Source: Pseudomonas oryzihabitans (GTDB lineage Bacteria > Pseudomonadota > Gammaproteobacteria > Pseudomonadales > Pseudomonadaceae). Taken from it: DNA of 64,000 nucleotides. The DNA lies in NCBI RefSeq assembly GCF_014522265.1, contig NZ_CP017024.1:1206001-1270000 (forward strand). The letters run 5' to 3'. Positions 1 to 64,000 of the stretch are shown piece after piece. The notes under the pieces are model-generated. The model searched no databases and was not told the origin of the DNA. It saw nothing but the letters and a program-made list of their open reading frames with translations. Each line of letters starts with the position of its first letter. Position 1 is the first letter of the stretch. A program made the translations under genes and the position numbers.

Positions 1-305
1 ATCACGTAGCTGACGCCGGCACGCACATAGTGCTCGATGGTCTCCAGCGAGCGGATGCCGCCGCCGATCTGGATCGGCAGGCCGGGATAGCGCCTGGCGA
101 TGGCGGTGACCACCTCGCCATTGACCGGCTGGCCTTCGAAGGCGCCGTTGAGATCCACCAGGTGCAGCCGGCGGCAGCCGCCGTCGACCCACTGGGCGGC
201 CATGGCCACGGGATCGTCGGAGAACACGGTGGAATCTTCCATGCGCCCCTGGCGCAGGCGGACACAGGCACCGTCCTTGAGGTCGATGGCGGGGATGATC
301 AGCAT
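1..305 (-). CDS. hisA: HisA, phosphoribosylformimino-AICAR-P isomerase (5' part, cut by window edge)
   Basis: This is the N-terminal ~101 residues of the histidine-biosynthesis isomerase that converts ProFAR to PRFAR in the cytoplasm. The start [12 protein letters not shown] is the classic HisA/HisF beta-strand 1 with the catalytic Asp in AIDLK, followed by the first phosphate-binding region (QIGGGIRS). The rest of the (beta/alpha)8 barrel lies beyond base 1. It is the last gene visible of a minus-strand hisB-hisH-DUF2164-hisA run, in which hisF is normally next. The ATG at 305 is preferred because it begins the conserved strand directly. Confidence 0.95.
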
Positions 306-336
306 GGCAATACCTTGGCTCGGGGGTGAGGGCGAT

Positions 337-594
337 CTAGGGCTTTTCCAGCGCCCAGATGTCGCTTTCCAGGCTGTCGACACGCTCCCTGAGCAGGGTC
401 TGCACGTCGGCAACCGCCTTGTTGTAGTACAGCGGCCCGCACTCGCGGGCGAAGAAATCCAGCAGTTCCTCGACTTCGAACCGTCCCAGGCGGACCTCGA
501 AGCGATCGTCCAGCAGGGTCTGCAAGGCCGTGACCAGGCGCTGGCTCTGCTCGGGCTCGAGCGTCACCAGCGGCGCGGGCGGCTTGCGCGCCAT
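337..594 (-). CDS. DUF2164 family small protein
   Basis: An 85-residue protein that I place in DUF2164 from its size, from the acidic, Leu-rich helical sequence with a central [13 protein letters not shown] motif, and from its location. Pseudomonads commonly carry a DUF2164 gene between hisH and hisA. It has no signal peptide or membrane segment and is probably cytosolic. Its ATG (594) shares a base with the hisH stop, so it is translationally coupled to hisH and co-expressed with histidine biosynthesis. A metabolic role is not established; the linkage is the only functional hint. Confidence 0.85.
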
Positions 595-1232
595 TACCAG
601 CGGCCGTCCCAGGCGAGGAAGTTGGCATAGAGCTGCAGACCGCAGTCGGCGCTCTTCTCGGGGTGGAACTGGGTGGCGAAGCGCGAGCCGTCGGCCAGCG
701 CCGCGGCGAAGTCCAGGCCGTAATGGCCGCGACCGACCACCTGGCGCGGATTGCCGGCCTCGACATAGAAGCTGTGCACGAAATAGAAGCGGGCGCGATC
801 AGGGATGCTGTGCCAGAGCGGATGGTCGAGCACATGGCTGACCTCGTTCCAGCCCATGTGCGGCACCTTGAGGGTCTCGCCCTCTTCCTGCATGCCGCCC
901 GGGAAGCGGCGCACGGCGCCGGGGAACAGGCCGATGCAGTCCACGCCGCCGTTCTCTTCGCTGCGCTGCATCAGCGCCTGCATGCCGACGCAGACGCCGA
1001 GGAAGGGCCGGTCCTGGCTGACTTCGCGCACCAGTTCATCGATGCCCTGCCGGCGGATCTCGGCCATGCAGTCGCGGATGGCGCCGACGCCGGGCAGCAC
1101 GATGCGGTCCGCCTCGCGGATCACCGCGGGATCGCCGGTCACCAGCACCTGGTGGCTACCGGCGTGCTCCAGGGCCTTGGCCACGGAGTGCAGGTTGCCC
1201 ATGCCATAGTCGATGACGGCTACCGTCTGCAT
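594..1232 (-). CDS. hisH: HisH, imidazole glycerol phosphate synthase glutaminase subunit
   Basis: This is the glutamine amidotransferase subunit that supplies ammonia to HisF to make IGP and AICAR. The 212-residue length is normal. The class-I GATase features are visible: oxyanion strand PGVGA, nucleophile Cys in GVCVGMQ, and the His/Glu pair in QFHPEKS near the C-terminus. The frame extends upstream to a GTG at 1241, but I chose the ATG at 1232 because it gives the family start [13 protein letters not shown] and a TGATG coupling with the hisB stop. Confidence 0.96.
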
Positions 1233-1825
1233 CACAGGCACCCCTTGGTGGAGGGCATGACACCGGCCATGCGCGGATCTTCGCTGAGGGCCATGCGCAG
1301 GGCGCGGCCAAAGGCCTTGAACACCGTCTCGATCTGGTGGTGGCTGTTGACGCCGCGCAGGTTGTCGACGTGCAGGGTCACCTGGGCGTGATTGGTGAAG
1401 CCCTGGAAGAATTCGAGGAACAGGTCGACGTCCATGCGCCCCACGGTGGCGCGGGTGAAGGGCACGTTCCAGTGCAGCCCGGGTCGGCCGGAGAAGTCGA
1501 TGACCACCCGCGACAGGGCCTCGTCCAGGGGCACATAGGCATGGCCGTAGCGCTGGATGCCCTTCTTGTCGCCGACGGCCTTGGCGAAGGCCTGGCCGAG
1601 GGTGATGCCGATGTCTTCAACCGTGTGATGGTCGTCGATGTGCAGGTCGCCGCGGCAGTGGATATCGAGGTCGATCAGCCCATGGCGGGCGATCTGGTCG
1701 AGCATGTGCTCGAGGAAGGGGACCCCGGTGTCGAAGCGCGCTGCGCCCGTGCCGTCCAGATCCAGGGATACCTTGACCTGGGTTTCCAGGGTGTTGCGCT
1801 CGACGGTTGCCTTGCGTTCGGCCAT
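1232..1825 (-). CDS. hisB: HisB, imidazoleglycerol-phosphate dehydratase
   Basis: A monofunctional IGP dehydratase of 197 residues, converting IGP to imidazole acetol phosphate. It has the two pseudo-repeated metal-binding motifs, HHTVEDIGI in the N-terminal half and SHHQIE near the C-terminus, plus [11 protein letters not shown]. It lacks the N-terminal phosphatase domain of the enterobacterial bifunctional HisB, as expected for Pseudomonas. It is the first gene of the visible his group and has its own promoter-like TATAAT upstream. Its stop overlaps the hisH start. Confidence 0.97.
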
Positions 1826-1863
1826 AGCCTGCTCCGCGAAAATCGGTGGGCGAAAGGGCCGAT

Positions 1864-1892
1864 ATTATAGGGGCGCGGGGGCTGGATCGAAA
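1864..1892 (-). promoter_or_regulatory. Putative sigma-70 promoter of hisB
   Basis: On the minus strand a perfect TATAAT -10 box lies at 1869-1864, about 40 bases before the hisB ATG. With a 17-base spacer the -35 position reads TTTCGA, which is weak. The first transcribed bases fall in a C-rich stretch (CCACCG). Only the -10 box is convincing. Confidence 0.5.
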
Positions 1893-1893
1893 G

Positions 1894-1920
1894 CGCGGCG
1901 GGACGAGGCGTCCCGCCGCG
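1894..1920 (-). terminator. GC-rich perfect hairpin downstream of the MFS gene
   Basis: A 12-bp perfect stem (CGCGGCGGGACG and its complement) with a 3-base loop, about 50 bases after the MFS stop and between two co-oriented genes. The minus-strand continuation is only CTTTC rather than a full U-tract, so it may be a weak intrinsic terminator or simply a palindrome separating the transporter from hisB. Confidence 0.45.
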
Positions 1921-1972
1921 AGGGGCGCCCGCCTGGGGACGCCGCCCGGTTACCGTCCGGTTCGGCTGCGAC

Positions 1973-3636
1973 TCAGCTGAACAGGGCGGCGGTCTTTTGC
2001 AGGGTGATCCAGATGCCCCAGGCCAGCGGGATGCCCACGGCCAGCCAGGCGGCGATGGCCAGCGGCTTGGTCTTGGGATCGGCGCTCCACTCCAGCACCT
2101 GGGCGCTGCCGGCGTTGCTGTCATGGCCATTGGCGCGCTCGACGGCGAGTTCGGCCTCGGTCATGAAGTGCTTGTCGGCGACCGGACGCACCAGCAGGTT
2201 GCAGATGAAGCCCAGCACCAGCAGACCGGCCAGGATGTACAGGGTGATGTCGTACACCTGGGCGCGGGGATGCCCATACTCAGCTGGTACTCGCGCAGGT
2301 AGTTGACCAGCACCGGACCGAAGACGCCGGCGGCAGCCCAGGCGGTGAGCAGGCGACCGTGAATGGCACCGACCATCTGGGTACCGAACAGGTCGGCGAG
2401 GTAGGCCGGCACGGTGGCGAAACCGCCGCCGTACATGGACAGGATCAGGCAGAAGGCGAAGACGAACAGCGCCACGCTGCCCAGGTGACCGGTCCAGGGC
2501 ACGATGGCATAGAGCACGAAGCCCAGGGTGAAGAAGACGAAATAGGTCATCTTGCGGCCGATGTAATCGGAGAAGGATGCCCAGAAGAAGCGACCGCCGA
2601 TGTTGAACAGGCTCAGCAGGCCGGTGAAGCCGGCGGCGATGGCGGCGATCTGCTTAAGCTGATCGGCGCTGAGTTCACCGTAGGCCAGGCCATTGCCCAG
2701 CAGACGGCCACCGAAGACTTCCTGCAGCAGCGGCGAGGCCATGCCGATGATGCCGATGCCGGCGGTCACGTTCAGGCAGAGCACGGCCCAGACCAGCCAG
2801 AATTGCGGGATGCCCCAGATCTTGCTCACGTGGACGTGGCGATTGGTGATCATGTTGCTGCCGGCCTTCTTGGTGGACGGCGTCCAGCCCGCGGGCTTCC
2901 AGCCGGTCGGCGGTACGCGGTAGCCCAGGGCACCGCTCAGCATGAACACGAAGTAGATCACCGCCATGACCAGGAAGGTCTGCCAGACACCGATTTCGGT
3001 GGCCGACGCGAAGTGACGCATCAGGGCGTCGGCCAGGGGTGCACCCACCATGGCGCCGCCACCGAAGCCCATGATGGCCATGCCGGTCGCCATGCCGCGC
3101 TTGTCCGGGAACCACTTGATCAGGGTCGACACTGGCGAGATGTAGCCAAGGCCCAGACCGATACCGCCGATCACGCCCGAACCCAGCCACAGCATCCAGA
3201 TCTGGTGGGTATAGATGCCCAGCGCGGAGATCAGCAGACCACCGCACCAGCACAGGGCCGAGACGACCCCGGCCTTGCGCGGACCGGCGTGTTCCAGCCA
3301 GCCACCGAACAGGGCGGCCGAGCAGCCGAGGAAGATGAAGAACAGGGTATAGATCCAGCCGAGCTGGGAGATCTTCCAGTCACAGGTGGCACTGAAGATC
3401 TGCTCGAAGAAGCCCATTTCCACCGGGCAGGCCACGGCGGCGGTGATGCCGATTGCCTTGGACAGCGGCAGCCAGAAGACCGAGAAGCCGTAGGCCATGC
3501 CGATGCACAGGTGGATGGCCAGGGCGGCCGGCGGGACCAGCCAGCGGTTGAAACCGGGCCGGGCGACGATGCGCTCCTTGGAAAGGAAAGCCGGACGTGC
3601 CGAAGCGACACCGCCAGCAGTGAGAGTAGTGCTCAT
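1973..3636 (-). pseudogene. OFA-family (oxalate/formate antiporter-like) MFS transporter, interrupted by a -1 frameshift
   Basis: A 12-helix major facilitator whose N-terminal part (start 3636, FNRWLVPPAALAIHLCIGMAY) matches the OFA family, which exchanges small carboxylates. The reading frame is broken. From 3636 it reads well to REYQLSMGIP, then becomes a Cys/Ser/Thr-rich nonsense tail ending at 2161. The true C-terminus (VYDITLYILAGLLVLGF, residues VRPVADKHF, ending AALFS) continues in another frame from about 2262 to the stop at 1973. Adding one base in the G4 run at 2266-2269 restores a ~553-residue protein with Pseudomonas-typical length. Either a real mutation or a sequencing undercall; I favour the latter because four other genes show the same error type. 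The C-terminal piece alone would look like a 94-residue 'small subunit'. Confidence 0.85.
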
Positions 3637-3931
3637 GGGTTCAGCCCTTTTCTAGTGTATTGCGTCCAGGCCGGTGGACATTCCCTGCACGCTTCCCCGT
3701 AAACGAGTCAAAGAAACGGCGCCAACCGACCAGAGGTGCGCGACATTAAAGCGCACCCTAGCCAACTGCCAGCCCTGCTCATTTGCCAGGGTACGGGCGG
3801 CATCAGCCATCCGACGAAACGGGCGAGTACCACGGCTGTCACAGCGCCGACACCTCGATGTCATCGGGCGCGACCGAGCCCCTATACTGGCCAGTCGCGC
3901 CATCGCCCGTCGGAACAGGAATTTCCTCGTC

Positions 3932-6151
3932 ATGAAAGCTTTCGCCAAAGTGCTGGGTATCGTCCTCGTCGGCCTGCTGCTCCTGCTGGTCGCCGTAGGC
4001 TTCGCCCTCACCCACCTGGTCGATCCCAACGACTACAAGGACGAGATCCGCCAGCTGGCGCGCGACAAGGCCAACGTCGACCTGCAGCTCAAGGGGGATA
4101 TCGGCTGGAGTCTGTTCCCCTGGCTGGGCGTCGAACTGCACGATGCCACCCTGGCCAGCGCCGCCACCCCCGATCGACAGCTGGCGCAGGTGCAGCGACT
4201 GATCCTCTCGGTCCGCCTGCTGCCGCTGCTGCTGCGCCGCGACCTGGAGATGAGCGACATCAAGATCGACGGTCTGGACCTCACCGCCAGCCGCGATGAC
4301 CAGGGTCGCACCAACTGGGCCGAGATCGGCCGCCCGGCGCCCAAGGCGGACCCGGGCGCCGCGCCGGCTGATACCGCCACGGGTACCTCGGGCGAGTCGA
4401 CCACGGGACGCCAGCCGCTCAAGCTCAATGTCGAGAGCCTGACCGTGCGCAATTCCCGGGTCGAATACAGCGATGCCCGCAACGGCGCCCGCTATGCCTT
4501 CGAGGGTATCGACCTGGAGACCGGGGCCATCTACGCCGGCACGCCCATTCCCATCAAGCTGGCCGGCACCGCCAGCACCACCCAGCCGCCGGTCAACGCC
4601 ACCGTGCTGCTCAATGGCAAATTCCGCTTCGATCCGGCCAGCCAGCAGTACGCCCTGGATGATCTCCAGCTGACCGGCGACGCCAGTGGCGAGCCCTTCA
4701 ACGGCAAGCTGGTCAACTATTCCGCCAGCGGCCAGTTGGCCGTCGACCGCCGCGCCCAGACCGCCGAGTGGACCAGCCTCAAGCTCACCGCCAACGACCT
4801 CAAGGCCCTCGGTGATCTCAAGCTGACCGGCCTGGAGAGCGATCCGCAGCTGGCCGGGCGTGTCTCCATCGCCCGCCTGGACTTGCGCGCCTTCCTCGAC
4901 AGTATCGGCGTCGAATTGCCGGCCATGGCCGATACCAAGACCCTGCAGCGCTTCGAGATGAATGCCCAGGTGCAGGCCAGCCGCAACGCCCTGGCGCTGG
5001 ACGACTTCAACTTCCAGCTGGACGACAGCACCCTCAAGGGCCGCGTCGCCATCGCCGACATCGCCCGCCGCGCCTTGCGCATCCAGCTCAGCGGCGATCG
5101 CCTGGACCTGGATCGCTACCTGCCGGCCAAGGCCGCCGCGGCACGCCAGGCCAATGGCGCGCGCCAGGAAGAGGTCGCCCAGGTCGACGCCATCGCCGCC
5201 CAGGGCAACTCGCCGCTGCCCGAGGCGCCGACCCAGCACGCCTGGAGTCAGGAAACCCTGCTGCCGGTGGAGCGCCTGCGCAGCCTGGACGCCGAGGTCG
5301 ACCTCGGCCTGCAGCACCTGACCCTCAATCGCCTGCCCTTCGAGGGCGCCAGCCTCAAGGCCAGGGCCGCTGACGGCCAACTGCAGCTCAGCGCCCTGGA
5401 AGGCGAGCTGTTCGGTGGTCGCTTCGAAGCCAACGGCGCCCTCGACGTGCGCGGCGCCCAGCCGCAACTGATCGCCCGCGAGCGCATCAAGGGCGTACCG
5501 GTGGAGCGCATCCTCCAGGCCCAGGGCCAGAAGCCGCCGGTGGAAGGCCAGCTCGATCTGGACGCCGACCTGCGCAGCTCGGGCGCCAGCCAGCGCACCC
5601 TGATCGACAACCTGGGCGGTACCGCGCGCTTCGCCCTGCGCAACGGCCAGCTGATCGACGCCAATGTCGAAAGCCAGCTGTGCCAGGGCATCGCCCTGCT
5701 CAACCGCAAGCCGCTGGAGCTGCCCCATGCCGGCCAGAACACCCCCTTCCGCCAGTTGAGCGGCAGCCTCAGCATCGTCAACGGCGTGGCCCGCAACCAG
5801 GACCTCAGCGTCAGCGTGCCCGGCCTTGCGGTGAAGGGCGCGGGCGACATCGACCTGCGTACCCTCGGCCTGGACTACCGGCTGGGCATCACCGTGCAGG
5901 GCGACACCAACGCCGCTTCCGACCCTGGCTGCCAGGTCGGCGAGCGCTATGCGGATATCGAGTGGCCCCTGCAGTGCCGCGGCCCCCTGGAGCTGGGCGC
6001 CAAGGCCTGCCGCCTGGATCGCGAGGCCATGGGCCAGATCGTCGCCCGCGCCGCCGGCAATCGTCTGAACGAAAAAATCGAAGAGAAGCTCGGTGATAAG
6101 ATCAGCCCCGACATCCAGAATGCCATCCGAGGGCTGCTGCAACGTCGATGA
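3932..6151 (+). CDS. asmA: AsmA family protein
   Basis: A 739-residue envelope protein of the AsmA family (bridge-like proteins linked to outer-membrane assembly and lipid transport between membranes). It has one N-terminal membrane anchor (residues ~4-27, KVLGIVLVGLLLLLVAVGFAL), then a large periplasmic region with the AsmA N-terminal signature (HLVDPNDYKDEIRQ) and the conserved C-terminal AsmA-2 part near YADIEWPLQC. The frame is open back to 3674, but the ATG at 3932 starts the anchor and is the natural start. It overlaps mutY by four bases (ATGA), so asmA, mutY and yggX form one transcription unit. Confidence 0.92.
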   Translation: MKAFAKVLGIVLVGLLLLLVAVGFALTHLVDPNDYKDEIRQLARDKANVDLQLKGDIGWSLFPWLGVELHDATLASAATPDRQLAQVQRLILSVRLLPLLLRRDLEMSDIKIDGLDLTASRDDQGRTNWAEIGRPAPKADPGAAPADTATGTSGESTTGRQPLKLNVESLTVRNSRVEYSDARNGARYAFEGIDLETGAIYAGTPIPIKLAGTASTTQPPVNATVLLNGKFRFDPASQQYALDDLQLTGDASGEPFNGKLVNYSASGQLAVDRRAQTAEWTSLKLTANDLKALGDLKLTGLESDPQLAGRVSIARLDLRAFLDSIGVELPAMADTKTLQRFEMNAQVQASRNALALDDFNFQLDDSTLKGRVAIADIARRALRIQLSGDRLDLDRYLPAKAAAARQANGARQEEVAQVDAIAAQGNSPLPEAPTQHAWSQETLLPVERLRSLDAEVDLGLQHLTLNRLPFEGASLKARAADGQLQLSALEGELFGGRFEANGALDVRGAQPQLIARERIKGVPVERILQAQGQKPPVEGQLDLDADLRSSGASQRTLIDNLGGTARFALRNGQLIDANVESQLCQGIALLNRKPLELPHAGQNTPFRQLSGSLSIVNGVARNQDLSVSVPGLAVKGAGDIDLRTLGLDYRLGITVQGDTNAASDPGCQVGERYADIEWPLQCRGPLELGAKACRLDREAMGQIVARAAGNRLNEKIEEKLGDKISPDIQNAIRGLLQRR

Positions 6152-7212
6152 CTGATGACGACTTTGGTACCGCCGTGCTGGCCTGGTATGACCTGCACGG
6201 TCGCAAGGACCTGCCCTGGCAACAGGGCGTGACGCCCTATCGCGTCTGGGTCTCGGAGATCATGCTCCAGCAGACCCAGGTCGCCACCGTCCTGGGTTAT
6301 TTCGATCGCTTCATGCAGGCGCTCCCTACCGTCGAGGCGCTGGCCGCGGCTGCGGAAGACGAGGTCCTGCACCTCTGGACCGGCCTCGGCTACTACAGCC
6401 GCGCGCGCAACCTGCACAAGGCCGCCAAGACCGTGGTGGAGCGTCATGGCGGCGAATTCCCCCGCAGCGTCGAAGCCCTGGCCGAATTGCCCGGCATCGG
6501 CCGCTCCACCGCCGGCGCCATCGCCAGTCTGAGCATGGACATCCGCGCCCCGATCCTCGACGGCAACGTCAAACGCGTCCTGGCCCGCTACACCGCCACC
6601 GCCGGCTATCCCGGCGAACCCGCCGTGGCCCGCCGCCTATGGGAAGTGGCCGATCGCCTGATGCCCCACGAGCGGGTCGGCCCCTACACCCAGGCGATGA
6701 TGGACCTGGGCGCCACCCTCTGCACCCGCGGCAAGCCCAGCTGCCTGCTGTGTCCGGTCAAGCCGGGCTGCCGCGCCCATCTGCAGGGCCAGGAAACCGC
6801 CTTTCCCACGCCCAAGCCGCGCAAGACCCTGCCACAACGACAGACGCTGATGCCGCTGTTCGTCAACGACGCCAATGCCGTACTCCTGCAGCGTCGCCCC
6901 TCGACCGGTCTCTGGGGCGGTCTCTGGGGGCCGCCGGAAGTGGCCGATGCGGCCGAGCTCGAAGCCCTCGCCGAACGCCAGGGCCTGGTCATCGACGAAC
7001 GTCAGGCGCTGCCCGGCCTGGTGCACACCTTCAGCCACTTCCAGCTGGCCATCGAACCCTGGCTGGTACAGGTGGACCACCGCCAGCACCGCGTGGCCGA
7101 GGGCGACTGGCTTTGGTATAACCTCGCCTCCCCGCCGCGCCTGGGCCTTGCCGCCCCGGTGCAGAAACTGCTCAAGCGCGCCGAGCAGGCGCTCAAAGGA
7201 GAACCCGCATGA
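6148..7212 (+). CDS. mutY: MutY, A/G-specific adenine glycosylase
   Basis: Removes adenine mispaired with 8-oxoguanine or guanine in base-excision repair. The 354-residue protein has the catalytic Glu37 in SEIMLQQTQ, the helix-hairpin-helix [10 protein letters not shown], the catalytic Asp in [12 protein letters not shown], and the four-cysteine [4Fe-4S] loop (C-x6-C-x2-C-x5-C, in [17 protein letters not shown]). The C-terminal NUDIX-like 8-oxoG recognition domain follows from about residue 225 ([10 protein letters not shown]). It overlaps asmA upstream and yggX downstream by ATGA. Pairing with yggX is widespread and makes sense because both deal with oxidative or iron damage. Confidence 0.98.
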
Positions 7213-7481
7213 CCCGCACCGTGATGTGCCGCAAGCACAAGCAGGAGCTGCCCGCCCTCGATCGCCCGCCCTATCCCGGCGCCAAGGGCGAAGACATCTA
7301 TCAGCACGTCTCCAAGCAGGCCTGGGAAGAGTGGCAGAAGCACCAGACCATGCTCATCAACGAGCGCCGGCTGAACATGATGAACGCCGAGGATCGCAAG
7401 TTCCTGCAGGCCGAGATGGACAAGTTCCTGTCCGGTGAAGACTACGCCCAGGCCGAGGGTTACGTACCTCCCAGCGCCTGA
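7209..7481 (+). CDS. yggX: YggX, probable Fe(2+)-trafficking protein
   Basis: A 90-residue cytosolic protein associated with protection of labile Fe-S clusters and iron handling. It has the family start [15 protein letters not shown] with the conserved Cys7, followed by [17 protein letters not shown] and [12 protein letters not shown]. It is coupled to mutY, itself an Fe-S enzyme, by an ATGA overlap. Followed by an AT-rich hairpin that may end the operon. Confidence 0.97.
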
Positions 7482-7495
7482 GTCGACGGCTAAGC

Positions 7496-7523
7496 GCCCG
7501 AAAAATCTAAATATTTTTTGGGC
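7496..7523 (+). terminator. AT-rich hairpin after yggX
   Basis: Inverted repeat GCCCGAAAAAT / ATTTTTTGGGC with a 6-base loop, 15 bases after the yggX stop. The U-run lies in the 3' arm rather than after it, which is unusual for an intrinsic terminator. It sits just before the tRNA promoter and probably insulates it from the asmA-mutY-yggX transcript. Confidence 0.5.
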
Positions 7524-7529
7524 TCACTG

Positions 7530-7558
7530 TTGACACAAGGTCGAGAAACGCTTTTAAT
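7530..7558 (+). promoter_or_regulatory. Promoter of tRNA-Phe
   Basis: Consensus TTGACA (7530-7535), 17-base spacer, TTTAAT (7553-7558), then the G/C-rich GCGCCCC before the tRNA. A GC-rich discriminator is typical of stable-RNA promoters under stringent control. Confidence 0.75.
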
Positions 7559-7568
7559 GCGCCCCGTT

Positions 7569-7644
7569 GCCCAGGTAGCTCAGTTGGTAGAGCAGGGGAT
7601 TGAAAATCCCCGTGTCGGCGGTTCGATTCCGTCCCTGGGCACCA
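7569..7644 (+). tRNA. tRNA-Phe (GAA)
   Basis: A 76-base cloverleaf with acceptor stem GCCCAGG / CCTGGGC, D arm GCTC...GAGC, anticodon stem GGGGA / TCCCC around loop TTGAAAA (anticodon GAA at 7602-7604), T arm containing GTTCGATTCC, and an encoded CCA end. It is a single gene, not part of a cluster, with its own promoter and terminator. Confidence 0.98.
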
Positions 7645-7683
7645 AGACAAGCTTCCGGATCCTGCGGGATCTGGAAATCAGAG

Positions 7684-7709
7684 AAACCGGCCTAGCGCCG
7701 GTTTTTTTG
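7684..7709 (+). terminator. Intrinsic terminator after tRNA-Phe
   Basis: Stem ACCGGC/GCCGGT around a short loop followed by seven T residues, 40 bases after the tRNA CCA end. A textbook rho-independent terminator. Confidence 0.85.
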
Positions 7710-7828
7710 TGCCTGCGATTCTTACCCGCTCGCATCCAAAGGCCGAGCGCGCCCTTCACCTGCCGCTCAGGACGCCTTTGCAGTGACCCGAGCCGTTGGT
7801 GCCTGGCCGGAAGAGTCCGAGTGTCGCT

Positions 7829-8167
7829 TCAGGTGGGTGCTGGAGCCCCGTCCACCGCACCGAGATGGATCGCCAGCCACACCGTAGCGATCGCGGGATC
7901 GGTGTAGGTCACCCAGTGCTCGGTATCAGCCGGGATAAACAACGTACTGCCCGGTTCGAGCACCACCTCCCGCCCCTCCAAGGCGATCCGTGCAGCGCCC
8001 TTCAGCAGCAGCACCCATTCCTCATGGGCCTGCCGCCAGGGCGCCTCCGCCGGCGTCGTCTGGCCCTGGGAGACGATCCGCTCGATGCGGCAGCCAGGTC
8101 GCTCCAGCAGGGAGGTGAACACCTCCGCCGCGGAGGCATCGGGCAGGTCGCGAAACAGATTGAGCAT
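7829..8167 (-). CDS. Cupin domain protein
   Basis: A 112-residue single-domain cupin. The beta-barrel motifs are recognisable: HEEWVLLLKGAARI matches cupin motif 1 with a reduced set of metal ligands, and PGSTLFIPADTEHWV matches motif 2. Proteins of this type bind a metal or small ligand, and a specific reaction cannot be named from sequence. Monocistronic, convergent with the tRNA-Phe unit. The ATG at 8167 gives a complete cupin fold without extra residues. Confidence 0.85.
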   Translation of the reverse strand: MLNLFRDLPDASAAEVFTSLLERPGCRIERIVSQGQTTPAEAPWRQAHEEWVLLLKGAARIALEGREVVLEPGSTLFIPADTEHWVTYTDPAIATVWLAIHLGAVDGAPAPT

Positions 8168-8474
8168 GAAGTTTTCTCGCTGGGCCTCGCGCCAGGGCGC
8201 GCTAAGGTCGTCCAGACTGCGCCGGTCCGATCAGACGCTCAAGTCTCGCAGGGATCTGCGTCCCCCAGGAGTCGCCATCGTGGCCTCAGGTGCTCTGCCA
8301 TTTGCGGTAAAGAGTGCGATCCGCCCGACCTTTTCACGAGGTCGTCCCCCGGCGGTAGAGGATTTCGGCGATGATCGAGCGCAGAAGTGGCAGCCTGTTC
8401 AGGACGCCGCTCGACCTTGGCTGGCCATCGGGCGCAGCCAGACCTCGCATAAGGCGCACGGAGGCGCTCACTGC
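8168..8474. other. Non-coding stretch between the cupin and a small membrane protein
   Basis: About 307 bases between divergent genes. The frames across it are only extensions of the gene at 8475 or antisense shadows. It should hold two divergent promoters, but I see no strong -35/-10 pair or operator. A GGAGG ribosome-binding site (8460-8464) lies at the right end. Confidence 0.4.
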
Positions 8475-8687
8475 ATGCCCATCCCCTCGATTCCCCTTGT
8501 CGCTCCCACCCTGCCCGGCGTTCTCGCTCAGGAAGCCGTCGCTCAGCCCGGTCCGCTTGCCGTCGAGCCCACCGCACCCTTCTGGCTCAGACTCCTGAAC
8601 GGCGTCAGCCTCTGGCTGAACCGGTTGTTTCTCGGCCTGGTCATGGCGCTCATCGGTTTTACCTTATGGCACTGGTGGCAGGGATGA
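8475..8687 (+). CDS. Small membrane protein (70 aa), unknown function
   Basis: Encodes 70 residues: a Pro/Val/Ala-rich N-terminal half (to ~40) and one C-terminal membrane helix (LFLGLVMALIGFTLWHW). I do not recognise the family. The frame is open far upstream to 8085, but the ATG at 8475 is preferred because GGAGG lies 10 bases before it and the upstream part is Arg/Ser-rich noise. The stop overlaps the ATG of the next small protein (ATGA), so the two are translationally coupled. Probably single-span, with a soluble N-terminus. Confidence 0.6.
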   Translation: MPIPSIPLVAPTLPGVLAQEAVAQPGPLAVEPTAPFWLRLLNGVSLWLNRLFLGLVMALIGFTLWHWWQG

Positions 8688-8794
8688 AGCGGCGTCTGGA
8701 TCAGCTGGAGCTGACCATCCTGATGTGCGGCATCGGTCTCTTGGCCATGGCACTCATCGTCGCCGTGGGCATGCAGGGCCTGGACTGGGCCTGA
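8684..8794 (+). CDS. Very small membrane protein (36 aa), coupled to the previous gene
   Basis: A 36-residue ORF, MKRRLDQLELTILMCGIG..., with a charged N-terminus and one hydrophobic helix (residues ~10-31). Its ATG overlaps the upstream stop (ATGA). That arrangement, with two single-span peptides in a row, argues for a real gene pair rather than chance. Function unknown. Possible roles are small-subunit or regulator partners of a larger membrane complex, but no partner is adjacent. Confidence 0.55.
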   Translation: MKRRLDQLELTILMCGIGLLAMALIVAVGMQGLDWA

Positions 8795-8898
8795 GCCGGC
8801 GGGGCGGCCTTACCGGACCTTTACCTGGCCTGACGTCCGCTGACCGCCAAAGGTGTTTCATGGTGACGCGGCCTATCGAGCGCCGCGAGGAGAGCACC

Positions 8899-9261
8899 AT
8901 GGCATCGCGAGCGTCGCTGATTCTGCTGTTGACCGCCACCCTGACCGCCAGCAGCCTGGCTGCCGCCTACGAGGGTCCTGACCAGGGGCAACCCTGGGCA
9001 AACCACCCCGCGGTGGTCGCCGAGGGCGGCGAATTCCTGCCGGCAGGCGAATTTCGACGGCATCATCGGCATCACCCCTATTACCGCAGGGATCGCTATC
9101 CCTACAGCTATTACCAGCCCTACCCACAACCGGGTTATGGCGCCCCCACTGGCGACCGGTACCGCGGGGCTACTACCCCTACCAGCCGGCCTATGAACCC
9201 CGACCCTATTACGGTCCGCCCCGCCATTGGTGAACTGCTTGGCATCACGGCGGCGAGATGA
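8899..9261 (+). CDS. Exported Tyr/Pro/His-rich protein, probably frameshifted near its end
   Basis: Starts at the ATG 8899 after a GAGGAGAG ribosome-binding site. A signal peptide (SLILLLTATLTASSLAAA) is followed by a region rich in His, Arg, Tyr and Pro (RRHHRHHPYYRRDRYPYSYYQPYPQ). The literal frame then changes character (GDRYRGATTPTSR...) and ends at 9261. In the adjacent frame the Tyr/Pro pattern resumes (GYYPYQPAYEPRPYYGPP) and stops at 9231-9233. One missing C in the C5 run at 9143-9147 explains this, so the intact product is probably ~111 residues ending at 9233. Low-complexity exported proteins like this occur in Pseudomonas; no function known. Confidence 0.6.
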   Translation: MASRASLILLLTATLTASSLAAAYEGPDQGQPWANHPAVVAEGGEFLPAGEFRRHHRHHPYYRRDRYPYSYYQPYPQPGYGAPTGDRYRGATTPTSRPMNPDPITVRPAIGELLGITAAR

Positions 9262-9346
9262 TGGCCTTTTGCGATGAGCCACACAGGGAGATGTTTGCCA
9301 TAGGAGCAGAATGCCATCACCCATTAGGCTTTAGGGCGCTGCCAAC

Positions 9347-9439
9347 ATGTATGAGAGAGATGATGTAATCTGCATGGCTTGCCTTGCGACCATGGCTGCG
9401 GCCTTCACCGGCTTCATCATGGTGATGGTCCTGCTGTAA
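9347..9439 (+). CDS. Possible 30-aa membrane peptide
   Basis: Short ORF MYERDDVICMACLATMAAAF... ending MVMVLL, with a strongly hydrophobic second half and two Cys residues, directly followed by a strong hairpin terminator. The ribosome-binding site is poor. Could be a small membrane protein or chance. The adjacent terminator and the hydrophobic composition are the only support. Confidence 0.3.
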   Translation: MYERDDVICMACLATMAAAFTGFIMVMVLL

Positions 9440-9451
9440 TCGTCAGATAGA

Positions 9452-9477
9452 CGAAACCCCGCCGAGGCGGGGTTTCG
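9452..9477. terminator. Bidirectional hairpin terminator between 9347 ORF and sutA
   Basis: A stem of about 11-12 bp, CGAAACCCCGCC / GGCGGGGTTTCG. AAA/TTT at the base give short U-runs on both strands. It lies 20 bases past the sutA stop (minus) and 13 bases past the 30-aa ORF (plus). Confidence 0.75.
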
Positions 9478-9496
9478 AAGGCGGTATGGCAAGGTC

Positions 9497-9829
9497 CTAG
9501 ATAGGACGACTGCCATATTTGCTGTCAGGCTTCTTGGGCGGATCGGCGACTACATTGGCGTCGATCTCCTGAACCCTGCCACCACGGGCCAGGAAGTCCT
9601 GCATGGCCTTTTCCAACGCATCCCGCTCGCGCTGCTTGGCTTCCACCGAAGGCAGTTCCTCGGGCTCGACTTCACGCTTCTTCTTGGCCTTGCTCCCGGA
9701 CGCGGGCGCTTCGCTTTCCCCGCTCTCCTCTTGCTCGGCGTCGTCGGTTGCGGCAGCGAAGTCTTCGTTATCGCCCTCTTCTTCCGCGCCTGTCTCCAGG
9801 TCGTCCTGCTCCATATCTTCGTCGCTCAT
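9497..9829 (-). CDS. sutA: SutA, RNA-polymerase-binding slow-growth regulator
   Basis: A 110-residue protein with an extremely acidic N-terminal half (Asp/Glu-rich, ~1-60), a predicted helix (SVEAKQRERDALEKAMQDFLARGG), and the invariant C-terminal tail VVADPPKKPDSKYGSRPI. This architecture and tail match SutA of P. aeruginosa, which binds RNA polymerase and enhances transcription of housekeeping genes during slow growth. The gene order sutA-yjbQ-amtB-glnK-ubiK-comM is also as I recall in P. aeruginosa. The disordered acidic region and central helix are the parts reported to act on polymerase. Confidence 0.88.
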   Translation of the reverse strand: MSDEDMEQDDLETGAEEEGDNEDFAAATDDAEQEESGESEAPASGSKAKKKREVEPEELPSVEAKQRERDALEKAMQDFLARGGRVQEIDANVVADPPKKPDSKYGSRPI

Positions 9830-9900
9830 AAACCGCCTCCACAGACTTTGGCAAAATCGGACCGCGCGTTTTGACGCGGCCTCCTAAAAAAAATTCCTGG

Positions 9901-10320
9901 CTATTCGCCTTGCAGTGTCGCGATCAGGCGCCGTGCGCCACCCTGGTCGCGATGCTCGCCCAGATAGATGCCCTGCCAGGTTCCCAAGGCCAGGCGCCCT
10001 GCCTGGACCGGTAGACTCAGGCTGCAGCCGAGCAGACTGCTCTTGAAATGCGCGGGCAGGTCGTCCGGCCCTTCGTAGTCGTGTTCATAACCGGCCTGCC
10101 CCTGGGGCACCAGCTGATTGAAGAACCGCTCGAAGTCGCGCCGCACCGCTCCATCGGCATTCTCATTGATGGTCAGCGAGGCCGAGGTGTGCTGCAGCCA
10201 GAGGTGCAGCAGGCCGATCCGGCACTCGCCAAGCTCGGGCAGTTGCTCCAGCACCTCAGCGGTGACGAGATGGAAACCACGCGCGCGCGCGCGCAGGGAA
10301 AAGCTCCGCTGCAGCCACAT
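9901..10320 (-). CDS. YjbQ family protein (secondary thiamine-phosphate synthase family)
   Basis: A 139-residue protein of the UPF0047/YjbQ family, for which a weak thiamine-phosphate synthase activity has been described; the real cellular role is unclear. Visible motifs are [20 protein letters not shown] and the C-terminal [14 protein letters not shown] with conserved metal-coordinating His/Glu. The frame extends to a TTG at 10326, but the ATG at 10320 gives the normal start (MWLQRSFSL) with a G-rich ribosome-binding site. Confidence 0.9.
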
Positions 10321-10453
10321 GAACAACCCCCGCCGACTGACTGGGCGCGCATTCTAGCGCGACGATCGGAAAAGCAAAGCGGTGATTGCACACCGCTGGC
10401 GTGCAGTCTAGACACAGCAGGATGGCGGTTGTTCCAGCCGTATGGCGGACATT

Positions 10454-10479
10454 AAAAAGGCGCCTCGCGGCGCCTTTTT
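10454..10479 (-). terminator. Terminator of glnK-amtB
   Basis: Perfect stem AAAAAGGCGCC / GGCGCCTTTTT with a 4-base loop, 14 bases after the amtB stop. T5 on both strands makes it potentially bidirectional. Confidence 0.85.
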
Positions 10480-10492
10480 CCAGAGCGGCGGC

Positions 10493-11833
10493 TTACAGGT
10501 TGTAGCCACGCTCATTGTGCAGGGTGAGGTCCAGACCCACGGTTTCCTCTTCCTCGTTGACTCTCAGACCCATGACCACGTCCAGCACCTTGAGGATCAC
10601 GAAGGTGACGATACCGGTGTAGACGATGGTGAAGGCCACGCCCTTGAACTGGATGAACAGCTGGGCGCCGATATCGGTGACGGTGCCGAAGCCACCCAGG
10701 GACGGGGCGGCGAAGACACCGGTCAGCAGGGCGCCGACGATGCCGCCGATGCCGTGCACGCCGAAGGCGTCCAGGGAGTCGTCGTAGCCAAGCTTGCGCT
10801 TGAGGCTGGTGGCGGTGAAGAAGCAGATCACGCCAGCGGCCAGGCCGATGATCAGGGCGCCCATGGGACCGGCAGTACCGGCGGCCGGGGTGATGGCGAC
10901 CAGACCGGCGACCACGCCGGAGGCGATGCCCAGGGCGCTCGGCTTACCGTGGGTGATCCACTCAGCGAACATCCAGCCCAGGGCGGCAGCGGCGGTGGCG
11001 ATCTGGGTGGTCAGCATGGCCATGCCGGCCGTGCCGTTGGCAGCGGCGGCGGAACCGGCATTGAAGCCGAACCAGCCGACCCACAGCATGGCGGCACCGA
11101 CCAGGGTATAGCCCAGGTTGTGCGGAGCCATGGGAGTGGTGGGATAGCCCTTGCGCTTGCCCAGGACCAGGGCCGCGACCAGACCGGCCACACCGGCGTT
11201 GATGTGCACCACAGTGCCGCCAGCGAAGTCCAGTACGCCCCAGTCCCACATCAGGCCGCCGTCACCGCTCCAGACCATGTGGGCGATGGGCGCGTAGACG
11301 AAGGTGAACCACAGGCCGGTGAAGACCAGCATGGCGGAGAACTTCATGCGCTCGGCGAAGGCACCGACGATCAGCGCCGGGGTGATGATGGCGAAGGTCA
11401 TCTGGAAGGTGACGAAGACGCTTTCCGGGAACAGGGCGGTGGCCGAGGTCACGGCATCATGTTGCAGACTGGACAGGAAGGCCTTGCCCAGACCGCCGAT
11501 GAAGGAATTGAAGTTGGTGACGCCTTTCTCCATGCCGGTGGTGTCGAAGGCCAGGCTGTAGCCGTAGACCATCCACAGGATGCTGATGAGACCGGTGATG
11601 GCGAAGCACTGCATCATCACCGAGAGGACGTTCTTGGCACGCACCATGCCGCCATAGAACAGCGCGAGACCCGGGATGGTCATGAACAGCACCAGGGCTG
11701 TCGAGACCAGCATCCAGGCCGTATCCCCGCTGTTGATGGCTGGTGCCGCAGCCGCTTCCTGGGCCATGGCCAGGCCCGGCAGCGCTACGAAAGACATGAG
11801 GGCTCCTAGCCCTGCGTAGGTGCGCAGAGTCAT
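10493..11833 (-). CDS. amtB: AmtB, ammonium transporter
   Basis: A 446-residue inner-membrane ammonium channel. It has a signal peptide (SFVALPGLAMAQ), which is usual for proteobacterial AmtB, then eleven transmembrane helices. Conserved parts are seen: the pore region DTAWMLVSTALVLFMTIPGLALFYGG, the twin-His segment GTVVHINAGVAGLVAALVLG, and the C-terminal tail where GlnK docks. Lies 48 bases downstream of glnK, the canonical pair for nitrogen-limited ammonium uptake, with sigma-54/NtrC-like signals upstream of glnK. Confidence 0.97.
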   Translation of the reverse strand: MTLRTYAGLGALMSFVALPGLAMAQEAAAAPAINSGDTAWMLVSTALVLFMTIPGLALFYGGMVRAKNVLSVMMQCFAITGLISILWMVYGYSLAFDTTGMEKGVTNFNSFIGGLGKAFLSSLQHDAVTSATALFPESVFVTFQMTFAIITPALIVGAFAERMKFSAMLVFTGLWFTFVYAPIAHMVWSGDGGLMWDWGVLDFAGGTVVHINAGVAGLVAALVLGKRKGYPTTPMAPHNLGYTLVGAAMLWVGWFGFNAGSAAAANGTAGMAMLTTQIATAAAALGWMFAEWITHGKPSALGIASGVVAGLVAITPAAGTAGPMGALIIGLAAGVICFFTATSLKRKLGYDDSLDAFGVHGIGGIVGALLTGVFAAPSLGGFGTVTDIGAQLFIQFKGVAFTIVYTGIVTFVILKVLDVVMGLRVNEEEETVGLDLTLHNERGYNL

Positions 11834-11881
11834 CGTTGTTTCTCCTGGGGCTCGTGTGGGGTTGGGCGGTCGGTTAGCGCG

Positions 11882-12274
<393 letters not shown>

Positions 12275-12391
12275 CTAGCGCAGTGACCGTCTGTTTAACC
12301 GTTGACGTGGTAATCGCCGTGGTTACGGCAGAAGCGGCCAGAGGGCGCCTCTACCCCATGCGCCTCTGACGCCCGTCTCTGCATCGGCAGT

Positions 12392-12407
12392 AGCAGAAAG
12401 CTTGCCA
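12392..12407 (-). promoter_or_regulatory. Putative sigma-54 promoter of glnK-amtB
   Basis: On the minus strand TGGCAAG-N4-CTGCT fits the -24/-12 consensus (TGGCACG-N4-TTGCW), with GG and GC correctly ten bases apart. It lies ~170 bases before the glnK ATG. The NtrC-type palindrome at 12528-12542 stands ~120 bases further upstream, the usual enhancer distance. Two departures from consensus keep this provisional. Confidence 0.6.
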
Positions 12408-12494
12408 GGTTTGTGAAGGCGTACGGATTTCGGGCGCCAGCCCGCCTGGCGCGCCTCCTGAAGGGGCAACGCTCGGCCCGGCGGGCAGGACTTT

Positions 12495-12542
12495 GCACCA
12501 ACAGCGAACAGCTCTGGCACGGGACTGGCACCAAAGCGGTGC
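12495..12542 (-). promoter_or_regulatory. Putative NtrC enhancer sites for glnK-amtB
   Basis: GCACCAAAGCGGTGC (12528-12542) matches the NtrC dyad GCACCA-N3-TGGTGC with one mismatch. A second half-site GCACCA starts at 12495, 33 bases (three helical turns) away, which would suit two NtrC dimers on the same DNA face. The rest of the 12221-12613 gap (393 bases) otherwise holds only the ubiK leader, including a TACACT -10-like box at 12578-12583. Confidence 0.6.
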
Positions 12543-12613
12543 AGAGGCGCTGCCCGGGGTGGCACACCCCGCTGTGCTACACTCGCGCCTTGATCCATTG
12601 CAGGGGATAAACC

Positions 12614-12913
12614 ATGTCCACGACCCGTTCGCTGTTCGATTCCCTGACTCAGCAGGCCAGCCGGCTGTTCGGTCAGGACTCGCCGCTACCCAAGGCCGAG
12701 ATCGAGAGCCAGTTCAAGGCCCTGCTGCAAGGTGCTCTGAGCAAGCTCGATGTGGTCAGCCGTGACGAATTCGATGCCCAGATGGCCGTGCTGGCCCGCA
12801 CCCGTGCGCGCCTGGAGGCCCTCGAGGCACGCCTGACCGAGCTGGAAAAGCCGCAGACCGCCGAGGTCAAGCCGCCGATCACCCCGGCCACGGACGTCGC
12901 GCCCGCCGATTGA
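12614..12913 (+). CDS. ubiK: UbiK, ubiquinone biosynthesis accessory factor
   Basis: A 99-residue BMFP/YqiC-family protein that assists aerobic ubiquinone synthesis by interacting with UbiJ and lipids. The C-terminal coiled coil is clear (VSRDEFDAQMAVLARTRARL then LEALEARLTELE), and the N-terminal amphipathic helix (FDSLTQQASRLF) is the membrane-binding part. The short Pro/Ala/Asp tail is variable. Precedes comM by 63 bases in the same orientation. Confidence 0.92.
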   Translation: MSTTRSLFDSLTQQASRLFGQDSPLPKAEIESQFKALLQGALSKLDVVSRDEFDAQMAVLARTRARLEALEARLTELEKPQTAEVKPPITPATDVAPAD

Positions 12914-12976
12914 TCCCCAAGGGCGCGCCAGGATGGTGCAGCCCTGAGTCTGGCGAATCACGATCAAGGAGAGATC

Positions 12977-14467
12977 ATGTCGCTTGCCCTCGTTCATACC
13001 CGCGCCCAGGTGGGCGTGGAAGCGCCGCCGGTATTGGTCGAGGCGCACCTGGCCAATGGCCTGCCCGCCCTCACCCTGGTCGGCCTGCCGGAAACCGCCG
13101 TCCGCGAAGCCAAGGATCGGGTGCGCAGCGCCATCCTCAATGCCGGCTTCGAATTCCCCAGTCGTCGCATCACCCTCAATCTCGCGCCCGCCGACCTGCC
13201 CAAGGACGGTGGTCGCTTCGACCTCGCCCTGGCCATCGGCATCCTCGCCGCCAGCGGACAGCTACCGACGCCGGGCCTCGACGGCTATGAATGCCTGGGT
13301 GAGCTGGCCCTGTCGGGCGCGGTGCGGGCGGTGCGCGGCGTGCTGCCTGCGGCGCTGGCGGCCCGAGCCGCCGGCCGCATCCTGGTGGTGCCCCGCGCCA
13401 ACGCCGAGGAAGCCTGCCTGGCCAGTGGCCTCAGGGTGCTGGCGGTCGATCACCTGCTGGAGTTCGCCGGTCACCTGAGTGGCCAGGCCGTGCTGGCCCC
13501 CTATCAGCCCAGCGGCCTGCTGCGGACCCCATTGCCCTATCCCGATCTCGCCGAGGTGCAGGGCCAGCAGGCGGCCAAGCGCGCCCTGGTGGTGGGCGCG
13601 GCGGGTGCCCACAATCTCCTGCTGGCCGGTCCACCGGGAACCGGCAAGACCCTGCTCGCCAGTCGCCTGCCAGGGCTGCTGCCGCCCCTGGATGAAGAAG
13701 AGGCGCTGCAGGTGGCCGCCATCCATTCGGTGGCCGGCCCCGAGCCGCTGGAACACTGGCCGCAGAGACCCTTTCGCCAGCCGCATCATTCGGCGTCTGG
13801 TCCAGCGCTGGTGGGCGGCGGCAGCCGACCCGGTCCCGGCGAGATCACCCTGGCCCACCGCGGCGTGCTGTTTCTCGACGAGTTGCCGGAATTCGATCGC
13901 AAGGTACTGGAAGTGCTGCGCGAGCCCCTGGAGAGCGGCGAAATCGTCATCGCCCGGGCGCGGGAACGGGTACGCTTTCCGGCCCGCTTCCAGCTGGTGG
14001 CGGCGATGAATCCCTGTCCCTGCGGCTACCTGGGTGACCCCAGCGGCCGCTGCCGCTGCAGCCCGGAGCAGATTCAGCGCTATCGCGGCAAGCTGTCCGG
14101 TCCGCTGCTGGACCGTATCGACCTGCACCTGACGGTAGCCCGCGAGCACCTGCGGCTGGGCGCCTCAGCGGCCAATGAGCTCACCACGGCGGAGGCCGCG
14201 CGCCAGGTGGCCGACGCCCGCGCCCTCCAGCTGGCGCGCCAGGGGCGACCCAACGCCCTGCTCGGCCTCGATCAACTGCACCAGGTCTGCGCCCTGAGCA
14301 AGGCCGATCAGCGTTGGCTGGAGGGCGCGGGCGAACGCCTGAATCTGTCCCTGCGCGCCCTGCACCGGGTGGTCAAGGTGGCCCGCACCCTGGCCGATCT
14401 CGCCGGCCAGGCCGAGATCCAGCGGCCACAGCTGGCGGAAGCGCTGCAGTATCGGGCGAGTCACTAG
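12977..14467 (+). CDS. comM: ComM, YifB-type Mg-chelatase-like AAA+ ATPase
   Basis: A 496-residue hexameric helicase that promotes branch migration during natural transformation and recombination. There is an N-terminal Lon-protease-like ChlI fold (to ~170), then Walker A GPPGTGKT, Walker B VLFLDELPEF, the Cys-rich MNPCPCGYLGDPSGRC motif, and a C-terminal Mg-chelatase domain with LSLRALHRVVKVARTLADL. A GGAG-type ribosome-binding site precedes the ATG. The stop overlaps the convergent 14464 gene by four bases. Confidence 0.97.
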   Translation: MSLALVHTRAQVGVEAPPVLVEAHLANGLPALTLVGLPETAVREAKDRVRSAILNAGFEFPSRRITLNLAPADLPKDGGRFDLALAIGILAASGQLPTPGLDGYECLGELALSGAVRAVRGVLPAALAARAAGRILVVPRANAEEACLASGLRVLAVDHLLEFAGHLSGQAVLAPYQPSGLLRTPLPYPDLAEVQGQQAAKRALVVGAAGAHNLLLAGPPGTGKTLLASRLPGLLPPLDEEEALQVAAIHSVAGPEPLEHWPQRPFRQPHHSASGPALVGGGSRPGPGEITLAHRGVLFLDELPEFDRKVLEVLREPLESGEIVIARARERVRFPARFQLVAAMNPCPCGYLGDPSGRCRCSPEQIQRYRGKLSGPLLDRIDLHLTVAREHLRLGASAANELTTAEAARQVADARALQLARQGRPNALLGLDQLHQVCALSKADQRWLEGAGERLNLSLRALHRVVKVARTLADLAGQAEIQRPQLAEALQYRASH

Positions 14468-14655
14468 GCGCCGGCAGGCGGGCCGTAGTGTCGCGGCGGC
14501 TCCTGCAGGCGATCTCGCAGCGCCTGATTTTCCTGGGCCAGCTCGAAGCACATGGCCCGCCACTGGTGGGCCAGCTCGCGATAATCGTCCCGCTCCGCCC
14601 GCAGCGTGGTCAGCATGCGTTCGACGGCCTGCACTGCCTCGTTGGATACGCCCAT
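14464..14655 (-). CDS. Small coiled-coil protein under LexA control, unknown function
   Basis: A 63-residue hydrophilic, helix-forming protein with heptad-like spacing: VERMLTTLRAERDDYRELAHQW, then CFELAQENQALRDRLQE, then a Pro-rich tail. It has no signal peptide or membrane segment. I do not recognise a named family. The ATG has a strong GAGGAGG site. The key feature is a near-perfect SOS box 18-33 bases upstream, overlapping a promoter-like -10. It may be a DNA-damage-induced regulator or partner protein. Confidence 0.75.
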   Translation of the reverse strand: MGVSNEAVQAVERMLTTLRAERDDYRELAHQWRAMCFELAQENQALRDRLQEPPRHYGPPAGA

Positions 14656-14672
14656 GACACCCTCCTCTTGTA

Positions 14673-14688
14673 CTGTATTTGCATACAG
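14673..14688 (-). promoter_or_regulatory. LexA (SOS) box with overlapping promoter
   Basis: CTGTATTTGCATACAG fits the LexA consensus CTG-N10-CAG and is close to the strong gammaproteobacterial form CTGTATATAWATACAG. On the minus strand a -35 TTGCCT (14713-14708), 17-base spacer and -10 TACTGT (14690-14685) put the box directly over the -10, so LexA binding would block RNA polymerase. Confidence 0.85.
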
Positions 14689-14734
14689 TAGTCAGAGTAT
14701 TGCAGCCAGGCAAGGGCCAAGGTACGCAGGAATG

Positions 14735-14760
14735 AAAAAGGGAGGCCTGAGCCTCCCTTT
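14735..14760 (-). terminator. Terminator of the chemoreceptor gene
   Basis: Stem AAAGGGAGGC / GCCTCCCTTT with a 4-base loop; on the minus strand the 3' arm runs into five T residues. It starts 22 bases after the MCP stop. Confidence 0.85.
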
Positions 14761-14782
14761 CGCTGCTGCCGGAACGCGCCGG

Positions 14783-16753
14783 TCAGTTGAACCGACCGAC
14801 CTCGGCACTCAGGTCTTCCGCCAGATGACGCAGCTCGCCAGCGGTACCGGCCAGCACCTCGGCGGCATCGCGCTGGGCGGCGTTGTCCACGGCGATCGCC
14901 TGGATGTTGCGACTCAGGGCGGTGGCGGTGGTGCTCTGCTCGGCGGTGGCCTGGGCGATGCCGGAGAATTGCTCCACCGCCTCGGCGACCTGCTGGTCGA
15001 TGCTGCGCAGCGCCTGGGCCACGTCGGCGTTGCGCGCCAGGCCCTGTTCCATCAGGCGATTGCCTTCGTCGATGGCGCCCATGGCACGCTGGGTCTCGCC
15101 CTGCACCGCGCCGATCATCTGCGAGATCTCGCGGGTGGCCTCACTGGTGCGACCGGCCAATTGCCGGACTTCATCGGCGACCACGGCGAAGCCGCGGCCC
15201 TGCTCGCCGGCCCGGGCCGCTTCGATGGCGGCGTTGAGCGCCAGCAGGTTGGTCTGCTCGGCGATCCCGCTGATGACGCCGATGATGCCGCCAATCTGCT
15301 GGGAGCGGCCGTCCAGGCCCTTGATGAGTTCGGCGGTGCTGGCCAGGGAATCGGCGATCTGCTCCAGGGCACCCGAGGCGCCCTGCATGGCCTGAGTCCC
15401 GGTGCGGGTCTGCTGGGCGTTTTCCTGCACCAGGCGTTCGGTGCGCTGCATGCCGTCGGCGATGTTCTGGGCGGTGGCGCTGAATTCCTCCACGGCGCTG
15501 GCCATGCTGTCGATCTGGCTGGACTGCTCGGCGGAGCGTCTCAGGGTCTGGTCGGAAAGCTGGCTCAGTTGCTGGGAACGCTCGGTGACCGCGCGCGAAG
15601 AGCCACGGACCTGCTCAACGGTGGAGGCCAGGGCATCGGCCATCTGGTTGAAGCTCTGGGCGAGTTCGCCGATCTCGTCCTGGCTGCGCGCCTCGACGCG
15701 CACGCTGAGCTGACCGCGACCCAGGGCCTGGGCCCGCTCCACCAGTTGGCCCAGCGGCTTCAGCTTGTGGCGCAGCAGGACGACCGAGGCGACCACCGCC
15801 AGCACCAGGGCGATCAGGCTGCCGATGGCCAGGCGCAGGCCGACGGCGTGCACCGGGGCGTCCAGCTCGGCCTTGGGCAGGGTGGCGACCACGGTCCAGC
15901 CTTCGCCGGCGACCGGCGCGCTGACGCTGAGGAAGTCTTCATTGCCGTCCTGCCAGGTGTGTTCGCGCTGCTTGGGGTCGCTCTTGAGCGCGGCGAGCAG
16001 TTCGTCATTCTTTTTCGCATTGGCCGGCGGCACCAGCCAGTTGCCCTGCTCGTCGAGCAGGGCCAGGGAGCCGGTCTCGCCGATGCGCAGCTGGGTCAGC
16101 TGGGCCAGCTGCTGGGCCTGGGCGTCGGTGTAGTCGAAGCCGACGAAGAGCACGGCGATGACCTTGCCGCCGCCGTCGCGGACCGGGGTGTACTGGGTCA
16201 TGTAGGAGCGTCCGAACAGCTGGGCGCGCCCGACGTAGTTCTGACCCTGCAGCAATCCGGCATAGGCCGGGTGCTTGCGATCGAGCTGGGTACCGATGGC
16301 GCGGCTGCCGTCCTGCTTCTTCAGCGAGGTGGTGATACGGGTAAAGTCGTCGCCATCGCGGACGAAGATGGTGGCGACGCCACCGGTCAGCCGGGTGAAG
16401 TCGTCGACCTGGCTGAAGTCGCTGTTCAGCGCCTGACCGGCGAACAGCAGGGCGGGGGCCGTGGCGCTGCCCAGGGGCAGTCGCTCGCCGGCCAGGCTCA
16501 GGCCGCCATCGAAGCGGCGCTCGAACAGGTTGGCCAGCCGTTGGGTGCTGATCTTCAGGGTGCTGAGAAAGGTCTGCTGCTGATCGGAGAGCAGCCGGGC
16601 CTCGCTACCCAGGTGCTTGCGCTGGGTGCCTTCGATGGACACGCTCAAGGCATGCAGGGCGAACAGACAGCTGCCGGCGATCACGACAATCAGTACCAGA
16701 CTGAGGGCCAAGGCAAGTTGTCGGGCGATACTACGACGCGGGGAAATGACCAT
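14783..16753 (-). CDS. Methyl-accepting chemotaxis protein with Cache-type sensor
   Basis: A 656-residue transmembrane chemoreceptor. TM1 ([21 protein letters not shown]) is followed by a large periplasmic region (~40-310) with the look of a Cache3/Cache2-type sensor, TM2 ([16 protein letters not shown]), HAMP, and a complete signalling domain with the hairpin tip [35 protein letters not shown]. No CheR-binding pentapeptide at the end. The frame extends to TTG 16765, but the ATG at 16753 has a GGAG site 5 bases before it. The ligand cannot be inferred. Confidence 0.92.
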
Positions 16754-16885
16754 AGGGGGCTCCAAAGCGCCTACATCCCTGTAGGGCAGTACGAATTTGA
16801 GGGCAAGGGCGGTATCAGGGACCGACCGCTCTAGGGCGGTCTTCTTGGCGGTTAACTTTTATTTTATCGGCAGAGGTACGATGAA

Positions 16886-17841
16886 CTAAAGCGAATGACA
16901 GCAGTCTGGCGCCTTATTTATGGCGAACGACCTCTGGAAGGCTTTGGGATGCCACTTCCCGTTGCAGGAAATCAGCCAGCTGGCGAAGGCGCGCCTGCCC
17001 CGGCGATTGCGCGGCCAGACCAGGTAATAGGCATCACCGCTGGCCACCGCCTCGGGCCAGGGCAAGGCAATGAGTCCGGCCGCCACGTCTTCGGCGAGCA
17101 TCACCAGATCGCCGATGGAAACCCCGTAGCCACGCGCGGCAGCGGCCATGCCCAGCTCCAGGGTGTCGAACACCTGGCCACCACTCAGGGGCACCGCCTG
17201 GGTCAGGCCCATGGCCTGCAGCCAGCGGCGCCAGTCGCGGCGGTCGAAGGTGGGATGCAGCAGTTCTTCCCCTGCAGCCGCGCCAGGTCCCAGGCGCCCT
17301 CCCGGGCGGCAGCCGGCGAGCAGACCGGCACCAGCCACTCCTCGAACAGCGGCACCACCTCCCAGTCCACCGGGAAGCGGCCGTCGCCGAGCAGTACCGC
17401 GCAATCGAAGGGCTCATGGACGAAGTCGACCCGGTCGCTGGCCATCCAGACGCTGGTGAGCTGGATGTCCAGTTGCGGACTGAGCTGGCGAAAGCGCGCC
17501 AGCCGCGCCAGCAGCCAGCGCAGCGACAGGGTGGTGGGCGCCTTGAGTCTCAGGGTGCCCTCGGCCACGGCAAGATTGCCACAGGCCCGCGCCAGCGCCT
17601 CGAAGCCCTCGCTCAGCCCCGGCAAGAGCAGCTTGCCGGGCTCGGTCAGCGCCAGCTGACGCCCGGCGCGCTCGAACAGGCGGCAGCCAAAGGTCTCTTC
17701 CAGCGTCCGCACATGGCGACTGACCGCACTCTGGGTCAGCGACAACTCCTGGGCCGCGCGGGTGAAGGAGCCGTGGCGAGCGGCGGCCTCGAAGGCGCGC
17801 AGGGCATACAGCGGCGGCAGACGCGAGGGGTGCTCGGGCAT
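16886..17841 (-). pseudogene. LysR-family regulator (GcvA-like), interrupted by a -1 frameshift
   Basis: The N-terminal winged helix is clear (FEAAARHGSFTRAAQELSLT, QSAVSRHVRTLEE), followed by the substrate-binding domain. The frame from 17841 turns to nonsense after LARLQG and stops at 17203. The rest of the effector domain (EELLHPTFDRRDWRRWLQAMG to DAYYLVWP) continues in another frame to the stop at 16886. One extra base in the G4 run (17269-17272) restores a ~317-residue protein. Divergent from the MATE pump 109 bases away, which it may regulate. Likely a sequencing undercall, but a true mutation is possible. Confidence 0.85.
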
Positions 17842-17949
17842 GACTCAGACTCATGGATGGCATGGTTATTTTCCGATTGTGGGCGGCGCGCCCGCATCCA
17901 ACAATGAGTTCTTGTCAAACGTCGGCCACCTGCTCAGCGAGATCCACCC

Positions 17950-19353
17950 ATGTCTCTGCCGCGTCTCGAACTGCTCGCGCTGTTGCGTCTCGCCCTGCCC
18001 CTGATCGGTGCGCAGCTGGCCTATGTGGCCATGGTCTTCACCGACACCCTGATGATGGGCCGCCTGGGCCCGGCAGCCCTGGCCGGTGGCGGCCTGGGAG
18101 CGGCGGTCTACTCCTTCGTCTCGGTGATCTGCGTGGGCGTGATCACCGCGGTGGCCAATCTGGCGGCACTGCGCCGGGGTGCGGGGGATACCGAAGGGGT
18201 GGCGGCGGTCACTGCGGCCGGGATCTGGATCGCCGGGGTGCTGGCGCTGCTGGCCGGTACCCTGCTGTGGCATATCGAACCCCTGCTGGCCCTGGCCGGC
18301 CAGCCCGAAGAGAGTCGTCAGGCGGCCGGCGTCTTCCTGCGCTGCCTGGCCTTCGCCCTGCCCGGCCATCTGCTGTTCATGACCCTGCGCGGCTTCACCA
18401 GTGCTCTGGACCGCCCCGGACCGGTGCTGACCATCGTGCTCGGCGCGGCGCTGCTCAATGCCCTGTTCAACCTGGCGCTGCTGCACGGCTGGGGCGGCCT
18501 GCCGCAACCCGGGCTGCCGGGCATCGGCGCGGTGACTGCGGTGGTGATGAATGGCGCGGCTCTGGGCCTGGCGTTGTATATCGCCCGCCATCCGGCCTAT
18601 GCCGCCTATCCTCTGGGTCGCTATCTGCGCCGCCCGGATCGCCGTGCCCTCGCCGACACCCTCGGCCAGGGCCTGGCGATCAGTGGCACCTATGCGGTGG
18701 AGGCCTGCCTGTTCCTGTCGGCGGCGCTGTGCATGGGCGCCCTGGGCGCCACGGCGCTGGCGGCCCATCAGATCGCCAATCAGCTGGTGTACCTGGTGTT
18801 CATGTTGCCCGCCGGACTCTCCTATGCCACCAGCATCCGCATCGGCCAGCACCAGGGCGCCGGGCGGCCGCGCGAGGCCCTGCTGGTGGGGCGACTGGCC
18901 ATCGGCGGCGGCGCCCTGGTGATGCTGGGCATCGCCCTGCTGTTCTGGAGCTTTCCCGGCTGGCTGGTGAGGCTGTTCCTGGCGGATGCGCAGAGCCCGG
19001 TGGCGGAGCTGGCACGCCAGCTGGTGCTGATCGCGGCGGTGTTCGTCATCTTCGACGGTACCCAGAGCATCGCCCAGGGTGCGCTGCGGGGTATTCGCCA
19101 GGCACGCCTGGGCTTCTACGGCGGATTGCTCTGCTACTGCCTGATCGGCGCCAGCGGTGCCTGGCTGCTGGGCGTCCAGCTGGGTATCGGCCCCCATGGC
19201 GTCTGGTGGGGTCTGGCATTCGGACTGGCCTGTGCGGCGCTGCTGCTGACCGGTGCCTTCGAGTGGCTGATGCGGCGGCAGCTGGGCGCGGGCGCTGCGG
19301 AGGCTGCGCCGGAGCCGCTGGCCGCGCCGCGCGGCCTGGCGCAAAACGGCTGA
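17950..19353 (+). CDS. MATE-family multidrug efflux transporter (NorM type)
   Basis: A 467-residue, 12-helix Na+/H+-coupled exporter of cationic drugs and dyes, in the NorM branch. MATE features include the N-terminal ALPLIGAQLAYVAMVFTDTLMMGRLGP, the repeated AHQIANQLVYLVFMLPAGLSYA at the start of the C-terminal half, and GTQSIAQGALRGIRQ. The two halves show the internal repeat expected of MATE. Divergent from a LysR gene, suggesting local control. The substrate is unknown. Confidence 0.92.
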   Translation: MSLPRLELLALLRLALPLIGAQLAYVAMVFTDTLMMGRLGPAALAGGGLGAAVYSFVSVICVGVITAVANLAALRRGAGDTEGVAAVTAAGIWIAGVLALLAGTLLWHIEPLLALAGQPEESRQAAGVFLRCLAFALPGHLLFMTLRGFTSALDRPGPVLTIVLGAALLNALFNLALLHGWGGLPQPGLPGIGAVTAVVMNGAALGLALYIARHPAYAAYPLGRYLRRPDRRALADTLGQGLAISGTYAVEACLFLSAALCMGALGATALAAHQIANQLVYLVFMLPAGLSYATSIRIGQHQGAGRPREALLVGRLAIGGGALVMLGIALLFWSFPGWLVRLFLADAQSPVAELARQLVLIAAVFVIFDGTQSIAQGALRGIRQARLGFYGGLLCYCLIGASGAWLLGVQLGIGPHGVWWGLAFGLACAALLLTGAFEWLMRRQLGAGAAEAAPEPLAAPRGLAQNG

Positions 19354-19471
19354 GCGCCGCGGCGGCCCAAGCGTTTTACCAAGTGGTCCACTTCTGACCG
19401 CTGCGCTAGACTAAAGGCTTTGGGCCACCCCGGCGTTGCGACCGGTGTTCCGGGCCCCAGGATAGCCAGAG

Positions 19472-20113
19472 ATGCAACGTTTCATCGTCGCCGACGACCA
19501 TCCGCTGTTTCGTGAAGGCCTGGTGCGCATTCTGCGCCAGCTGCAGCCACAGGCGCGGGTGGATCAGGCCGACAGCCTGCAACAGGTCCTGGAACTGGCG
19601 CGCCAGGGTGAGCCGCCCAGCGGGCTGCTGCTGGACCTGCTCTATCCTGGCCAGGACCTGAGCTTTTCGCTGCGCGCCCTGCGCCAGGAATTCAAGCGCA
19701 GCACCCTGATCGTGGTCTCGATGCTGGAAGACGCCACGGTGATCGAACATATCCTGGCAGCCGGTGTGGACGGCTTCATCGGCAAGGCGCTACCGCCGGC
19801 TGCCATGGCCGAGGCGATCGCCGACTGCCTCGCCGGACAACCTGTGGTGCGCTATGCCATGCCGAGCCTGGCCCCGGTCAACCTGACGCCCGATAACCGG
19901 GTGCAGGCGCTGACGCCGCGGCAACTGGAGGTGCTCGGCCTGATCACCCAGGGCCTGAGCAACAAGGAGATCGCCCGGATCCTGGCCATCTCGCCCTTTA
20001 CCGTGCGCATCCATGTCTCCGCCCTGCTGCGTACCCTGGGCGTCAGCAGCCGCGCAGCGGCGGCCGCCTTCGGCGCCAAGGCCGGCCTTGGCTCCCAGCG
20101 CTCACTCAGCTAG
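19472..20113 (+). CDS. NarL/FixJ-type LuxR response regulator
   Basis: A 213-residue two-component regulator. The receiver domain has the acidic pocket Asp8-Asp9, the phosphoacceptor Asp55 (LLLDLLYPG) and Lys105 (GFIGKALPP). The LuxR-type HTH is [36 protein letters not shown] (given here in parts: [30 protein letters not shown]). It converges on, and overlaps by eight bases, the hybrid kinase gene at 20106, a likely cognate partner. The motif GCTAGACT at 19405-19412 may be the promoter -10 region. Confidence 0.9.
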
Positions 20114-21737
20114 CCGCGACACGAAAGGCCAGCAGCAGGGCGCGCAATTCCGCCGGTCGCACCGGCTTGGCCAGCACCGGGATCTCGGCGTCGCCCAGCG
20201 CCTGCTGGACCTGGGGAATGTCATGGCCGGTCACCACGATGGCCGGGATGCGCCGACCCTGCAGCCGATTGAGATAGGCGATGCAATCGGCACCCGAGGC
20301 GCTGCGATCCAGATCGAAATCGGTGATCACCAGGTCGCAACTCACGGCGCCGGAGGGGATGCTGGTGGCAGTGGTGACCTCGCAGCCCCAGCTGCGCAGC
20401 AGGGTCGCGGTGGCCAGCAGCACGTTGGCGTCGTCTTCGATGAGCAGGATCCGCCAGCCGGCGAGCAGGTGCTGGGGGCCGCTCACCGACCGTGGGCGCA
20501 CCTCCAGCGGCAGGGTGGCCAGCGGCAGGCCCTGGAGCGCGACCGCGGTACCGCAGCCGGGGTGCGAACGGATGGTCAGCCGCAACTCGAGCAGGGTGGC
20601 GATGCGTTGCACGATGGACAACCCCAGGCCGACGCCCTCGATGTCGCGATCGCGCGTTTCCCGCACCCGATAGAATTCCTCGCACAGGTGCGGCAGGTGC
20701 TCGGCGGCGATGCCCGGCCCCTGGTCGTAGACCACCAGGGCGAGCTGGCCCTGGCGGCGGCGCACCGCCAGCAGCAAGGGCTTGCCGGGCGCGTACTTGA
20801 GGGCGTTGGACAGCAGATTCTGCAGCGAGGTGAGCAGCAGCGCCGGGTCGCTGTAGACCTGCAGGCCACAGGCACGCCAGCGAATCTCCACCCCGGCCCA
20901 GCGCGCCGCCTCGGCGTTCTGCCGCACCAGGTCGCCGAACAGGGTATCCAGATCGACCACCGTGCGCCGCGGACTGACCTGCTTCTGATCGAGGGTGTAG
21001 ATGTCCAGCAGCGAACGGAACAGCTGCTCGACTCCGAGCAGCGAGCGGTCGATGTTGTCGACCAGCCGCTCCTGATCGGCGCTCAGCTGGCCATCGCGCA
21101 AGCAGGCGGTGAACAGGCCGATGGAGTGGATCGGCTGGCGCAGGTCGTGGCTGGCCTGGGCCAGGAAGCGCGCCTTGGCCAGGTTGGCCGCCTGGGTCTC
21201 GTGCAGCGAATCCTGGATGCGGGTCAGCAGAAAATACACGTAGCCGGGCACCAGCAGCGCGGTCACCAGCATCATCAGGGCCACCGTGGGATAGCGCTGC
21301 AGGAAGGGCATCCCGGCGATGATGGCGGTCAGGGCGGTCAGCGACAGCCCGGTGGCCAGCAGCAGGTAGCCGCGCCCATAGCGCAGGCCGTTGCCCACCG
21401 TGACCCAGAGCAGCACGCCGAACAGTGGCAGCAGGGCCTCGCCGCTGGTGATGGAGGAAAAGGTGATGGCGCTGAAGTCCAGGCTCATGGCCAGCAGGCG
21501 CCGCCAGGGCTTCACTCCCGGCCGCCGGCGGATCTCGAGGAACAGGCCGACGGCCGCCACGGCGAACAGGGCGTAGCACAGCAGGTTGGCCAGCAGGATG
21601 GACGTGTCGAACAGCCCCCAGGCCCAGGCGCCGATGATGTAGGCCGAGGCCGGCAGGATGAAGGCCAAACGGACCTTGGCCTGACCAAGTTCGGGATCGC
21701 GGGGGCGGACGCCCAGGGTCTGGGTCGCTGCGTTCAT
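20106..21737 (-). CDS. Hybrid sensor histidine kinase with C-terminal receiver domain
   Basis: A 543-residue membrane kinase. The N-terminal ~190 residues hold several membrane helices ([16 protein letters not shown]... to [18 protein letters not shown]), then HisKA with [15 protein letters not shown], HATPase with the N box [14 protein letters not shown] and G box GVGLGLSIV, and a C-terminal receiver with Asp in VITDFDLD. The frame is open far upstream, but the ATG at 21737 is right because it overlaps the DUF1275 stop (ATGA) and begins the membrane region. Membrane-embedded sensing is likely; the signal is unknown. Confidence 0.9.
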
Positions 21738-22411
21738 GAGGCCAGATAACCCAGTTGCCAGGCTCGCGGGATCAGGCGAAAGATCACCGCCAGGATGGCG
21801 GCCAGGGCCGCGCTGGCGTACCAGGCCGCCAGGCCCAGTCCCGCCTCCAGCGCAGCGCCCAGCACCCCGCCGAGCAGCATGCCCAGCCAGGGCACCAGCT
21901 GGATGCGCCAGCCGCGGCGGCGTTCGCCCAGCAGCCAGTGACCCAGGCCGCGTCCGAAACGCGACAGGGCGCCGGTGACATAGGTGAGGCCGATGGGCTG
22001 GCCATAGACCTGCTCCACCACCGCATTGACCATGCCCATGGCGAACACCCCGGTCAGCAGCGCCAGGTGGCCCAGGGACAGGCTGGCCGCCAGCCCAAGC
22101 AGCAGGGCCAGCAGGCCGAGCAACAGGCAGGCGCGCTGGCGGGTCAGCCGCTGCAGCAGCACACCGCCGGCATTGCCCAGCACGAAGGTGCCGATGGCCA
22201 GCGCCAGGTGCCCCGCGGCGGCCCAGCGGCCTGCCGCCACATCGGCAGCGAGACGGGTGGTATTGCCGCTCATGAAGGAAACGAAATCGCCGGTGGCGAG
22301 AAAGCCGATGGCATCGGTCATGCCGGCCAGCAGCGACAGGCCGGCGACCAGCGCCAGGCCGACCGCGCCATGCCGTGGTGTCACGGGCGGAAGAGAAGCA
22401 GAGGGATTCAT
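21734..22411 (-). CDS. DUF1275 (YoaK-type) membrane protein
   Basis: A 225-residue protein with about six membrane helices. DUF1275 features: GMTDAIGFLATGDFVSFMSGNTT near the N-terminus and QPIGLTYVTGALSRFGRGLG in the middle. I chose ATG 22411 over 22420 because AGGA sits eight bases before it. The stop overlaps the start of the hybrid kinase (ATGA), so the two are co-translated. Coupling to a membrane kinase suggests it may be the sensory or transport partner, but this is inference. The family has no firm function. Confidence 0.88.
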   Translation of the reverse strand: MNPSASLPPVTPRHGAVGLALVAGLSLLAGMTDAIGFLATGDFVSFMSGNTTRLAADVAAGRWAAAGHLALAIGTFVLGNAGGVLLQRLTRQRACLLLGLLALLLGLAASLSLGHLALLTGVFAMGMVNAVVEQVYGQPIGLTYVTGALSRFGRGLGHWLLGERRRGWRIQLVPWLGMLLGGVLGAALEAGLGLAAWYASAALAAILAVIFRLIPRAWQLGYLAS

Positions 22412-22538
22412 GGCAGCCATCCTGGCGCGGCAGCGAAACACGGCTGCCAGTGTGGAACGTCCAGAGTTCCGGCGCCATGGGCGGCCTCCTGGAAGGCGCC
22501 CTGGGCTAGACTGATGGACCCGCCTGGCCGGAGGCCTC

Positions 22539-23384
22539 GTGACCACGCCCCTGTTCGCCCTGGTACTGCTCGCCGCCCTGTTGCACGCCGGCTGGAACGC
22601 CCTGCTCAAGATCGGCCTCGATCGCTTTCTCACCGCCAGTCTGATCCAGATCGGCGCCGGTCTTGCCGCCCTGCTGGCGCTGCCCTTCGTCGCCCTGCCG
22701 CCTGCCGCGGCCTGGCCCTGGATCGCCCTCTCCGCCCTGCTGCACATCGGCTACAACGCTTTTCTCGCCCGGGCCTATCGCTATGGCGATCTCGGCCAGG
22801 TCTATCCCCTCTCCCGCGGCAGCGCGCCGTTGCTGGTCAGTCTGGTGGCCTTTCTCGCCCTCGGCGAACGGCTCTCGCCACCCGCCCTGCTCGGCCTCGG
22901 CCTGCTGGTGACCGGGCTCGCCCTGATGGCGCTACTCGGCGCTCGGCGCGGCACGCCACCCAGCCTGGCGCTGCTGGCCTGCGCCTTCACCACCGGCAGC
23001 TTCATCGCCGCCTATACCCTGGCCGATGCCCTCGGCGCCCGCGCCAGCGGCAATGCCGTGGCCTATGCCCTCTGGCTGTTCGCGGTCAACGGCGTGGTGG
23101 CGGCGCTGGTCCTGCGGCTGAGCCGCGGCGCCGCGGCCTTCGCCGGGCTCGGTCCGCACTGGCGCGCCGGGCTGGCAGGCGGGGTCATGTCGATGCTGGC
23201 CTACAGCCTGGTGATCGTCGCCACCACCCAGGCGCCCATCGGCCTGGTCTCGGCACTGCGCGAGACCAGCGTGCTGTTCGCCCTGCTGATCGGGGTCTTC
23301 TGGCTGCATGAAAGCCTGCCACTGGGCCGCATCTGCGCCGGCCTGGCCATCGTCGCCGGGGTGGTGGCGATCAAGCTGGCCTGA
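22539..23384 (+). CDS. EamA/DMT-family transporter
   Basis: A 281-residue, ten-helix drug/metabolite transporter with two EamA repeats: the first has LHAGWNALLKIGLDRF and RYGDLGQVYPLSRGSAPLLV, the second SLVIVATTQAPIGLVSALRETSVLFA. It starts at GTG 22539 after a good GGAGG site. The substrate is unknown. A GCTAGACT element at 22505-22512 may be its promoter -10. Confidence 0.88.
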   Translation: MTTPLFALVLLAALLHAGWNALLKIGLDRFLTASLIQIGAGLAALLALPFVALPPAAAWPWIALSALLHIGYNAFLARAYRYGDLGQVYPLSRGSAPLLVSLVAFLALGERLSPPALLGLGLLVTGLALMALLGARRGTPPSLALLACAFTTGSFIAAYTLADALGARASGNAVAYALWLFAVNGVVAALVLRLSRGAAAFAGLGPHWRAGLAGGVMSMLAYSLVIVATTQAPIGLVSALRETSVLFALLIGVFWLHESLPLGRICAGLAIVAGVVAIKLA

Positions 23385-23438
23385 ACGGAGCGCCGCGGGA
23401 GCGGCTAAGCTGAGCCTTCTTTCGACCAGGATGGACCC

Positions 23439-24500
23439 ATGGGCAAATCGCTGCGACTCTCGGAAAAATGGTTCAACCGCGGCCTCTGGCTGCTGGCGCT
23501 GGTATTCGCCGGCTTTCTCATCGGCCTGGGCGGCACCCTGGTCGGCGATCTGCCCCAGGTGGAGCAGCAGCAGCGTCTAGAAGACTTCATGGACCCCGCC
23601 GCCACCGCCGCGGCCCGGGAAGACCAGCGCCAGGCCCAGCTGGCCAGTCGTCAGGCCAGCGACGCCCTGGAACAGGCGCAATTGCGGCAGACCGCGGCCG
23701 CGAGCAGCTACCAGGCCAATCGCGAGACCTTCGACAACTGGCTGGCGACCCGCCAGACCACCCAGCGCCCCGAGCAGGATGCCGAACTGATCGCCCGCAG
23801 CCGCGCCCTGGACGAACTCAAGGCCGGCGAGCGGGTGGCGGAGCAGGAGGTGGAACGCCAGCAGCAGGCGCTGCTGGATGCCGAGCAGCGCGCCGACAAT
23901 GCGCAGCGCAGCCTGGCCACCTTCGGTGAGTCGGCGCAGTCGGCCTGGCTGGAGGCGCGCCAGCAGGCCGAGCTGCGGGTCTTTCTCTATCGCCTGGCGT
24001 TGACCCTGCCCCTGCTGGCGGTGGCGGCCTGGCTGTTCGTCCGGCAACGCAAGAGCACCTGGTGGCCCTTCGTCTGGGGCTTCATCTTCTTCGCGCTGTT
24101 CGCCTTCTTCGTCGAGCTGGTGCCCTATCTACCCAGCTATGGCGGCTATGTGCGCTATCTGGTGGGCATCCTGCTGACCGTCCTGGGCGGGCGCTACGCC
24201 ATCCGTGCCCTGCAGGACTATCGTGCCCGTCTGGCGCTCAAGGAAGCCCAGCCGGACACCGTGAGGCGTGAAGAGCTGCACTACGACACCGCCCTGGCGC
24301 GCCTTGCCAAGGGCGTCTGCCCGGGTTGCGAGCGACCGGTGGACCTCAAGGACCCGGGGATCGACTTCTGCCCCCATTGCGGCATCGGCCTGCACGACCA
24401 CTGCGGCGCCTGCCAGACCCGCAAGAGCGCCTTCGCACATTTCTGCCACGCCTGTGGGACGGCGGCGCGTGGGCCCGAGCGTCTGGCGGGCGCGCCCTGA
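23439..24500 (+). CDS. Membrane protein with coiled coil and C-terminal double zinc ribbon
   Basis: 353 residues: TM1 (LWLLALVFAGFLIGLGGTLVG), a periplasmic coiled coil (~40-175, rich in Gln/Glu/Ala/Arg), a cluster of three membrane helices (LALTLPLLAVAAWLF to YLVGILLTVLGGR), and a cytosolic tail with four CxxC pairs (CPGC, CPHC, CGAC, CHAC) typical of zinc ribbons. I do not recognise a named family. The topology resembles membrane scaffold or quality-control proteins, but no function can be assigned. Confidence 0.8.
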   Translation: MGKSLRLSEKWFNRGLWLLALVFAGFLIGLGGTLVGDLPQVEQQQRLEDFMDPAATAAAREDQRQAQLASRQASDALEQAQLRQTAAASSYQANRETFDNWLATRQTTQRPEQDAELIARSRALDELKAGERVAEQEVERQQQALLDAEQRADNAQRSLATFGESAQSAWLEARQQAELRVFLYRLALTLPLLAVAAWLFVRQRKSTWWPFVWGFIFFALFAFFVELVPYLPSYGGYVRYLVGILLTVLGGRYAIRALQDYRARLALKEAQPDTVRREELHYDTALARLAKGVCPGCERPVDLKDPGIDFCPHCGIGLHDHCGACQTRKSAFAHFCHACGTAARGPERLAGAP

Positions 24501-24509
24501 TGGCGGGCC

Positions 24510-25304
24510 TCAGGGCTTGTTCGAACTGGCGTTGATGCCCTTCTCGGTGTGCTCGCCGGCGTGCTTGTGCAGCTGGCCGGTGGGGTCCTGCAGCTGGATG
24601 ACCCTGCCCTGCTGCCAGGCATCGGCGCCGGGGACGACCGTGGGCGTGGGCAGATCGGCGCGGGCGGCCTTGGTCTCGGTGGAGGAGACGCCCAGGCGGC
24701 GGTCACGCTCGGCGAGCAGCTTGGGATCGAGCTGGCCATCGGCGGTGAAGCCCATCATCAGCTGGGGCACGCCCAGCGGCAGCTGCAGGTCCTGATCGGT
24801 ATGCCAGGTGTGCCAGGTCTTGCCGTAGGTATGCACCAGCTTGTCCATCAGCCGGTGCTCGGCCACCTGGGGCACGCCGGGCGCGACCAGCTGACCCGAC
24901 TTCACCTCGTGCACATGGCTGTGCCAGAGCGCCTGCTCGGCCGCGGGCAGGGTCTTGAACAGCCGCTCGCTGATGATGTACTCGACGCCCATCAGCTTGG
25001 CATCGGCGACATTGCCGTCGTAGATCACGCACTGGAACATCTCTTCGCCCAGGACGCTGCAATAGTGGTGAGCTTCCATCTGGCTAGCGGGGTGGCCGTT
25101 GTAGAAATGGAAGCCGTCCAGATAGGTGTTGAGGGCGGCGATGGGCGGCTTGCGCTGCAGCACGTCGGCGCCGGCTTCGAGCACTCGGGTATCGGTCTGG
25201 GCGGGGGTACCCGGCACCGGTACCGGCGACTGGGTATCATTGGCGGCCTGGGTCAGAGGGGCGCAGGCGAGCAGCAGCAAGGCAGGGAGTCGGCGGGTAT
25301 TCAT
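24510..25304 (-). CDS. OBAP-family (DUF1264) exported protein
   Basis: A 264-residue protein with a Sec-type signal peptide (RLPALLLLACAPLTQA). The core matches the OBAP/DUF1264 family, named after plant oil-body-associated proteins: YLDGFHFYNGHPASQMEAHHYC, QCVIYDGNVADAKLMGVEYIIS, and HSHVHEVKSGQL. In bacteria the role is unknown. The frame opens further upstream to 25355 but the ATG at 25304 begins the signal peptide. Convergent with the 23439 gene, stops nine bases apart. Confidence 0.88.
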   Translation of the reverse strand: MNTRRLPALLLLACAPLTQAANDTQSPVPVPGTPAQTDTRVLEAGADVLQRKPPIAALNTYLDGFHFYNGHPASQMEAHHYCSVLGEEMFQCVIYDGNVADAKLMGVEYIISERLFKTLPAAEQALWHSHVHEVKSGQLVAPGVPQVAEHRLMDKLVHTYGKTWHTWHTDQDLQLPLGVPQLMMGFTADGQLDPKLLAERDRRLGVSSTETKAARADLPTPTVVPGADAWQQGRVIQLQDPTGQLHKHAGEHTEKGINASSNKP

Positions 25305-25502
25305 GGCGGATTCTCGACGGGAGCTTGCCGAGTTCGAAGGCCGGGCAGACGCCAAGGTTCCACCGCTGCGCTAGGCTCGTCATATGAATGTCATGCAACG
25401 GCCATAAATTCGTCATCGTCTGCGCCTGGCCTTTCGGTATAAGCGAAACGCCACCGCCATACCTTTGCACCTCTGGCCTCTTCTCTCTGTCGGGACGACT
25501 CA

Positions 25503-26294
25503 ATGAACGCACACAGCTCTCCCTCTGGTCATGCCCTGCGCCGCGTGGTCTTCAACAAGAAGGGCGGTGTCGGCAAGTCCAGCATCGCCTGCAACCTGGC
25601 GGCCATCAGCGCCCACGAAGGCTATCGCACCCTGCTGGTGGATCTCGATCCCCAGGCCAACTCCAGCCAGTACCTCACCGGCCAGGTGGGCGACGACCTG
25701 CCCCACGGCATCGCCGACTTCTTCAAGCAGACCCTGAGCGGCGGCAAGAAGGCCCAGGCCAACATCCATGCCACCGCCTGGCCGAATCTGGATCTGATCG
25801 CCGCCTCCGGCGAGCTGAGCGAGCTGCAGTTCAAGCTCGAAGCCAAGTACAAGATCCAGAAGCTCGCCAAGTACCTCGACAAGCTTGGCGAAGACTATGA
25901 CCGCATCTACCTGGATACCCCGCCGGCGCTGAACTTCTACAGCATCTCGGCGCTGATCGCCGCCGACCGCTGCCTGATCCCCTTCGACTGCGATGTCTTC
26001 GCCCAGCAGGCGCTGTACGACCTGATCGAAGAGCTGGAGGAGATCCGCGAGGACTACAACGAGAAGCTCGTGGTCGAGGGCATCATCATCAACCAGTACC
26101 ACGCCCAGGCCAGCACCCCGCGCCAGCTGATCGAGGAACTCCAGGCGCGTGATCTGCCGGTACTGGCGGCGCCGCTGATGTCGTCGGTGAAGATGCGCGA
26201 ATCCCACCAGCAGCATCGTCCGCTGATCCACCTGGACCCAGGCCACAAGCTGACCCGGCAGTACCTGGAGCTGTTCGCCCTGCTGGAAGGCTGA
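25503..26294 (+). CDS. Orphan ParA-family ATPase
   Basis: A 263-residue ParA/MinD-type deviant Walker ATPase. The Walker A is [11 protein letters not shown], with the signature Lys, followed by [12 protein letters not shown] (Walker A') and [12 protein letters not shown] (Walker B). No parB, origin or partition site is beside it, so chromosome partition is unlikely. Orphan ParAs in Pseudomonas position chemoreceptors or other cell-pole cargoes; here the cargo is unknown. Confidence 0.9.
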
Positions 26295-26377
26295 GGGCGC
26301 CACAGCGCAAGAACGTTCAAGACGGCGGCGACGCGGTGCGGCACCCTGGGCATCCCCTGCCTTCCGGAGCCCTGCCG

Positions 26378-27070
26378 ATGACCGCTTCCCGCCGCCGCGC
26401 CTTCCTCCAGGGCGCCTGGCAGATCATGCCGCTGTCGCTGGCCTGCGCGCCCTGGGGCATCTTGGTCGGCGCCCTGGCCATCGAGACCGGACTCAGCGTG
26501 CTGGAAGGCCAGGCCTTTTCCCTGCTGGTGTTCGCCGGGGCGGCGCAACTGGTGGCCCTGGGCATGCTCAAGGCCGGCGCGGGCCTCGCCGCCATCCTGC
26601 TGACCACCCTGCTGCTGACCTCCCAGCACCTGCTCTATGGCCTGCACATGAGACGTGTCCTGGCGCCCCAGCCGCTGCCCTGGCGGCTGGGCTTCGGCTT
26701 TCTGCTCACCGACGAATTCTTCGCCCTGAACCATGCCGAACAACCGGCCGGCTTCGACCGCTGGCGCGCCCTGGGCATGGGCCTGAGTTTCTATCTGCTG
26801 TGGAATCTCTTCACCCTGGCCGGGCTGCTGCTGGGGCGGGTGCTGCCCAATCTGGGCGCCCTGGGCCTGGACTTTTCCATCGCCGCCACCTTCATCGCCC
26901 TGGTGGTGCCCCTGGTACGCGACCTGGCCACCGTGGCCTGCGTGCTCATCGCGCTGCTGGTGTCGGTGTGGCTGCATCACCTGCAATGGCAGGGCGCCCT
27001 GGTGCTGGGCGGCCTGGCGGGGATGAGCGCGGGCTTCGGGGTGCGCCGCCTGCGGGAGCGCCTGCAATGA
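26378..27070 (+). CDS. azlC: AzlC-family branched-chain amino acid exporter, large subunit
   Basis: A 230-residue membrane protein; with AzlD it forms a pair exporting branched-chain amino acids or analogues (BrnF/BrnE in Corynebacterium). The signature is seen: PLSLACAPWGILVGALAIETGLS, AGAAQLVALGMLKAGAG, and QHLLYGLHMRRVL. The ATG 26378 has GGAG upstream; the frame opening at 26336 is longer without support. Its stop overlaps azlD (ATGA). An AraC-type gene follows, probably controlling the pair. Confidence 0.92.
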   Translation: MTASRRRAFLQGAWQIMPLSLACAPWGILVGALAIETGLSVLEGQAFSLLVFAGAAQLVALGMLKAGAGLAAILLTTLLLTSQHLLYGLHMRRVLAPQPLPWRLGFGFLLTDEFFALNHAEQPAGFDRWRALGMGLSFYLLWNLFTLAGLLLGRVLPNLGALGLDFSIAATFIALVVPLVRDLATVACVLIALLVSVWLHHLQWQGALVLGGLAGMSAGFGVRRLRERLQ

Positions 27071-27378
27071 TCCTTGCCACCGTGCTCGGCATGGCCGTCC
27101 TGGTCTTCTGCAATCGCTATCTCTTTCTCGAACCGCGCCTGCCGCTGCGCCTGGGACGCAATCTGCGCACCTTCCTGGAATTCGCCGTGCCCGGGATGCT
27201 CACCGCCATCTGCGGCCCCATCCTGTTCTCCGGCGAAAGGACGCTGGCCGCGACCCTGGTCGACCCTTACCTGCTGGCGGCCCTGACCGCGGTGGGGCTG
27301 ATGCTCTGGACGCGGCGGGTGCTGACCACGGTGATCCTCAGCATGGGCGTGTTCTACCTGCTACGCTGGCTCCTCTAG
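27067..27378 (+). CDS. azlD: AzlD-family exporter small subunit
   Basis: A 103-residue protein with about four membrane helices. It begins MILATVLGMAVLVFCNRYLFL, with the AzlD-type segment FLEFAVPGMLTAICGPILF. It overlaps azlC by four bases and ends 36 bases before the AraC gene. Confidence 0.9.
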   Translation: MILATVLGMAVLVFCNRYLFLEPRLPLRLGRNLRTFLEFAVPGMLTAICGPILFSGERTLAATLVDPYLLAALTAVGLMLWTRRVLTTVILSMGVFYLLRWLL

Positions 27379-27414
27379 CGCCAGGATGGAACCGATCGGT
27401 GCCACGAGAGAGCC

Positions 27415-28242
27415 ATGAACGGACAACAGGAAAACGCCCGCCTCTGGTCGGCCCGCGGGCTGGGCGGCGTCGAGCTGCTGCACGCCCGCTATCGCCGCCA
27501 GCGCTTCGCCCCCCATGTGCACGAAGGCTATGTGCTCACCGTGATCGAGCGCGGCGCCCAGCGCTTTAGCCACCGCGGCGCCGAGCACCTGGCCGCGGCC
27601 GGCAGCATGGTGCTGATCAACCCGGACGAGTTGCACACCGGTGCGACAGCGGTCGAGGAAGGCTGGCAGTACCGCGGCTTCTATCCGACGCTGGCGCAGC
27701 TGATGCCGGTCTTCGCCGAACTGGGATGCCCGATGGACGCCACCCCGGCCTTCGCCACCAGCGTGCTGCACGATCCCCAGGTGAGTGCGGCCTTCAGCCA
27801 GCTGCATCGGTTGGCCGACCATGGCGCCGAGGCGCTGGAGCAGCAGACCGCCTGGCGTGAGGCGCTGCTGTTGCTGTTCGGCCGCCACGCCTGCCTGGGC
27901 ACTATCCCGCAGCCGGGTCGAGAACCCCTGGCGGTGCAGCGCGCCCGCGAATTGCTCGGCCAGCGGTTGCAGCAACCGCCCAGCCTCGAAGAGCTGGCCC
28001 AGGCCGTGGGGCTGTCGCCCTTTCATTTCCTGCGGGTGTTCCGCCGGGCGACGGGCCTGCCGCCCCACGCCTGGCTCAAGCAGCAGCGCCTGACCCGCGC
28101 CCAGGGCCTGCTGCGGGCCGACTGGGCGCCCCTGGACGTGGCCCTGCAACTGGGCTTCGCCGACCAGAGTCATCTCACTCGCCAGTTCAAGCAGGCCTAC
28201 GGGGTGGCACCGGGCGCCTATCGCCGCGCCTGGCACGGCTAG
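27415..28242 (+). CDS. AraC-family transcriptional regulator
   Basis: A 275-residue regulator with an N-terminal cupin-like effector domain (RFAPHVHEGYVLTVIERGAQ, NPDELHTGATAVEEGW) and a C-terminal AraC HTH pair (SLEELAQAVGLSPFHFLRVFRR and LDVALQLGFADQSHLTRQFK). AraC regulators with this arginine-rich cupin commonly sit beside AzlCD or LysE exporters and sense amino acids. Same orientation and 36 bases after azlD, so probably in one operon or autoregulated with it. Confidence 0.92.
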   Translation: MNGQQENARLWSARGLGGVELLHARYRRQRFAPHVHEGYVLTVIERGAQRFSHRGAEHLAAAGSMVLINPDELHTGATAVEEGWQYRGFYPTLAQLMPVFAELGCPMDATPAFATSVLHDPQVSAAFSQLHRLADHGAEALEQQTAWREALLLLFGRHACLGTIPQPGREPLAVQRARELLGQRLQQPPSLEELAQAVGLSPFHFLRVFRRATGLPPHAWLKQQRLTRAQGLLRADWAPLDVALQLGFADQSHLTRQFKQAYGVAPGAYRRAWHG

Positions 28243-28416
28243 CCGGACACCGACGAACGGTCCTGGCCGCTGAAGCGGCGTGCCAGAGCCCTGCAAGCGG
28301 TAACGAGGCCTGGCTGACCGGAGCGCCGGAGAAACTTTTCGTGGTCGCCTCGGGCCTAGTCAGGAAGGGCGCCGGAGCTGCCGGCCGCTCTCCCCTGCCC
28401 CTTTGGAGTTACCGGT

Positions 28417-28641
28417 ATGACACTGGAAGAACGCATCCGCCAGCGCGCCTATGAAATCTGGGAACGCGAAGGTCGTCCCCATGGCCAGGATTTCGAGCAC
28501 TGGTTTCAGGCCAACCGCGAACTGGAAGACCAGCCCGACGACAACCTGACTCAGGTCGGCGGCATCCAGAGCAGCGTCGCCCCGCCGGCACCCAAGCCGC
28601 GCAGCCGGTCGCGCAAGAAGGCGACCGCGGGCGACGCCTGA
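28417..28641 (+). CDS. DUF2934 small protein
   Basis: 74 residues. The N-terminal half is the DUF2934 helix pair (EERIRQRAYEIWEREGRPHGQ then DFEHWFQANRELE), and the C-terminus is a Ser/Arg/Lys-rich basic tail (PKPRSRSRKKATAG) suggesting nucleic-acid binding. Function unknown. The family is common in stress-associated loci. Confidence 0.88.
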   Translation: MTLEERIRQRAYEIWEREGRPHGQDFEHWFQANRELEDQPDDNLTQVGGIQSSVAPPAPKPRSRSRKKATAGDA

Positions 28642-28653
28642 AGCCAGGCGCCC

Positions 28654-29967
28654 TTACTTGCGGATCATGTCGGCCGCCCGCTGGGTGGCCTCCGAGGTGC
28701 GCGTGGCCAGCTTGCGTACCTCGTCCGCCACCACGGCGAAGCCACGGCCGGCTTCACCGGCGCGGGCGGCCTCGATGGCGGCATTGAGCGCCAGCAGGTT
28801 GGTCTGGGCAGCGATGCCCTGGATGGAGCCGACGATCTCGGTCACCTTCTGCAGGTTCTCTTCCATGGTGCGGTGCTGGTCTTCCTGGTTGCCGCGCAAG
28901 GATTCCTGCTCGTGCAGGGCATGGACATCGGCCAGCGCGCCCACCACCCGCAACGGCGTGCCATCGGCGGTGCGCCGGGTCTGACCACGGGCGCGGAACC
29001 AGCGCACCTCGTTGTTCTTCAGCACCAGGCGATAGGTGATGTCGAAGCCGGTGCGGCCGCTGCGGTCATTGATGTGCGCACCGAAGGCCTCCAGTACCCG
29101 CTCGCGATCGTCCGGGTAGAGGCGCGAGGCCCAGCTGTCCAGCACATCGGGAAACTCCTGGACGGTCTCGTAACCGAGCAGGTGGCGAAATTGCGGCGAC
29201 CACCAGAAGGGATTCCTGGGATTGAGCGGATCGCCGGCGATCACCTCCATGTCCCAGAGGCCGTCGTTGAGCATCTCCCGCGCCAACTCGAAACGGGTCA
29301 GGGTGACGTCCAGTTCCTGATCGCGCAGGCGCTGGTCATGGATGTCGCGCAGGGAGCCAGCCACCCGCAGCGGTACGCCGCGCTCGTCACGCAGGGTGGC
29401 GCCGGTGGCGCGCATCCAGCGGTATTCGCCGGACTTCAGGGCGATGCGATACTGGACATCGAAGGGGGTCTGACCGCTGCGATCCTTCATGTGGGCGGCG
29501 AAGGCGTCCAGCACCCAGGCGCTGTCTTCCGGATGCAGGCGCTTGGCCCAGCTGCCGAGTTCGCTGGGAAAATCGCGTTCATCGCGAAAGCCGAGCATGG
29601 CGCGGAACTGATCAGACCACCAGAAGGCGTTGCGCGGATTGACCGGATCGCCGGCCACCACCTCCATGTCCCAGAGGCCTTCGCTGGAACCCTGGCTGAC
29701 CAGCTCGAAGCGGGTCCCCAGGCGCCTGGCCAGCGTCTCGCTTTCGGCCATGCGCGCCGTCAGGGTGGCATTGTCCTGACTCAGCGTCTGCACCTGCTGC
29801 TGCAATTCCCGCTGCTGTACCAGCCGCGCCTGCAGCCCCTTGGTCAGGCGTGCCAGGGCAGGATCGCCCTGGAAGCTGCCGCTCTCGGCCAGGGGGGTGA
29901 CGGTCTCCGTCGCCGCGGCCAGGATATCCAGCGCGCGCATGATCGAGTAGTGCTTGAGCAAGGCCAT
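28654..29967 (-). CDS. Cytosolic PAS-PAS methyl-accepting receptor with short signalling tip
   Basis: 437 residues with no membrane helix. A coiled coil (~55-100) precedes two near-identical tandem PAS domains, each beginning SEGLWDMEV or NDGLWDMEV, then GDPxNPRNxFWWS and a heme/ligand-type core ending SLRDIH or ALADVH. The MCP part is only about 90 residues and contains the CheA/CheW-binding tip ([32 protein letters not shown]). Normal methylation helices are missing. The 2-PAS layout resembles BdlA, but the shortened tip differs. The ATG 29967 has AAGGA upstream; the longer frame from 30342 lacks support. Confidence 0.85.
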
Positions 29968-30095
29968 GATCGAATCCTTAGAGGGAGCAGCCGCGGCAAG
30001 GGCTGCGCGCGATCCGAGTCCCTGTATCGGCCTCGCCGCTTCGCTCTTTAGCCCGTTCCAGAGCCTTTTTTCCCTGTCGCCGCTCTGCCGGTCGA

Positions 30096-31037
30096 TTAGC
30101 GCCAGTCGTCCAGCAGCCAGACCTCGGGATGATCGTAATGGGCTTCGCCCCGGTGCAGGGTGATGCCCAGGATCTCGCTGCGAAACCCTTCCGCCAGCAG
30201 CCAGCGGTAGGCCCCCAGGCGGGCGGTGTTGACGCCGGCCAGCAGGCGCTGCTGGCCATGGTCCCGGGCCAGGCCATCGCAGGCGGCGATCAGCCGGGCG
30301 AAGCGCGCCTCGGCCCCCGTACCGGGCAGGACCGCCGCGCACTTCACATAGCAGACCCCGGTGCCCGCCTCGCTGTGGGGCCCGAAATGGCAGACGGCGA
30401 AGCCCTCCGCCCGGCCCTGCGCGTCCTGCAGCAGCAGACTCTCGCCGAGTTGCTGTTCACGTACCGCGGCCATCTCGGCGGAAACGTCCAGCCCTGGCGC
30501 ATTGGCCCGGCCCAGTTCGGCGCAGGACGCCAGCAGCCGGTCGGGCTCGGCCGCCAGGGAAAAGCGCAGCGCCGGCGGCGCCGCCTGTGTTTGCAACGGA
30601 CGCGCCATCACCGCGGTCAGGGTACGCGGCCAGAAGCCGAAGCCCTGGTAGAGCCCCAGGTGCCGCGGACTGTCGGGAAAGGTGAAGAGTCCGGCATGCA
30701 CCAGCTGCCAGGCGTCGAGCTGCTCGACCGCGGCGCCCATCAGCGCCTTGGCCACCTTGGCGTCCCAGTAGTCCGGGTGCACCGCCAGCGGGCCGAGGAT
30801 GCCGTGGCGCCCCCAGCGGGTGACGCAGACGGCGCCGACCAGGCGCTCGCCGTCGAGGGCCTTGAACCAAGCGGTGTGGGGCGCGGCGAAGCGACTGCGC
30901 ACATAGTCGCGGTCATTCCAGAATTCGCCCGGCTCGGCGGCGCCCATCCAGGTGGCGAACGCCAGGCGCACCACTTCGGTGGTGGCCGGCAGGTCGGCGG
31001 CGGTGAGGGGTTCGACACTGAAGGTAGGGCTGGACAT
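30096..31037 (-). CDS. GNAT-family N-acetyltransferase
   Basis: A 313-residue protein with an N-terminal GNAT fold: [43 protein letters not shown] shows the acetyl-CoA-binding strand and loop ([19 protein letters not shown]), and [11 protein letters not shown] closes it. The C-terminal half looks like a second degenerate GNAT domain ([29 protein letters not shown]). The substrate is unknown. The ATG at 31037 starts the fold; longer frames upstream are unsupported. Follows the antiporter-type gene in the same direction. Confidence 0.88.
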
Positions 31038-31107
31038 GGGGCGGCTCCTGGGCTGTAGGCCTTGGACCCGCCCAGCCGGGGCTTTGCGCCCGGCCGGCAA
31101 TCGCCGG

Positions 31108-32427
31108 TTACAGCAGCAGCACCGCCGCCCAGCCGAACAGCAGCATCGGCAGGCTGAAATGCAGGAAGGACGGCACCACGGTGTCCCAGATATGGCTGTG
31201 CTGGCCGTCCACATTGAGACCCGAGGTGGGGCCCAGGGTGGAATCCGAGGCTGGCGAACCCGAGTCGCCCAGGGCGCCGGCGGTGCCGATCAGGCAGACG
31301 ATGGCCAGCGGCGAAAAGCCCAGGTGCAGGCACAGCGGCCCCAGGATGGCGGCGAGGATGGGCACGCTGGAAAAGGACGAGCCGATGCCCAGGGTCACCA
31401 GCATGCCCAGCAGCAGGAGCAGCAGCGCGCCCAGGGCGCGGTTGTCACCGATCAGGCCGGCAGCGGTGGCGGCCAGGTCCTTGATCTGGCCGGTGGCGGT
31501 CAGCACCTCGGCGAAGCCGCCGGCGGTGAGCATGATGAAGCCGATCACCGCCATCATCTTCGCGCCCTCGCTGAACAGGTCGTCCGCCTCGCGCCAGCGC
31601 ACCACGCCGGTGGCGGTGAAGACCACGAAGCCGACCAGGGCACCGAGGATCATGGAGTCCAGCCAGAGCTGCACGCCAAAGGCGGCGATCACGGCGACCA
31701 GCGCCACCAGCAGGGTGCGGCCGTTGTAGGGGCGGTCGGCCCGCTCGGTGCGCGCCACCAGGTTGAGGTCGTACTGTCGCGGCCGGCGATAGCTGACGAA
31801 AACCGCCAGCAGCAGGCCGACCACCATGCCCAGGGCCGGCAGCAGCATGGCGCGACTGGGGTCCACGCCGCTGACGTCGACGCCGGCGCGGGCCACGCTG
31901 GCCAGCAGGATGTCGTGCAGATAGAGGCTGCCGAAGCCCACCGGCAGGAACATGTAGGGGGCGATCAGGCCGAAGGTCATGACGCAGGACAGCCGCCGGC
32001 GATCCAGCTCCAGGCGCGTCAGCACATAGAGCAGCGGCGGCACCAGCAGCGGGATGAAGGCGATGTGGATGGGCAGGATGTTCTGCGAGGCGATGGATAC
32101 CGCCAGCAGCAGACCGAGCAGCGCCCAGCGCAGCGAACGTCCGCCCTGGCTGGCCTGCCGCTCCATTAGCGCCAGGGCGCGATCAGCCAGCATGTGCGCC
32201 AGCCCGGACTGGCTGATGGCCACGGCGAAGGCGCCCAGCAACGCATAGGAGAGCGCCACCTTGGCGCCATTGCCCAGGCCGGCGTTGAAGGCCAGCAGGG
32301 TGCCTTCCAGGCCCAGGCCGCCGACCAGACCACCGGCCACCGCCCCGGCGATCATCGCCACCACCACATGCACCCGGGCCAGACTCAGCATCAGCATGAG
32401 TCCTACCGCCACCACCACCGCATTCAT
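31108..32427 (-). CDS. Na+/H+ antiporter-family membrane transporter
   Basis: A 439-residue, 11-12-helix carrier of the Na+/H+ antiporter (YuiF-like) family. Key stretches: LSYALLGAFAVAISQSGLAHMLADRA, SIASQNILPIHIAFIPLLVPPLL, GIGSSFSSVPILAAILGPLCL, and the Gly/Ser/Asp-rich GTAGALGDSGSPASDSTLGPTSGLN near the end. Members are annotated both as Na+/H+ antiporters and as amino-acid permeases, so the substrate is open. The ATG at 32427 begins a clean membrane segment. Confidence 0.85.
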   Translation of the reverse strand: MNAVVVAVGLMLMLSLARVHVVVAMIAGAVAGGLVGGLGLEGTLLAFNAGLGNGAKVALSYALLGAFAVAISQSGLAHMLADRALALMERQASQGGRSLRWALLGLLLAVSIASQNILPIHIAFIPLLVPPLLYVLTRLELDRRRLSCVMTFGLIAPYMFLPVGFGSLYLHDILLASVARAGVDVSGVDPSRAMLLPALGMVVGLLLAVFVSYRRPRQYDLNLVARTERADRPYNGRTLLVALVAVIAAFGVQLWLDSMILGALVGFVVFTATGVVRWREADDLFSEGAKMMAVIGFIMLTAGGFAEVLTATGQIKDLAATAAGLIGDNRALGALLLLLLGMLVTLGIGSSFSSVPILAAILGPLCLHLGFSPLAIVCLIGTAGALGDSGSPASDSTLGPTSGLNVDGQHSHIWDTVVPSFLHFSLPMLLFGWAAVLLL

Positions 32428-32728
32428 CGCCGACTCCGCACCACCAAAAGGGCGCGCACTCTGCCGCAGCCCGGCGCGGGCGTCAAAGGCGCGGGATGGA
32501 TGGCGCGGCGTCCCGCGTGTCCACAGCAGCCGGGCCGGGCTGCGCATGGAACCCTCCCGGTGGGGACTGCCGGTCGCGGCCGAGGAACAGCCGGCAGGCG
32601 TTCCGCCGCCGAGCGGTCCCGCGCGCAGGAAAGCTTCCTGCCCACGCCAGCCCTCTGGAATGAACCTTTCAGCGCCTGGGGGCGTCTGACGCGGACGCTT
32701 CCCCGGTCACGCCAAGGATGAACGGCCC
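32428..32728. other. Divergent intergenic stretch without recognised signals
   Basis: About 300 bases between the antiporter-type gene (minus) and the DUF3509-like gene (plus). It should contain both promoters. I see no strong promoter, operator or small gene; the frames across it are Pro/Arg-rich noise. Confidence 0.4.
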
Positions 32729-33013
32729 ATGCAAGACGCCATCGACATGTTGATCACCGCCTTCAGTCCGCACTCCTGCCTGGCCGTCCCGCGGCGCGCC
32801 GATCGCACCCTGCTGTTCACCGTCACCGACACGGCCCGCGCGGTCACGGTCACCAAGGCGATTCCCCTGTGCAGCCTGGAATGCACGGCCACCCTGGCCA
32901 CGGTGATCAAGGATCTGCAGCGCGATCTCGACCGGGCGCTCGGCACCCTGAGCCCGGCAAGCCTCGCCGACCTGCGCCAGCGTGGTCCGAGGGTGCAGCG
33001 GTTCGAGAGCTGA
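32729..33013 (+). CDS. DUF3509-like small protein
   Basis: 94 residues, MQDAIDMLITAFSPHSCLAV..., with a beta-rich middle (RTLLFTVTDTARAVTVTKAI) and a helical C-terminus (TVIKDLQRDLDRALGTLSPASLADL). Size, pattern and host suggest DUF3509, a Pseudomonas-specific family of unknown function; the match is by pattern only. Monocistronic, followed by a REP-like palindrome. Confidence 0.6.
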   Translation: MQDAIDMLITAFSPHSCLAVPRRADRTLLFTVTDTARAVTVTKAIPLCSLECTATLATVIKDLQRDLDRALGTLSPASLADLRQRGPRVQRFES

Positions 33014-33050
33014 GAGGAGTTGGCCGGGGGATTGAGCGTTGGCTGAGTCG

Positions 33051-33085
33051 CCCTCACCCCAGCCCTCTCCCTGAGGGAGAGGGGG
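33051..33085 (+). repeat. REP-like palindrome (copy 1 of 5)
   Basis: CCCTCACCCCAGCCCTCTCC then CTGAGGGAGAGGGGG: an asymmetrical head followed by a palindromic CTCTCCCTGAGGGAGAG. Four more copies with the same core lie at 62940-63218. It sits between the DUF3509-like gene and xylH. Confidence 0.85.
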
Positions 33086-33115
33086 CGCTACGGAGTGAGA
33101 GGTAGTTCTGCCGTA

Positions 33116-33145
33116 GGGTGGATGACGGCGCAGCCTCATCCACCC
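33116..33145. repeat. GGGTGGATGA hairpin, Pseudomonas-type intergenic repeat
   Basis: GGGTGGATGA / TCATCCACCC with a 10-base loop, right after the REP-like element and 14 bases past the xylH stop. The GTAGGGTGGATGA motif recurs between genes in Pseudomonas genomes (my recollection). It may end xylH transcription, though no U-tract follows. Confidence 0.55.
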
Positions 33146-33158
33146 CTGGCCATGCCGC

Positions 33159-34295
33159 TCAGCGCCGGCTGGTGCGGGTGCTGACGTCGACCCAGACCGC
33201 CAGGACCAGGATGCTGCCCTTGACGATCATCTGCCAGTAGCTGTCCACGTCGAGCATGGACATACCATTGTCCAGACTGGCGATCACCAGGGCGCCGAGC
33301 AGGGCGCCGTAGACGGTGCCCGAGCCGCCGCGCATGGAGGTGCCGCCGATGAAGCAGGCGGCGATGGCGTCCAGTTCGCCCATGGTGCCGGCCGAGGGCG
33401 AGCCGGCGGCCAGGCGGGCGGTGTTGACCAGACCGGCCAGGGCGCACATCACGCCCATCAGGCCGAAGATGCCGAGCTTGATCGCCTGGACGTTGATGCC
33501 CGACAGCCGCGTGGCTTCCAGGTTGCTGCCCACCGCATAGATGCGCCGGCCAAATACCGTCTGGCTGGTGATGTAGCTGAACACCCCGAGCAGCACCAGC
33601 AGGATCAGCACCGGCACCGGGATGCCGTCATAGCGGTTGAGGGTCTGGATGAAGGCCACCAGCACCACGCCGATCACCACCACCCGCAGCACGTCGCGCC
33701 ACAGCGGCGCGAGGGCGAGGCCGAGGGTCTTGCGCTTGCTGCGCTGGCGCCAGGTCAGCACCACGGCCACCGCGAACAGCAGCACGCCCAGGACGCTGCC
33801 CACCACCGGCGGCAGATAGCCCTGGCCGAGGTAGACCAGTTCCGGCGACACCGGGGCGACGGTGACGCCGCCGGTGAGACCGAGCAGCACCCCGCGAAAG
33901 GCCAGCATGCCGCCCAGGCCGACGATGAACGACGGTATCCCCCGATAGGCGCTCAGGTAGCCGTTGATCAGGCCGATCAGCAGACCGCCGGCGGCCACCG
34001 CCAGCAGGGTGATCGGCAGGGGCACGTGGTAGGTGACGTCGAGTATCGCCGCCACCCCGCCGAGCAGGCCGAGTTGCGAGCCCACCGACAGGTCGATCTC
34101 GCCGGCGATGATCACCAGCACCATGCCGCAGGCGAGGATGCCGGTGATGGACATCTGCCGCAGCAGGTTGGAGAGGTTGCGCGGGGTAACGAAGCCGCCT
34201 TCGGTCTGCCAGCTGAAGAACAGCCAGATCAGGGCCACGGCGATCAGCAGGGCGAGCATCTTGTAACGGGTGAACAGCTGTTTCACGGCGTGCAT
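33159..34295 (-). CDS. xylH: XylH, xylose ABC transporter permease
   Basis: A 378-residue, ~10-helix permease of the ribose/xylose class. Conserved: LSNLLRQMSITGILACGMVLVIIAGEIDLSVGS, ATRLSGINVQAIKLGIFGLMG, and ACFIGGTSMRGGSGTVYGALLGALV. The ATG (34295) shares one base with the xylG stop (TGATG). Last gene of the xylF-G-H uptake operon. Confidence 0.96.
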   Translation of the reverse strand: MHAVKQLFTRYKMLALLIAVALIWLFFSWQTEGGFVTPRNLSNLLRQMSITGILACGMVLVIIAGEIDLSVGSQLGLLGGVAAILDVTYHVPLPITLLAVAAGGLLIGLINGYLSAYRGIPSFIVGLGGMLAFRGVLLGLTGGVTVAPVSPELVYLGQGYLPPVVGSVLGVLLFAVAVVLTWRQRSKRKTLGLALAPLWRDVLRVVVIGVVLVAFIQTLNRYDGIPVPVLILLVLLGVFSYITSQTVFGRRIYAVGSNLEATRLSGINVQAIKLGIFGLMGVMCALAGLVNTARLAAGSPSAGTMGELDAIAACFIGGTSMRGGSGTVYGALLGALVIASLDNGMSMLDVDSYWQMIVKGSILVLAVWVDVSTRTSRR

Positions 34296-35851
34296 CAGAA
34301 GTGCTCCCGGGCTTGGGCGACCGCCCGTTCGGTGGTACCCAGGGCCGCGGCCAGTACCCGCTCCTGGGTCAGATTCTCATTGGGGAAATCGCCGCGCAGC
34401 CGGCCTTCGCCGAGCACCAGTACCCGGTCGGAGACGCCGAGCACCTCGGCCAACTCCGAGGAGACCATGACGATGGCCACGCCCTCCGCCGCGAGCAGGC
34501 CGATCAGCCGGTAGATCTCGAACTTGGCGCCGACGTCGACGCCGCGGGTGGGCTCGTCGAGGATCAGCACCTTGGGCCGCGCCAGCAGCATCTTGGCGAG
34601 CACCGCCTTCTGCTGGTTGCCGCCGGAGAGGCCGGTGATGGGCAGGAAGGGGCTGCTGGTCTTTAGCTGTAGCCGGGCGATCTCGGTGTCGATGCAGGAC
34701 AGTTCCGCCTCGCTGTCGATGCGACTCAGGTGGGCGAATCTGTCCAGCACCGTGAGGGTGATGTTCGAGCCCACGCCCAGGTCGGGAATGATGCCCTGGC
34801 GCTTGCGATCCTCCGGTACCAAGCAGAGGCCGGCGCGGATGGATTTCAGCGGGGTGCGGGTATCGATGCGCTGGCCATTGAGCCAGACCTCGCCTTCGTA
34901 ACGGCCGTCGTAGGCACCGAAGATGGCCGAGACCAGTTCGGTGCGCCCGGCGCCCACCAGCCCGGCGATGCCGAGGATCTCGCCGGCGCGCACGGCGAAG
35001 GAGACGTCGTCGACGCGCTTGCGCTGGGGATTGTCGACGTCCAGGCAGGTGAAGTGACGCGCCTCGAAGATCACCTCGCCGATCTGGTGGGGGATCTGTG
35101 GATAGAGGTTGGTCATGGCGCGGCCGACCATCTGGGTGATGATGCGGTCGACGTCCATCTCGGCCATGGGCGTGGTGGCGATGTGCTTGCCGTCGCGGAT
35201 CACCGTGATGGTGTCGCAGATGGCCGCCACCTCGTCGAGCTTGTGCGAGATGTAGACGCAGGCCACGCCCTGGGCCTTGAGGTCGCGGATGATGTCCAGC
35301 AGCACGGCGATCTCGGAGGTGGTGAGCGCCGAGGTCGGCTCGTCGAGGATCAACAGCCGGGCGTTCTTGTTCAGCGCCTTGGCGATCTCCACCAGTTGCT
35401 GCAGACCGCCGCCGTACTGGGACACCGGCAGGGCCACGTTCATGTCCGGCACCTTGAGCCGGCGCATCAGCTCGGCCGAGCGCTGCAGCATGGTCGGGTA
35501 GTCCAGCCGCCCGCCGAAGCGACGCGGCTCGTGGCCCATGAAGATGTTCTCGGCCACGGACAGATCGGGTACCAGGGTCAGTTCCTGGTGGATGATGACG
35601 ATGCCGGCCGCCTCGGATTCGGCGATGGACTGGGCTTCCAGCGGACGCCCGTCCCAGCGGATCTCGCCTTCCCAGGTGCCGTGGGGATAGACCGCCGACA
35701 GGACCTTCATCAGGGTGGACTTGCCGGCGCCGTTCTCGCCGCACAGCCCTACGCATTCGCCCGGACGCACCTTGAGATCGATGCCGTCCAGCGCCCGCAC
35801 CCCGCCAAAGCTCTTGGCGATGCCGTGCATTTCCAGCAGATAGTCGGCCAT
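34295..35851 (-). CDS. xylG: XylG, xylose ABC transporter ATP-binding protein
   Basis: A 518-residue protein with two fused ABC ATPase domains, as in RbsA/XylG. The N-terminal domain has Walker [10 protein letters not shown] and a Walker [12 protein letters not shown]; the C-terminal domain has the degenerate Walker [10 protein letters not shown] typical of the family, signature [12 protein letters not shown], and [11 protein letters not shown]. Energises XylH. Starts 63 bases after the xylF stop. Confidence 0.96.
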
Positions 35852-35914
35852 GGCCGCTCCTTGCCCAGGGGCCGTCCGACGCCAGGCGTCAGACGGCCAG
35901 CCGGTGGCCAGTGG

Positions 35915-36916
35915 TTATTTGCCGTCGATCTGGGCCTGGGTGTAGAAGCCGTCCTTGACCAGCAGGTCGACGTTGGCCTTGGTCAGCTCGGTGGGGGTGA
36001 GCAGCAGGGTGTCGACCTTCTTGGTGCCGTTGTCGTAGCTGGAGTTGAAGGCCGGCTTCTCGTTGCGCACCAGTTGCACCGACAGCTTGGCCGCCTCGGA
36101 GGCGATCAGCTTGAGCGGCTTGTAGACGGTCATGGTCTGGGTCCCGGCGATCACCCGCTTGATGGCGGCGAGGTCGGCGTCCTGACCGGACACGGCGACC
36201 TTGCCGGCCAGCTTCTGCGCGGCCAGGGCCTGGATGGCACCGCCGGCGGTGGCGTCGTTGGAGGCGACGATGCCGTCGATCTTGTTGTCGTTGGCGGTCA
36301 GGGCGTTCTCGACAATGGCCAGGGCCTCGGTCGGGTTCCACTCCTTGACCCACTGCTGGCCGACGATCTTGACGTCGCCCTTGTCGATGGCCGGCTGCAG
36401 GACCTTCATCTGGCCCTGGCGGAGGATCTTGGCGTTGTTGTCGGTGGGCGCGCCGCCGAGCAGGAAGAAGTTGCCCTTGGGCTGGGCCTTGAGCACGCCA
36501 CCGGCCTGCATCTCGCCGACCTTCTCGTTATCGAAGGAGATGTAGGCGTCGATGTCGGCGTTGAGGATCAGACGATCATAGGAGATCACCTTGACCCCGG
36601 CCTTCTTGGCCTCGGCCACCACGTTGTTCAGCACCGTGGCGTTGAACGGCACGATGACGATGGCATCCACGCCGCGGGAGATCAGGTTCTCGATCTGCGA
36701 CAGCTGGCGCTGCTCGTTGGCGTCGGCGGATTGCACATAGACCTTGGCGCCGAGTTGCTCGGCGGCGGCGACAAAGTAGTCGCGGTCACGGGCCCAGCGC
36801 TCCAGGCGCAGGTCGTCGATGGAGAAACCGATCTTGGGATGCTGGGCGTCGGCCTGGGCGAAACCGGTGGTGCACAGCGCGAGCAGACCGGCGAGCAGGG
36901 TCGTCTTGAAATTCAT
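35915..36916 (-). CDS. xylF: XylF, periplasmic xylose-binding protein
   Basis: A 333-residue periplasmic binding protein of the ribose/xylose type. Signal peptide TTLLAGLLALCTTGFAQA, then PKIGFSIDDLRLERWARDRDYF, GVDAIVIVPFNATVLNNVV, and the C-terminal VAVSGQDADLAAIKRVIAGTQ typical of XylF. The ATG at 36916 starts the signal peptide; the frame opening at 36991 is longer without support. Confidence 0.96.
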   Translation of the reverse strand: MNFKTTLLAGLLALCTTGFAQADAQHPKIGFSIDDLRLERWARDRDYFVAAAEQLGAKVYVQSADANEQRQLSQIENLISRGVDAIVIVPFNATVLNNVVAEAKKAGVKVISYDRLILNADIDAYISFDNEKVGEMQAGGVLKAQPKGNFFLLGGAPTDNNAKILRQGQMKVLQPAIDKGDVKIVGQQWVKEWNPTEALAIVENALTANDNKIDGIVASNDATAGGAIQALAAQKLAGKVAVSGQDADLAAIKRVIAGTQTMTVYKPLKLIASEAAKLSVQLVRNEKPAFNSSYDNGTKKVDTLLLTPTELTKANVDLLVKDGFYTQAQIDGK

Positions 36917-36990
36917 GGTGGCGTCCTTGGTTATTGTTGTTGTGGAGCGAGAGAACGGATTTGAGTGTAACGATTCAGCGCACTTGCACA

Positions 36991-37023
36991 AGCGGGTCAG
37001 GCAGGCTTTTCTGCCGACCCGCT
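36991..37023 (-). terminator. Hairpin between xylA and xylF
   Basis: AGCGGGTC / GACCCGCT with an inner GGCAG/CTGCC and a TTTT-containing loop, nine bases after the xylA stop. On the minus strand it is followed by TGTGC, so there is no U-tract. It may attenuate rather than stop, or stabilise the xylA mRNA 3' end. Confidence 0.55.
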
Positions 37024-37031
37024 CGCGATCG

Positions 37032-38348
37032 CTAGCGGTACAGGTAACGGTTGACCACGCCTTCGAGCAGCTCCTGGCGACCGCTCACCGGCTGGGGCGC
37101 GAGGCCCTGGCTGAAGGTGTGCTCGGCCAGTTGTTCCAGGCTCAGCTGGCCACCGAGGATGCGCTGACCGAGGGTCTGATCCCAGCCGGCATAACGCTCG
37201 GCCTTGAACTTGCCCAGGGGATCGTCCTGCAGGAGCGCCGCGGCGCGCTCCAGCGACAGCGCCAGGGTGTCCATGGCCGCCACGTGGCCATGGAACAGGT
37301 CGACGTCGTCCAGGCTCTGGCGCCGCACCTTGGCGTCGAAGTTGAAGCCGCCGCGGGTGAAGCCGCCGCCCTTGAGGATCTCGTAGATCGCCAGGGTCAT
37401 TTCCTCGACGCTGTTGGGGAACTGGTCGGTGTCCCAACCGTTCTGCGGATCGCCGCGGTTGGCGTCGATGCTGCCGAACACGCCGAGGGCCACGGCGCTG
37501 GCGATCTCGTGCTGGAAGCTGTGCCCGGCGAGGGTCGCGTGGTTGGCCTCGATGTTGACCTTGATCTCCTTCTCCAGCCCGAACTGCTGCAGGAAGCCGA
37601 AGACGGTGGCCACGTCATAGTCGTACTGGTGCTTGGTGGGCTCCTGGGGCTTGGGCTCGATCAGCAGATCGCCCTGGAAGCCGATGCGGTGCTTGTGCTC
37701 CACCACCATGCGCATGAAGCGGCCGAGTTGCTCGCGCTCGCGCTTAAGGTCGGTGTTGAGCAGGGTCTCGTAGCCTTCGCGGCCGCCCCACAGCACATAG
37801 TTCTCGCCGCCCAGGCGGTGGGTGGCGTTCATCGCCGTGCAGACCTGGGTGGCGGCGCAGGCGAAGACTTCCGGATCGGGGTTGCTGGCGGCGCCGGCGG
37901 CATAGCGCGGGTGGCTGAAGCAGTTGGCGGTGCCCCACAGCAGCTTGAGGCCGGACTCGCTCTGGTGGCGCTCCAAATCGTCCACCAGGCGGGCGAAGTT
38001 CTCGCGGTACTCGGTGAAATTGGCGCCTTCGGGGGCGACGTCGGTGTCGTGGAAGCAGTAGTAGTCCACGCCCAGCTTGCTGAAGAATTCGAAGGCGGCG
38101 GTGGCCTTGGCGCGGGCCTGCTCCAGGGGCGAACCTGCTGCCTGCCAGGGCCGCTGGAAGGTGCCCTGACCGAAGACATCGCTACCCGGCCAGACAAAGG
38201 TGTGCCAGTAGCAGACCGCCATGCGCAGGTGCTCGCGCATGGGCTTGCCCATGACCAGGCGGTCGGCTTCGTAGTGGCGGAAGGCAAGCGGAGAATCGCT
38301 GTCGGGCCCGGCGTAGCGGACTTTCTCGACATTGGGGAAATAAGCCAT
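37032..38348 (-). CDS. xylA: XylA, xylose isomerase
   Basis: A 438-residue enzyme converting D-xylose to D-xylulose. The active-site His-Asp is in [11 protein letters not shown], metal and substrate residues in [14 protein letters not shown] and [20 protein letters not shown], and [11 protein letters not shown] follows. The start [15 protein letters not shown] (ATG 38348) is typical; the track frame opens further to 38585 without support. Upstream of xylF and divergent from xylR. No xylB lies nearby. Confidence 0.97.
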
Positions 38349-38433
38349 GGCGTTGTCCTTGTTCTTATCTGTCGCACCCGATACGGCGTACCGGTTTGCG
38401 TCGATGGTAGCGCCGCCACCCGGGCTGCCTATT

Positions 38434-38465
38434 GTGAAAATCACCAGAGCCAGGTGCGATTTTGC
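38434..38465. promoter_or_regulatory. Candidate XylR operator in the xylA-xylR intergenic region
   Basis: Inverted repeat GAAAATCACC ... GGTGCGATTTT with a 7-base spacer, between divergent xylA and xylR and 86 bases from the xylA start. AraC-type XylR binds paired AAATT/GAAAA-rich half-sites in other bacteria, so this is a fair candidate. CRP-like control cannot be ruled out. Confidence 0.45.
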
Positions 38466-38532
38466 CGCTTGAGAGGTGGGCTCGCCGGTCGTAGTCTGGA
38501 GCCCCGCCCGCGCCTCCTGCCGGAACCCCGCC

Positions 38533-39786
38533 ATGCCCAGCCAGCCGCCCGTCCACCGCGTCGCCCTGCTGTTCAACGGCAGCAAGATCTACGACAGAGG
38601 CATCCTCACCGGCATCGGCAACTACCTGAGCGGCACCCGGGCGCGCTGGGATCTGTTCCTCGAAGAGGACTTCCTCTGCCGGCTCAAGGGCATCGAGCGC
38701 TGGCAGGGCGACGGCATCATCGCCGACTTCGACGACCCGGCGGTGAGCGCCGCCCTGGCCCACAGCGCGCTGCCGGTGGTGGCCGTCGGCGGCTCCTACG
38801 CGGCCCCGACCGACTACCCGCCCGGCATCCCCTACGTGGCCACCGACAATGCCGCCCTGGTGCGCCTGGCCTATGACCACCTGATCGAATCCGGGCTGAC
38901 CCGCTTCGCCTGCTTCAGCCTGCCCGCCGCCGACACCAATCGCTGGGCCGGCGAGCGCGAGGCAGCCTTTGCCGCCCTGCTCCGCCGCGACGGCCTGCCG
39001 GTGGAGATCTATCGGGGCCTGGAGACCAGCGCCCCGCTGTGGGATACGGCGGTGGAACAGCTGATCGCTTGGCTGGAAGCCCTGCCCAAGCCGGTGGGCA
39101 TCCTCGCCGTCACCGACGCCCGGGCGCGGCAACTCCTGCAGGCCTGTTTCACGGCCGGCATCCCGGTGCCGGAACAGGTGGCGCTGGTGGGCATCGACAA
39201 CGATCCGCTGGCGCGCACCCTGACCCGCGTGCCCCTGACCTCGGTGATCCAGGGGACCGAGGCCATCGGCCGGGAAGCGGCGCGACTCCTGCACCAGCGC
39301 CTGCACGGCGTCGAACTGGGGGCGCCAAGGGTGCTGATCCCGCCGGAGGGCATCAACGTCCAGGCCTCCAGTCGCCACCAGCCGGTGCGGCATCCCCAGG
39401 TGATGCGCGCCCTGCACTTCATCCGCCAGTACGCCTGCCAGGGCATCAAGACCGAGCAGGTGGCCAGCTATGTTGGCATCTCCCGCTCGGCCCTGGAGAC
39501 GTCCTTTCGCCGCGAACTGGGACGCAGCGTCCACGACGAGATTCTCGGCTTCAAGCTGGCCGCTGCGGCCGTGGCGCTGCAGGAAGAGGCCCCGAGTCTG
39601 GCCGAGGTCGCCCGGCGTTGCGGTTTCACCTCGGCGCAGTACCTGCACGCGGTGTTTCGCCGGGAGTTCGGCTGTACCCCGCGGCAGTACCAGTCGAATC
39701 CCAAACCCCTGGCGAGCGCCCATGAAAAAGCCCGTCCGGAGACGGGCTTTCAGGTAGCTGCCGCGGCTTATTTGCCGACGGTCTGA
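38533..39786 (+). CDS. xylR: XylR, xylose-responsive AraC-type regulator, probably with a frameshifted 3' end
   Basis: Fusion of an N-terminal LacI/periplasmic-binding-like sensor ([21 protein letters not shown] to [19 protein letters not shown]) and a C-terminal AraC HTH pair ([22 protein letters not shown] and [22 protein letters not shown]), as in E. coli XylR. The ATG is 38533. The literal frame runs on through the dps terminator hairpin and into dps, ending at 39786. Inserting one C in the C4 run at 39706-39709 gives SNPKPPGERP and a TGA at 39723-39725, just before the hairpin. The intact protein is therefore probably ~397 residues. Confidence 0.9.
39725..39750 (-). terminator. Terminator of dps
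   Basis: Stem AAAGCCCGTC / GACGGGCTTT with a 4-base loop. On the minus strand five T residues follow, and it lies 18 bases after the dps stop. It may also serve xylR, since the predicted original xylR stop sits at its edge. Confidence 0.8.
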
Positions 39787-40298
39787 CCCAGGAACCAGGC
39801 GCGTTCTTCGGCCTGGTCGATCCACTCTTCCAGCAGGCTGGTGGTGGAGACGTCATTGGCGTCGTCGGTCAGGGTGTGGGTGGTACGCATGTAGGCGGCC
39901 AGCGACTGGTTGTCGTCGTGCAGCTCGGTCAGCATCTGGTCCGCCGACAGATCGGTGGCATCGCTGCTGGCCAGGCGCTTGAGTTGCACCATCTGCTCCA
40001 GGGAGCGCACGGTGGGCTGGCCGATCTTGCGAGCGCGCTCGGCGATCAGGTCGGTGATGCCGTACAGCTGGGTAGCCTGCTCGTCCAGCAGCAGGTGGTA
40101 GTCGCGGAAGTGCGAGCCCTTCATGTGCCAGTGGTAGTTCTTGGTCTTGATGTACAGCGCGAAGACATCGGACAGCAGCACGGCCAGGGCTTCACCTACG
40201 GCCTGCTGGTTCTGCAGGGTGGCGTCTTCGCCCTGATGGGCCTTCTGCTTGACGCTGGAAACGGTCTTGAGTTCTTGCTTGGCATTGGCAACGGCCAT
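39768..40298 (-). CDS. dps: Dps, ferritin-like DNA-protection protein
   Basis: A 176-residue iron-binding dodecamer that stores Fe and protects DNA in stress and stationary phase. The shared ferroxidase centre is in KTKNYHWHMKGSHFRDYHLLLDEQ (His/Asp/Glu in parts: NYHWHMKG; DYHLLLDE). The N-terminal tail is Lys/Gln-rich (ANAKQELKTVSSVKQKAHQG) and could bind DNA. Starts at ATG 40298 after AGGAGATCT. Confidence 0.94.
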   Translation of the reverse strand: MAVANAKQELKTVSSVKQKAHQGEDATLQNQQAVGEALAVLLSDVFALYIKTKNYHWHMKGSHFRDYHLLLDEQATQLYGITDLIAERARKIGQPTVRSLEQMVQLKRLASSDATDLSADQMLTELHDDNQSLAAYMRTTHTLTDDANDVSTTSLLEEWIDQAEERAWFLGQTVGK

Positions 40299-40671
40299 GA
40301 GAGATCTCCTGTCAGGACGTGAAGAGAAAAAGGGGTTCGCCTGGTTGGCGCGAACATCAACGTCTGCAGAAATCGACCGCAGCAGACGAAAAATCGTTCA
40401 TCGAATTTGCATATCGCCACCCTGGGCATGACGAATGGTTGCCCCTGTTGCGACTGCGTTTCATTGCCCGCCCCAGAGGCCTTCTCCTGCCGCGGCCGCT
40501 GCGCTTGTAGCTACTCCTGTAGGTAAAACCGTTTGTCTACTTTGCCGCCAAACCGACGCCGCGTGAGAACTGCTGCTCATTGCGCCCGGTCACCTAAAAG
40601 GCAAGGCACACGAACGGTCGCCGAGAACTCTCTGCCGGCCACGACAAGGTTCTGCACACAGGTACCCGCGC
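40299..40671. other. Divergent regulatory region between dps and the 40672 operon
   Basis: 373 bases without a gene. It has a relatively AT-rich part near 40370-40400 (ATATGCAAATT on either strand) that could hold the dps promoter, and an imperfect inverted repeat GTAGGTAAAAC...GTTTGTCTAC at 40519-40540, a possible operator. Two GAACT-type half-motifs (40566, 40624) resemble AlgU -35 elements, but I do not find a -10 at the correct spacing. Confidence 0.4.
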
Positions 40672-41385
40672 ATGACGACGCCCCTCAATCCCGCTCAGGG
40701 ACAACCCTCGCAGACCAAGGACGGTGCTACGGCAGAGGCCCATCTGCACGACCTCAAAGAGGTCGCCAGAGACACGGTGCAGGATGCCAAACAGGAAGGT
40801 GCTGCCCAGTACGAACACTATCGGGACACCGCTGCCGACCAGCTCGGTGCCCTTGCACAAAGCGCCCAGGCGGCCGCTGACGAACTTGAAGACAAGGACA
40901 CCCTGGGCCTGGCGCACTATGTCAGCGACATGGCGCAGAGCCTGACCGGCCTGGCCGAGGATCTGCGTGGCAAGAGCGCCGAGCAGCTGCTGCACCAGGC
41001 CGGAACCCTGGCGCGCGACAATCCGGCATTGTTCCTGACCAGCAGCATCGCCATCGGCTTCGGCCTGTCGCGTTTTCTCAAGGCCTCCAGCCAGCCGGAC
41101 ACCGGCAGCAGTTCGCGCGTCAGCGGGCCGGACGAGGTGCCCTCGCTGACCACGCCCGCGGTCGCCGCAGAAAACGAACTGGTGGAGCCAGCGGCCGGTG
41201 CCGATGTCATCCACACCAACAACATTCCCAAGGGTCCCGACCTCCATGCGCCGACCACCACCGGCAGCGGCGACCCCCTCGGCGGTGCGGCGATCAATCC
41301 GGCGCGTACCGGCAGCAGCCTGAACAGCGGCACCTCATCCAGCCACCTGGATCGTCCCACCCTGAGCGGAGACAAGCAGCCATGA
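40672..41385 (+). CDS. Stress-type membrane-anchored protein, first of a three-gene operon
   Basis: 237 residues. An acidic, helical N-terminal half (~25-95, DLKEVARDTVQDAKQEGAAQYE) and one hydrophobic segment (NPALFLTSSIAIGFGLSRFL, ~120-140) are followed by a long disordered Ser/Gly/Pro tail. The helix-plus-C-proximal-TM pattern is like YqjD/ElaB-type (DUF883-like) proteins, though I cannot match it to a family. Overlaps the next gene by four bases. The spacer between TM and C-terminus is likely unstructured. Confidence 0.7.
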   Translation: MTTPLNPAQGQPSQTKDGATAEAHLHDLKEVARDTVQDAKQEGAAQYEHYRDTAADQLGALAQSAQAAADELEDKDTLGLAHYVSDMAQSLTGLAEDLRGKSAEQLLHQAGTLARDNPALFLTSSIAIGFGLSRFLKASSQPDTGSSSRVSGPDEVPSLTTPAVAAENELVEPAAGADVIHTNNIPKGPDLHAPTTTGSGDPLGGAAINPARTGSSLNSGTSSSHLDRPTLSGDKQP

Positions 41386-41795
41386 TCAACGAGAATCCCA
41401 CTCCGCGCTCCACCGAAGGCGATACCTCGGTCGTCGGCCTGGTCAAGCAGCTGGTCCACGAGGTACCGGCGCTGTTCACCAAGGAACTGGCACTGGCCAA
41501 GGCCGAGCTGGGCGAGTCGCTGCGCACCACCAAGGCCGGTGTGGCCGGGGTCGCGGCCGGCGCCATCGTGCTGCTGGCCGGCTTCATCGTGCTGCTCATG
41601 GGCATCGTCTACTTTCTCTCCCAGTACCTCACGCCCTGGGCCGCTGCCCTGCTGGTGGGCGCCGTGGTCATGGTGATCGGTTTCATCATGCTGCAGTCGG
41701 GCAAGAAGCAGTTCGAGCCGTCCCACTTCACCCCTGATCGCACCGTCAACAGCCTGCAGAAGGACAAGGACGCCGTACGGAGGGCCGCACAATGA
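41382..41795 (+). CDS. Holin-X (YqjE-like) membrane protein
   Basis: 137 residues: a hydrophilic helix (VKQLVHEVPALFTKELALAKAE), then two adjacent membrane helices (VAGVAAGAIVLLAGFIVLLMGIVYFL and WAAALLVGAVVMVIGFIML). This is the Phage_holin_3_6 (Actinobacterial Holin-X) family that includes E. coli YqjE. Despite the name, these are usually bacterial envelope/stress proteins, not phage lysis genes. Overlaps neighbours on both sides by ATGA. Confidence 0.88.
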   Translation: MINENPTPRSTEGDTSVVGLVKQLVHEVPALFTKELALAKAELGESLRTTKAGVAGVAAGAIVLLAGFIVLLMGIVYFLSQYLTPWAAALLVGAVVMVIGFIMLQSGKKQFEPSHFTPDRTVNSLQKDKDAVRRAAQ

Positions 41796-42766
41796 GCATA
41801 ACCGACCAGATCGATCAGGAATCAAGAAAGAATCCCGAGGAACTCGAACGCGAAATCGACCAGAAGCGCGGGCACATCGAGGACCTGGTGGGCGCGTTGG
41901 AAAGCCGCCTGTCCCCAGGCCAGCTGTTCGACCAGGCGCTGTCCTACACCAAGGGCCATGGCGGTGAATTCGCCCATAACCTGGGCAACACCCTCAAGGC
42001 CAATCCGGTGCCGGCCGTACTGACCTCGGTGGGTCTGCTGTGGCTGGCGCTGGGGCAGAATCGCACGCCGGCGCCGGCCACCACAGGCACCCCGCTCAAG
42101 GACAGGTTGTCCGGTGCGCTGGACTCGGTCGCCGACAGCGCAGGCCATACCCGTGATTCCCTGAACCGTGGCAGTCACGACGTGCGCGACAAGGTCACCG
42201 GGCTGGGCGAGAGCGTATCGGTCAAGGCGTCCGAGACCGGGGAGCGGCTGAGCGATAGCGCGGCTCACGCCAAGGACGCCCTGGCCGACCAGGCGCAACA
42301 GCTCAAGGGTACCTTCGAGACCCTGCTACGCGAACAGCCACTGGTGGTCGGTGCGCTGGGCATCGCCCTTGGCGCCCTGCTGGGGGCCTCGCTGCCGCGT
42401 ACCGAGACCGAGGATCGCGCCCTGGGCAAGCACAGCGACAAGCTCACCACCAAGGCCAAGCAGGCGGCTACCAGTGGCTACGAGCAGGTCAAGGCGGCGG
42501 GACAGGACGTGGCGAAGGAAGCGCGCCAGGCCAGTCCTGACAGGCGCCAGCAAGGCGGTGCAGGGGTTTCGTCCAGCAACCTGGGTAACGATCCCGATGC
42601 GGGGGTCGAGTCGATGGCCGGCTCACCCGCCGCAGGCACTGGCAGTACCCTGGGGTCCACCCAGGCGACCGCAGGCATGAATGTCGGTCGTACCGCGGCC
42701 ACAGGCAGCACCCCTGGAATGGTAGGCGACGAGAGCGGCATGGCAACCCCACCACGCAGCTTCTGA
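41792..42766 (+). CDS. DUF3618 membrane protein
   Basis: A 324-residue protein with the DUF3618 N-terminus (NPEELEREIDQKRGHIEDLVGALESRLSP), a first hydrophobic stretch (NPVPAVLTSVGLLWLALG, ~70-90), helical repeats with SDSAAHAKDALADQ and a second short hydrophobic patch (PLVVGALGIALGALLGASLP). The tail is low-complexity Gly/Ser/Ala/Thr. In other bacteria DUF3618 follows a holin-X gene, matching the order here. Terminated by a strong hairpin. Confidence 0.88.
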   Translation: MSITDQIDQESRKNPEELEREIDQKRGHIEDLVGALESRLSPGQLFDQALSYTKGHGGEFAHNLGNTLKANPVPAVLTSVGLLWLALGQNRTPAPATTGTPLKDRLSGALDSVADSAGHTRDSLNRGSHDVRDKVTGLGESVSVKASETGERLSDSAAHAKDALADQAQQLKGTFETLLREQPLVVGALGIALGALLGASLPRTETEDRALGKHSDKLTTKAKQAATSGYEQVKAAGQDVAKEARQASPDRRQQGGAGVSSSNLGNDPDAGVESMAGSPAAGTGSTLGSTQATAGMNVGRTAATGSTPGMVGDESGMATPPRSF

Positions 42767-42810
42767 CCGGCAAGACTGCCGGGGTCATCCGATGACCCCA
42801 GCCATAGACA

Positions 42811-42851
42811 GCAAAGGCGCCCGGGTCTGCACCCGGGCGCCTTTGCTTTTT
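42811..42851. terminator. Strong bidirectional terminator
   Basis: Stem GCAAAGGCGCCCGGGT / ACCCGGGCGCCTTTGC with loop CTGC, then five T residues on the plus strand. It ends the 40672-42766 operon and is 10 bases beyond the stop of the small minus-strand gene at 42861. A second hairpin (GGGGTCAT/ATGACCCC) lies at 42781-42799. Confidence 0.88.
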
Positions 42852-42860
42852 GTGCCCCTG

Positions 42861-43013
42861 TCAGTAACCCGGATCCGGGTTTTCCTTGGGCTGCTCGGGG
42901 CGCTTGTCGTTCTGCGGGCGCTGTTCTTCACCGCCCTGATTGAGTTCCTTGTGGGTCTCGCCGACCTTGCCGGCGTTTTCCGGCTTGTGGTCGAGATCGT
43001 CGCGCTTGGCCAT
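42861..43013 (-). CDS. Hydrophilic 50-aa protein
   Basis: MAKRDDLDHKPENAGKVGET... ending PKENPDPGY. Fifty residues, almost without hydrophobics, rich in Asp, Glu, Lys, Asn and Pro, so probably disordered. A good AGAGGTGA ribosome-binding site precedes the ATG, and the terminator follows. Too small for routine ORF lists. Located beside stress genes (Dps, holin-X, DUF3618) and could be a stress-related disordered protein; no family recognised. Confidence 0.65.
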   Translation of the reverse strand: MAKRDDLDHKPENAGKVGETHKELNQGGEEQRPQNDKRPEQPKENPDPGY

Positions 43014-43082
43014 GATGCTCACCTCTTGTGGCTGAGTACATTGGGCAACGGGGCGGGGCCAGGGTGCCCCGCTCCCGGCAGA

Positions 43083-44063
43083 TCAACGTAAGGGGGGCGC
43101 CATGAACTCCGGCCCCACCGGGTCCTTGACGTGCTCGGCGAGGATGGCGTCGATGGCGGTCAGGTCCTCGGCGGACAGCTGCCAACCGAAGGCTTCGTCA
43201 AGGCCCTGCAGTTGCTCAGGCTTACGCGCGCCCCAGAGGGCGATGGTCGGTCCCTGGTCGAGGATCCAGCGCACCGCCAGGGCCAGCATAGACTTGCCAT
43301 GGCGCTCGCGGGCAAAGGCGGTCAGGGCCTCCACCGCGGCCAGATACTGGGCGAAGCGCGGGGCCTGGAACTTGGGATCGCCCTGGCGCAGGTCGTCGCC
43401 ATCGAATTGCGTCTGGGCATTCATGCGCCCGGACAGCAGGCCGCGGCACAGCGCGCCATAGGCCAGCACCACCAGGCCATGGCGCTGGGCGTAGGGCAGC
43501 ACGTCGGCCTCGATGGCGCGTTCGAAGAGGTTGTAGGGCGGCTGCACCGTGGAGGGGTTGGCGAACTGGCGGAAGGCCTCCAGTTGCTCGGGCGAATAAT
43601 TGCTCACACCGATGGCGAGGATCTTGCCCGCCTGCCGCAGGCGCTCCAGTTCGCGCGCGGTTTCCTCGTGGGGTACCTGGGGATCGGGCCAGTGCACCTG
43701 GTAGAGATCGATGCGATCGGTACGCAGACGCCGCAGGGAGTCTTCCACCTCCTGGCGAATGCGCGCGACGCTGGCGTTGCGGCGCACCTCTTCGTTGGGC
43801 CATTCCAGGGCCACCTTGGTGGCGATCACCGCCTGGTCACGGATGCCCTCCAGGGCCTTGCCGACGATTTCCTCGGAACGGCCAAAGCCGTACACCGGCG
43901 CGGTGTCGATTAGGTTGATGCCGCCCTGCACGGCGCCACGGATGGTCTCGATGGAGCGGGCTTCGTCGGTACCGCCCCACATCCAGCCACCGATGGCCCA
44001 GGTGCCGAGGGCGATGCGGGAAACGGGGGTATCGATACCCGGGATGCGTAGGGTTTCAGTCAT
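43083..44063 (-). CDS. Aldo/keto reductase
   Basis: 326-residue (beta/alpha)8 NAD(P)H oxidoreductase. The AKR signature is present: start PVSRIALGTWAIGGWMWGGTDE, the catalytic Asp/Tyr/Lys/His set in INLIDTAPVYGFGRSEEIVGKAL, and ATKVALEW, plus IDLYQVHWPDPQVPHEETA and GVSNYSPEQLEAF. Closest in feel to YajO/perakine-reductase-like AKR11/13 enzymes. The substrate is unknown. Divergent from a LysR gene that probably regulates it. Confidence 0.93.
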   Translation of the reverse strand: MTETLRIPGIDTPVSRIALGTWAIGGWMWGGTDEARSIETIRGAVQGGINLIDTAPVYGFGRSEEIVGKALEGIRDQAVIATKVALEWPNEEVRRNASVARIRQEVEDSLRRLRTDRIDLYQVHWPDPQVPHEETARELERLRQAGKILAIGVSNYSPEQLEAFRQFANPSTVQPPYNLFERAIEADVLPYAQRHGLVVLAYGALCRGLLSGRMNAQTQFDGDDLRQGDPKFQAPRFAQYLAAVEALTAFARERHGKSMLALAVRWILDQGPTIALWGARKPEQLQGLDEAFGWQLSAEDLTAIDAILAEHVKDPVGPEFMAPPLR

Positions 44064-44176
44064 GGGAAGCTCCAGGCGGGAACGCCAAGTCGGAAGGATC
44101 AGCCTTGTGAGGCTAATTCAAAAGGCGTTGAATAGGGCTCAACGAACGCTTGACCCTTATCGCGCGAGGATTGTGC

Positions 44177-45091
44177 ATGCCCACCCTGAATCGCGGCGAA
44201 CTGGCCGATCTCAATGTCTTCGTCGCCCTGGTCCGGCGGCGCAGCTTTCGCCAGGCCGCCATCGAACTGGGCGTCACCACCTCGGCGCTGAGCCATGCCC
44301 TGCGCCAGCTGGAGACCCGGCTGGGGGTCAAGCTGCTCAATCGCACCAGCCGCTCGGTGGTGCCGACCCTGGCCGGCGCGGCGCTGGCGGAAAAGCTCGA
44401 ACAGGGCTTCGCCCTCATCGGCGAGGCCCTGGGCGAGCTGGACCAGCACCGCGACGCCCCGGTCGGGCGCCTGCGCCTGAGCGTGCCGCGCGATGCGGCG
44501 CGGCTGCTGCTGACCCCGACCCTGCCCCGGCTGCTGGCCGCCTATCCGCAGTTGCAACTGGACATCAGCGTCGAGGATCGCCCGGTGGACATCGTTGCCG
44601 ACGGCCTCGACGCCGGCATCCGCTATGGCGACACCGTGCCCCAGGACATGGTCGCCCTGCCGCTCACCGACGAGTTGCGCTGGATCGTGGTGGGCGCCCC
44701 CGCCTACCTCGACCGTCACGGCCGACCGCAGCAGCCGGAGGAGCTTGCCGAGCATCGCTGCGTGCGGCTGCGGCTGGGCAACGGCGCCCTCTATCGCTGG
44801 GAGCTGGGCAGCGGCGCCACCACGCGGACGATCGACGTGCCCGGCCCGCTCACGGTCAACGAGACCGAGACCTCGATCCAGGTCGCCCTCGACGGCCTGG
44901 CCCTGGCCTATTGCCTGGAGTGGCGAGTGGCCGACGAATTGCGCGACGGTCGCCTGGAGCAGGTGCTGCCCGACTGGACCTCGCCCGGCGCGCCGCTGTG
45001 CATCTACTACCCGAGTCGGCGCCAGCCGCCACCCGGCCTGCGCCAGTTGATCGAGGCCCTGCGCCAGAGCTGGACCGGGCGCCACCCCTGA
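44177..45091 (+). CDS. LysR-family transcriptional regulator
   Basis: A 304-residue regulator with the LysR HTH (ADLNVFVALVRRRSFRQAAIEL, SALSHALRQLETRLGVKLLN) and effector domain. The ATG at 44177 has GAGGA nine bases upstream; the frame opening at 44150 is longer. Divergent from the aldo/keto reductase (113 bases), the classic arrangement for its own target. Followed 70 bases later by the OPT transporter. Confidence 0.92.
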   Translation: MPTLNRGELADLNVFVALVRRRSFRQAAIELGVTTSALSHALRQLETRLGVKLLNRTSRSVVPTLAGAALAEKLEQGFALIGEALGELDQHRDAPVGRLRLSVPRDAARLLLTPTLPRLLAAYPQLQLDISVEDRPVDIVADGLDAGIRYGDTVPQDMVALPLTDELRWIVVGAPAYLDRHGRPQQPEELAEHRCVRLRLGNGALYRWELGSGATTRTIDVPGPLTVNETETSIQVALDGLALAYCLEWRVADELRDGRLEQVLPDWTSPGAPLCIYYPSRRQPPPGLRQLIEALRQSWTGRHP

Positions 45092-45161
45092 GGACGCGAA
45101 CCAACCGCCAAGCCCGGGGGTCCCCTGACCACGCCATGATCGCCTGACCGAGGAGGCCCTT

Positions 45162-46895
45162 TTGCCCACTGCCAACGCCGCCGCAATCGACCTGCCGCTG
45201 CCCGTGGAGCGCGAACTCAGCCCCCGGGCGCTGCTCACCGGGGCGTTGCTGGGCATCCTGCTGACCCCGGCCAATGTCTATGCCGGCCTCAAGATCGGCT
45301 GGTCGTTCAACATGTCGATCATCGCCCTGCTGGTGAGCTACGGCCTCTGGCATCGCCTGGGTCGCCGCCTGCAGCAACCGGGCTGGACGCTGCACGAGAG
45401 CAACATCAACCAGACCGTGGCCTCGGCGGCGGCCAGCATCGTCTCCGGCGGTCTGGTCGCGCCCATCCCGGCCTACACCCTGCTGACCGGCCAGCAATTG
45501 CCAACCCTGCCGCTGATGGGCTGGGTGTTCGCGGTGAGCTTTCTCGGCATCTGGGTGGCCTGGTATCTGCGGCCCCTGCTGCTGGCCGATGCCAGCCTGA
45601 AATTCCCCGAGGGCCTGGCCACCCTGGAAGCGCTGCGCCAGGTCTATGCCAGCGGTGCCGAAGCCCTGAGCCGCCTGCGGGTGCTGCTGGGCGCCCTGGC
45701 GCTGTCGGCGGCGGTCAAGCTGGTGGACAGCTTCGCCTGGACGCTGCCACGGGTCGCGCCCTCGCCGGCCCTGGAACGCCTGACCTTCAGCTTCGATCCC
45801 TCGCTGCTGCTGCTCGGCTTCGGCGGCATCATCGGCCTGAGGGTCGGACTGTCGCTGCTGCTCGGCACCCTGCTGGCCTGGGGCGCGGTGGCGCCCTGGC
45901 TGCTGGCCAGCGGTATCGCCGCCTTGCCGGCCGGCGCCAGCGGTCCGCAATACGCCTTTCTGGTGCAATGGCTGCTCTGGCCCGGGGTAAGCCTGATGGT
46001 CAGCGCCACCCTGGCTGCGCTGGCCGTGCGGCTGATCACCCTGCCCCGCGCCGAACGCCGTCGCCAGGGCTGGCGGCGGCCCCGCGCCTGGCCGCTGGCG
46101 CTGCTGCTGGTGGCGGCTCTGCTGGTGGTGGTGCTCCAGGTGCGGCTGTTCGGCATCGATCCCTGGCTGGCGCTGCTGGCCCTGCCCCTGGCGCTGTTTC
46201 TCGCCGCCATGGCCGCGCGGGTGGTCGGCGCCACCGGCATCCCGCCCATCGGCGCCATCGGCCAGCTGTCGCAGCTGACCTTCGGCCTGGCGGCTCCCGG
46301 GCAGGTCAACATCAACCTGATGGGTGCCAACACCGCCGGCGGCGCGGCGGGCCAGAGCACCGACCTGATGAACGACTTCAAGGTCGGCCAGGCCATCGGC
46401 GCGACCCCGGCCAAGCAGGTAGTCGCCCAGTGCCTGGGCATCGCCCTGGGGGCGGTGACCGGGGTGCTTACCTACCGCCTGCTGATTCCCGATCCCCAGG
46501 CACTGCTGCTCAGCGCCGCCTGGCCGGCACCGGCGGTGGCCCAGTGGAAGGCGGTGGCGGAGACCCTGACCCAGGGCCTGGGTGCCCTCGATGGCGCCAT
46601 GCGCCTGGGTATCGTCCTGGGCGCCCTGGTCGGCTTGCTGCTGGGCCTGGCCGAAGCCCTGCTGCCCGACCGCCGCGCGCACTGGCTGCCCAGCTCGGCG
46701 GCCCTGGGGCTGGCCTTCATCCTGCCGGCCTCGGTGGCGCTGATGATGACCCTGGGCGCCCTGCTCACCGCCCTGGTGCGCTGGCGGGCGCCGGGCCTGG
46801 CCGAGCGCTTCGCCCTGGCCGCCGCGGCCGGCCTCATCGCCGGGGAAAGTCTGGCCGGAGTCGGGGCGGCGTTCTGGCAAATGCTTGCCACCTGA
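45162..46895 (+). CDS. OPT-family oligopeptide transporter
   Basis: A 577-residue protein with about 14 membrane helices. The OPT motif is at the start, RALLTGALLGILLTPANVYAGLKIGWSFNMSI, and again after, NQTVASAAASIVSGGLVAPIPA; a second conserved stretch is INLMGANTAGGAAGQSTDLMNDFKVG. Likely imports oligopeptides or metal chelates. It starts at TTG 45162 with a strong GAGGAGG site and no in-frame ATG nearby. Confidence 0.9.
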   Translation: MPTANAAAIDLPLPVERELSPRALLTGALLGILLTPANVYAGLKIGWSFNMSIIALLVSYGLWHRLGRRLQQPGWTLHESNINQTVASAAASIVSGGLVAPIPAYTLLTGQQLPTLPLMGWVFAVSFLGIWVAWYLRPLLLADASLKFPEGLATLEALRQVYASGAEALSRLRVLLGALALSAAVKLVDSFAWTLPRVAPSPALERLTFSFDPSLLLLGFGGIIGLRVGLSLLLGTLLAWGAVAPWLLASGIAALPAGASGPQYAFLVQWLLWPGVSLMVSATLAALAVRLITLPRAERRRQGWRRPRAWPLALLLVAALLVVVLQVRLFGIDPWLALLALPLALFLAAMAARVVGATGIPPIGAIGQLSQLTFGLAAPGQVNINLMGANTAGGAAGQSTDLMNDFKVGQAIGATPAKQVVAQCLGIALGAVTGVLTYRLLIPDPQALLLSAAWPAPAVAQWKAVAETLTQGLGALDGAMRLGIVLGALVGLLLGLAEALLPDRRAHWLPSSAALGLAFILPASVALMMTLGALLTALVRWRAPGLAERFALAAAAGLIAGESLAGVGAAFWQMLAT

Positions 46896-47115
46896 ACTGC
46901 GACAACGTGTCAACTGGACAATAATTTCCAGACGTAATGTCGCGAACCTTTCAATAACCTTTCAAACCCATGAAATTCGGGGGTTCCGGTCCGATTCAGC
47001 TTGCCAGCGCGCTTTTGCAACACATAAGGTTACAAATAGCGCGACCCACCCGCGAGAGGTCTGGGCGCCCTGCGCGAGCTGTCTCCTATAACAAACTCAA
47101 TCCGAGCTAGCAGTC

Positions 47116-48396
47116 ATGGCCACCACCTCGAAAGCCAAATCCGTCTTCCGCGTCGTCAGCGGAAACTTCCTCGAAATGTACGACTTCATGGTCTATGGCT
47201 TCTATGCCACGGCCATCGCCAAGACGTTCTTCCCCGGCGACAACGAACTCGCCTCCCTGATGCTGTCGCTGGCCACCTTCGGCGCCGGCTTCCTGATGCG
47301 CCCCCTGGGGGCCATCTTCCTCGGCGCCTACATCGACCGCCACGGGCGTCGCCACGGCCTGATCGTCACCCTGGCGCTGATGGCCCTGGGTACCCTGCTG
47401 ATCGCCGTGGTGCCGGGCTACGCCACCCTGGGCGTCGCCGCGCCGCTGCTGGTACTGCTCGGCCGCCTGCTGCAAGGCTTTTCCGCCGGCGTCGAACTGG
47501 GCGGCGTGTCCGTCTACCTGTCGGAGATCGCCACCCCCGGTCGCAAGGGCTTCTTCGTTTCCTGGCAGTCCGCCAGTCAGCAGGTCGCGGTGGTCTTCGC
47601 CGGCGTGCTGGGCGCTCTGCTGAACCATTGGCTGTCGCCCGCCGAGATGGGTGAATGGGGCTGGCGCATTCCCTTCCTGATCGGCTGCCTGATCGTGCCC
47701 TTCCTGTTCATCATCCGTCGTTCCCTGGAAGAAAGCCCCGAGTTCGAGGCACGCAAGCATCGGCCGACCTTCGGCGAGACCATGACCTCCATCGGCCAGA
47801 ACTTCGGCGTGGTGCTGGCGGGTGTGGCCATGGTCTCCATGACCACCGCCTCCTTCTACCTGATCACCGCCTACACCCCGACCTTCGGCCGTCACGAGCT
47901 GCACCTGACCGATCTGGACAGCCTGATCGTCACCGCCTGCGTGGGCATCTCCAACTTCATCTGGCTGCCGGTGATGGGCGCCCTGAGCGATCGCGTCGGC
48001 CGCCGTCCGCTGCTGATCTTCGCCACCGTGCTGGCCATCCTCACCGCCTACCCGGCGATGATCTGGCTGACCCACGCCCCGGGCTTCTCGCGCCTGCTGA
48101 TGGTCGAGCTGTGGCTGTCCTTCCTCTATGGCACCTACAACGGTGGCATGGTGGTGGCCCTGACCGAGGTGATGCCGGCCCATGTGCGCACCACCGGCTT
48201 CTCCCTGGCCTACAGCCTGGCCACCGCGACCTTCGGCGGTTTCACCCCGATGGTCTGCACCTGGCTGATCCAGGAGACTGGCAACAAGGCCGCCCCCGGC
48301 ATGTGGCTGACCCTGGCCGCCGTGCTCGGCCTGGTCGCGACCCTGACCCTGTTCAAGGGCAACGCCCAGCCGCGCTTCAAGACCGTAACCGCCTGA
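47116..48396 (+). CDS. MFS transporter of the citrate/tricarballylate (MHS) type
   Basis: A 426-residue, 12-helix proton symporter strongly resembling CitA/Tcu[56 protein letters not shown], and [34 protein letters not shown]. The likely substrate is citrate or tricarballylate. The 220-base upstream gap contains CAATAATTT and other AT-rich runs that could hold the promoter. No tricarballylate dehydrogenase (tcuA/B) is adjacent. Confidence 0.88.
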
Positions 48397-48532
48397 CAGG
48401 GCTGTCGCAGAGCGGCAGGCCCTGCCGCTCTCGCGCCCACCCAGGTCGCTCCGCGCATCGAACTGTCATGACCTTTTGCTATGGTCTAGACCAGATGACC
48501 GCATACCGCGGTCGCCGTGCCGGAGCCCGCCG

Positions 48533-49591
48533 ATGCCCACCCTCCCCCGCCTTCTCGCCGGCCTGGCCGGCGGTCTGCTCAGCCTCACCGCTGCCGCCAC
48601 CGAGCTGACCCACTGGCCGGCCGATGCCGCCCGCCAGCTCGACGCCCTGATCGCCGCCAATGCCAATCAGGGCAACTACGCGGTGTTCGACATGGACAAC
48701 ACCAGCTATCGCTACGACCTAGAAGAGGCCCTGCTGCCCTTCCTGGAGATGAAGGGCGTGCTGACCCGCGACACCCTGGATCCCTCGCTCAAGCTGATCC
48801 CCTTCAAGGACGTCGGTGGCCACAAGGAGAGCCTCAACAGCTACTACTACCGGCTGTGCGAGGTCGACGACCTAGTCTGCTACCCCTGGGTCGCCCAGGT
48901 GTTCTCCGGCTTCACCCTGCAGCAGCTCAAGGGCTACGTCGACGAACTGATGGCCTACGGCAAGCCGATCCCCGCCACCTACTACGGCAAGGACGACAAG
49001 GTGGAGACGGTGGAGATCAACCCGCCCAAGCCCTTCACCGGCCAGCAGGAGCTCTATCGCAAGCTGATGGAGAACGGCATCGAGGTCTATGTGATCAGCG
49101 CCGCCCACGAGGAGCTGGTGCGCATGGTGGCCGCCGACCCGCGCTATGGCTATGGCGTGAAACCGGAAAACGTCATCGGCGTCACCACCCTGCTCAAGGA
49201 CCCGGCCACCGGTGCCCTGACCACCGCCCGCAAGCAGATCGCCGAAGGCAAGTACGATCCCCAGGCCAACCTGAAGCTGCAGGTCACGCCGTATCTCTGG
49301 ACCCCGGCCACCTGGTTCGCCGGCAAATACGCGGCCATCCTCACCTACATAGATCCCTGGAAGAAACCCATCCTGGTCGGCGGCGACACCCCGGTCAGCG
49401 ACGGCCCCATGCTGTTCCAGGGCGTGGACGCCGCCAAGAACGGCATCCATCTGTGGATCGACCGCAAGTCCAAGTACCGCACCCAGATCGAGGCGATGAT
49501 GAAGAGCAACGCCGAGGGCCAGGCCAAGGCCGGCGTGGCGGTGAACGCGGACCAGCACTGGGTGATCGTCAAACCCGAAGACATCCAGTAG
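48533..49591 (+). CDS. pchP: Phosphorylcholine phosphatase-like HAD hydrolase
   Basis: A 352-residue exported protein: signal peptide ([19 protein letters not shown]), then a HAD phosphatase with the nucleophile motif [12 protein letters not shown], and later motif [15 protein letters not shown]. Size, the FDMDNT motif and the residues [24 protein letters not shown] agree with P. aeruginosa PchP, which cleaves phosphorylcholine from host lecithin. A role on other phosphomonoesters is possible. The ATG at 48533 starts the signal peptide; the palindrome TGGTCTAGACCA (48482-48493) lies upstream. Confidence 0.82.
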
Positions 49592-49650
49592 GCCGGCGGC
49601 GATCGGGCGGGCTAGACTGGAGACTCCTTCTGCCCGCCCTGGAGCCCGCC

Positions 49651-50181
49651 ATGGAACACCTGGTCCTGACCGTCATCGCCCCCGATCGCCCCGGTCTGGT
49701 GGAAGCCCTGGCCGACTGCGTGGCCGCCCAGGGCGGCAACTGGCTGGAGAGCCGCATGGCCCACCTGGCCGGCCAGTTCGCCGGCATCCTCTCGGTGGAA
49801 GTGGAGCCGGAATTGCGCAACGGCCTGGTGGAGACGTTGCAGCAGCTGGCCATTCCCGGCCTGCGCATCCTGGTCGGCGAACCCGGCCAGCCGGCTGCGG
49901 TGGGTGCGCCGCTGGTGCAGCTCGACCTGCTGGGCAACGACCGCGTCGGCATCGTCCGCGACATCACCCGAGCGCTGCATCAGGTGGGCGTCAACGTCGA
50001 GCGCCTGTCCACCGAGACCCGCCCGGCACCCATGAGCAGCGAGGCGCTGTTCCACGCCACCGCCCTGCTGGCGCTTCCGGCAGACCTCGAACTCGAAGCC
50101 CTGCAAGCCCACCTGGAAACCCTCACCGACGACCTGATGGTGGAGCTCAAGCTCTATCGGCACGGGCATGACCAACACTAA
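49651..50181 (+). CDS. GcvR-like ACT-domain protein
   Basis: A 176-residue protein with two ACT domains: the first HLVLTVIAPDRPGLVEALADCVAAQGGNWLESRMA, the second APLVQLDLLGNDRVGIVRDITRALHQVGVNVERLSTET. This is the glycine cleavage repressor (GcvR) pattern, which in E. coli binds GcvA and senses glycine. No gcvA lies next to it. GCTAGACT at 49611-49618 may be the promoter -10. Confidence 0.88.
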   Translation: MEHLVLTVIAPDRPGLVEALADCVAAQGGNWLESRMAHLAGQFAGILSVEVEPELRNGLVETLQQLAIPGLRILVGEPGQPAAVGAPLVQLDLLGNDRVGIVRDITRALHQVGVNVERLSTETRPAPMSSEALFHATALLALPADLELEALQAHLETLTDDLMVELKLYRHGHDQH

Positions 50182-50198
50182 GTAGGCTTCAGAGCGAC

Positions 50199-50250
50199 GA
50201 TCTATAAAAGCCTATAAAGATCTATAATCGACTTTAATCGCCTTTAAACA
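50199..50250. promoter_or_regulatory. AT-rich direct repeats before the orphan ATPase
   Basis: GATCTATAA occurs twice 18 bases apart, with TATAAA and CTTTAAT/CTTTAAA variants next to it: an AT-rich island of about 50 bases in a GC-rich genome. It may be a promoter/operator region or iteron-like binding sites, and looks imported with the ATPase gene. Confidence 0.5.
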
Positions 50251-50261
50251 GGGAATTGTCG

Positions 50262-51419
50262 ATGCCTGGGCGCTTCTATCACCGCCATGCCATGGCTACC
50301 ACCTATGCCGCCAAGATCATGGCAGACCCGCTGCATCCCGGTCTGTTTTTGGCAGCGCCCCGGCGAACCGGCAAGACCACCTTCATGCGTGAAGACTTGG
50401 CGCCTGCCCTCCAGCTAGCGGGTGCTGAGGTGATCTACGTCGATCTCTGGTCGAATCGACAGACTGATCCGGCCGAGTTAATCAACCAGGCGGTACAGGT
50501 GTCCATCGAGCGCAATCTTGGTCTGATCGCCAAGCTGACCAAGCAAAGTGGTGTGGTGAAACTCAAGGTGGGTGGGGTCGAGATAGATACCGGCAGCATC
50601 GGCAAAGCCAAGGGCATAACCCTGGCCGCTGCGCTAGCCGCGCTGTCGGATAGTCTCGGCAAGCCGATAGCGCTCATTATCGACGAAGCTCAGCATGCCG
50701 TGACCACCACGGCTGGCAGCAATACGCTCTTCGCCCTCAAGGCGGCTCGCGACGAATTGAACGGCTCACACCATCATGGTTTGAGACTTATCTGCACCGG
50801 TTCCAGCCGGGACAAGCTGGCGATGCTCAGAAACAGCCGCGATCAAGCCTTCTTCAATGCGCCGCTGGTAAACTTTCCCCATCTCGACAGAGGCTATGTG
50901 GACTGGTTCTGCGGGCAGTCCAGGCTCGATTTCGCCCTCGATCCAGAAGTGGTCTGGAGCAAATTCGTCGAAGCGGGCTATCGCCCCGAGGCGATGCAAG
51001 CAGCCCGTGAGGTACTCGAATACTCGATGATCGATGATGCTGCAGTGGGCAATGCCGCTTTCGCTGAAGCCGTCGACGAGCATGTGCGAGAGATGTCCGA
51101 GAGCGCACTCGCCGTGATTCGCAGCCTCACACCGATTCAAGCGGCCGTACTGAAGGTGATGGCGGTCCAGGGCAAGGACTATGCGCCCTTCGAGCTGGCC
51201 ACCCTCGGCAAGTATGCAGACATGCTGCGGCTCGCCGGCATGAATGAGGCCCAGGCCCAAGAGGCCGCCTACGCGCAGAATGTACAGCAGGCATTGGCTG
51301 CCTTGCAGGAGAAGGCATTGATCTGGAAAGCTGAGCGCGGCGTCTATGCCATCGAGGAACAAGGACTGCCGGACCTCATGCGTAGCGCCGGCATGCTCCC
51401 GGACGCTTCGGCAAACTAA
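50262..51419 (+). CDS. Orphan AAA ATPase (archaeal-type ATPase)
   Basis: A 385-residue protein with Walker A APRRTGKTTF, Walker B ALIIDEAQH and a sensor-1-like RLICTGSSRDKL. The C-terminal ~90 residues look like a winged helix (QAAVLKVMAVQGKDYAPFELATLG). This is the pattern of the 'archaeal ATPase' family (AAA_ATPase + wHTH), which has unclear roles, some linked to mobile elements or defence. The ATG at 50262 has GGGA upstream; a TTG at 50256 is also possible. Lower GC than its neighbours and AT-rich repeats upstream suggest lateral transfer. It is convergent with the UPF0158 gene. Confidence 0.75.
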   Translation: MPGRFYHRHAMATTYAAKIMADPLHPGLFLAAPRRTGKTTFMREDLAPALQLAGAEVIYVDLWSNRQTDPAELINQAVQVSIERNLGLIAKLTKQSGVVKLKVGGVEIDTGSIGKAKGITLAAALAALSDSLGKPIALIIDEAQHAVTTTAGSNTLFALKAARDELNGSHHHGLRLICTGSSRDKLAMLRNSRDQAFFNAPLVNFPHLDRGYVDWFCGQSRLDFALDPEVVWSKFVEAGYRPEAMQAAREVLEYSMIDDAAVGNAAFAEAVDEHVREMSESALAVIRSLTPIQAAVLKVMAVQGKDYAPFELATLGKYADMLRLAGMNEAQAQEAAYAQNVQQALAALQEKALIWKAERGVYAIEEQGLPDLMRSAGMLPDASAN

Positions 51420-51450
51420 GGTGCTCAGCTGACCATCGGGGTGGCGAGCC

Positions 51451-51938
51451 CTATCGCTCCCGCCCCTTCTCCAGCCGCCGCCGGATGCCCTCGGGACATC
51501 GTCCGGCAGTGGCATCCGCCCATCCGCCGGCAGGGCTTCCAGGCCGGCTTCGCCCAGCAGCACCAGCACTTCCTCCTTGAGACGACTCAGGGCAAAGGCC
51601 TGCCAGGCCTCGCGTACCGAGGGGAAGAGGTCCAGTTCGTAGTCGAAGGTCCGGATCGGCCGCCGGCTCTCCAGCGCGGCCCGCAAGAGGGGCTGGGCGT
51701 GGGGGTGGCGCAACTGGTGCAGAAAGGCTTCGCGCAGTTCCAGGCGATCGTCCTGGGTCAGGCGCGGCAGTGGCAGGTAGCGTTCGGGATCTTCCAGTTC
51801 CTCGCGCTCTTCCAGACTGAGGTCGTCCGGATCGAGCAGGCGCAGGGCGCCGCTGGCAAGGTCGAGGAAGTGGGTGCCTCGCTCCCGGCTGTCGAGGGCG
51901 GCAGCCAGCAGATCGAGGTCGAGGGTGAGGGGGCGCAT
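51451..51938 (-). CDS. UPF0158 family protein, probably frameshifted at its 3' end
   Basis: The N-terminus (MRPLTLDLDLLAAALDSRER, FLDLASGALRLLD, PLPRLTQDDRLELREAFLHQL, FDYELDLFPSVREAWQAFALSRLKEEVLVLL) matches UPF0158, unknown function, ~160 residues. In the literal frame the protein fails to stop and runs to 50766, antisense through the ATPase gene. One missing G in the GGG run (51519-51521) would instead give a stop at 51451-51453 and a 163-residue protein that leaves 31 bases before the ATPase stop. I give these corrected coordinates. Confidence 0.7.
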
Positions 51939-52016
51939 GGCAGGACTCCGGCACAGGCGAACAGGAGCGGAGCTCTATCTCCGCTCCTGTTGCGACCCTG
52001 GCACCGGAGCTCGCGT

Positions 52017-53417
52017 TCAGCCCTTCCGCTGATAGGGAAAGAAGCGCCGCTCGCGCAGGTCGTGCTCGATCTGCTCCAGGCTCTTGCCCTTGGTCTCCGG
52101 CACCAGTCGCCAGATGAACAGCAGTGCCACCAGGGAAATCCCGGCATAGAGCCAGAAGGTGTGAGCGGCGCCCAGCTTGGTCACCAGACTCAGGGTGGTG
52201 AGGGTCACCAGCAGGTCGAAGCCCCAGTGGCTGAAGGCACCGACGCTGGCGCCCTTGCCGCGCACGAACAGCGGATAGACCTCGGCGTTGATCAGCCAGA
52301 TGCAGACGCCGAAGCCGCCGCAGTTGAGCATCAGGTAGGCGGCCAGGCAGGCTACCACCGTCCAGCGCTCGACATCGGTCTGGGGACCGGCGCCCTGGAA
52401 CAGGTAGCCCATGATCGCCAGGGCGACGATGGAGCCGGGAATCAGCGTCAGCAGATAGCGGCGGCGACCGATGCGATCCACCAGGAAGCTGCCGACCACG
52501 GTCATGATCACCACCAGGATGGTGCTGCAGCCGGTGGCCAGCACCGCGGTCTGATCGGAGAAGCCGGCCTGGGTAAGGATGGTCGGCGCATAGTAGATCA
52601 GCGCGTTGTTGCCGGTGATCTGCGAGAACATGGCGATGCCGGCGCCCACCAGCAGGGCCGGTCGGACCCAGGGCGAGAACAGGTCACTCCAGTTGCCTTC
52701 CGGCGCGTTACTCACAGTTTTGATCTCGGCCAGTTCGGCCTCGGCCGCGGCCTGGCCGCCGCGGACCCGCTCCAGCACCGCCAGGGCGTCAGCCTCGCGG
52801 CCCTTGACCAGCAGCCAGCGCGGGCTTTCCGGCAGCACCGTCATGCCGGCCAGCAGGATCAGCGCCGGCACCAGGCCGAGGCCGAACATCCAGCGCCAGT
52901 GCTCGTCCAGGGCGAAGCCGGTGAAGTAGGCCACTGTGATGCCGAACACCACCATGAACTGGAACAGCACCACCAGCTTGCCGCGGTGCTCCGGCGGCGC
53001 CACCTCGGCGATATAGACCGGGATGATCTGGGTGGAGCTGCCGGCCGACAGGCCGAGCAGGAAACGCGACAGGATCAGCAGGGTGACGTTGGGCGACAGT
53101 GCCGAAAGCACCGAGCCCAGGGCGAACACCAGGGCCACGCCGATGATGGTCTTGCGCCGGCCGAGGCGGTCGGAGATCGGGCCGGTACCGAGGCAGCCGA
53201 ACAGAGCACCAAAGATGATGGCGCCGGTCACCAGCTGCTTGACGGTGTCGTCCATGGCGAATTCGCGGCCGAGGCCGAGCAGGGCGACGCCGATGATGCC
53301 GGTGTCGTAGCCGAACAGCAGGCCACCGAGGGCGGCGATCACGGCGATGAGCACGACCAGCCCCTTGCGCGGGGTGGCCGCCACGGGTGCGGCGAGCGAG
53401 GGTGAAGAAGCGAGCAT
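52017..53417 (-). CDS. Sugar porter-family MFS transporter
   Basis: A 466-residue, 12-helix proton-sugar symporter of the XylE/GalP/AraE class. Motifs: GGLLFGYDTGIIGVAL (TM1), RLGRRK (loop 2-3), PESPRWL after TM6, DRIGRRR (loop 8-9), and PETKG at the end. The substrate is probably a hexose or pentose; location away from the xyl locus leaves this open. The ATG at 53417 begins right before TM1. Confidence 0.93.
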   Translation of the reverse strand: MLASSPSLAAPVAATPRKGLVVLIAVIAALGGLLFGYDTGIIGVALLGLGREFAMDDTVKQLVTGAIIFGALFGCLGTGPISDRLGRRKTIIGVALVFALGSVLSALSPNVTLLILSRFLLGLSAGSSTQIIPVYIAEVAPPEHRGKLVVLFQFMVVFGITVAYFTGFALDEHWRWMFGLGLVPALILLAGMTVLPESPRWLLVKGREADALAVLERVRGGQAAAEAELAEIKTVSNAPEGNWSDLFSPWVRPALLVGAGIAMFSQITGNNALIYYAPTILTQAGFSDQTAVLATGCSTILVVIMTVVGSFLVDRIGRRRYLLTLIPGSIVALAIMGYLFQGAGPQTDVERWTVVACLAAYLMLNCGGFGVCIWLINAEVYPLFVRGKGASVGAFSHWGFDLLVTLTTLSLVTKLGAAHTFWLYAGISLVALLFIWRLVPETKGKSLEQIEHDLRERRFFPYQRKG

Positions 53418-53619
53418 GGGGGAAATCCTTTCTTGTTTTGCCAGGGCAAGGATCGCGGTGGCAACCCGATCCACCCGCGCAGGCGGGCCGTGGGGGAGCA
53501 TGGCCCAGAGAAAAGCGTGATGCGGCAGGCAGAGAAACGTTAGGTGAATCGTTTCACCTAATGCTGCCAGTTGTAACAGGACTTGTGAAAAGCATCACGA
53601 AAGACGCATTGGCAGTGGC

Positions 53620-54603
53620 CTAGCTGCCAATGGTCAGTTCCTGGAAGCGCTGCTCGGGCAGCGCGGCGGCACCCTGGCCGGGACGCAGCGCCTGGTCGCC
53701 CAGGCGCTCGACCAGAAAGTCGATGAACACCTTGAGCTTGGGTGGCAGGTGGCGCGTCGCCGGATAGAGCAGCCAGGCGCCGCCGTGGTAATGCGGCAGA
53801 AAGGACCACTCCGGCAGCACCTGGACGATCTCGCCGCGGGCCAGGGCCGCCTGGGCGGTGAACAGTGGCAGGCTGCCGATGCCGATGTGGTTGAGCACCG
53901 CGTCCAGCCGCACCCCGGTGTGGTTGGCGGCATAGCGCCCGCGCACGTTGACGTGGACCACCTTGGCGCCCTGGCGGAATTTCCAGCGCGAATCGGCCGG
54001 CTCTTCCGCCAGGTAGATGCAGCTGTGCCCGGCCAGATCGCGGGGATGGGCGGGCTGACCGTGCGCGGCCAGGTACTGCGGCGTGGCGCAGAGCAGGTGC
54101 TCGATGGTCAGCAACTGGCGGCCCACCAGTCCGGGCGGTGGCCGATCGGTGATGCGGATGGCCAGGTCGACGTTCTCGTCGATCAGATCGACATAGCGGT
54201 CCTCCAGCAGCAACTGCACGTCCACCGCCGGGTAGCGCCGCAGGAAATCGGCCATGTGCGGATGGATCACCGTGCTGCCTACCGCCTTGGGCACCGACAG
54301 CCGGACGATGCCGGCCGGCGCCTGGTTGAACTGGCCACTGACCTCCAGCACCGCCCGCGCGGCGCCGACCATGTCGCTGCAGCGCCGAAAGACCTCCTCC
54401 CCCGCCTCCGACAACCGCAGCTTGCGCGTACTGCGATTGAGCAAGCGTGTGCCCAGGGCCTTCTCCAGGCGTGCCACGCTGCGACTGGTGGAAGACGGGG
54501 TCAGACCGAGCTGACGGGCCGCCGCAGAGAAGCTGCCGCTCTCCACCACCCGCACGAAAATGGCCATCTCGCTGAGCAGCGGCAGGGGAAGATTTATGCT
54601 CAC
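53620..54603 (-). CDS. LysR-family transcriptional regulator
   Basis: A 327-residue regulator with HTH (EMAIFVRVVESGSFSAAARQL, SSTSRSVARLEKALGTRLLN) and effector domain. It uses a GTG start at 54603 with AGGA upstream; the next ATG (Met13) would cut the normal N-terminus. Divergent from the AlaX-oxygenase-LysE cassette (92 bases), which it probably controls. Confidence 0.92.
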   Translation of the reverse strand: MSINLPLPLLSEMAIFVRVVESGSFSAAARQLGLTPSSTSRSVARLEKALGTRLLNRSTRKLRLSEAGEEVFRRCSDMVGAARAVLEVSGQFNQAPAGIVRLSVPKAVGSTVIHPHMADFLRRYPAVDVQLLLEDRYVDLIDENVDLAIRITDRPPPGLVGRQLLTIEHLLCATPQYLAAHGQPAHPRDLAGHSCIYLAEEPADSRWKFRQGAKVVHVNVRGRYAANHTGVRLDAVLNHIGIGSLPLFTAQAALARGEIVQVLPEWSFLPHYHGGAWLLYPATRHLPPKLKVFIDFLVERLGDQALRPGQGAAALPEQRFQELTIGS

Positions 54604-54695
54604 AGCGCAAAATTCCTTTGGAGAGAGGGTGGATTATCACCCTTGCGTGCGATCTTTAGAATGAGGATGTTTCTCGTTTTCTAGGTAGTAGACGT

Positions 54696-55334
54696 ATGAC
54701 CGAGCGCCTGTATTTTCTGAGCGACAGCCTGATCGCCGAGGTCGAGGTCCACGCCTGTAGCGCCGCCGAGGACGGTTATATCGTCGAACTGCTGGCCACG
54801 CCCTTCCATCCCCAGGGCGGTGGGCAGCCCAGCGACACCGGCTGGATCGGTACCGCCGAGGTGACCCGGGTGGTCCAGGACGGCGACCGCATCCTGCACC
54901 ACACCACCCGCCCCCTGGCGCCCGGTCGCGTGCTGGCCCGGGTCGACGAAGATCGGCGCCAGCTGCATTCGCGGCTGCATTCGGCCGGGCATCTGCTCGG
55001 CCACATCGGCGAGATCCATGGCTGGATACCGGTCAAGGCCCATCACTGGCCGGGCGAAGGCCGCATCGAATTCGTCCCCGGCGAGGATACCGTAGCCTTG
55101 GACGTTGAATCCTGGCAGGGCTTCTTCGACGCCCTGGTGGAAGAAGACCTGCCGCTGCACGTCGAGGTGCAGGCCGGTGGCCAGCGCCAGGTGCGCTTTG
55201 GCGAGGACGTGGCGCGCTATGCCTGCGGCGGGACCCACGTGCGCTCCCTGCGCGCGGTCGGCGCCCTGAGCGCCCTGGGCGTCAAGGAAAAGAAGGGACG
55301 CCTGCTGGTGAGCTACGACATGGCTGGCGCCTGA
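54696..55334 (+). CDS. AlaX-type alanyl-tRNA editing protein
   Basis: A free-standing editing domain (212 residues) that hydrolyses Ser- or Gly-tRNA(Ala). The zinc ligands are in HSAGH (~residues 95-99) and CGGTH (~176-180), as in the AlaRS editing domain. The start ATPFHPQGGGQPSDTGWIG is conserved. First gene of a co-directed cassette with a 2OG oxygenase and a LysE exporter. Confidence 0.92.
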   Translation: MTERLYFLSDSLIAEVEVHACSAAEDGYIVELLATPFHPQGGGQPSDTGWIGTAEVTRVVQDGDRILHHTTRPLAPGRVLARVDEDRRQLHSRLHSAGHLLGHIGEIHGWIPVKAHHWPGEGRIEFVPGEDTVALDVESWQGFFDALVEEDLPLHVEVQAGGQRQVRFGEDVARYACGGTHVRSLRAVGALSALGVKEKKGRLLVSYDMAGA

Positions 55335-55369
55335 TCAACCGCTCACCTCACCCGCAGAAAGGAAGCGCC

Positions 55370-56140
55370 ATGCTGCTCGAACTCGACGCTCTCGACACCG
55401 AGAGCCTGCTCCGTCTCACCGAAGAACGCCTGCTGGCGGTGCGGGTGCGCCGCTTCGTGCCGCGCCCGCTGGCCGACGACCTCGGCCAGCAGATCCTCGG
55501 CAACGGCTTCGCCACCTACACCAATGCCCCCAGCATCGGCCGCATCGGCATGGCCTTCTACGAGGCGGAACACCAGCGCGCGCAGATGGACGACTATTTC
55601 GCCAGCGTCGCCAGCAACCTGGAAGAATTGCGCCGGCGCTGCCGCCCCTATCTCAATCCCATCGACCTGGTGCGCTGCACCCTCGACGAGGTCTGGCCCG
55701 CCGGCGCCCGCCTGCAGACCCTCTGGGGTCGCAAGATGTACGTCGGCCTGTCGCGGGTGGTGAAGCCCGGGGTGCGCTTTCTCGCCCACCACGACATCTT
55801 CGCCAAGGACGCGCCGGGCAGCGAGGAAGCCGAAAGCCTGGTCACCCAGCTGGCCTGCAACGTCTACCTGACCATGCCCAGCCGGGGCGGCGAACTGCAG
55901 CTCTGGTCACGCGAGCTGGCGCCGGAGGCCTTCGACGCCCTGCGCGGCGACAGCTACGGCATCGAGCCCGACCGGCTCGGTCCGCCCTGCCTGACCATCC
56001 GCCCGGAACCGGGCGACCTGATTCTCTTCAATTCCCGCCGCATGCACGCCGTGACGCCAGGCAACGACCAGCCACGGCTGTCGCTGTCGTGCTTCGTGGG
56101 CTATCGCGGGGCGGCCGAACCCCTCACGTACTGGAGCTGA
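55370..56140 (+). CDS. 2-oxoglutarate/Fe(II)-dependent oxygenase
   Basis: A 256-residue enzyme with the double-stranded beta-helix Fe(II) site: HxD in HHDIF, distal His in RRMHAV, and the 2OG-binding Arg in RLSLSCF. Probably a hydroxylase acting on a small molecule. Lies 36 bases after AlaX and one base before the exporter, so likely co-expressed. Its product may need export or editing. Confidence 0.85.
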   Translation: MLLELDALDTESLLRLTEERLLAVRVRRFVPRPLADDLGQQILGNGFATYTNAPSIGRIGMAFYEAEHQRAQMDDYFASVASNLEELRRRCRPYLNPIDLVRCTLDEVWPAGARLQTLWGRKMYVGLSRVVKPGVRFLAHHDIFAKDAPGSEEAESLVTQLACNVYLTMPSRGGELQLWSRELAPEAFDALRGDSYGIEPDRLGPPCLTIRPEPGDLILFNSRRMHAVTPGNDQPRLSLSCFVGYRGAAEPLTYWS

Positions 56141-56141
56141 C

Positions 56142-56783
56142 ATGTCCCCCTACCTGAGCGAATTCCTCGCCCTGGCGACCATCCACTTCCTCGCCGTGCT
56201 CGCGCCCGGCCCGGATTTCGCCGTGACCGTGCGGCAGAGCGTGAGATACGGGCGGCTGATCGGCCTGTGCACCGCCCTGGGCATCGGCGCCGGGATCTCG
56301 GTCCACGTGCTCTACACCCTGCTCGGCATCGGCGCCCTGATGCACGCCACGCCCTGGCTGCTGGGGGTCGCCAAGGTCGTCGGCGGCGCCTACATCCTCT
56401 GGCTGGGCTTCAACCTGATCCGCAGCAAGCCCACCGCCGCGCCGCTGGACGACAGCCAGTGGCAGCAGGCCGACCTGCAGCGGCAGTCGCCCGGCAAGGC
56501 CTTCCTCACCGGCTTCCTGACCAACGCCACCAACCCCAAGGCCACCCTGTTCTTCCTGGCCATCTTCACCACCGTGGTCAGCGGCAGTACGCCGCTGACC
56601 GTCCAGGGCCTCTATGGCCTGTGGATGTGCGCGGTCAACGCCGGCTGGTTCGCCCTGGTCAGCCTGCTGTTTTCCAGTCCGCGCGTTCGCCAGACCTTTC
56701 TGCGCCTGGGCCACTGGTTCGAGCGAACCATGGGCCTGGTGCTGGTTTTCTTCGCCGGTCGACTGCTGTTGTCGGCGCTTTGA
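56142..56783 (+). CDS. LysE/RhtB-family amino-acid exporter
   Basis: A 213-residue, six-helix exporter. Family features: FLAVLAPGPDFAVTVRQSVRYGRLIG, KVVGGAYILWLGFNLIR, FLTGFLTNATNPKATLFFLAIF. Starts one base after the oxygenase stop. It likely exports amino acids or hydroxylated analogues. Confidence 0.92.
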   Translation: MSPYLSEFLALATIHFLAVLAPGPDFAVTVRQSVRYGRLIGLCTALGIGAGISVHVLYTLLGIGALMHATPWLLGVAKVVGGAYILWLGFNLIRSKPTAAPLDDSQWQQADLQRQSPGKAFLTGFLTNATNPKATLFFLAIFTTVVSGSTPLTVQGLYGLWMCAVNAGWFALVSLLFSSPRVRQTFLRLGHWFERTMGLVLVFFAGRLLLSAL

Positions 56784-56812
56784 CGTCAGTCCATTCGTAT
56801 TGGAGGTCCTCC

Positions 56813-57142
56813 ATGCCCTACGTCCACCGCGCTCCCGCTGGTATTCCCACGGAAAAGTTCGTCGTCCGCCTGCCCGACGGGATGCGTGAACGCATCGCCG
56901 CCGTGGCCCGCTCCCATCGGCACAGCATGAACACCGAGATCGTCGCCTGGCTGGAGCGTAGCCTGGTACAGGACGGGGTGCTGGAGCAGCCGCAGGTCGA
57001 AGCGGACGACGAGCTGCTCAATGCCAGCGAGCAACTGCTGCTGCAGCGCTTTCGCCAGCTCAACGAGCGTCAGCAGAATGCGCTGATCTCGGTGCTGGAG
57101 CTGGAGTTGCCCGTTCCCGTGCACAGCCGCGAAACCGCCTGA
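56813..57142 (+). CDS. Arc-type ribbon-helix-helix regulator
   Basis: A 109-residue protein whose N-terminal half is an Arc repressor fold: strand KFVVRLPDG, then helices (MRERIAAVARSHRHSMNTEIV). The C-terminal half is a helical tail (SEQLLLQRFRQLNERQQNAL). Small DNA-binding regulator of unknown target. The ATG at 56813 follows a strong TGGAGG site. Confidence 0.85.
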   Translation: MPYVHRAPAGIPTEKFVVRLPDGMRERIAAVARSHRHSMNTEIVAWLERSLVQDGVLEQPQVEADDELLNASEQLLLQRFRQLNERQQNALISVLELELPVPVHSRETA

Positions 57143-57278
57143 GTCCGGCCGGCACCGCCGCGGACGGAACCGGCCGTCGGCAGCAGGGCCGCCCACCAGG
57201 CGGCCCTGACGTGCGGCTTTCAAGTATCGATCGGGACGGCCGATGAAGGGGGTCTTCGTTCTCTCTTCCGGAATTCCC

Positions 57279-59204
57279 ATGTCTGTATCCAAAGCCTCCT
57301 GGCTGAGCAATCTCGGCATTTCCAAGAAGCTGGCGCTGGGCTTCGGTGCCCTGCTGGTCATGGTGACGGTGGTGGCGCTGTTCGGTTACCTCACCGCCAA
57401 CACCCTGCTCGACCGCATCACCAAGACGCGCTACAGCGGTCAGCTCAAGGCCGACGTGCTCAACGTCAGGATCGACGAAAAGGCCTACCTGCTCGATCCC
57501 AGCGCGGCCAGTGCCACCCGGCAACAGGCCACTCTGGCCAGGGTGACGGAAGACATCGGGCAGGGCCTCACCCTGCTGACCAACCCGGCCAACGTCGCCA
57601 TCCTGGGCAGCATCCAGCAGGAGATGAAGACCTACCAGGAGCGCTTCGCTGCCCTGCAGCAGGCCAACCAGACCAGCGCCGAGGCGCAGAAGGAACTGAC
57701 CCGGGTCTCCGACACCGTTACCGAGACCCTCGACCAGCTGTTCGAACTGGTCTTTGCTCCAGGTGGCAGCTACAGCACCGCCGACCTCAAGGCCCTGGCC
57801 GAGATGAAGGCGCAGATGGTCGGTGTGCGCCTGGCCATCCGTCGCTTCCTCGGCACTCCCGATGACAGCAAATCCCAGGCGACCCTCAAGGTCATTGACG
57901 AGTTGCTCAAGACCCTGGCCAGCGCCCAGAAGCAGATCGATGGCGATACCGCCGCACGCCTCTACAGCGCCACCCAGGACGTGACCCGCTATCGCGCCTT
58001 TTTCGAATCCATCGTCGCCCAGAATCGCCAGGCCCAGGCCGCCGTTGCCAGTCTGCAGGAGCAGGGCAACAAGCTGGTGCAGTTGCTGGATCAGCTGGGC
58101 GAAGGCCAGCTGAAGTCCGCCGCGGCCGAGCGCCAGGCCGCCCTGCTCAAGCTGCTGCTGAGCAGCCTGATCGCCCTGCTGATCGGCATCGCCGCCGCCT
58201 GGCTGATCACCCGCCAGATCACCCAGCCGCTGGCGACCGCCATGGCCATGCTCAAGCGCGTCGCCGCCGGCGATCTCACCCAGCGCAGCGAGGTGAGCCG
58301 CCGCGACGAGCTGGGCGAACTGCAACGCACCACCCAGGCCATGGCCGATGACCTGCGTCAGTTGGTCGGTGGCATCGCCAGTGGCGTGGGGCAACTCAGC
58401 AGCGCGGCCGACGAACTCTCGGCCTTTGGCGTCCAGACCAGCCGCGGCGCCACCCAGCAGCGCGACGAGATGCATCAGGTGGCCACCGCCATGAACGAGA
58501 TGGCGGCCACGGTGCACAATGTCGCGCAAAACACCGCCAACGCCTCCAGCGCCGCGCAGAACGCCGACGGCATGGCCCGCGAAGGCAGTCGCACGGTCAA
58601 GCGCGCGGCCCAGGAAATCACCCTGGCCGCCGAGGAGGTGCAGGGTCTGGGCGATGCCATGGAGCGCCTGGACGCCGCCAGCGGTCGCATCGGCAGCGTC
58701 ATCGACGTGATCAAGGCGATCGCCGAGCAGACCAACCTGCTGGCGCTCAACGCCGCCATCGAAGCCGCCCGCGCCGGCGAACAGGGCCGCGGCTTCGCCG
58801 TGGTGGCCGACGAGGTCCGCTCCCTGGCGCAACGGACCCAGGAGTCCACCCAGGAAATCGGCGAACTCATCGCCACCCTGCAACAGGGCACCACCGAAGC
58901 CAGTGCGCGGATGCAGGCCAGCCGCGACCGCACCCTGGGCACCGTGACCCTGGCCCAGGACGCCGAACGCGCCCTGGAGGTCATCTACCAGGCGGTGGCG
59001 GAGATCCAGAATCTCAATCAGCAGATCGCCACCGCGGTGGAAGAGCAGAGCCTGGTCGCCGAGGAGATCAACGGCAACGTGGTCAAGGTCAGCGGCCTGG
59101 CCGAGGAATCGGCCACTGCCAACGCCCACGCCGCGGCCTCGGTCAACGAACTGGCCCGCCTGGGCGGCGATCTGCAGCAGATGGTCGCGCGCTTCCGCGT
59201 CTGA
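57279..59204 (+). CDS. Methyl-accepting chemotaxis protein with HBM-like helical sensor
   Basis: A 641-residue transmembrane receptor. TM1 ([22 protein letters not shown]), a long mostly helical periplasmic region (~45-295, as in the helical bimodular domain), TM2 ([19 protein letters not shown]), HAMP and a full MCP domain with tip [26 protein letters not shown] receptors often sense TCA intermediates or polyamines. ATG 57243 is also in frame, but 57279 gives a normal short N-terminus. Confidence 0.88.
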
Positions 59205-59243
59205 CCCGGGCCGCGCCGGCGCCAGGCACGGGCGCCGGCGGTC

Positions 59244-59828
59244 TCAGGCTTTCGGCGTCAGCATCTGCCCCTGGATGCCGTCGCCGATCACCAGGAAGTG
59301 ACCGCCGGCGACATGGTGCAGGGTGCGCAGGCTGTCCTGGCCACGAAAATCCCAGCGTCCCTCGCGAAACACCCGGGTATCGGCCCGGGCGGCGAGCACC
59401 TCACCGAGAAACAGGTCGTAGCCTTGCTGGTTGTGCACCTCGGGCAGCACACGGCATTCCAGCCAGGCCACGCAGCCGGCGATCAGCGGCGCGCTGACCT
59501 GTTCGCCCGCCAGCGTCTCGATGCCGTAGGCGGCGAACTTGTCCAGCGCGCGACCGCTGGTATTGCCTACCGTCTGCACCAGATCCACCTGGGCGGCGCA
59601 GGGCACGCTGAGCACGAAGCTGCCCTCGGCTTCCAGCAATTCGCGGGTCCAGGTCTGCTTGTCGAGCACCACCGCCACCTTGCCCGGCTCGAAATCCACC
59701 GCCATGGCCCAGGCCGCGGCCATGACGTTGCGCCGGCCCGCGTGGGCGGCGCTGACCAGCACCGTGGGACCGTGGTTGAGCAGGCGATAGGCCTTGGCCA
59801 GGGGGACGGCGGCAAGGGTCGAATTCAT
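59244..59828 (-). CDS. Flavin reductase family protein
   Basis: A 194-residue FMN-binding split-barrel protein: GPTVLVSAAHAGRRNVMAAAW, FVLSVPCAAQVDLVQTVGNTSGR, and GGHFLVIGDGIQGQML. These reduce FMN or FAD, or bind FMN. Cytosolic. The ATG at 59828 starts the domain; the longer frame to 59924 lacks support. Confidence 0.87.
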   Translation of the reverse strand: MNSTLAAVPLAKAYRLLNHGPTVLVSAAHAGRRNVMAAAWAMAVDFEPGKVAVVLDKQTWTRELLEAEGSFVLSVPCAAQVDLVQTVGNTSGRALDKFAAYGIETLAGEQVSAPLIAGCVAWLECRVLPEVHNQQGYDLFLGEVLAARADTRVFREGRWDFRGQDSLRTLHHVAGGHFLVIGDGIQGQMLTPKA

Positions 59829-60001
59829 GGCTGGACTCCCGCGGTTAAAGCCCCAGGGTAACGCAGCCCTTGCCGTTCGGCGCCGCGCGGGAAAAAAATT
59901 GCCGCTTTGCGCCGCGCTCGCCAAACGCCGGGGGACATCAGGGGTCTATCGCCCACTCCCGGTATGGGACCGACAAGAAACCTGCGTTAAGGATGACCTC
60001 T

Positions 60002-60694
60002 ATGCCCACTCGCCTGGCTCTCTCCGCCCTGCTGTTCTGCGCCTGCTGTCTCGGCCTGCCGCTGGCCCAAGCACAGACCGCCAGCCCCTCGCACGAGACT
60101 TCCGCCACCCAGCCACTCCTCTCCAGCTCCATCAACGACTTCAGCAACGAAGACTGGGATCGTGGCGTCCTGCGCCGGGTGGCCGGCGTGACCATTCCGG
60201 CGACCCCGGCCAACGTCGAGGGCTTCATCAGCGGGCGGCAGGTCCAGCTGGGCGATGGCGAGTGGCGTGCCATCACCGAGGTCCAGCGAGTCGGCGACAA
60301 CCTGGCCGTGTTCGTCGAGGGCCAGCCGCTGGATGCCGAGGCCGTGGGTTATCCCCGGCGCCTGGCGGTGGACGACGCCCCCGGTACCGGGCGCCATCTG
60401 CAGCGCCTGCCGGGGCGCTTCAACACCCCGATCAACGACTTCACCAACCAGGACTGGCTCAAGGGCATCTATCGCAAGGCCGCCGGCATTTCCATCCCGG
60501 TCACCGAGCGCAATCGCGAGGAATTCAAGCCGGGCGCCATCGTCCGTCTGGCCGACGGCCAGGACTATGCCGTCACCCACGTCAGCGAATTCGGCCGCAG
60601 CATGGGCGTGTTCCTCGACAGCCCGGTACTGCCCGGCGAGAAGTACGGCTATCCGCGCCAGCTGACCTTCGTCGCGCCACCGCCCAAGCCCTAA
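60002..60694 (+). CDS. Exported protein with two tandem repeat modules
   Basis: A 230-residue protein with a signal peptide (LSALLFCACCLGLPLAQAQ). Two ~80-residue repeats follow: the first starts SSINDFSNEDWDRGVLRR and ends AVGYPRRL, the second starts TPINDFTNQDWLKGIYRK and ends KYGYPRQL. Each has a buried-looking core (VQLGDGEWRAITEVQ; VRLADGQDYAVTHVS) ending in a surface GYP. I recall the module beside glycoside hydrolases in Pseudomonas, and one lies at 63322, so a carbohydrate-binding role is possible. ATG 60002 has AAGGA upstream. Confidence 0.7.
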   Translation: MPTRLALSALLFCACCLGLPLAQAQTASPSHETSATQPLLSSSINDFSNEDWDRGVLRRVAGVTIPATPANVEGFISGRQVQLGDGEWRAITEVQRVGDNLAVFVEGQPLDAEAVGYPRRLAVDDAPGTGRHLQRLPGRFNTPINDFTNQDWLKGIYRKAAGISIPVTERNREEFKPGAIVRLADGQDYAVTHVSEFGRSMGVFLDSPVLPGEKYGYPRQLTFVAPPPKP

Positions 60695-60696
60695 GG

Positions 60697-60847
60697 GCCT
60701 GTTCAAAGTCTCGCGAGCTAGAGCCAAACAAGGCCTAGGCGGCCCCACGAAAAGGCCTGAGGAAGCGGAGTTTATATAGTGTAAATGACCATTCCGAAGG
60801 CCTTTGCAACGCAGGTTGGCCGACGCGCAGCAGACTTTGAATCAGGC
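60697..60847. repeat. MITE-like palindromic element
   Basis: About 150 bases bounded by inverted repeats GCCTGTTCAAAGTCT (60697-60711) and AGACTTTGAATCAGGC (60832-60847). An inner pair AAAGGCCT/AGGCCTTT (60751-60758, 60798-60805) and flanking imperfect complementarity fold most of it into one long hairpin. It lies between two genes and contains no ORF. It is like the mini-elements common in Pseudomonas, which are moved by transposases of larger relatives. Confidence 0.7.
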
Positions 60848-60907
60848 TCTGACCGCGGGGACTGGCGCTGGTAGAATTCTTGCCCAGCGTCGTCACCCCG
60901 GTCCGCC

Positions 60908-62920
60908 ATGTCCAAGCTCAATCCCCGCCAGGCCGAAGCCGTGGCCTACATCAGCGGTCCCCTGCTGGTGCTGGCCGGTGCCGGCTCCGGCAAGACCAGC
61001 GTCATCACCCGCAAGATCGCCTACCTGGTGCAGCAGTGTGGCGTCCGCGCCCAGTACATCTGCGCCGTGACCTTCACCAACAAGGCGGCGCGCGAGATGA
61101 AGGCGCGGGTGGCCAGCCTGCTGAAAGCCGGCGAAGGCCGCGGCCTGACCGTCTCGACCTTCCACAACCTCGGGCTGAACATCATCCGCCGCGAGTACGT
61201 GCACCTGGGCTACAAGCCGGGCTTCTCGATCTTCGACGAGGGCGACATCAAGGCGCTGCTCACCGACATCATGCAGAAGGAATACCAGGGCGACGACGGC
61301 CTGGACGAGATCAAGAACTACATTGGCAACTGGAAGAACGACCTCATCCTGCCGGAAGAGGCCCTGGAAAAGGCGCGCACGCCCAAGGAGCAGACCGCCG
61401 CGGTGGTCTACCTGCACTACCAGCGCACCCTCAAGGCCTACAACGCGGTCGACTTCGACGACCTCATCCTGATGCCGGTCAAGTTGTTCCAGGAGCATCC
61501 CGAGGTGCTGGAGCGCTGGCGCAACCGCATCCGCTACATGCTGGTGGACGAATACCAGGACACCAACACCAGCCAGTACCTGCTGGTGAAGATGCTGGTG
61601 CAGGAGCGCGCCCAGTTCACCGTGGTGGGCGACGACGACCAGTCGATCTACGCCTGGCGCGGCGCGCGACCGGAAAACCTGATGCAGCTCAAGGACGACT
61701 TCCCCTCGCTCAAGGTGGTGATGCTGGAGCAGAACTACCGCTCCACCAGTCGCATCCTCAGGTGCGCCAACGTGCTCATCGCCAACAACCCCCACGTGTT
61801 CGAGAAGCAGCTGTGGAGCGAGATGGGCCACGGCGATCCGATCCGGGTATTGCGCTGCAAGAACGAGGATGGCGAGGCCGAACGCATCGCCCTGGAAATC
61901 CTCACGCTGCACCTCAAGACCCAGCGGCCCTACGCGGACTTCGCCATCCTCTATCGCGGCAACCACCAGGCCAAGCTGATGGAGCTCAAGCTCCAGCACC
62001 ACCAGATTCCCTACCGGCTCTCCGGCGGCACCAGCTTCTTCGCCCGCCAGGAGGTCAAGGACGTGATGTCCTACCTGCGCCTGCTGGTGAATCCGGACGA
62101 CGACAACGCCTTCCTGCGGGTCATCAACGTGCCGCGCCGGGAGATCGGCTCCACCACCCTGGAAAAGCTCGGCAACTATGCCGGCAGCCGGGATCGCTCG
62201 ATGTACGCCGCCGCCGACGAGATCGGCCTGGGCGAGCACCTGGACGCCCGCTTCACCGAGCGCCTGGGGCGCTTCAAGCGCTGGATGGACGGGGTCCGCC
62301 AGAATTGCGCGGGCGAGGATCCCATCGGCGCCCTGCGTAGCATGGTGATGGACATCGACTACGAGAACTGGATCCGCCAGAACGCCAGCTCCGACAAGGT
62401 CGCCGACTTCCGCATGGGCAACGTCTGGTTCCTCCTGGATGCCTTGAAGAACATCCTGGAAAAGGACGAGGACGGCCAGATGACCATCGAGGACGCCATC
62501 GCCAAGCTGGTCCTGCGCGACATGCTCGAACGCCAGCAGGAAGAAGAGGAAGGCGCCGACGGGGTGCAGATGATGACCCTGCACGCCTCCAAGGGCCTGG
62601 AATTCCCCTATGTGTTCATCATGGGCATGGAAGAGGAAATCCTGCCGCACCGCTCCAGCATCGAGGCCGACACCATCGAGGAGGAACGCCGCCTGGCCTA
62701 CGTGGGCATCACCCGCGCGCGCCAGACGCTGGCCTTCACCTACGCCACCCGGCGCAAGCAGTATGGCGAGCTGATCGACTGCACCCCCAGTCGCTTCCTC
62801 GACGAACTGCCACCCGAGGACCTGCAGTGGGAAGGCCTGGAAGAAGCGCCCCAGGAACAGAAGGCCGCCCGCGGCAACGACGCCCTGGCGGCGATGCGGG
62901 CGATGCTGAAGAAGGGCTGA
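60908..62920 (+). CDS. rep: Rep, ATP-dependent DNA helicase
   Basis: A 670-residue UvrD/Rep-family 3'-5' helicase that helps replication forks pass obstacles. Motifs: Walker A GAGSGKTS, motif Ia TFTNKAAREM, motif II DEYQDTN, motif III GDDDQSIYAWRGA, motif IV YRSTSRIL, motif V MTLHASKGLEF, motif VI YVGITRARQTL. Length and the VDEYQDTNTSQY run favour Rep over UvrD. Starts 60 bases after the palindromic element. Confidence 0.96.
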   Translation: MSKLNPRQAEAVAYISGPLLVLAGAGSGKTSVITRKIAYLVQQCGVRAQYICAVTFTNKAAREMKARVASLLKAGEGRGLTVSTFHNLGLNIIRREYVHLGYKPGFSIFDEGDIKALLTDIMQKEYQGDDGLDEIKNYIGNWKNDLILPEEALEKARTPKEQTAAVVYLHYQRTLKAYNAVDFDDLILMPVKLFQEHPEVLERWRNRIRYMLVDEYQDTNTSQYLLVKMLVQERAQFTVVGDDDQSIYAWRGARPENLMQLKDDFPSLKVVMLEQNYRSTSRILRCANVLIANNPHVFEKQLWSEMGHGDPIRVLRCKNEDGEAERIALEILTLHLKTQRPYADFAILYRGNHQAKLMELKLQHHQIPYRLSGGTSFFARQEVKDVMSYLRLLVNPDDDNAFLRVINVPRREIGSTTLEKLGNYAGSRDRSMYAAADEIGLGEHLDARFTERLGRFKRWMDGVRQNCAGEDPIGALRSMVMDIDYENWIRQNASSDKVADFRMGNVWFLLDALKNILEKDEDGQMTIEDAIAKLVLRDMLERQQEEEEGADGVQMMTLHASKGLEFPYVFIMGMEEEILPHRSSIEADTIEEERRLAYVGITRARQTLAFTYATRRKQYGELIDCTPSRFLDELPPEDLQWEGLEEAPQEQKAARGNDALAAMRAMLKKG

Positions 62921-62939
62921 GGATCTCTGCCGGCGCTTA

Positions 62940-63218
62940 CCCTCACCCCAACCCTCTCCCTGAGGGAGAGGGGGCATCCGAAGTCATCCCGGGATTCGCC
63001 CCACGCCGAGCAATCCCCTCTCCCCCAGGGAGAGGGTTAGGGTGAGGGCCCGCCCCACGCCAAGCTGACACCCTCACCCCAGCCCTCTCCCGGAGGGAGA
63101 GGGAGCACGCGCATGCTGCATCAAGCTTCGGCACACTCCCTCAGGCCCAGGCGCTACACCAACTGCTCCCAGCACTGGAGCAATCCCCTCTCCCTCAGGG
63201 AGAGGGTTAGGGTGAGGG
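62940..63218. repeat. Cluster of four REP-like palindromes
   Basis: Copies at 62940-62974 (+), 63015-63048 (-), 63071-63103 (+) and 63185-63218 (-), each built from CCCTCACCCCARCCCTCTCC plus palindromic CTGAGGGAGAGGG. They lie in alternating orientation with the flanking CCACGCC motif, i.e. two inverted pairs (BIME-like). A fifth copy is at 33051. They follow rep and may end its transcript or protect its 3' end. The 401 bases from 62921 to 63321 hold no gene. Confidence 0.85.
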
Positions 63219-63267
63219 CCGCACCACGCCGGACTGACACCCCCTCCTTTCCTACCCCCAAAACGAC

Positions 63268-63302
63268 ACCGCCCCCGCTACCGGTCAGGCAGCGGGGGCG
63301 GT
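63268..63302 (-). terminator. Hairpin after the glycoside hydrolase
   Basis: ACCGCCCCCGCT / AGCGGGGGCGGT with an 11-base loop, 19 bases past the stop. On the minus strand the 3' arm is followed by GTCGTTTT, a weak U-tract. Confidence 0.6.
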
Positions 63303-63321
63303 GGTCTGGCCGCGCCGGGTC

Positions 63322-64000
63322 TTACTTGGCGAAGCTGGTCACCATGTCGAAGATCGGCTTGGGACGCTTGAGGTCATACATCATTCCGAAGTGGCGCTCG
63401 TGGACCACCGAGAGGGTCGGCTCGTCGAGCAGTTCGTAGACGTTGATCTCGGCCACCACGTCCCTGTAGCTGGTGTTGAGCACCGTGAGCATCTGCTTGA
63501 CGCTGTCGTAGCAGGCCCGATCGCCGTCACGGCCGCCGTCGGTGTTGCCCTGGTAGACGTTGCCGCAGTTCATCTCGTTGAAGAACACCTTGGTCTTGTA
63601 CTTGTTGGCCATGGCGCGTATCTGGCCCAGGTACATGTCCATCCAGTAGCCCTTGTCGTCGACGTAGGGGTAGTAGTGGAAGCTGATGTAGTCGAAGTTG
63701 AAGCCCGATGCCTTGGCCTGGTCGAGGAACCACATGGCCCCATTGCGATCACCCGGGCAACGCGAGGTGGTGGTGCGATCATCCGAGTTGCACGCCATCA
63801 CGTTGATGGTGGTCTTGAGGTTGGCGCCCAGCTCGTCCGAGGCCTGCTTGATGCCGCGATAGATGCCGACCAGGGTGTTGATGCGATCCTGCGCACCCGC
63901 CTTGGCGTAGTCCTGCTCGTTGCCGATCTCCCAGATCTTGATGTCGTTGGCGTAGCGCTTGGCCAGGGTATAGGCCTGCGCCTGGGTCAGCTTGTGGGTG
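63322..64000 (-). CDS. Glycoside hydrolase, C-terminal ~226 residues (PslG/GH39-like, cut by window edge)
   Basis: The 3' end of a clan GH-A glycosidase. The acid/base Glu is in IWEIGNEQDY and the nucleophile in VFFNEMNCGN; NVMACNSDD and INVYELLDEP also fit a beta/alpha barrel. This resembles PslG (GH39), which acts on the Psl exopolysaccharide, or a cellulase-like GH. Start lies past base 64000. A secreted repeat protein (60002) lies nearby and may belong to the same polysaccharide function. Confidence 0.75.
   Translation of the reverse strand, partial: THKLTQAQAYTLAKRYANDIKIWEIGNEQDYAKAGAQDRINTLVGIYRGIKQASDELGANLKTTINVMACNSDDRTTTSRCPGDRNGAMWFLDQAKASGFNFDYISFHYYPYVDDKGYWMDMYLGQIRAMANKYKTKVFFNEMNCGNVYQGNTDGGRDGDRACYDSVKQMLTVLNTSYRDVVAEINVYELLDEPTLSVVHERHFGMMYDLKRPKPIFDMVTSFAK

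Follow-up and report, generated by a model that had tools for sequence, protein, structure and literature searches.

MITEs are usually viewed as passively decaying deletion products of a single insertion sequence (IS). Correia, ERIC and BOX elements are palindromic and come in size classes that arise from internal modules, and the signature of REP sequences is a set of hairpins with a GTAG-type foot together with a RAYT partner.

Several described elements of Pseudomonas share features with the one reported here. MITEPsy1 of P. syringae is likewise a short, IS5-like Pseudomonas MITE; in the consulted part of its description its transposition is shown and the duplicated target is CTAG or YTAA (PMC3189936). 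According to the same part of that source, it differs from our element in being 100 nt long, in its 4-nt duplication, in being credited to ISPsy2 and in an end that, by eye, is unlike that of our type A copies; its end GGAAGGTCTGAAAAAGCC nevertheless has GTCTGAAAA in common with the second of the type B ends in the genome studied here, in a comparison of the ends made by eye (PMC3189936). The IS427 group is the nearest counterpart of an 846-bp IS found in a relative (the G006 IS, see below), as the entries listed in the consulted sections measure 832-865 bp and have ends of 13-21 bp, and one of its members, ISPsp10, is inserted beside TAA (PMC3281130, PMC4133298). In contrast to the 3-bp duplication (TNA) seen here, these sections give duplications of 2 bp and once of 4 bp (PMC3281130, PMC4133298), and the ends alone are common to the IS427-group partner and the element. 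Finally, the R0, R2, R6, R178 and R200 repeats of P. fluorescens resemble the element in being MITE-like, hairpin-forming and intergenic, and R0 and R2 have IS-like ends, but their sizes and repeat lengths, as given in the consulted part of their description, set them apart from it on the basis of that description only (PMC2718517). One R family, e.g., R6 (177 bp), may be the same as the family described here. In the literature searched, which did not extend to ISfinder, no description of the family was recognised and none of six core strings was found printed.

The window, i.e., the whole stretch of 64,000 nucleotides of Pseudomonas oryzihabitans that was analysed (positions 1,206,001 to 1,270,000 of NZ_CP017024.1), holds one copy of the element according to a search with a family model. 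This copy is an imperfect palindrome of 155 bp on the forward strand (60695-60849), belongs to type A and carries optional hairpin module 1 without modules 2 and 3. An earlier, sequence-only reading had drawn the same element at 60697-60847, but the true span is two bases longer on each side. On its left, the stop codon of an upstream gene that has no Pfam match (60692-60694, + strand; TAA in both this genome, G000, and G008, and TGA in the G007 remnant) is at the same time the left copy of a 3-bp target duplication, the right copy of which is TGA (60850-60852). The gene rep, which codes for a UvrD/Rep-type helicase by Pfam (60908-62920, + strand), begins after a spacing of 58 bases. The left terminal inverted repeat, GGGCCTGTTCAAAGTCT (60695-60711), was compared with IS ends; the right one, AGACTTTGAATCAGGCTC (60832-60849), has one extra T relative to the family, which is common to the window copy, the G008 copy and the G007 remnant. 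Module 1 (CCTAGGCGGCCCCA, 14 nt, 60734-60747) is missing from the G008 orthologue. It is followed by an inner co-varying stem, with its 5′ arm at 60749-60758 and its 3′ arm at 60798-60807, that encloses a conserved core (60759-60797) made of GAGGAAGCGGA, the hairpin GTTTAt-ATAGT-GTAAAT and GAcCATTCCGA, where lower case marks letters at which the window copy differs from the family; base 60806 of the 3′ arm differs as well. The window copy is mildly decayed; it deviates at three positions that are at least 90% conserved in the family, two in the core and one in the stem.

Most of what had been read from the letters about this structure was borne out. The inverted ends 60702-60711 (TTCAAAGTCT) and 60832-60841 (AGACTTTGAA) are 100% complementary, and the nested inner palindrome pairs 60751-60764 with 60792-60805 at 86% complementarity, with a GTTTA/TAAAT hairpin within. 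The proposed hairpin of about 150 bases without an ORF also stands: the RNA fold of 60680-60860 reaches -79.5 kcal/mol (z = -4.7; matched by 0 of 200 shuffles), and 155 bp leave no room for an ORF of 60 aa. A module-free sister copy folds with z = -8.7 on one strand and -9.1 on the other, and a 150-nt piece of the module-bearing copy L228, cut before the 3′ arm, has z = -0.5 and is equalled by 57 of 200 shuffles. No Rfam family reaches its gathering score at the element (best 20 bits vs. 48).

The rep site was compared across 13 genomes of the genus. The element is present as orthologous copies in G000 and G008, and G007 retains a remnant of the two ends only, with TGA on each side. Five genomes that lack the element share the upstream gene (G002, G006, G009, G010, and G011) and are the empty sites that the sequence-only reading had proposed to look for; the element is also absent from G004 and G012, where the upstream gene is more diverged, and the sequence upstream of rep is a different one in G001, G003 and G005. 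The empty sites differ from exactly rejoined flanks by a few bases between the stop codon and the promoter. In the simplest reading, a single insertion, in an ancestor shared by G000, G007 and G008, targeted the TGA stop codon and duplicated it, and the left stop then became TAA in G000 and G008. Elsewhere in the family, among copies from named records with TNA on both flanks, the two triplets are identical in 33 of 40 (permutation mean 12.7), and 29 of 37 such copies in G007, G008 and G009 agree likewise (permutation mean 11.4); the same test on G000 alone gives 6 of 13 vs. 4.0 and is not significant (p 0.15). In the named records, 47 of 59 TNA cases have TYA as their right flank, and the next base is G in 47 of 59.

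In its own genome (5.05 Mb, one contig), the element has at least 41 dispersed matches that are 70-100% identical to the window copy, a lower bound since 40 of 84 candidates were scored, and two of the 41 are pieces of one copy. The earlier reading, which had asked for a count of copies in this genome and its relatives, would have been undone by a single copy with no empty-site alleles; this multiplicity and the five empty sites contradict that picture on both counts. Scoring of the best 14 candidates per genome found a match to the window element in 27 of 57 genomes, its own included. None of the 435 pairs among 30 fetched G000 copies reaches 95% identity (highest 94.3%, median 86%), which argues against a recent burst. 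A query with the sister type, type B, also gives at least 41 matches; 22 of the best 24 have type B ends by eye, and the other two are a type A copy already found and a B copy split by an insert. The core was also sought in named genomes, which gave at least 117 stretches, mainly from Pseudomonas, plus Stutzerimonas and some MAGs, and the core is also found in the Betaproteobacteria Chitinimonas, Vogesella and Pseudogulbenkiania. The G008 copy L204 equals copy L129 of P. oryzihabitans NBRC 102199 over 141 letters.

The window element has no match in 72,556 plasmid and 50,697 phage records. This absence is valid for the window element only, because a type B element of P. putida GM4FR matches 19 plasmid records (e.g., NZ_CP123227.1), 18 from Pseudomonas and one from Halomonas; the ten of these matches that were shown bear P. 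syringae-group names and one Halomonas name, and no annotated feature lies beneath them. The core is present in one viral contig. In 1.09 Mb of loci searched for half-elements standing alone or for an IS that contains the core, there were 13 unpaired half-core hits, which by inspection are module-bearing or diverged copies or chance matches. Separately, a diverged copy at L121:7785-7906 carries GAAAAAGCGGAGTGTAC/GTACATGAGTATTTTG, in which core letters are altered on each side; it hints that a broader superfamily escapes the exact pattern. Module 1 is replaced by a longer structured insert (GCGCAACGACCAACGGGAGTAACAGCC...) in L031, L032, L043, and L274, the last of which shows its 3′ part, and this insert occurs with both end types.

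The transposase domain PF13340 (DUF4096), which we take to be the mark of the IS427 group, was found in 16 of 57 genomes. The matching transposase that the earlier reading had proposed to seek exists in relatives, as ISs that combine the domain with matching ends, but not in G000, where neither PF13340, PF01609 nor a match to the G006 IS was found. The G006 IS (846 bp, DUF4096, IS5/IS427-like) has a PF13340 hit, L184, between its ends GAGCATGTTCAAAATCTTTT and GAGCCTGTTCAAAATCTTTT and TTA on both sides; its end pattern, GAGC[A/C]TGTTCAAAATCTTTT, matches type A. When 30 copies were aligned to it by blastn, the letters of the ends aligned in full (17 of 17 or 18 of 18) at 88-100% identity and, among the matches listed, the interior gave only chance-like matches of up to 24 letters (E ≥0.05). 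Among these matches nothing longer than the ends is common to the two, and derivation of the element by internal deletion of this IS is not supported. The G006 IS lacks an intact transposase, all three frames being interrupted; programmed frameshifting is usual in the IS427 group, according to the consulted part of PMC3281130, and leaves part of these interruptions unexplained. DNA resembling this IS occurs in 7 of 57 genomes, and outside G006 it is partial and 69-78% identical. Related ISs in G001, G013 and G014 have the end variants ACGATCT or ATGATCT (both ends were located for G001 and one G014 copy only), and it is at the same positions, with the same letters, that the ends of the element vary (columns 12-14). 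Other ISs with PF13340 have GGTTCTGTACGAAAAGT-like ends, which are those of type B. A single structured core thus occurs with several end types, two of which match different ISs, and further end types are present in the named genomes among the matches listed. In G005, 22 DUF4096 matches, many of equal score, look like a recent IS burst, and a first look gave 247 candidates for the element in that genome.

The element is shorter than 500 bp, has no transposase gene and bears inverted ends of 17-18 bp, its triplet is duplicated (TGA on each side of the G007 remnant), and its ends recur on an IS in a relative, the one of G006 having interrupted frames. It is thus MITE-like in kind, as first proposed on sequence grounds, with many copies, empty sites and matching IS ends in relatives. 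We are highly confident that it is a MITE moved in trans by IS5-family DUF4096 (IS427-like) transposases. Such a transposase would recognise the ends (~17 bp) and insert the element at a TNA triplet, which would be duplicated; where this triplet is a gene's stop codon, as is often the case, the gene would retain its stop, and the internal hairpin would be maintained as a structure. Since G000 is without a transposase of either family searched, mobility there looks historical and the element now looks stranded.

The interior of the family carries a conserved structure. Alignment A1 was built from 77 of the 91 type A copies that are 141 letters long. Omitted were two copies with indels, five that repeat a place already represented and seven that are identical or orthologous to others; some orthologues, e.g., L014 and L204, were retained. 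In A1, 93.3% of the paired cells are complementary vs. 83.4% after shuffling and at most 46.6% after sliding, and 34 of 47 pairs have changed on both sides vs. 18.7 in shuffles (12 of 14 in the inner-stem helix), with a shuffle control that keeps relatedness and a structure derived from the family itself. Conservation of the core in copies from named genomes reflects hit selection at the 33 letters preset by the search pattern, and the copies of G000, G007, G008 and G009 were picked by similarity to the window copy. Differences between orthologous copies were counted in situ over 19 real pairs, which remained of 20 after removal of L198/L231 (a flank-only match), and whose flanks differ by 3.7-8.4%, a measurement that covers the pairs other than those of G009. 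The two larger unpaired blocks differ at 1 of 185 and 8 of 415 sites, the two smaller ones at 4 of 92 and 6 of 74, the apical stem at 4 of 216, the inner stem at 38 of 369, the loop at 11 of 89 and the ends at 36 of 651; beside module 3, some of the inner-stem differences are artefacts of the alignment, and two of the loci are each represented by three pairs. Recognition by a transposase could account for the ends but leaves the inner stem unexplained.

The three hairpin modules (14, 16, and 16 nt) are located at internal loops, and within one genome elements of either type, A or B, carry similar modules. Their state was parsed on both sides in 35 of 39 orthologous comparisons among G000, G007, G008 and G009 and differs in 18, although the flanks of the 19 pairs above diverge so little. 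Six comparisons at five loci pass directly from none to all three modules, as does a seventh (L016/L246) by eye. Among the 112 copies parsed of 120, with orthologues counted separately and hence not independent, all three modules are present in 15 vs. 1.05 expected and none in 78 vs. 54.9; this excess of the two extreme states disfavours independent gain and loss of modules. At column 90, 21 of the 23 copies that have module 3 carry G and 83 of the 89 that lack it carry A, 8 of the 120 being unparsed. The copies at changed loci were compared with their orthologue and with the closest copies of the same state, in nine parsed pairs among the fetched copies (the tenth, L016/L246, is unparsed). 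L003 and L228 agree in all 76 letters between the modules, vs. 7 and 10 differences to the closest same-state candidates; the corresponding figures are two vs. 5 and 8 for L214/L231, three vs. 8 and 10 for L002/L295 (module 1 only) and three vs. 5 and 5 for L028/L200. The orthologue is clearly closer in the first three of these pairs and slightly closer in L028/L200. Another copy is equally close or closer than the orthologue for L025/L314, L247/L314 and L215/L232, and in one of two directions for L009/L294 and L208/L245. We infer that modules were copied in from another copy of the element and that single bases were restored; whole-core conversion may account for some loci. Ectopic recombination could swap modules and spare the bases between them if mismatch repair corrected single bases and passed over large hairpin loops.

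The right end of the element tends to lie behind genes. Among the 30 best-matching copies of G000, 21 have the right end, and 8 the left end, no more than 6 bases from the stop codon of a long open frame (the right end only in 14, the left end only in 1, both in 7 and neither in 8). The corresponding split is 15, 3, 2, and 5 for 25 copies of G008 and 12, 3, 3, and 12 for 30 copies of G007; length and GC3 were the only criteria for an open frame in these counts, and many G007 and G008 copies are orthologues. A target preference (TYA, then G) or selection could produce this placement, and either fits. At rep, the insertion adds 155 bp and the duplicated triplet downstream of the upstream gene, an interval in which no intrinsic terminator was found. 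The sole promoter-like match of the interval (1 vs. a shuffle mean of 0.1) is a candidate rep promoter, CTGACC-17-TAGAAT with TG before the second hexamer (60849-60877, + strand); it starts at the last base of the element, the rest lies downstream, and TAGAAT occupies this place in 13 of 13 genus genomes, so that the element probably leaves the predicted rep promoter in place. Any effect on rep, which the earlier reading had considered possible, would pass through read-through from the upstream gene or through the upstream half of the predicted promoter. Downstream of rep, at 62939-63210, four alternating hairpins (CCCTCACCCC-AACCCTCTCCCTGAGGGAGAGGG and the inverse) form a BIME-like cluster, and a similar hairpin begins at about 33051.

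Other explanations bear on the hairpin as a whole or on what maintains it. A chance hairpin in a GC-rich leader would agree with the one-arm DNA pattern, whose 2 matches are equalled by 18 of 100 shuffles and are not significant, but is refuted by a fold that no shuffle attains and by the number of matches in the genome. A REP or REPIN sequence moved by a RAYT (Y1) transposase would likewise be an intergenic, high-copy hairpin of Pseudomonas; IS5-like inverted ends with a 3-bp target duplication, and ends at which no GTAG-type foot was seen, make this origin highly improbable. It is a less remote, though doubtful, idea that transposition has spread a 3′-end structure useful to the host (an mRNA stabiliser, a terminator or an insulator), with selection keeping orientation and core. 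The bias of the right end toward stop codons in G000, repeated in G008 and G007 with their many orthologues, the strong co-variation, and the rarity of in-situ changes in two unpaired blocks as opposed to the inner stem and loop all point in that direction. The orientation may, however, stem from the target, copying from other elements could likewise keep the core uniform, the two shorter unpaired blocks do vary in situ, the search for an intrinsic terminator was negative, and the window copy itself departs from positions that are conserved elsewhere.

Somewhat more credible, yet still on the improbable side, is the proposal that mutation keeps the stem complementary, by template switching between arms (quasi-palindrome correction) or by gene conversion from other copies. 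Consistent with it, two inner-stem pairs are altered on both sides in L204 relative to L014/L235, and modules shift jointly at orthologous sites together with the linked base of column 90, for which plain deletion is insufficient. Arm-to-arm copying should, however, erase the mismatches of columns 57-61 with 79-83, which persist in nearly all copies, a persistence partly fixed by the search pattern in named-genome copies. Selection on the structure, or such copying between arms or copies, would maintain the stem of what we regard as a trans-mobilised MITE, and its core would serve the element or the host.

A tentative extension is that the core is an ancient structured unit, mobile irrespective of the transposase, that is found from Pseudomonas relatives to Chitinimonas, Vogesella and Pseudogulbenkiania, took the ends of several ISs, swaps modules while keeping locus-specific bases and docks onto stop codons in a preferred orientation. 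Such a unit would be kept by a function of its own, as RNA or as a single-stranded DNA hairpin, and would not be the deletion product of one IS. The family departs from the usual MITE in that one core, apparently borrowed by several transposases, is found with several kinds of IS ends, that its paired bases co-vary and its larger unpaired blocks are nearly fixed at orthologous sites, and that the hairpin modules change between orthologous copies, frequently several at once. It also sets a structured segment right behind the stop codons of many genes. The family is thus a natural system of many copies in many genomes in which to ask whether the interior of a MITE serves a function and how short palindromic sequences come to be rewritten.
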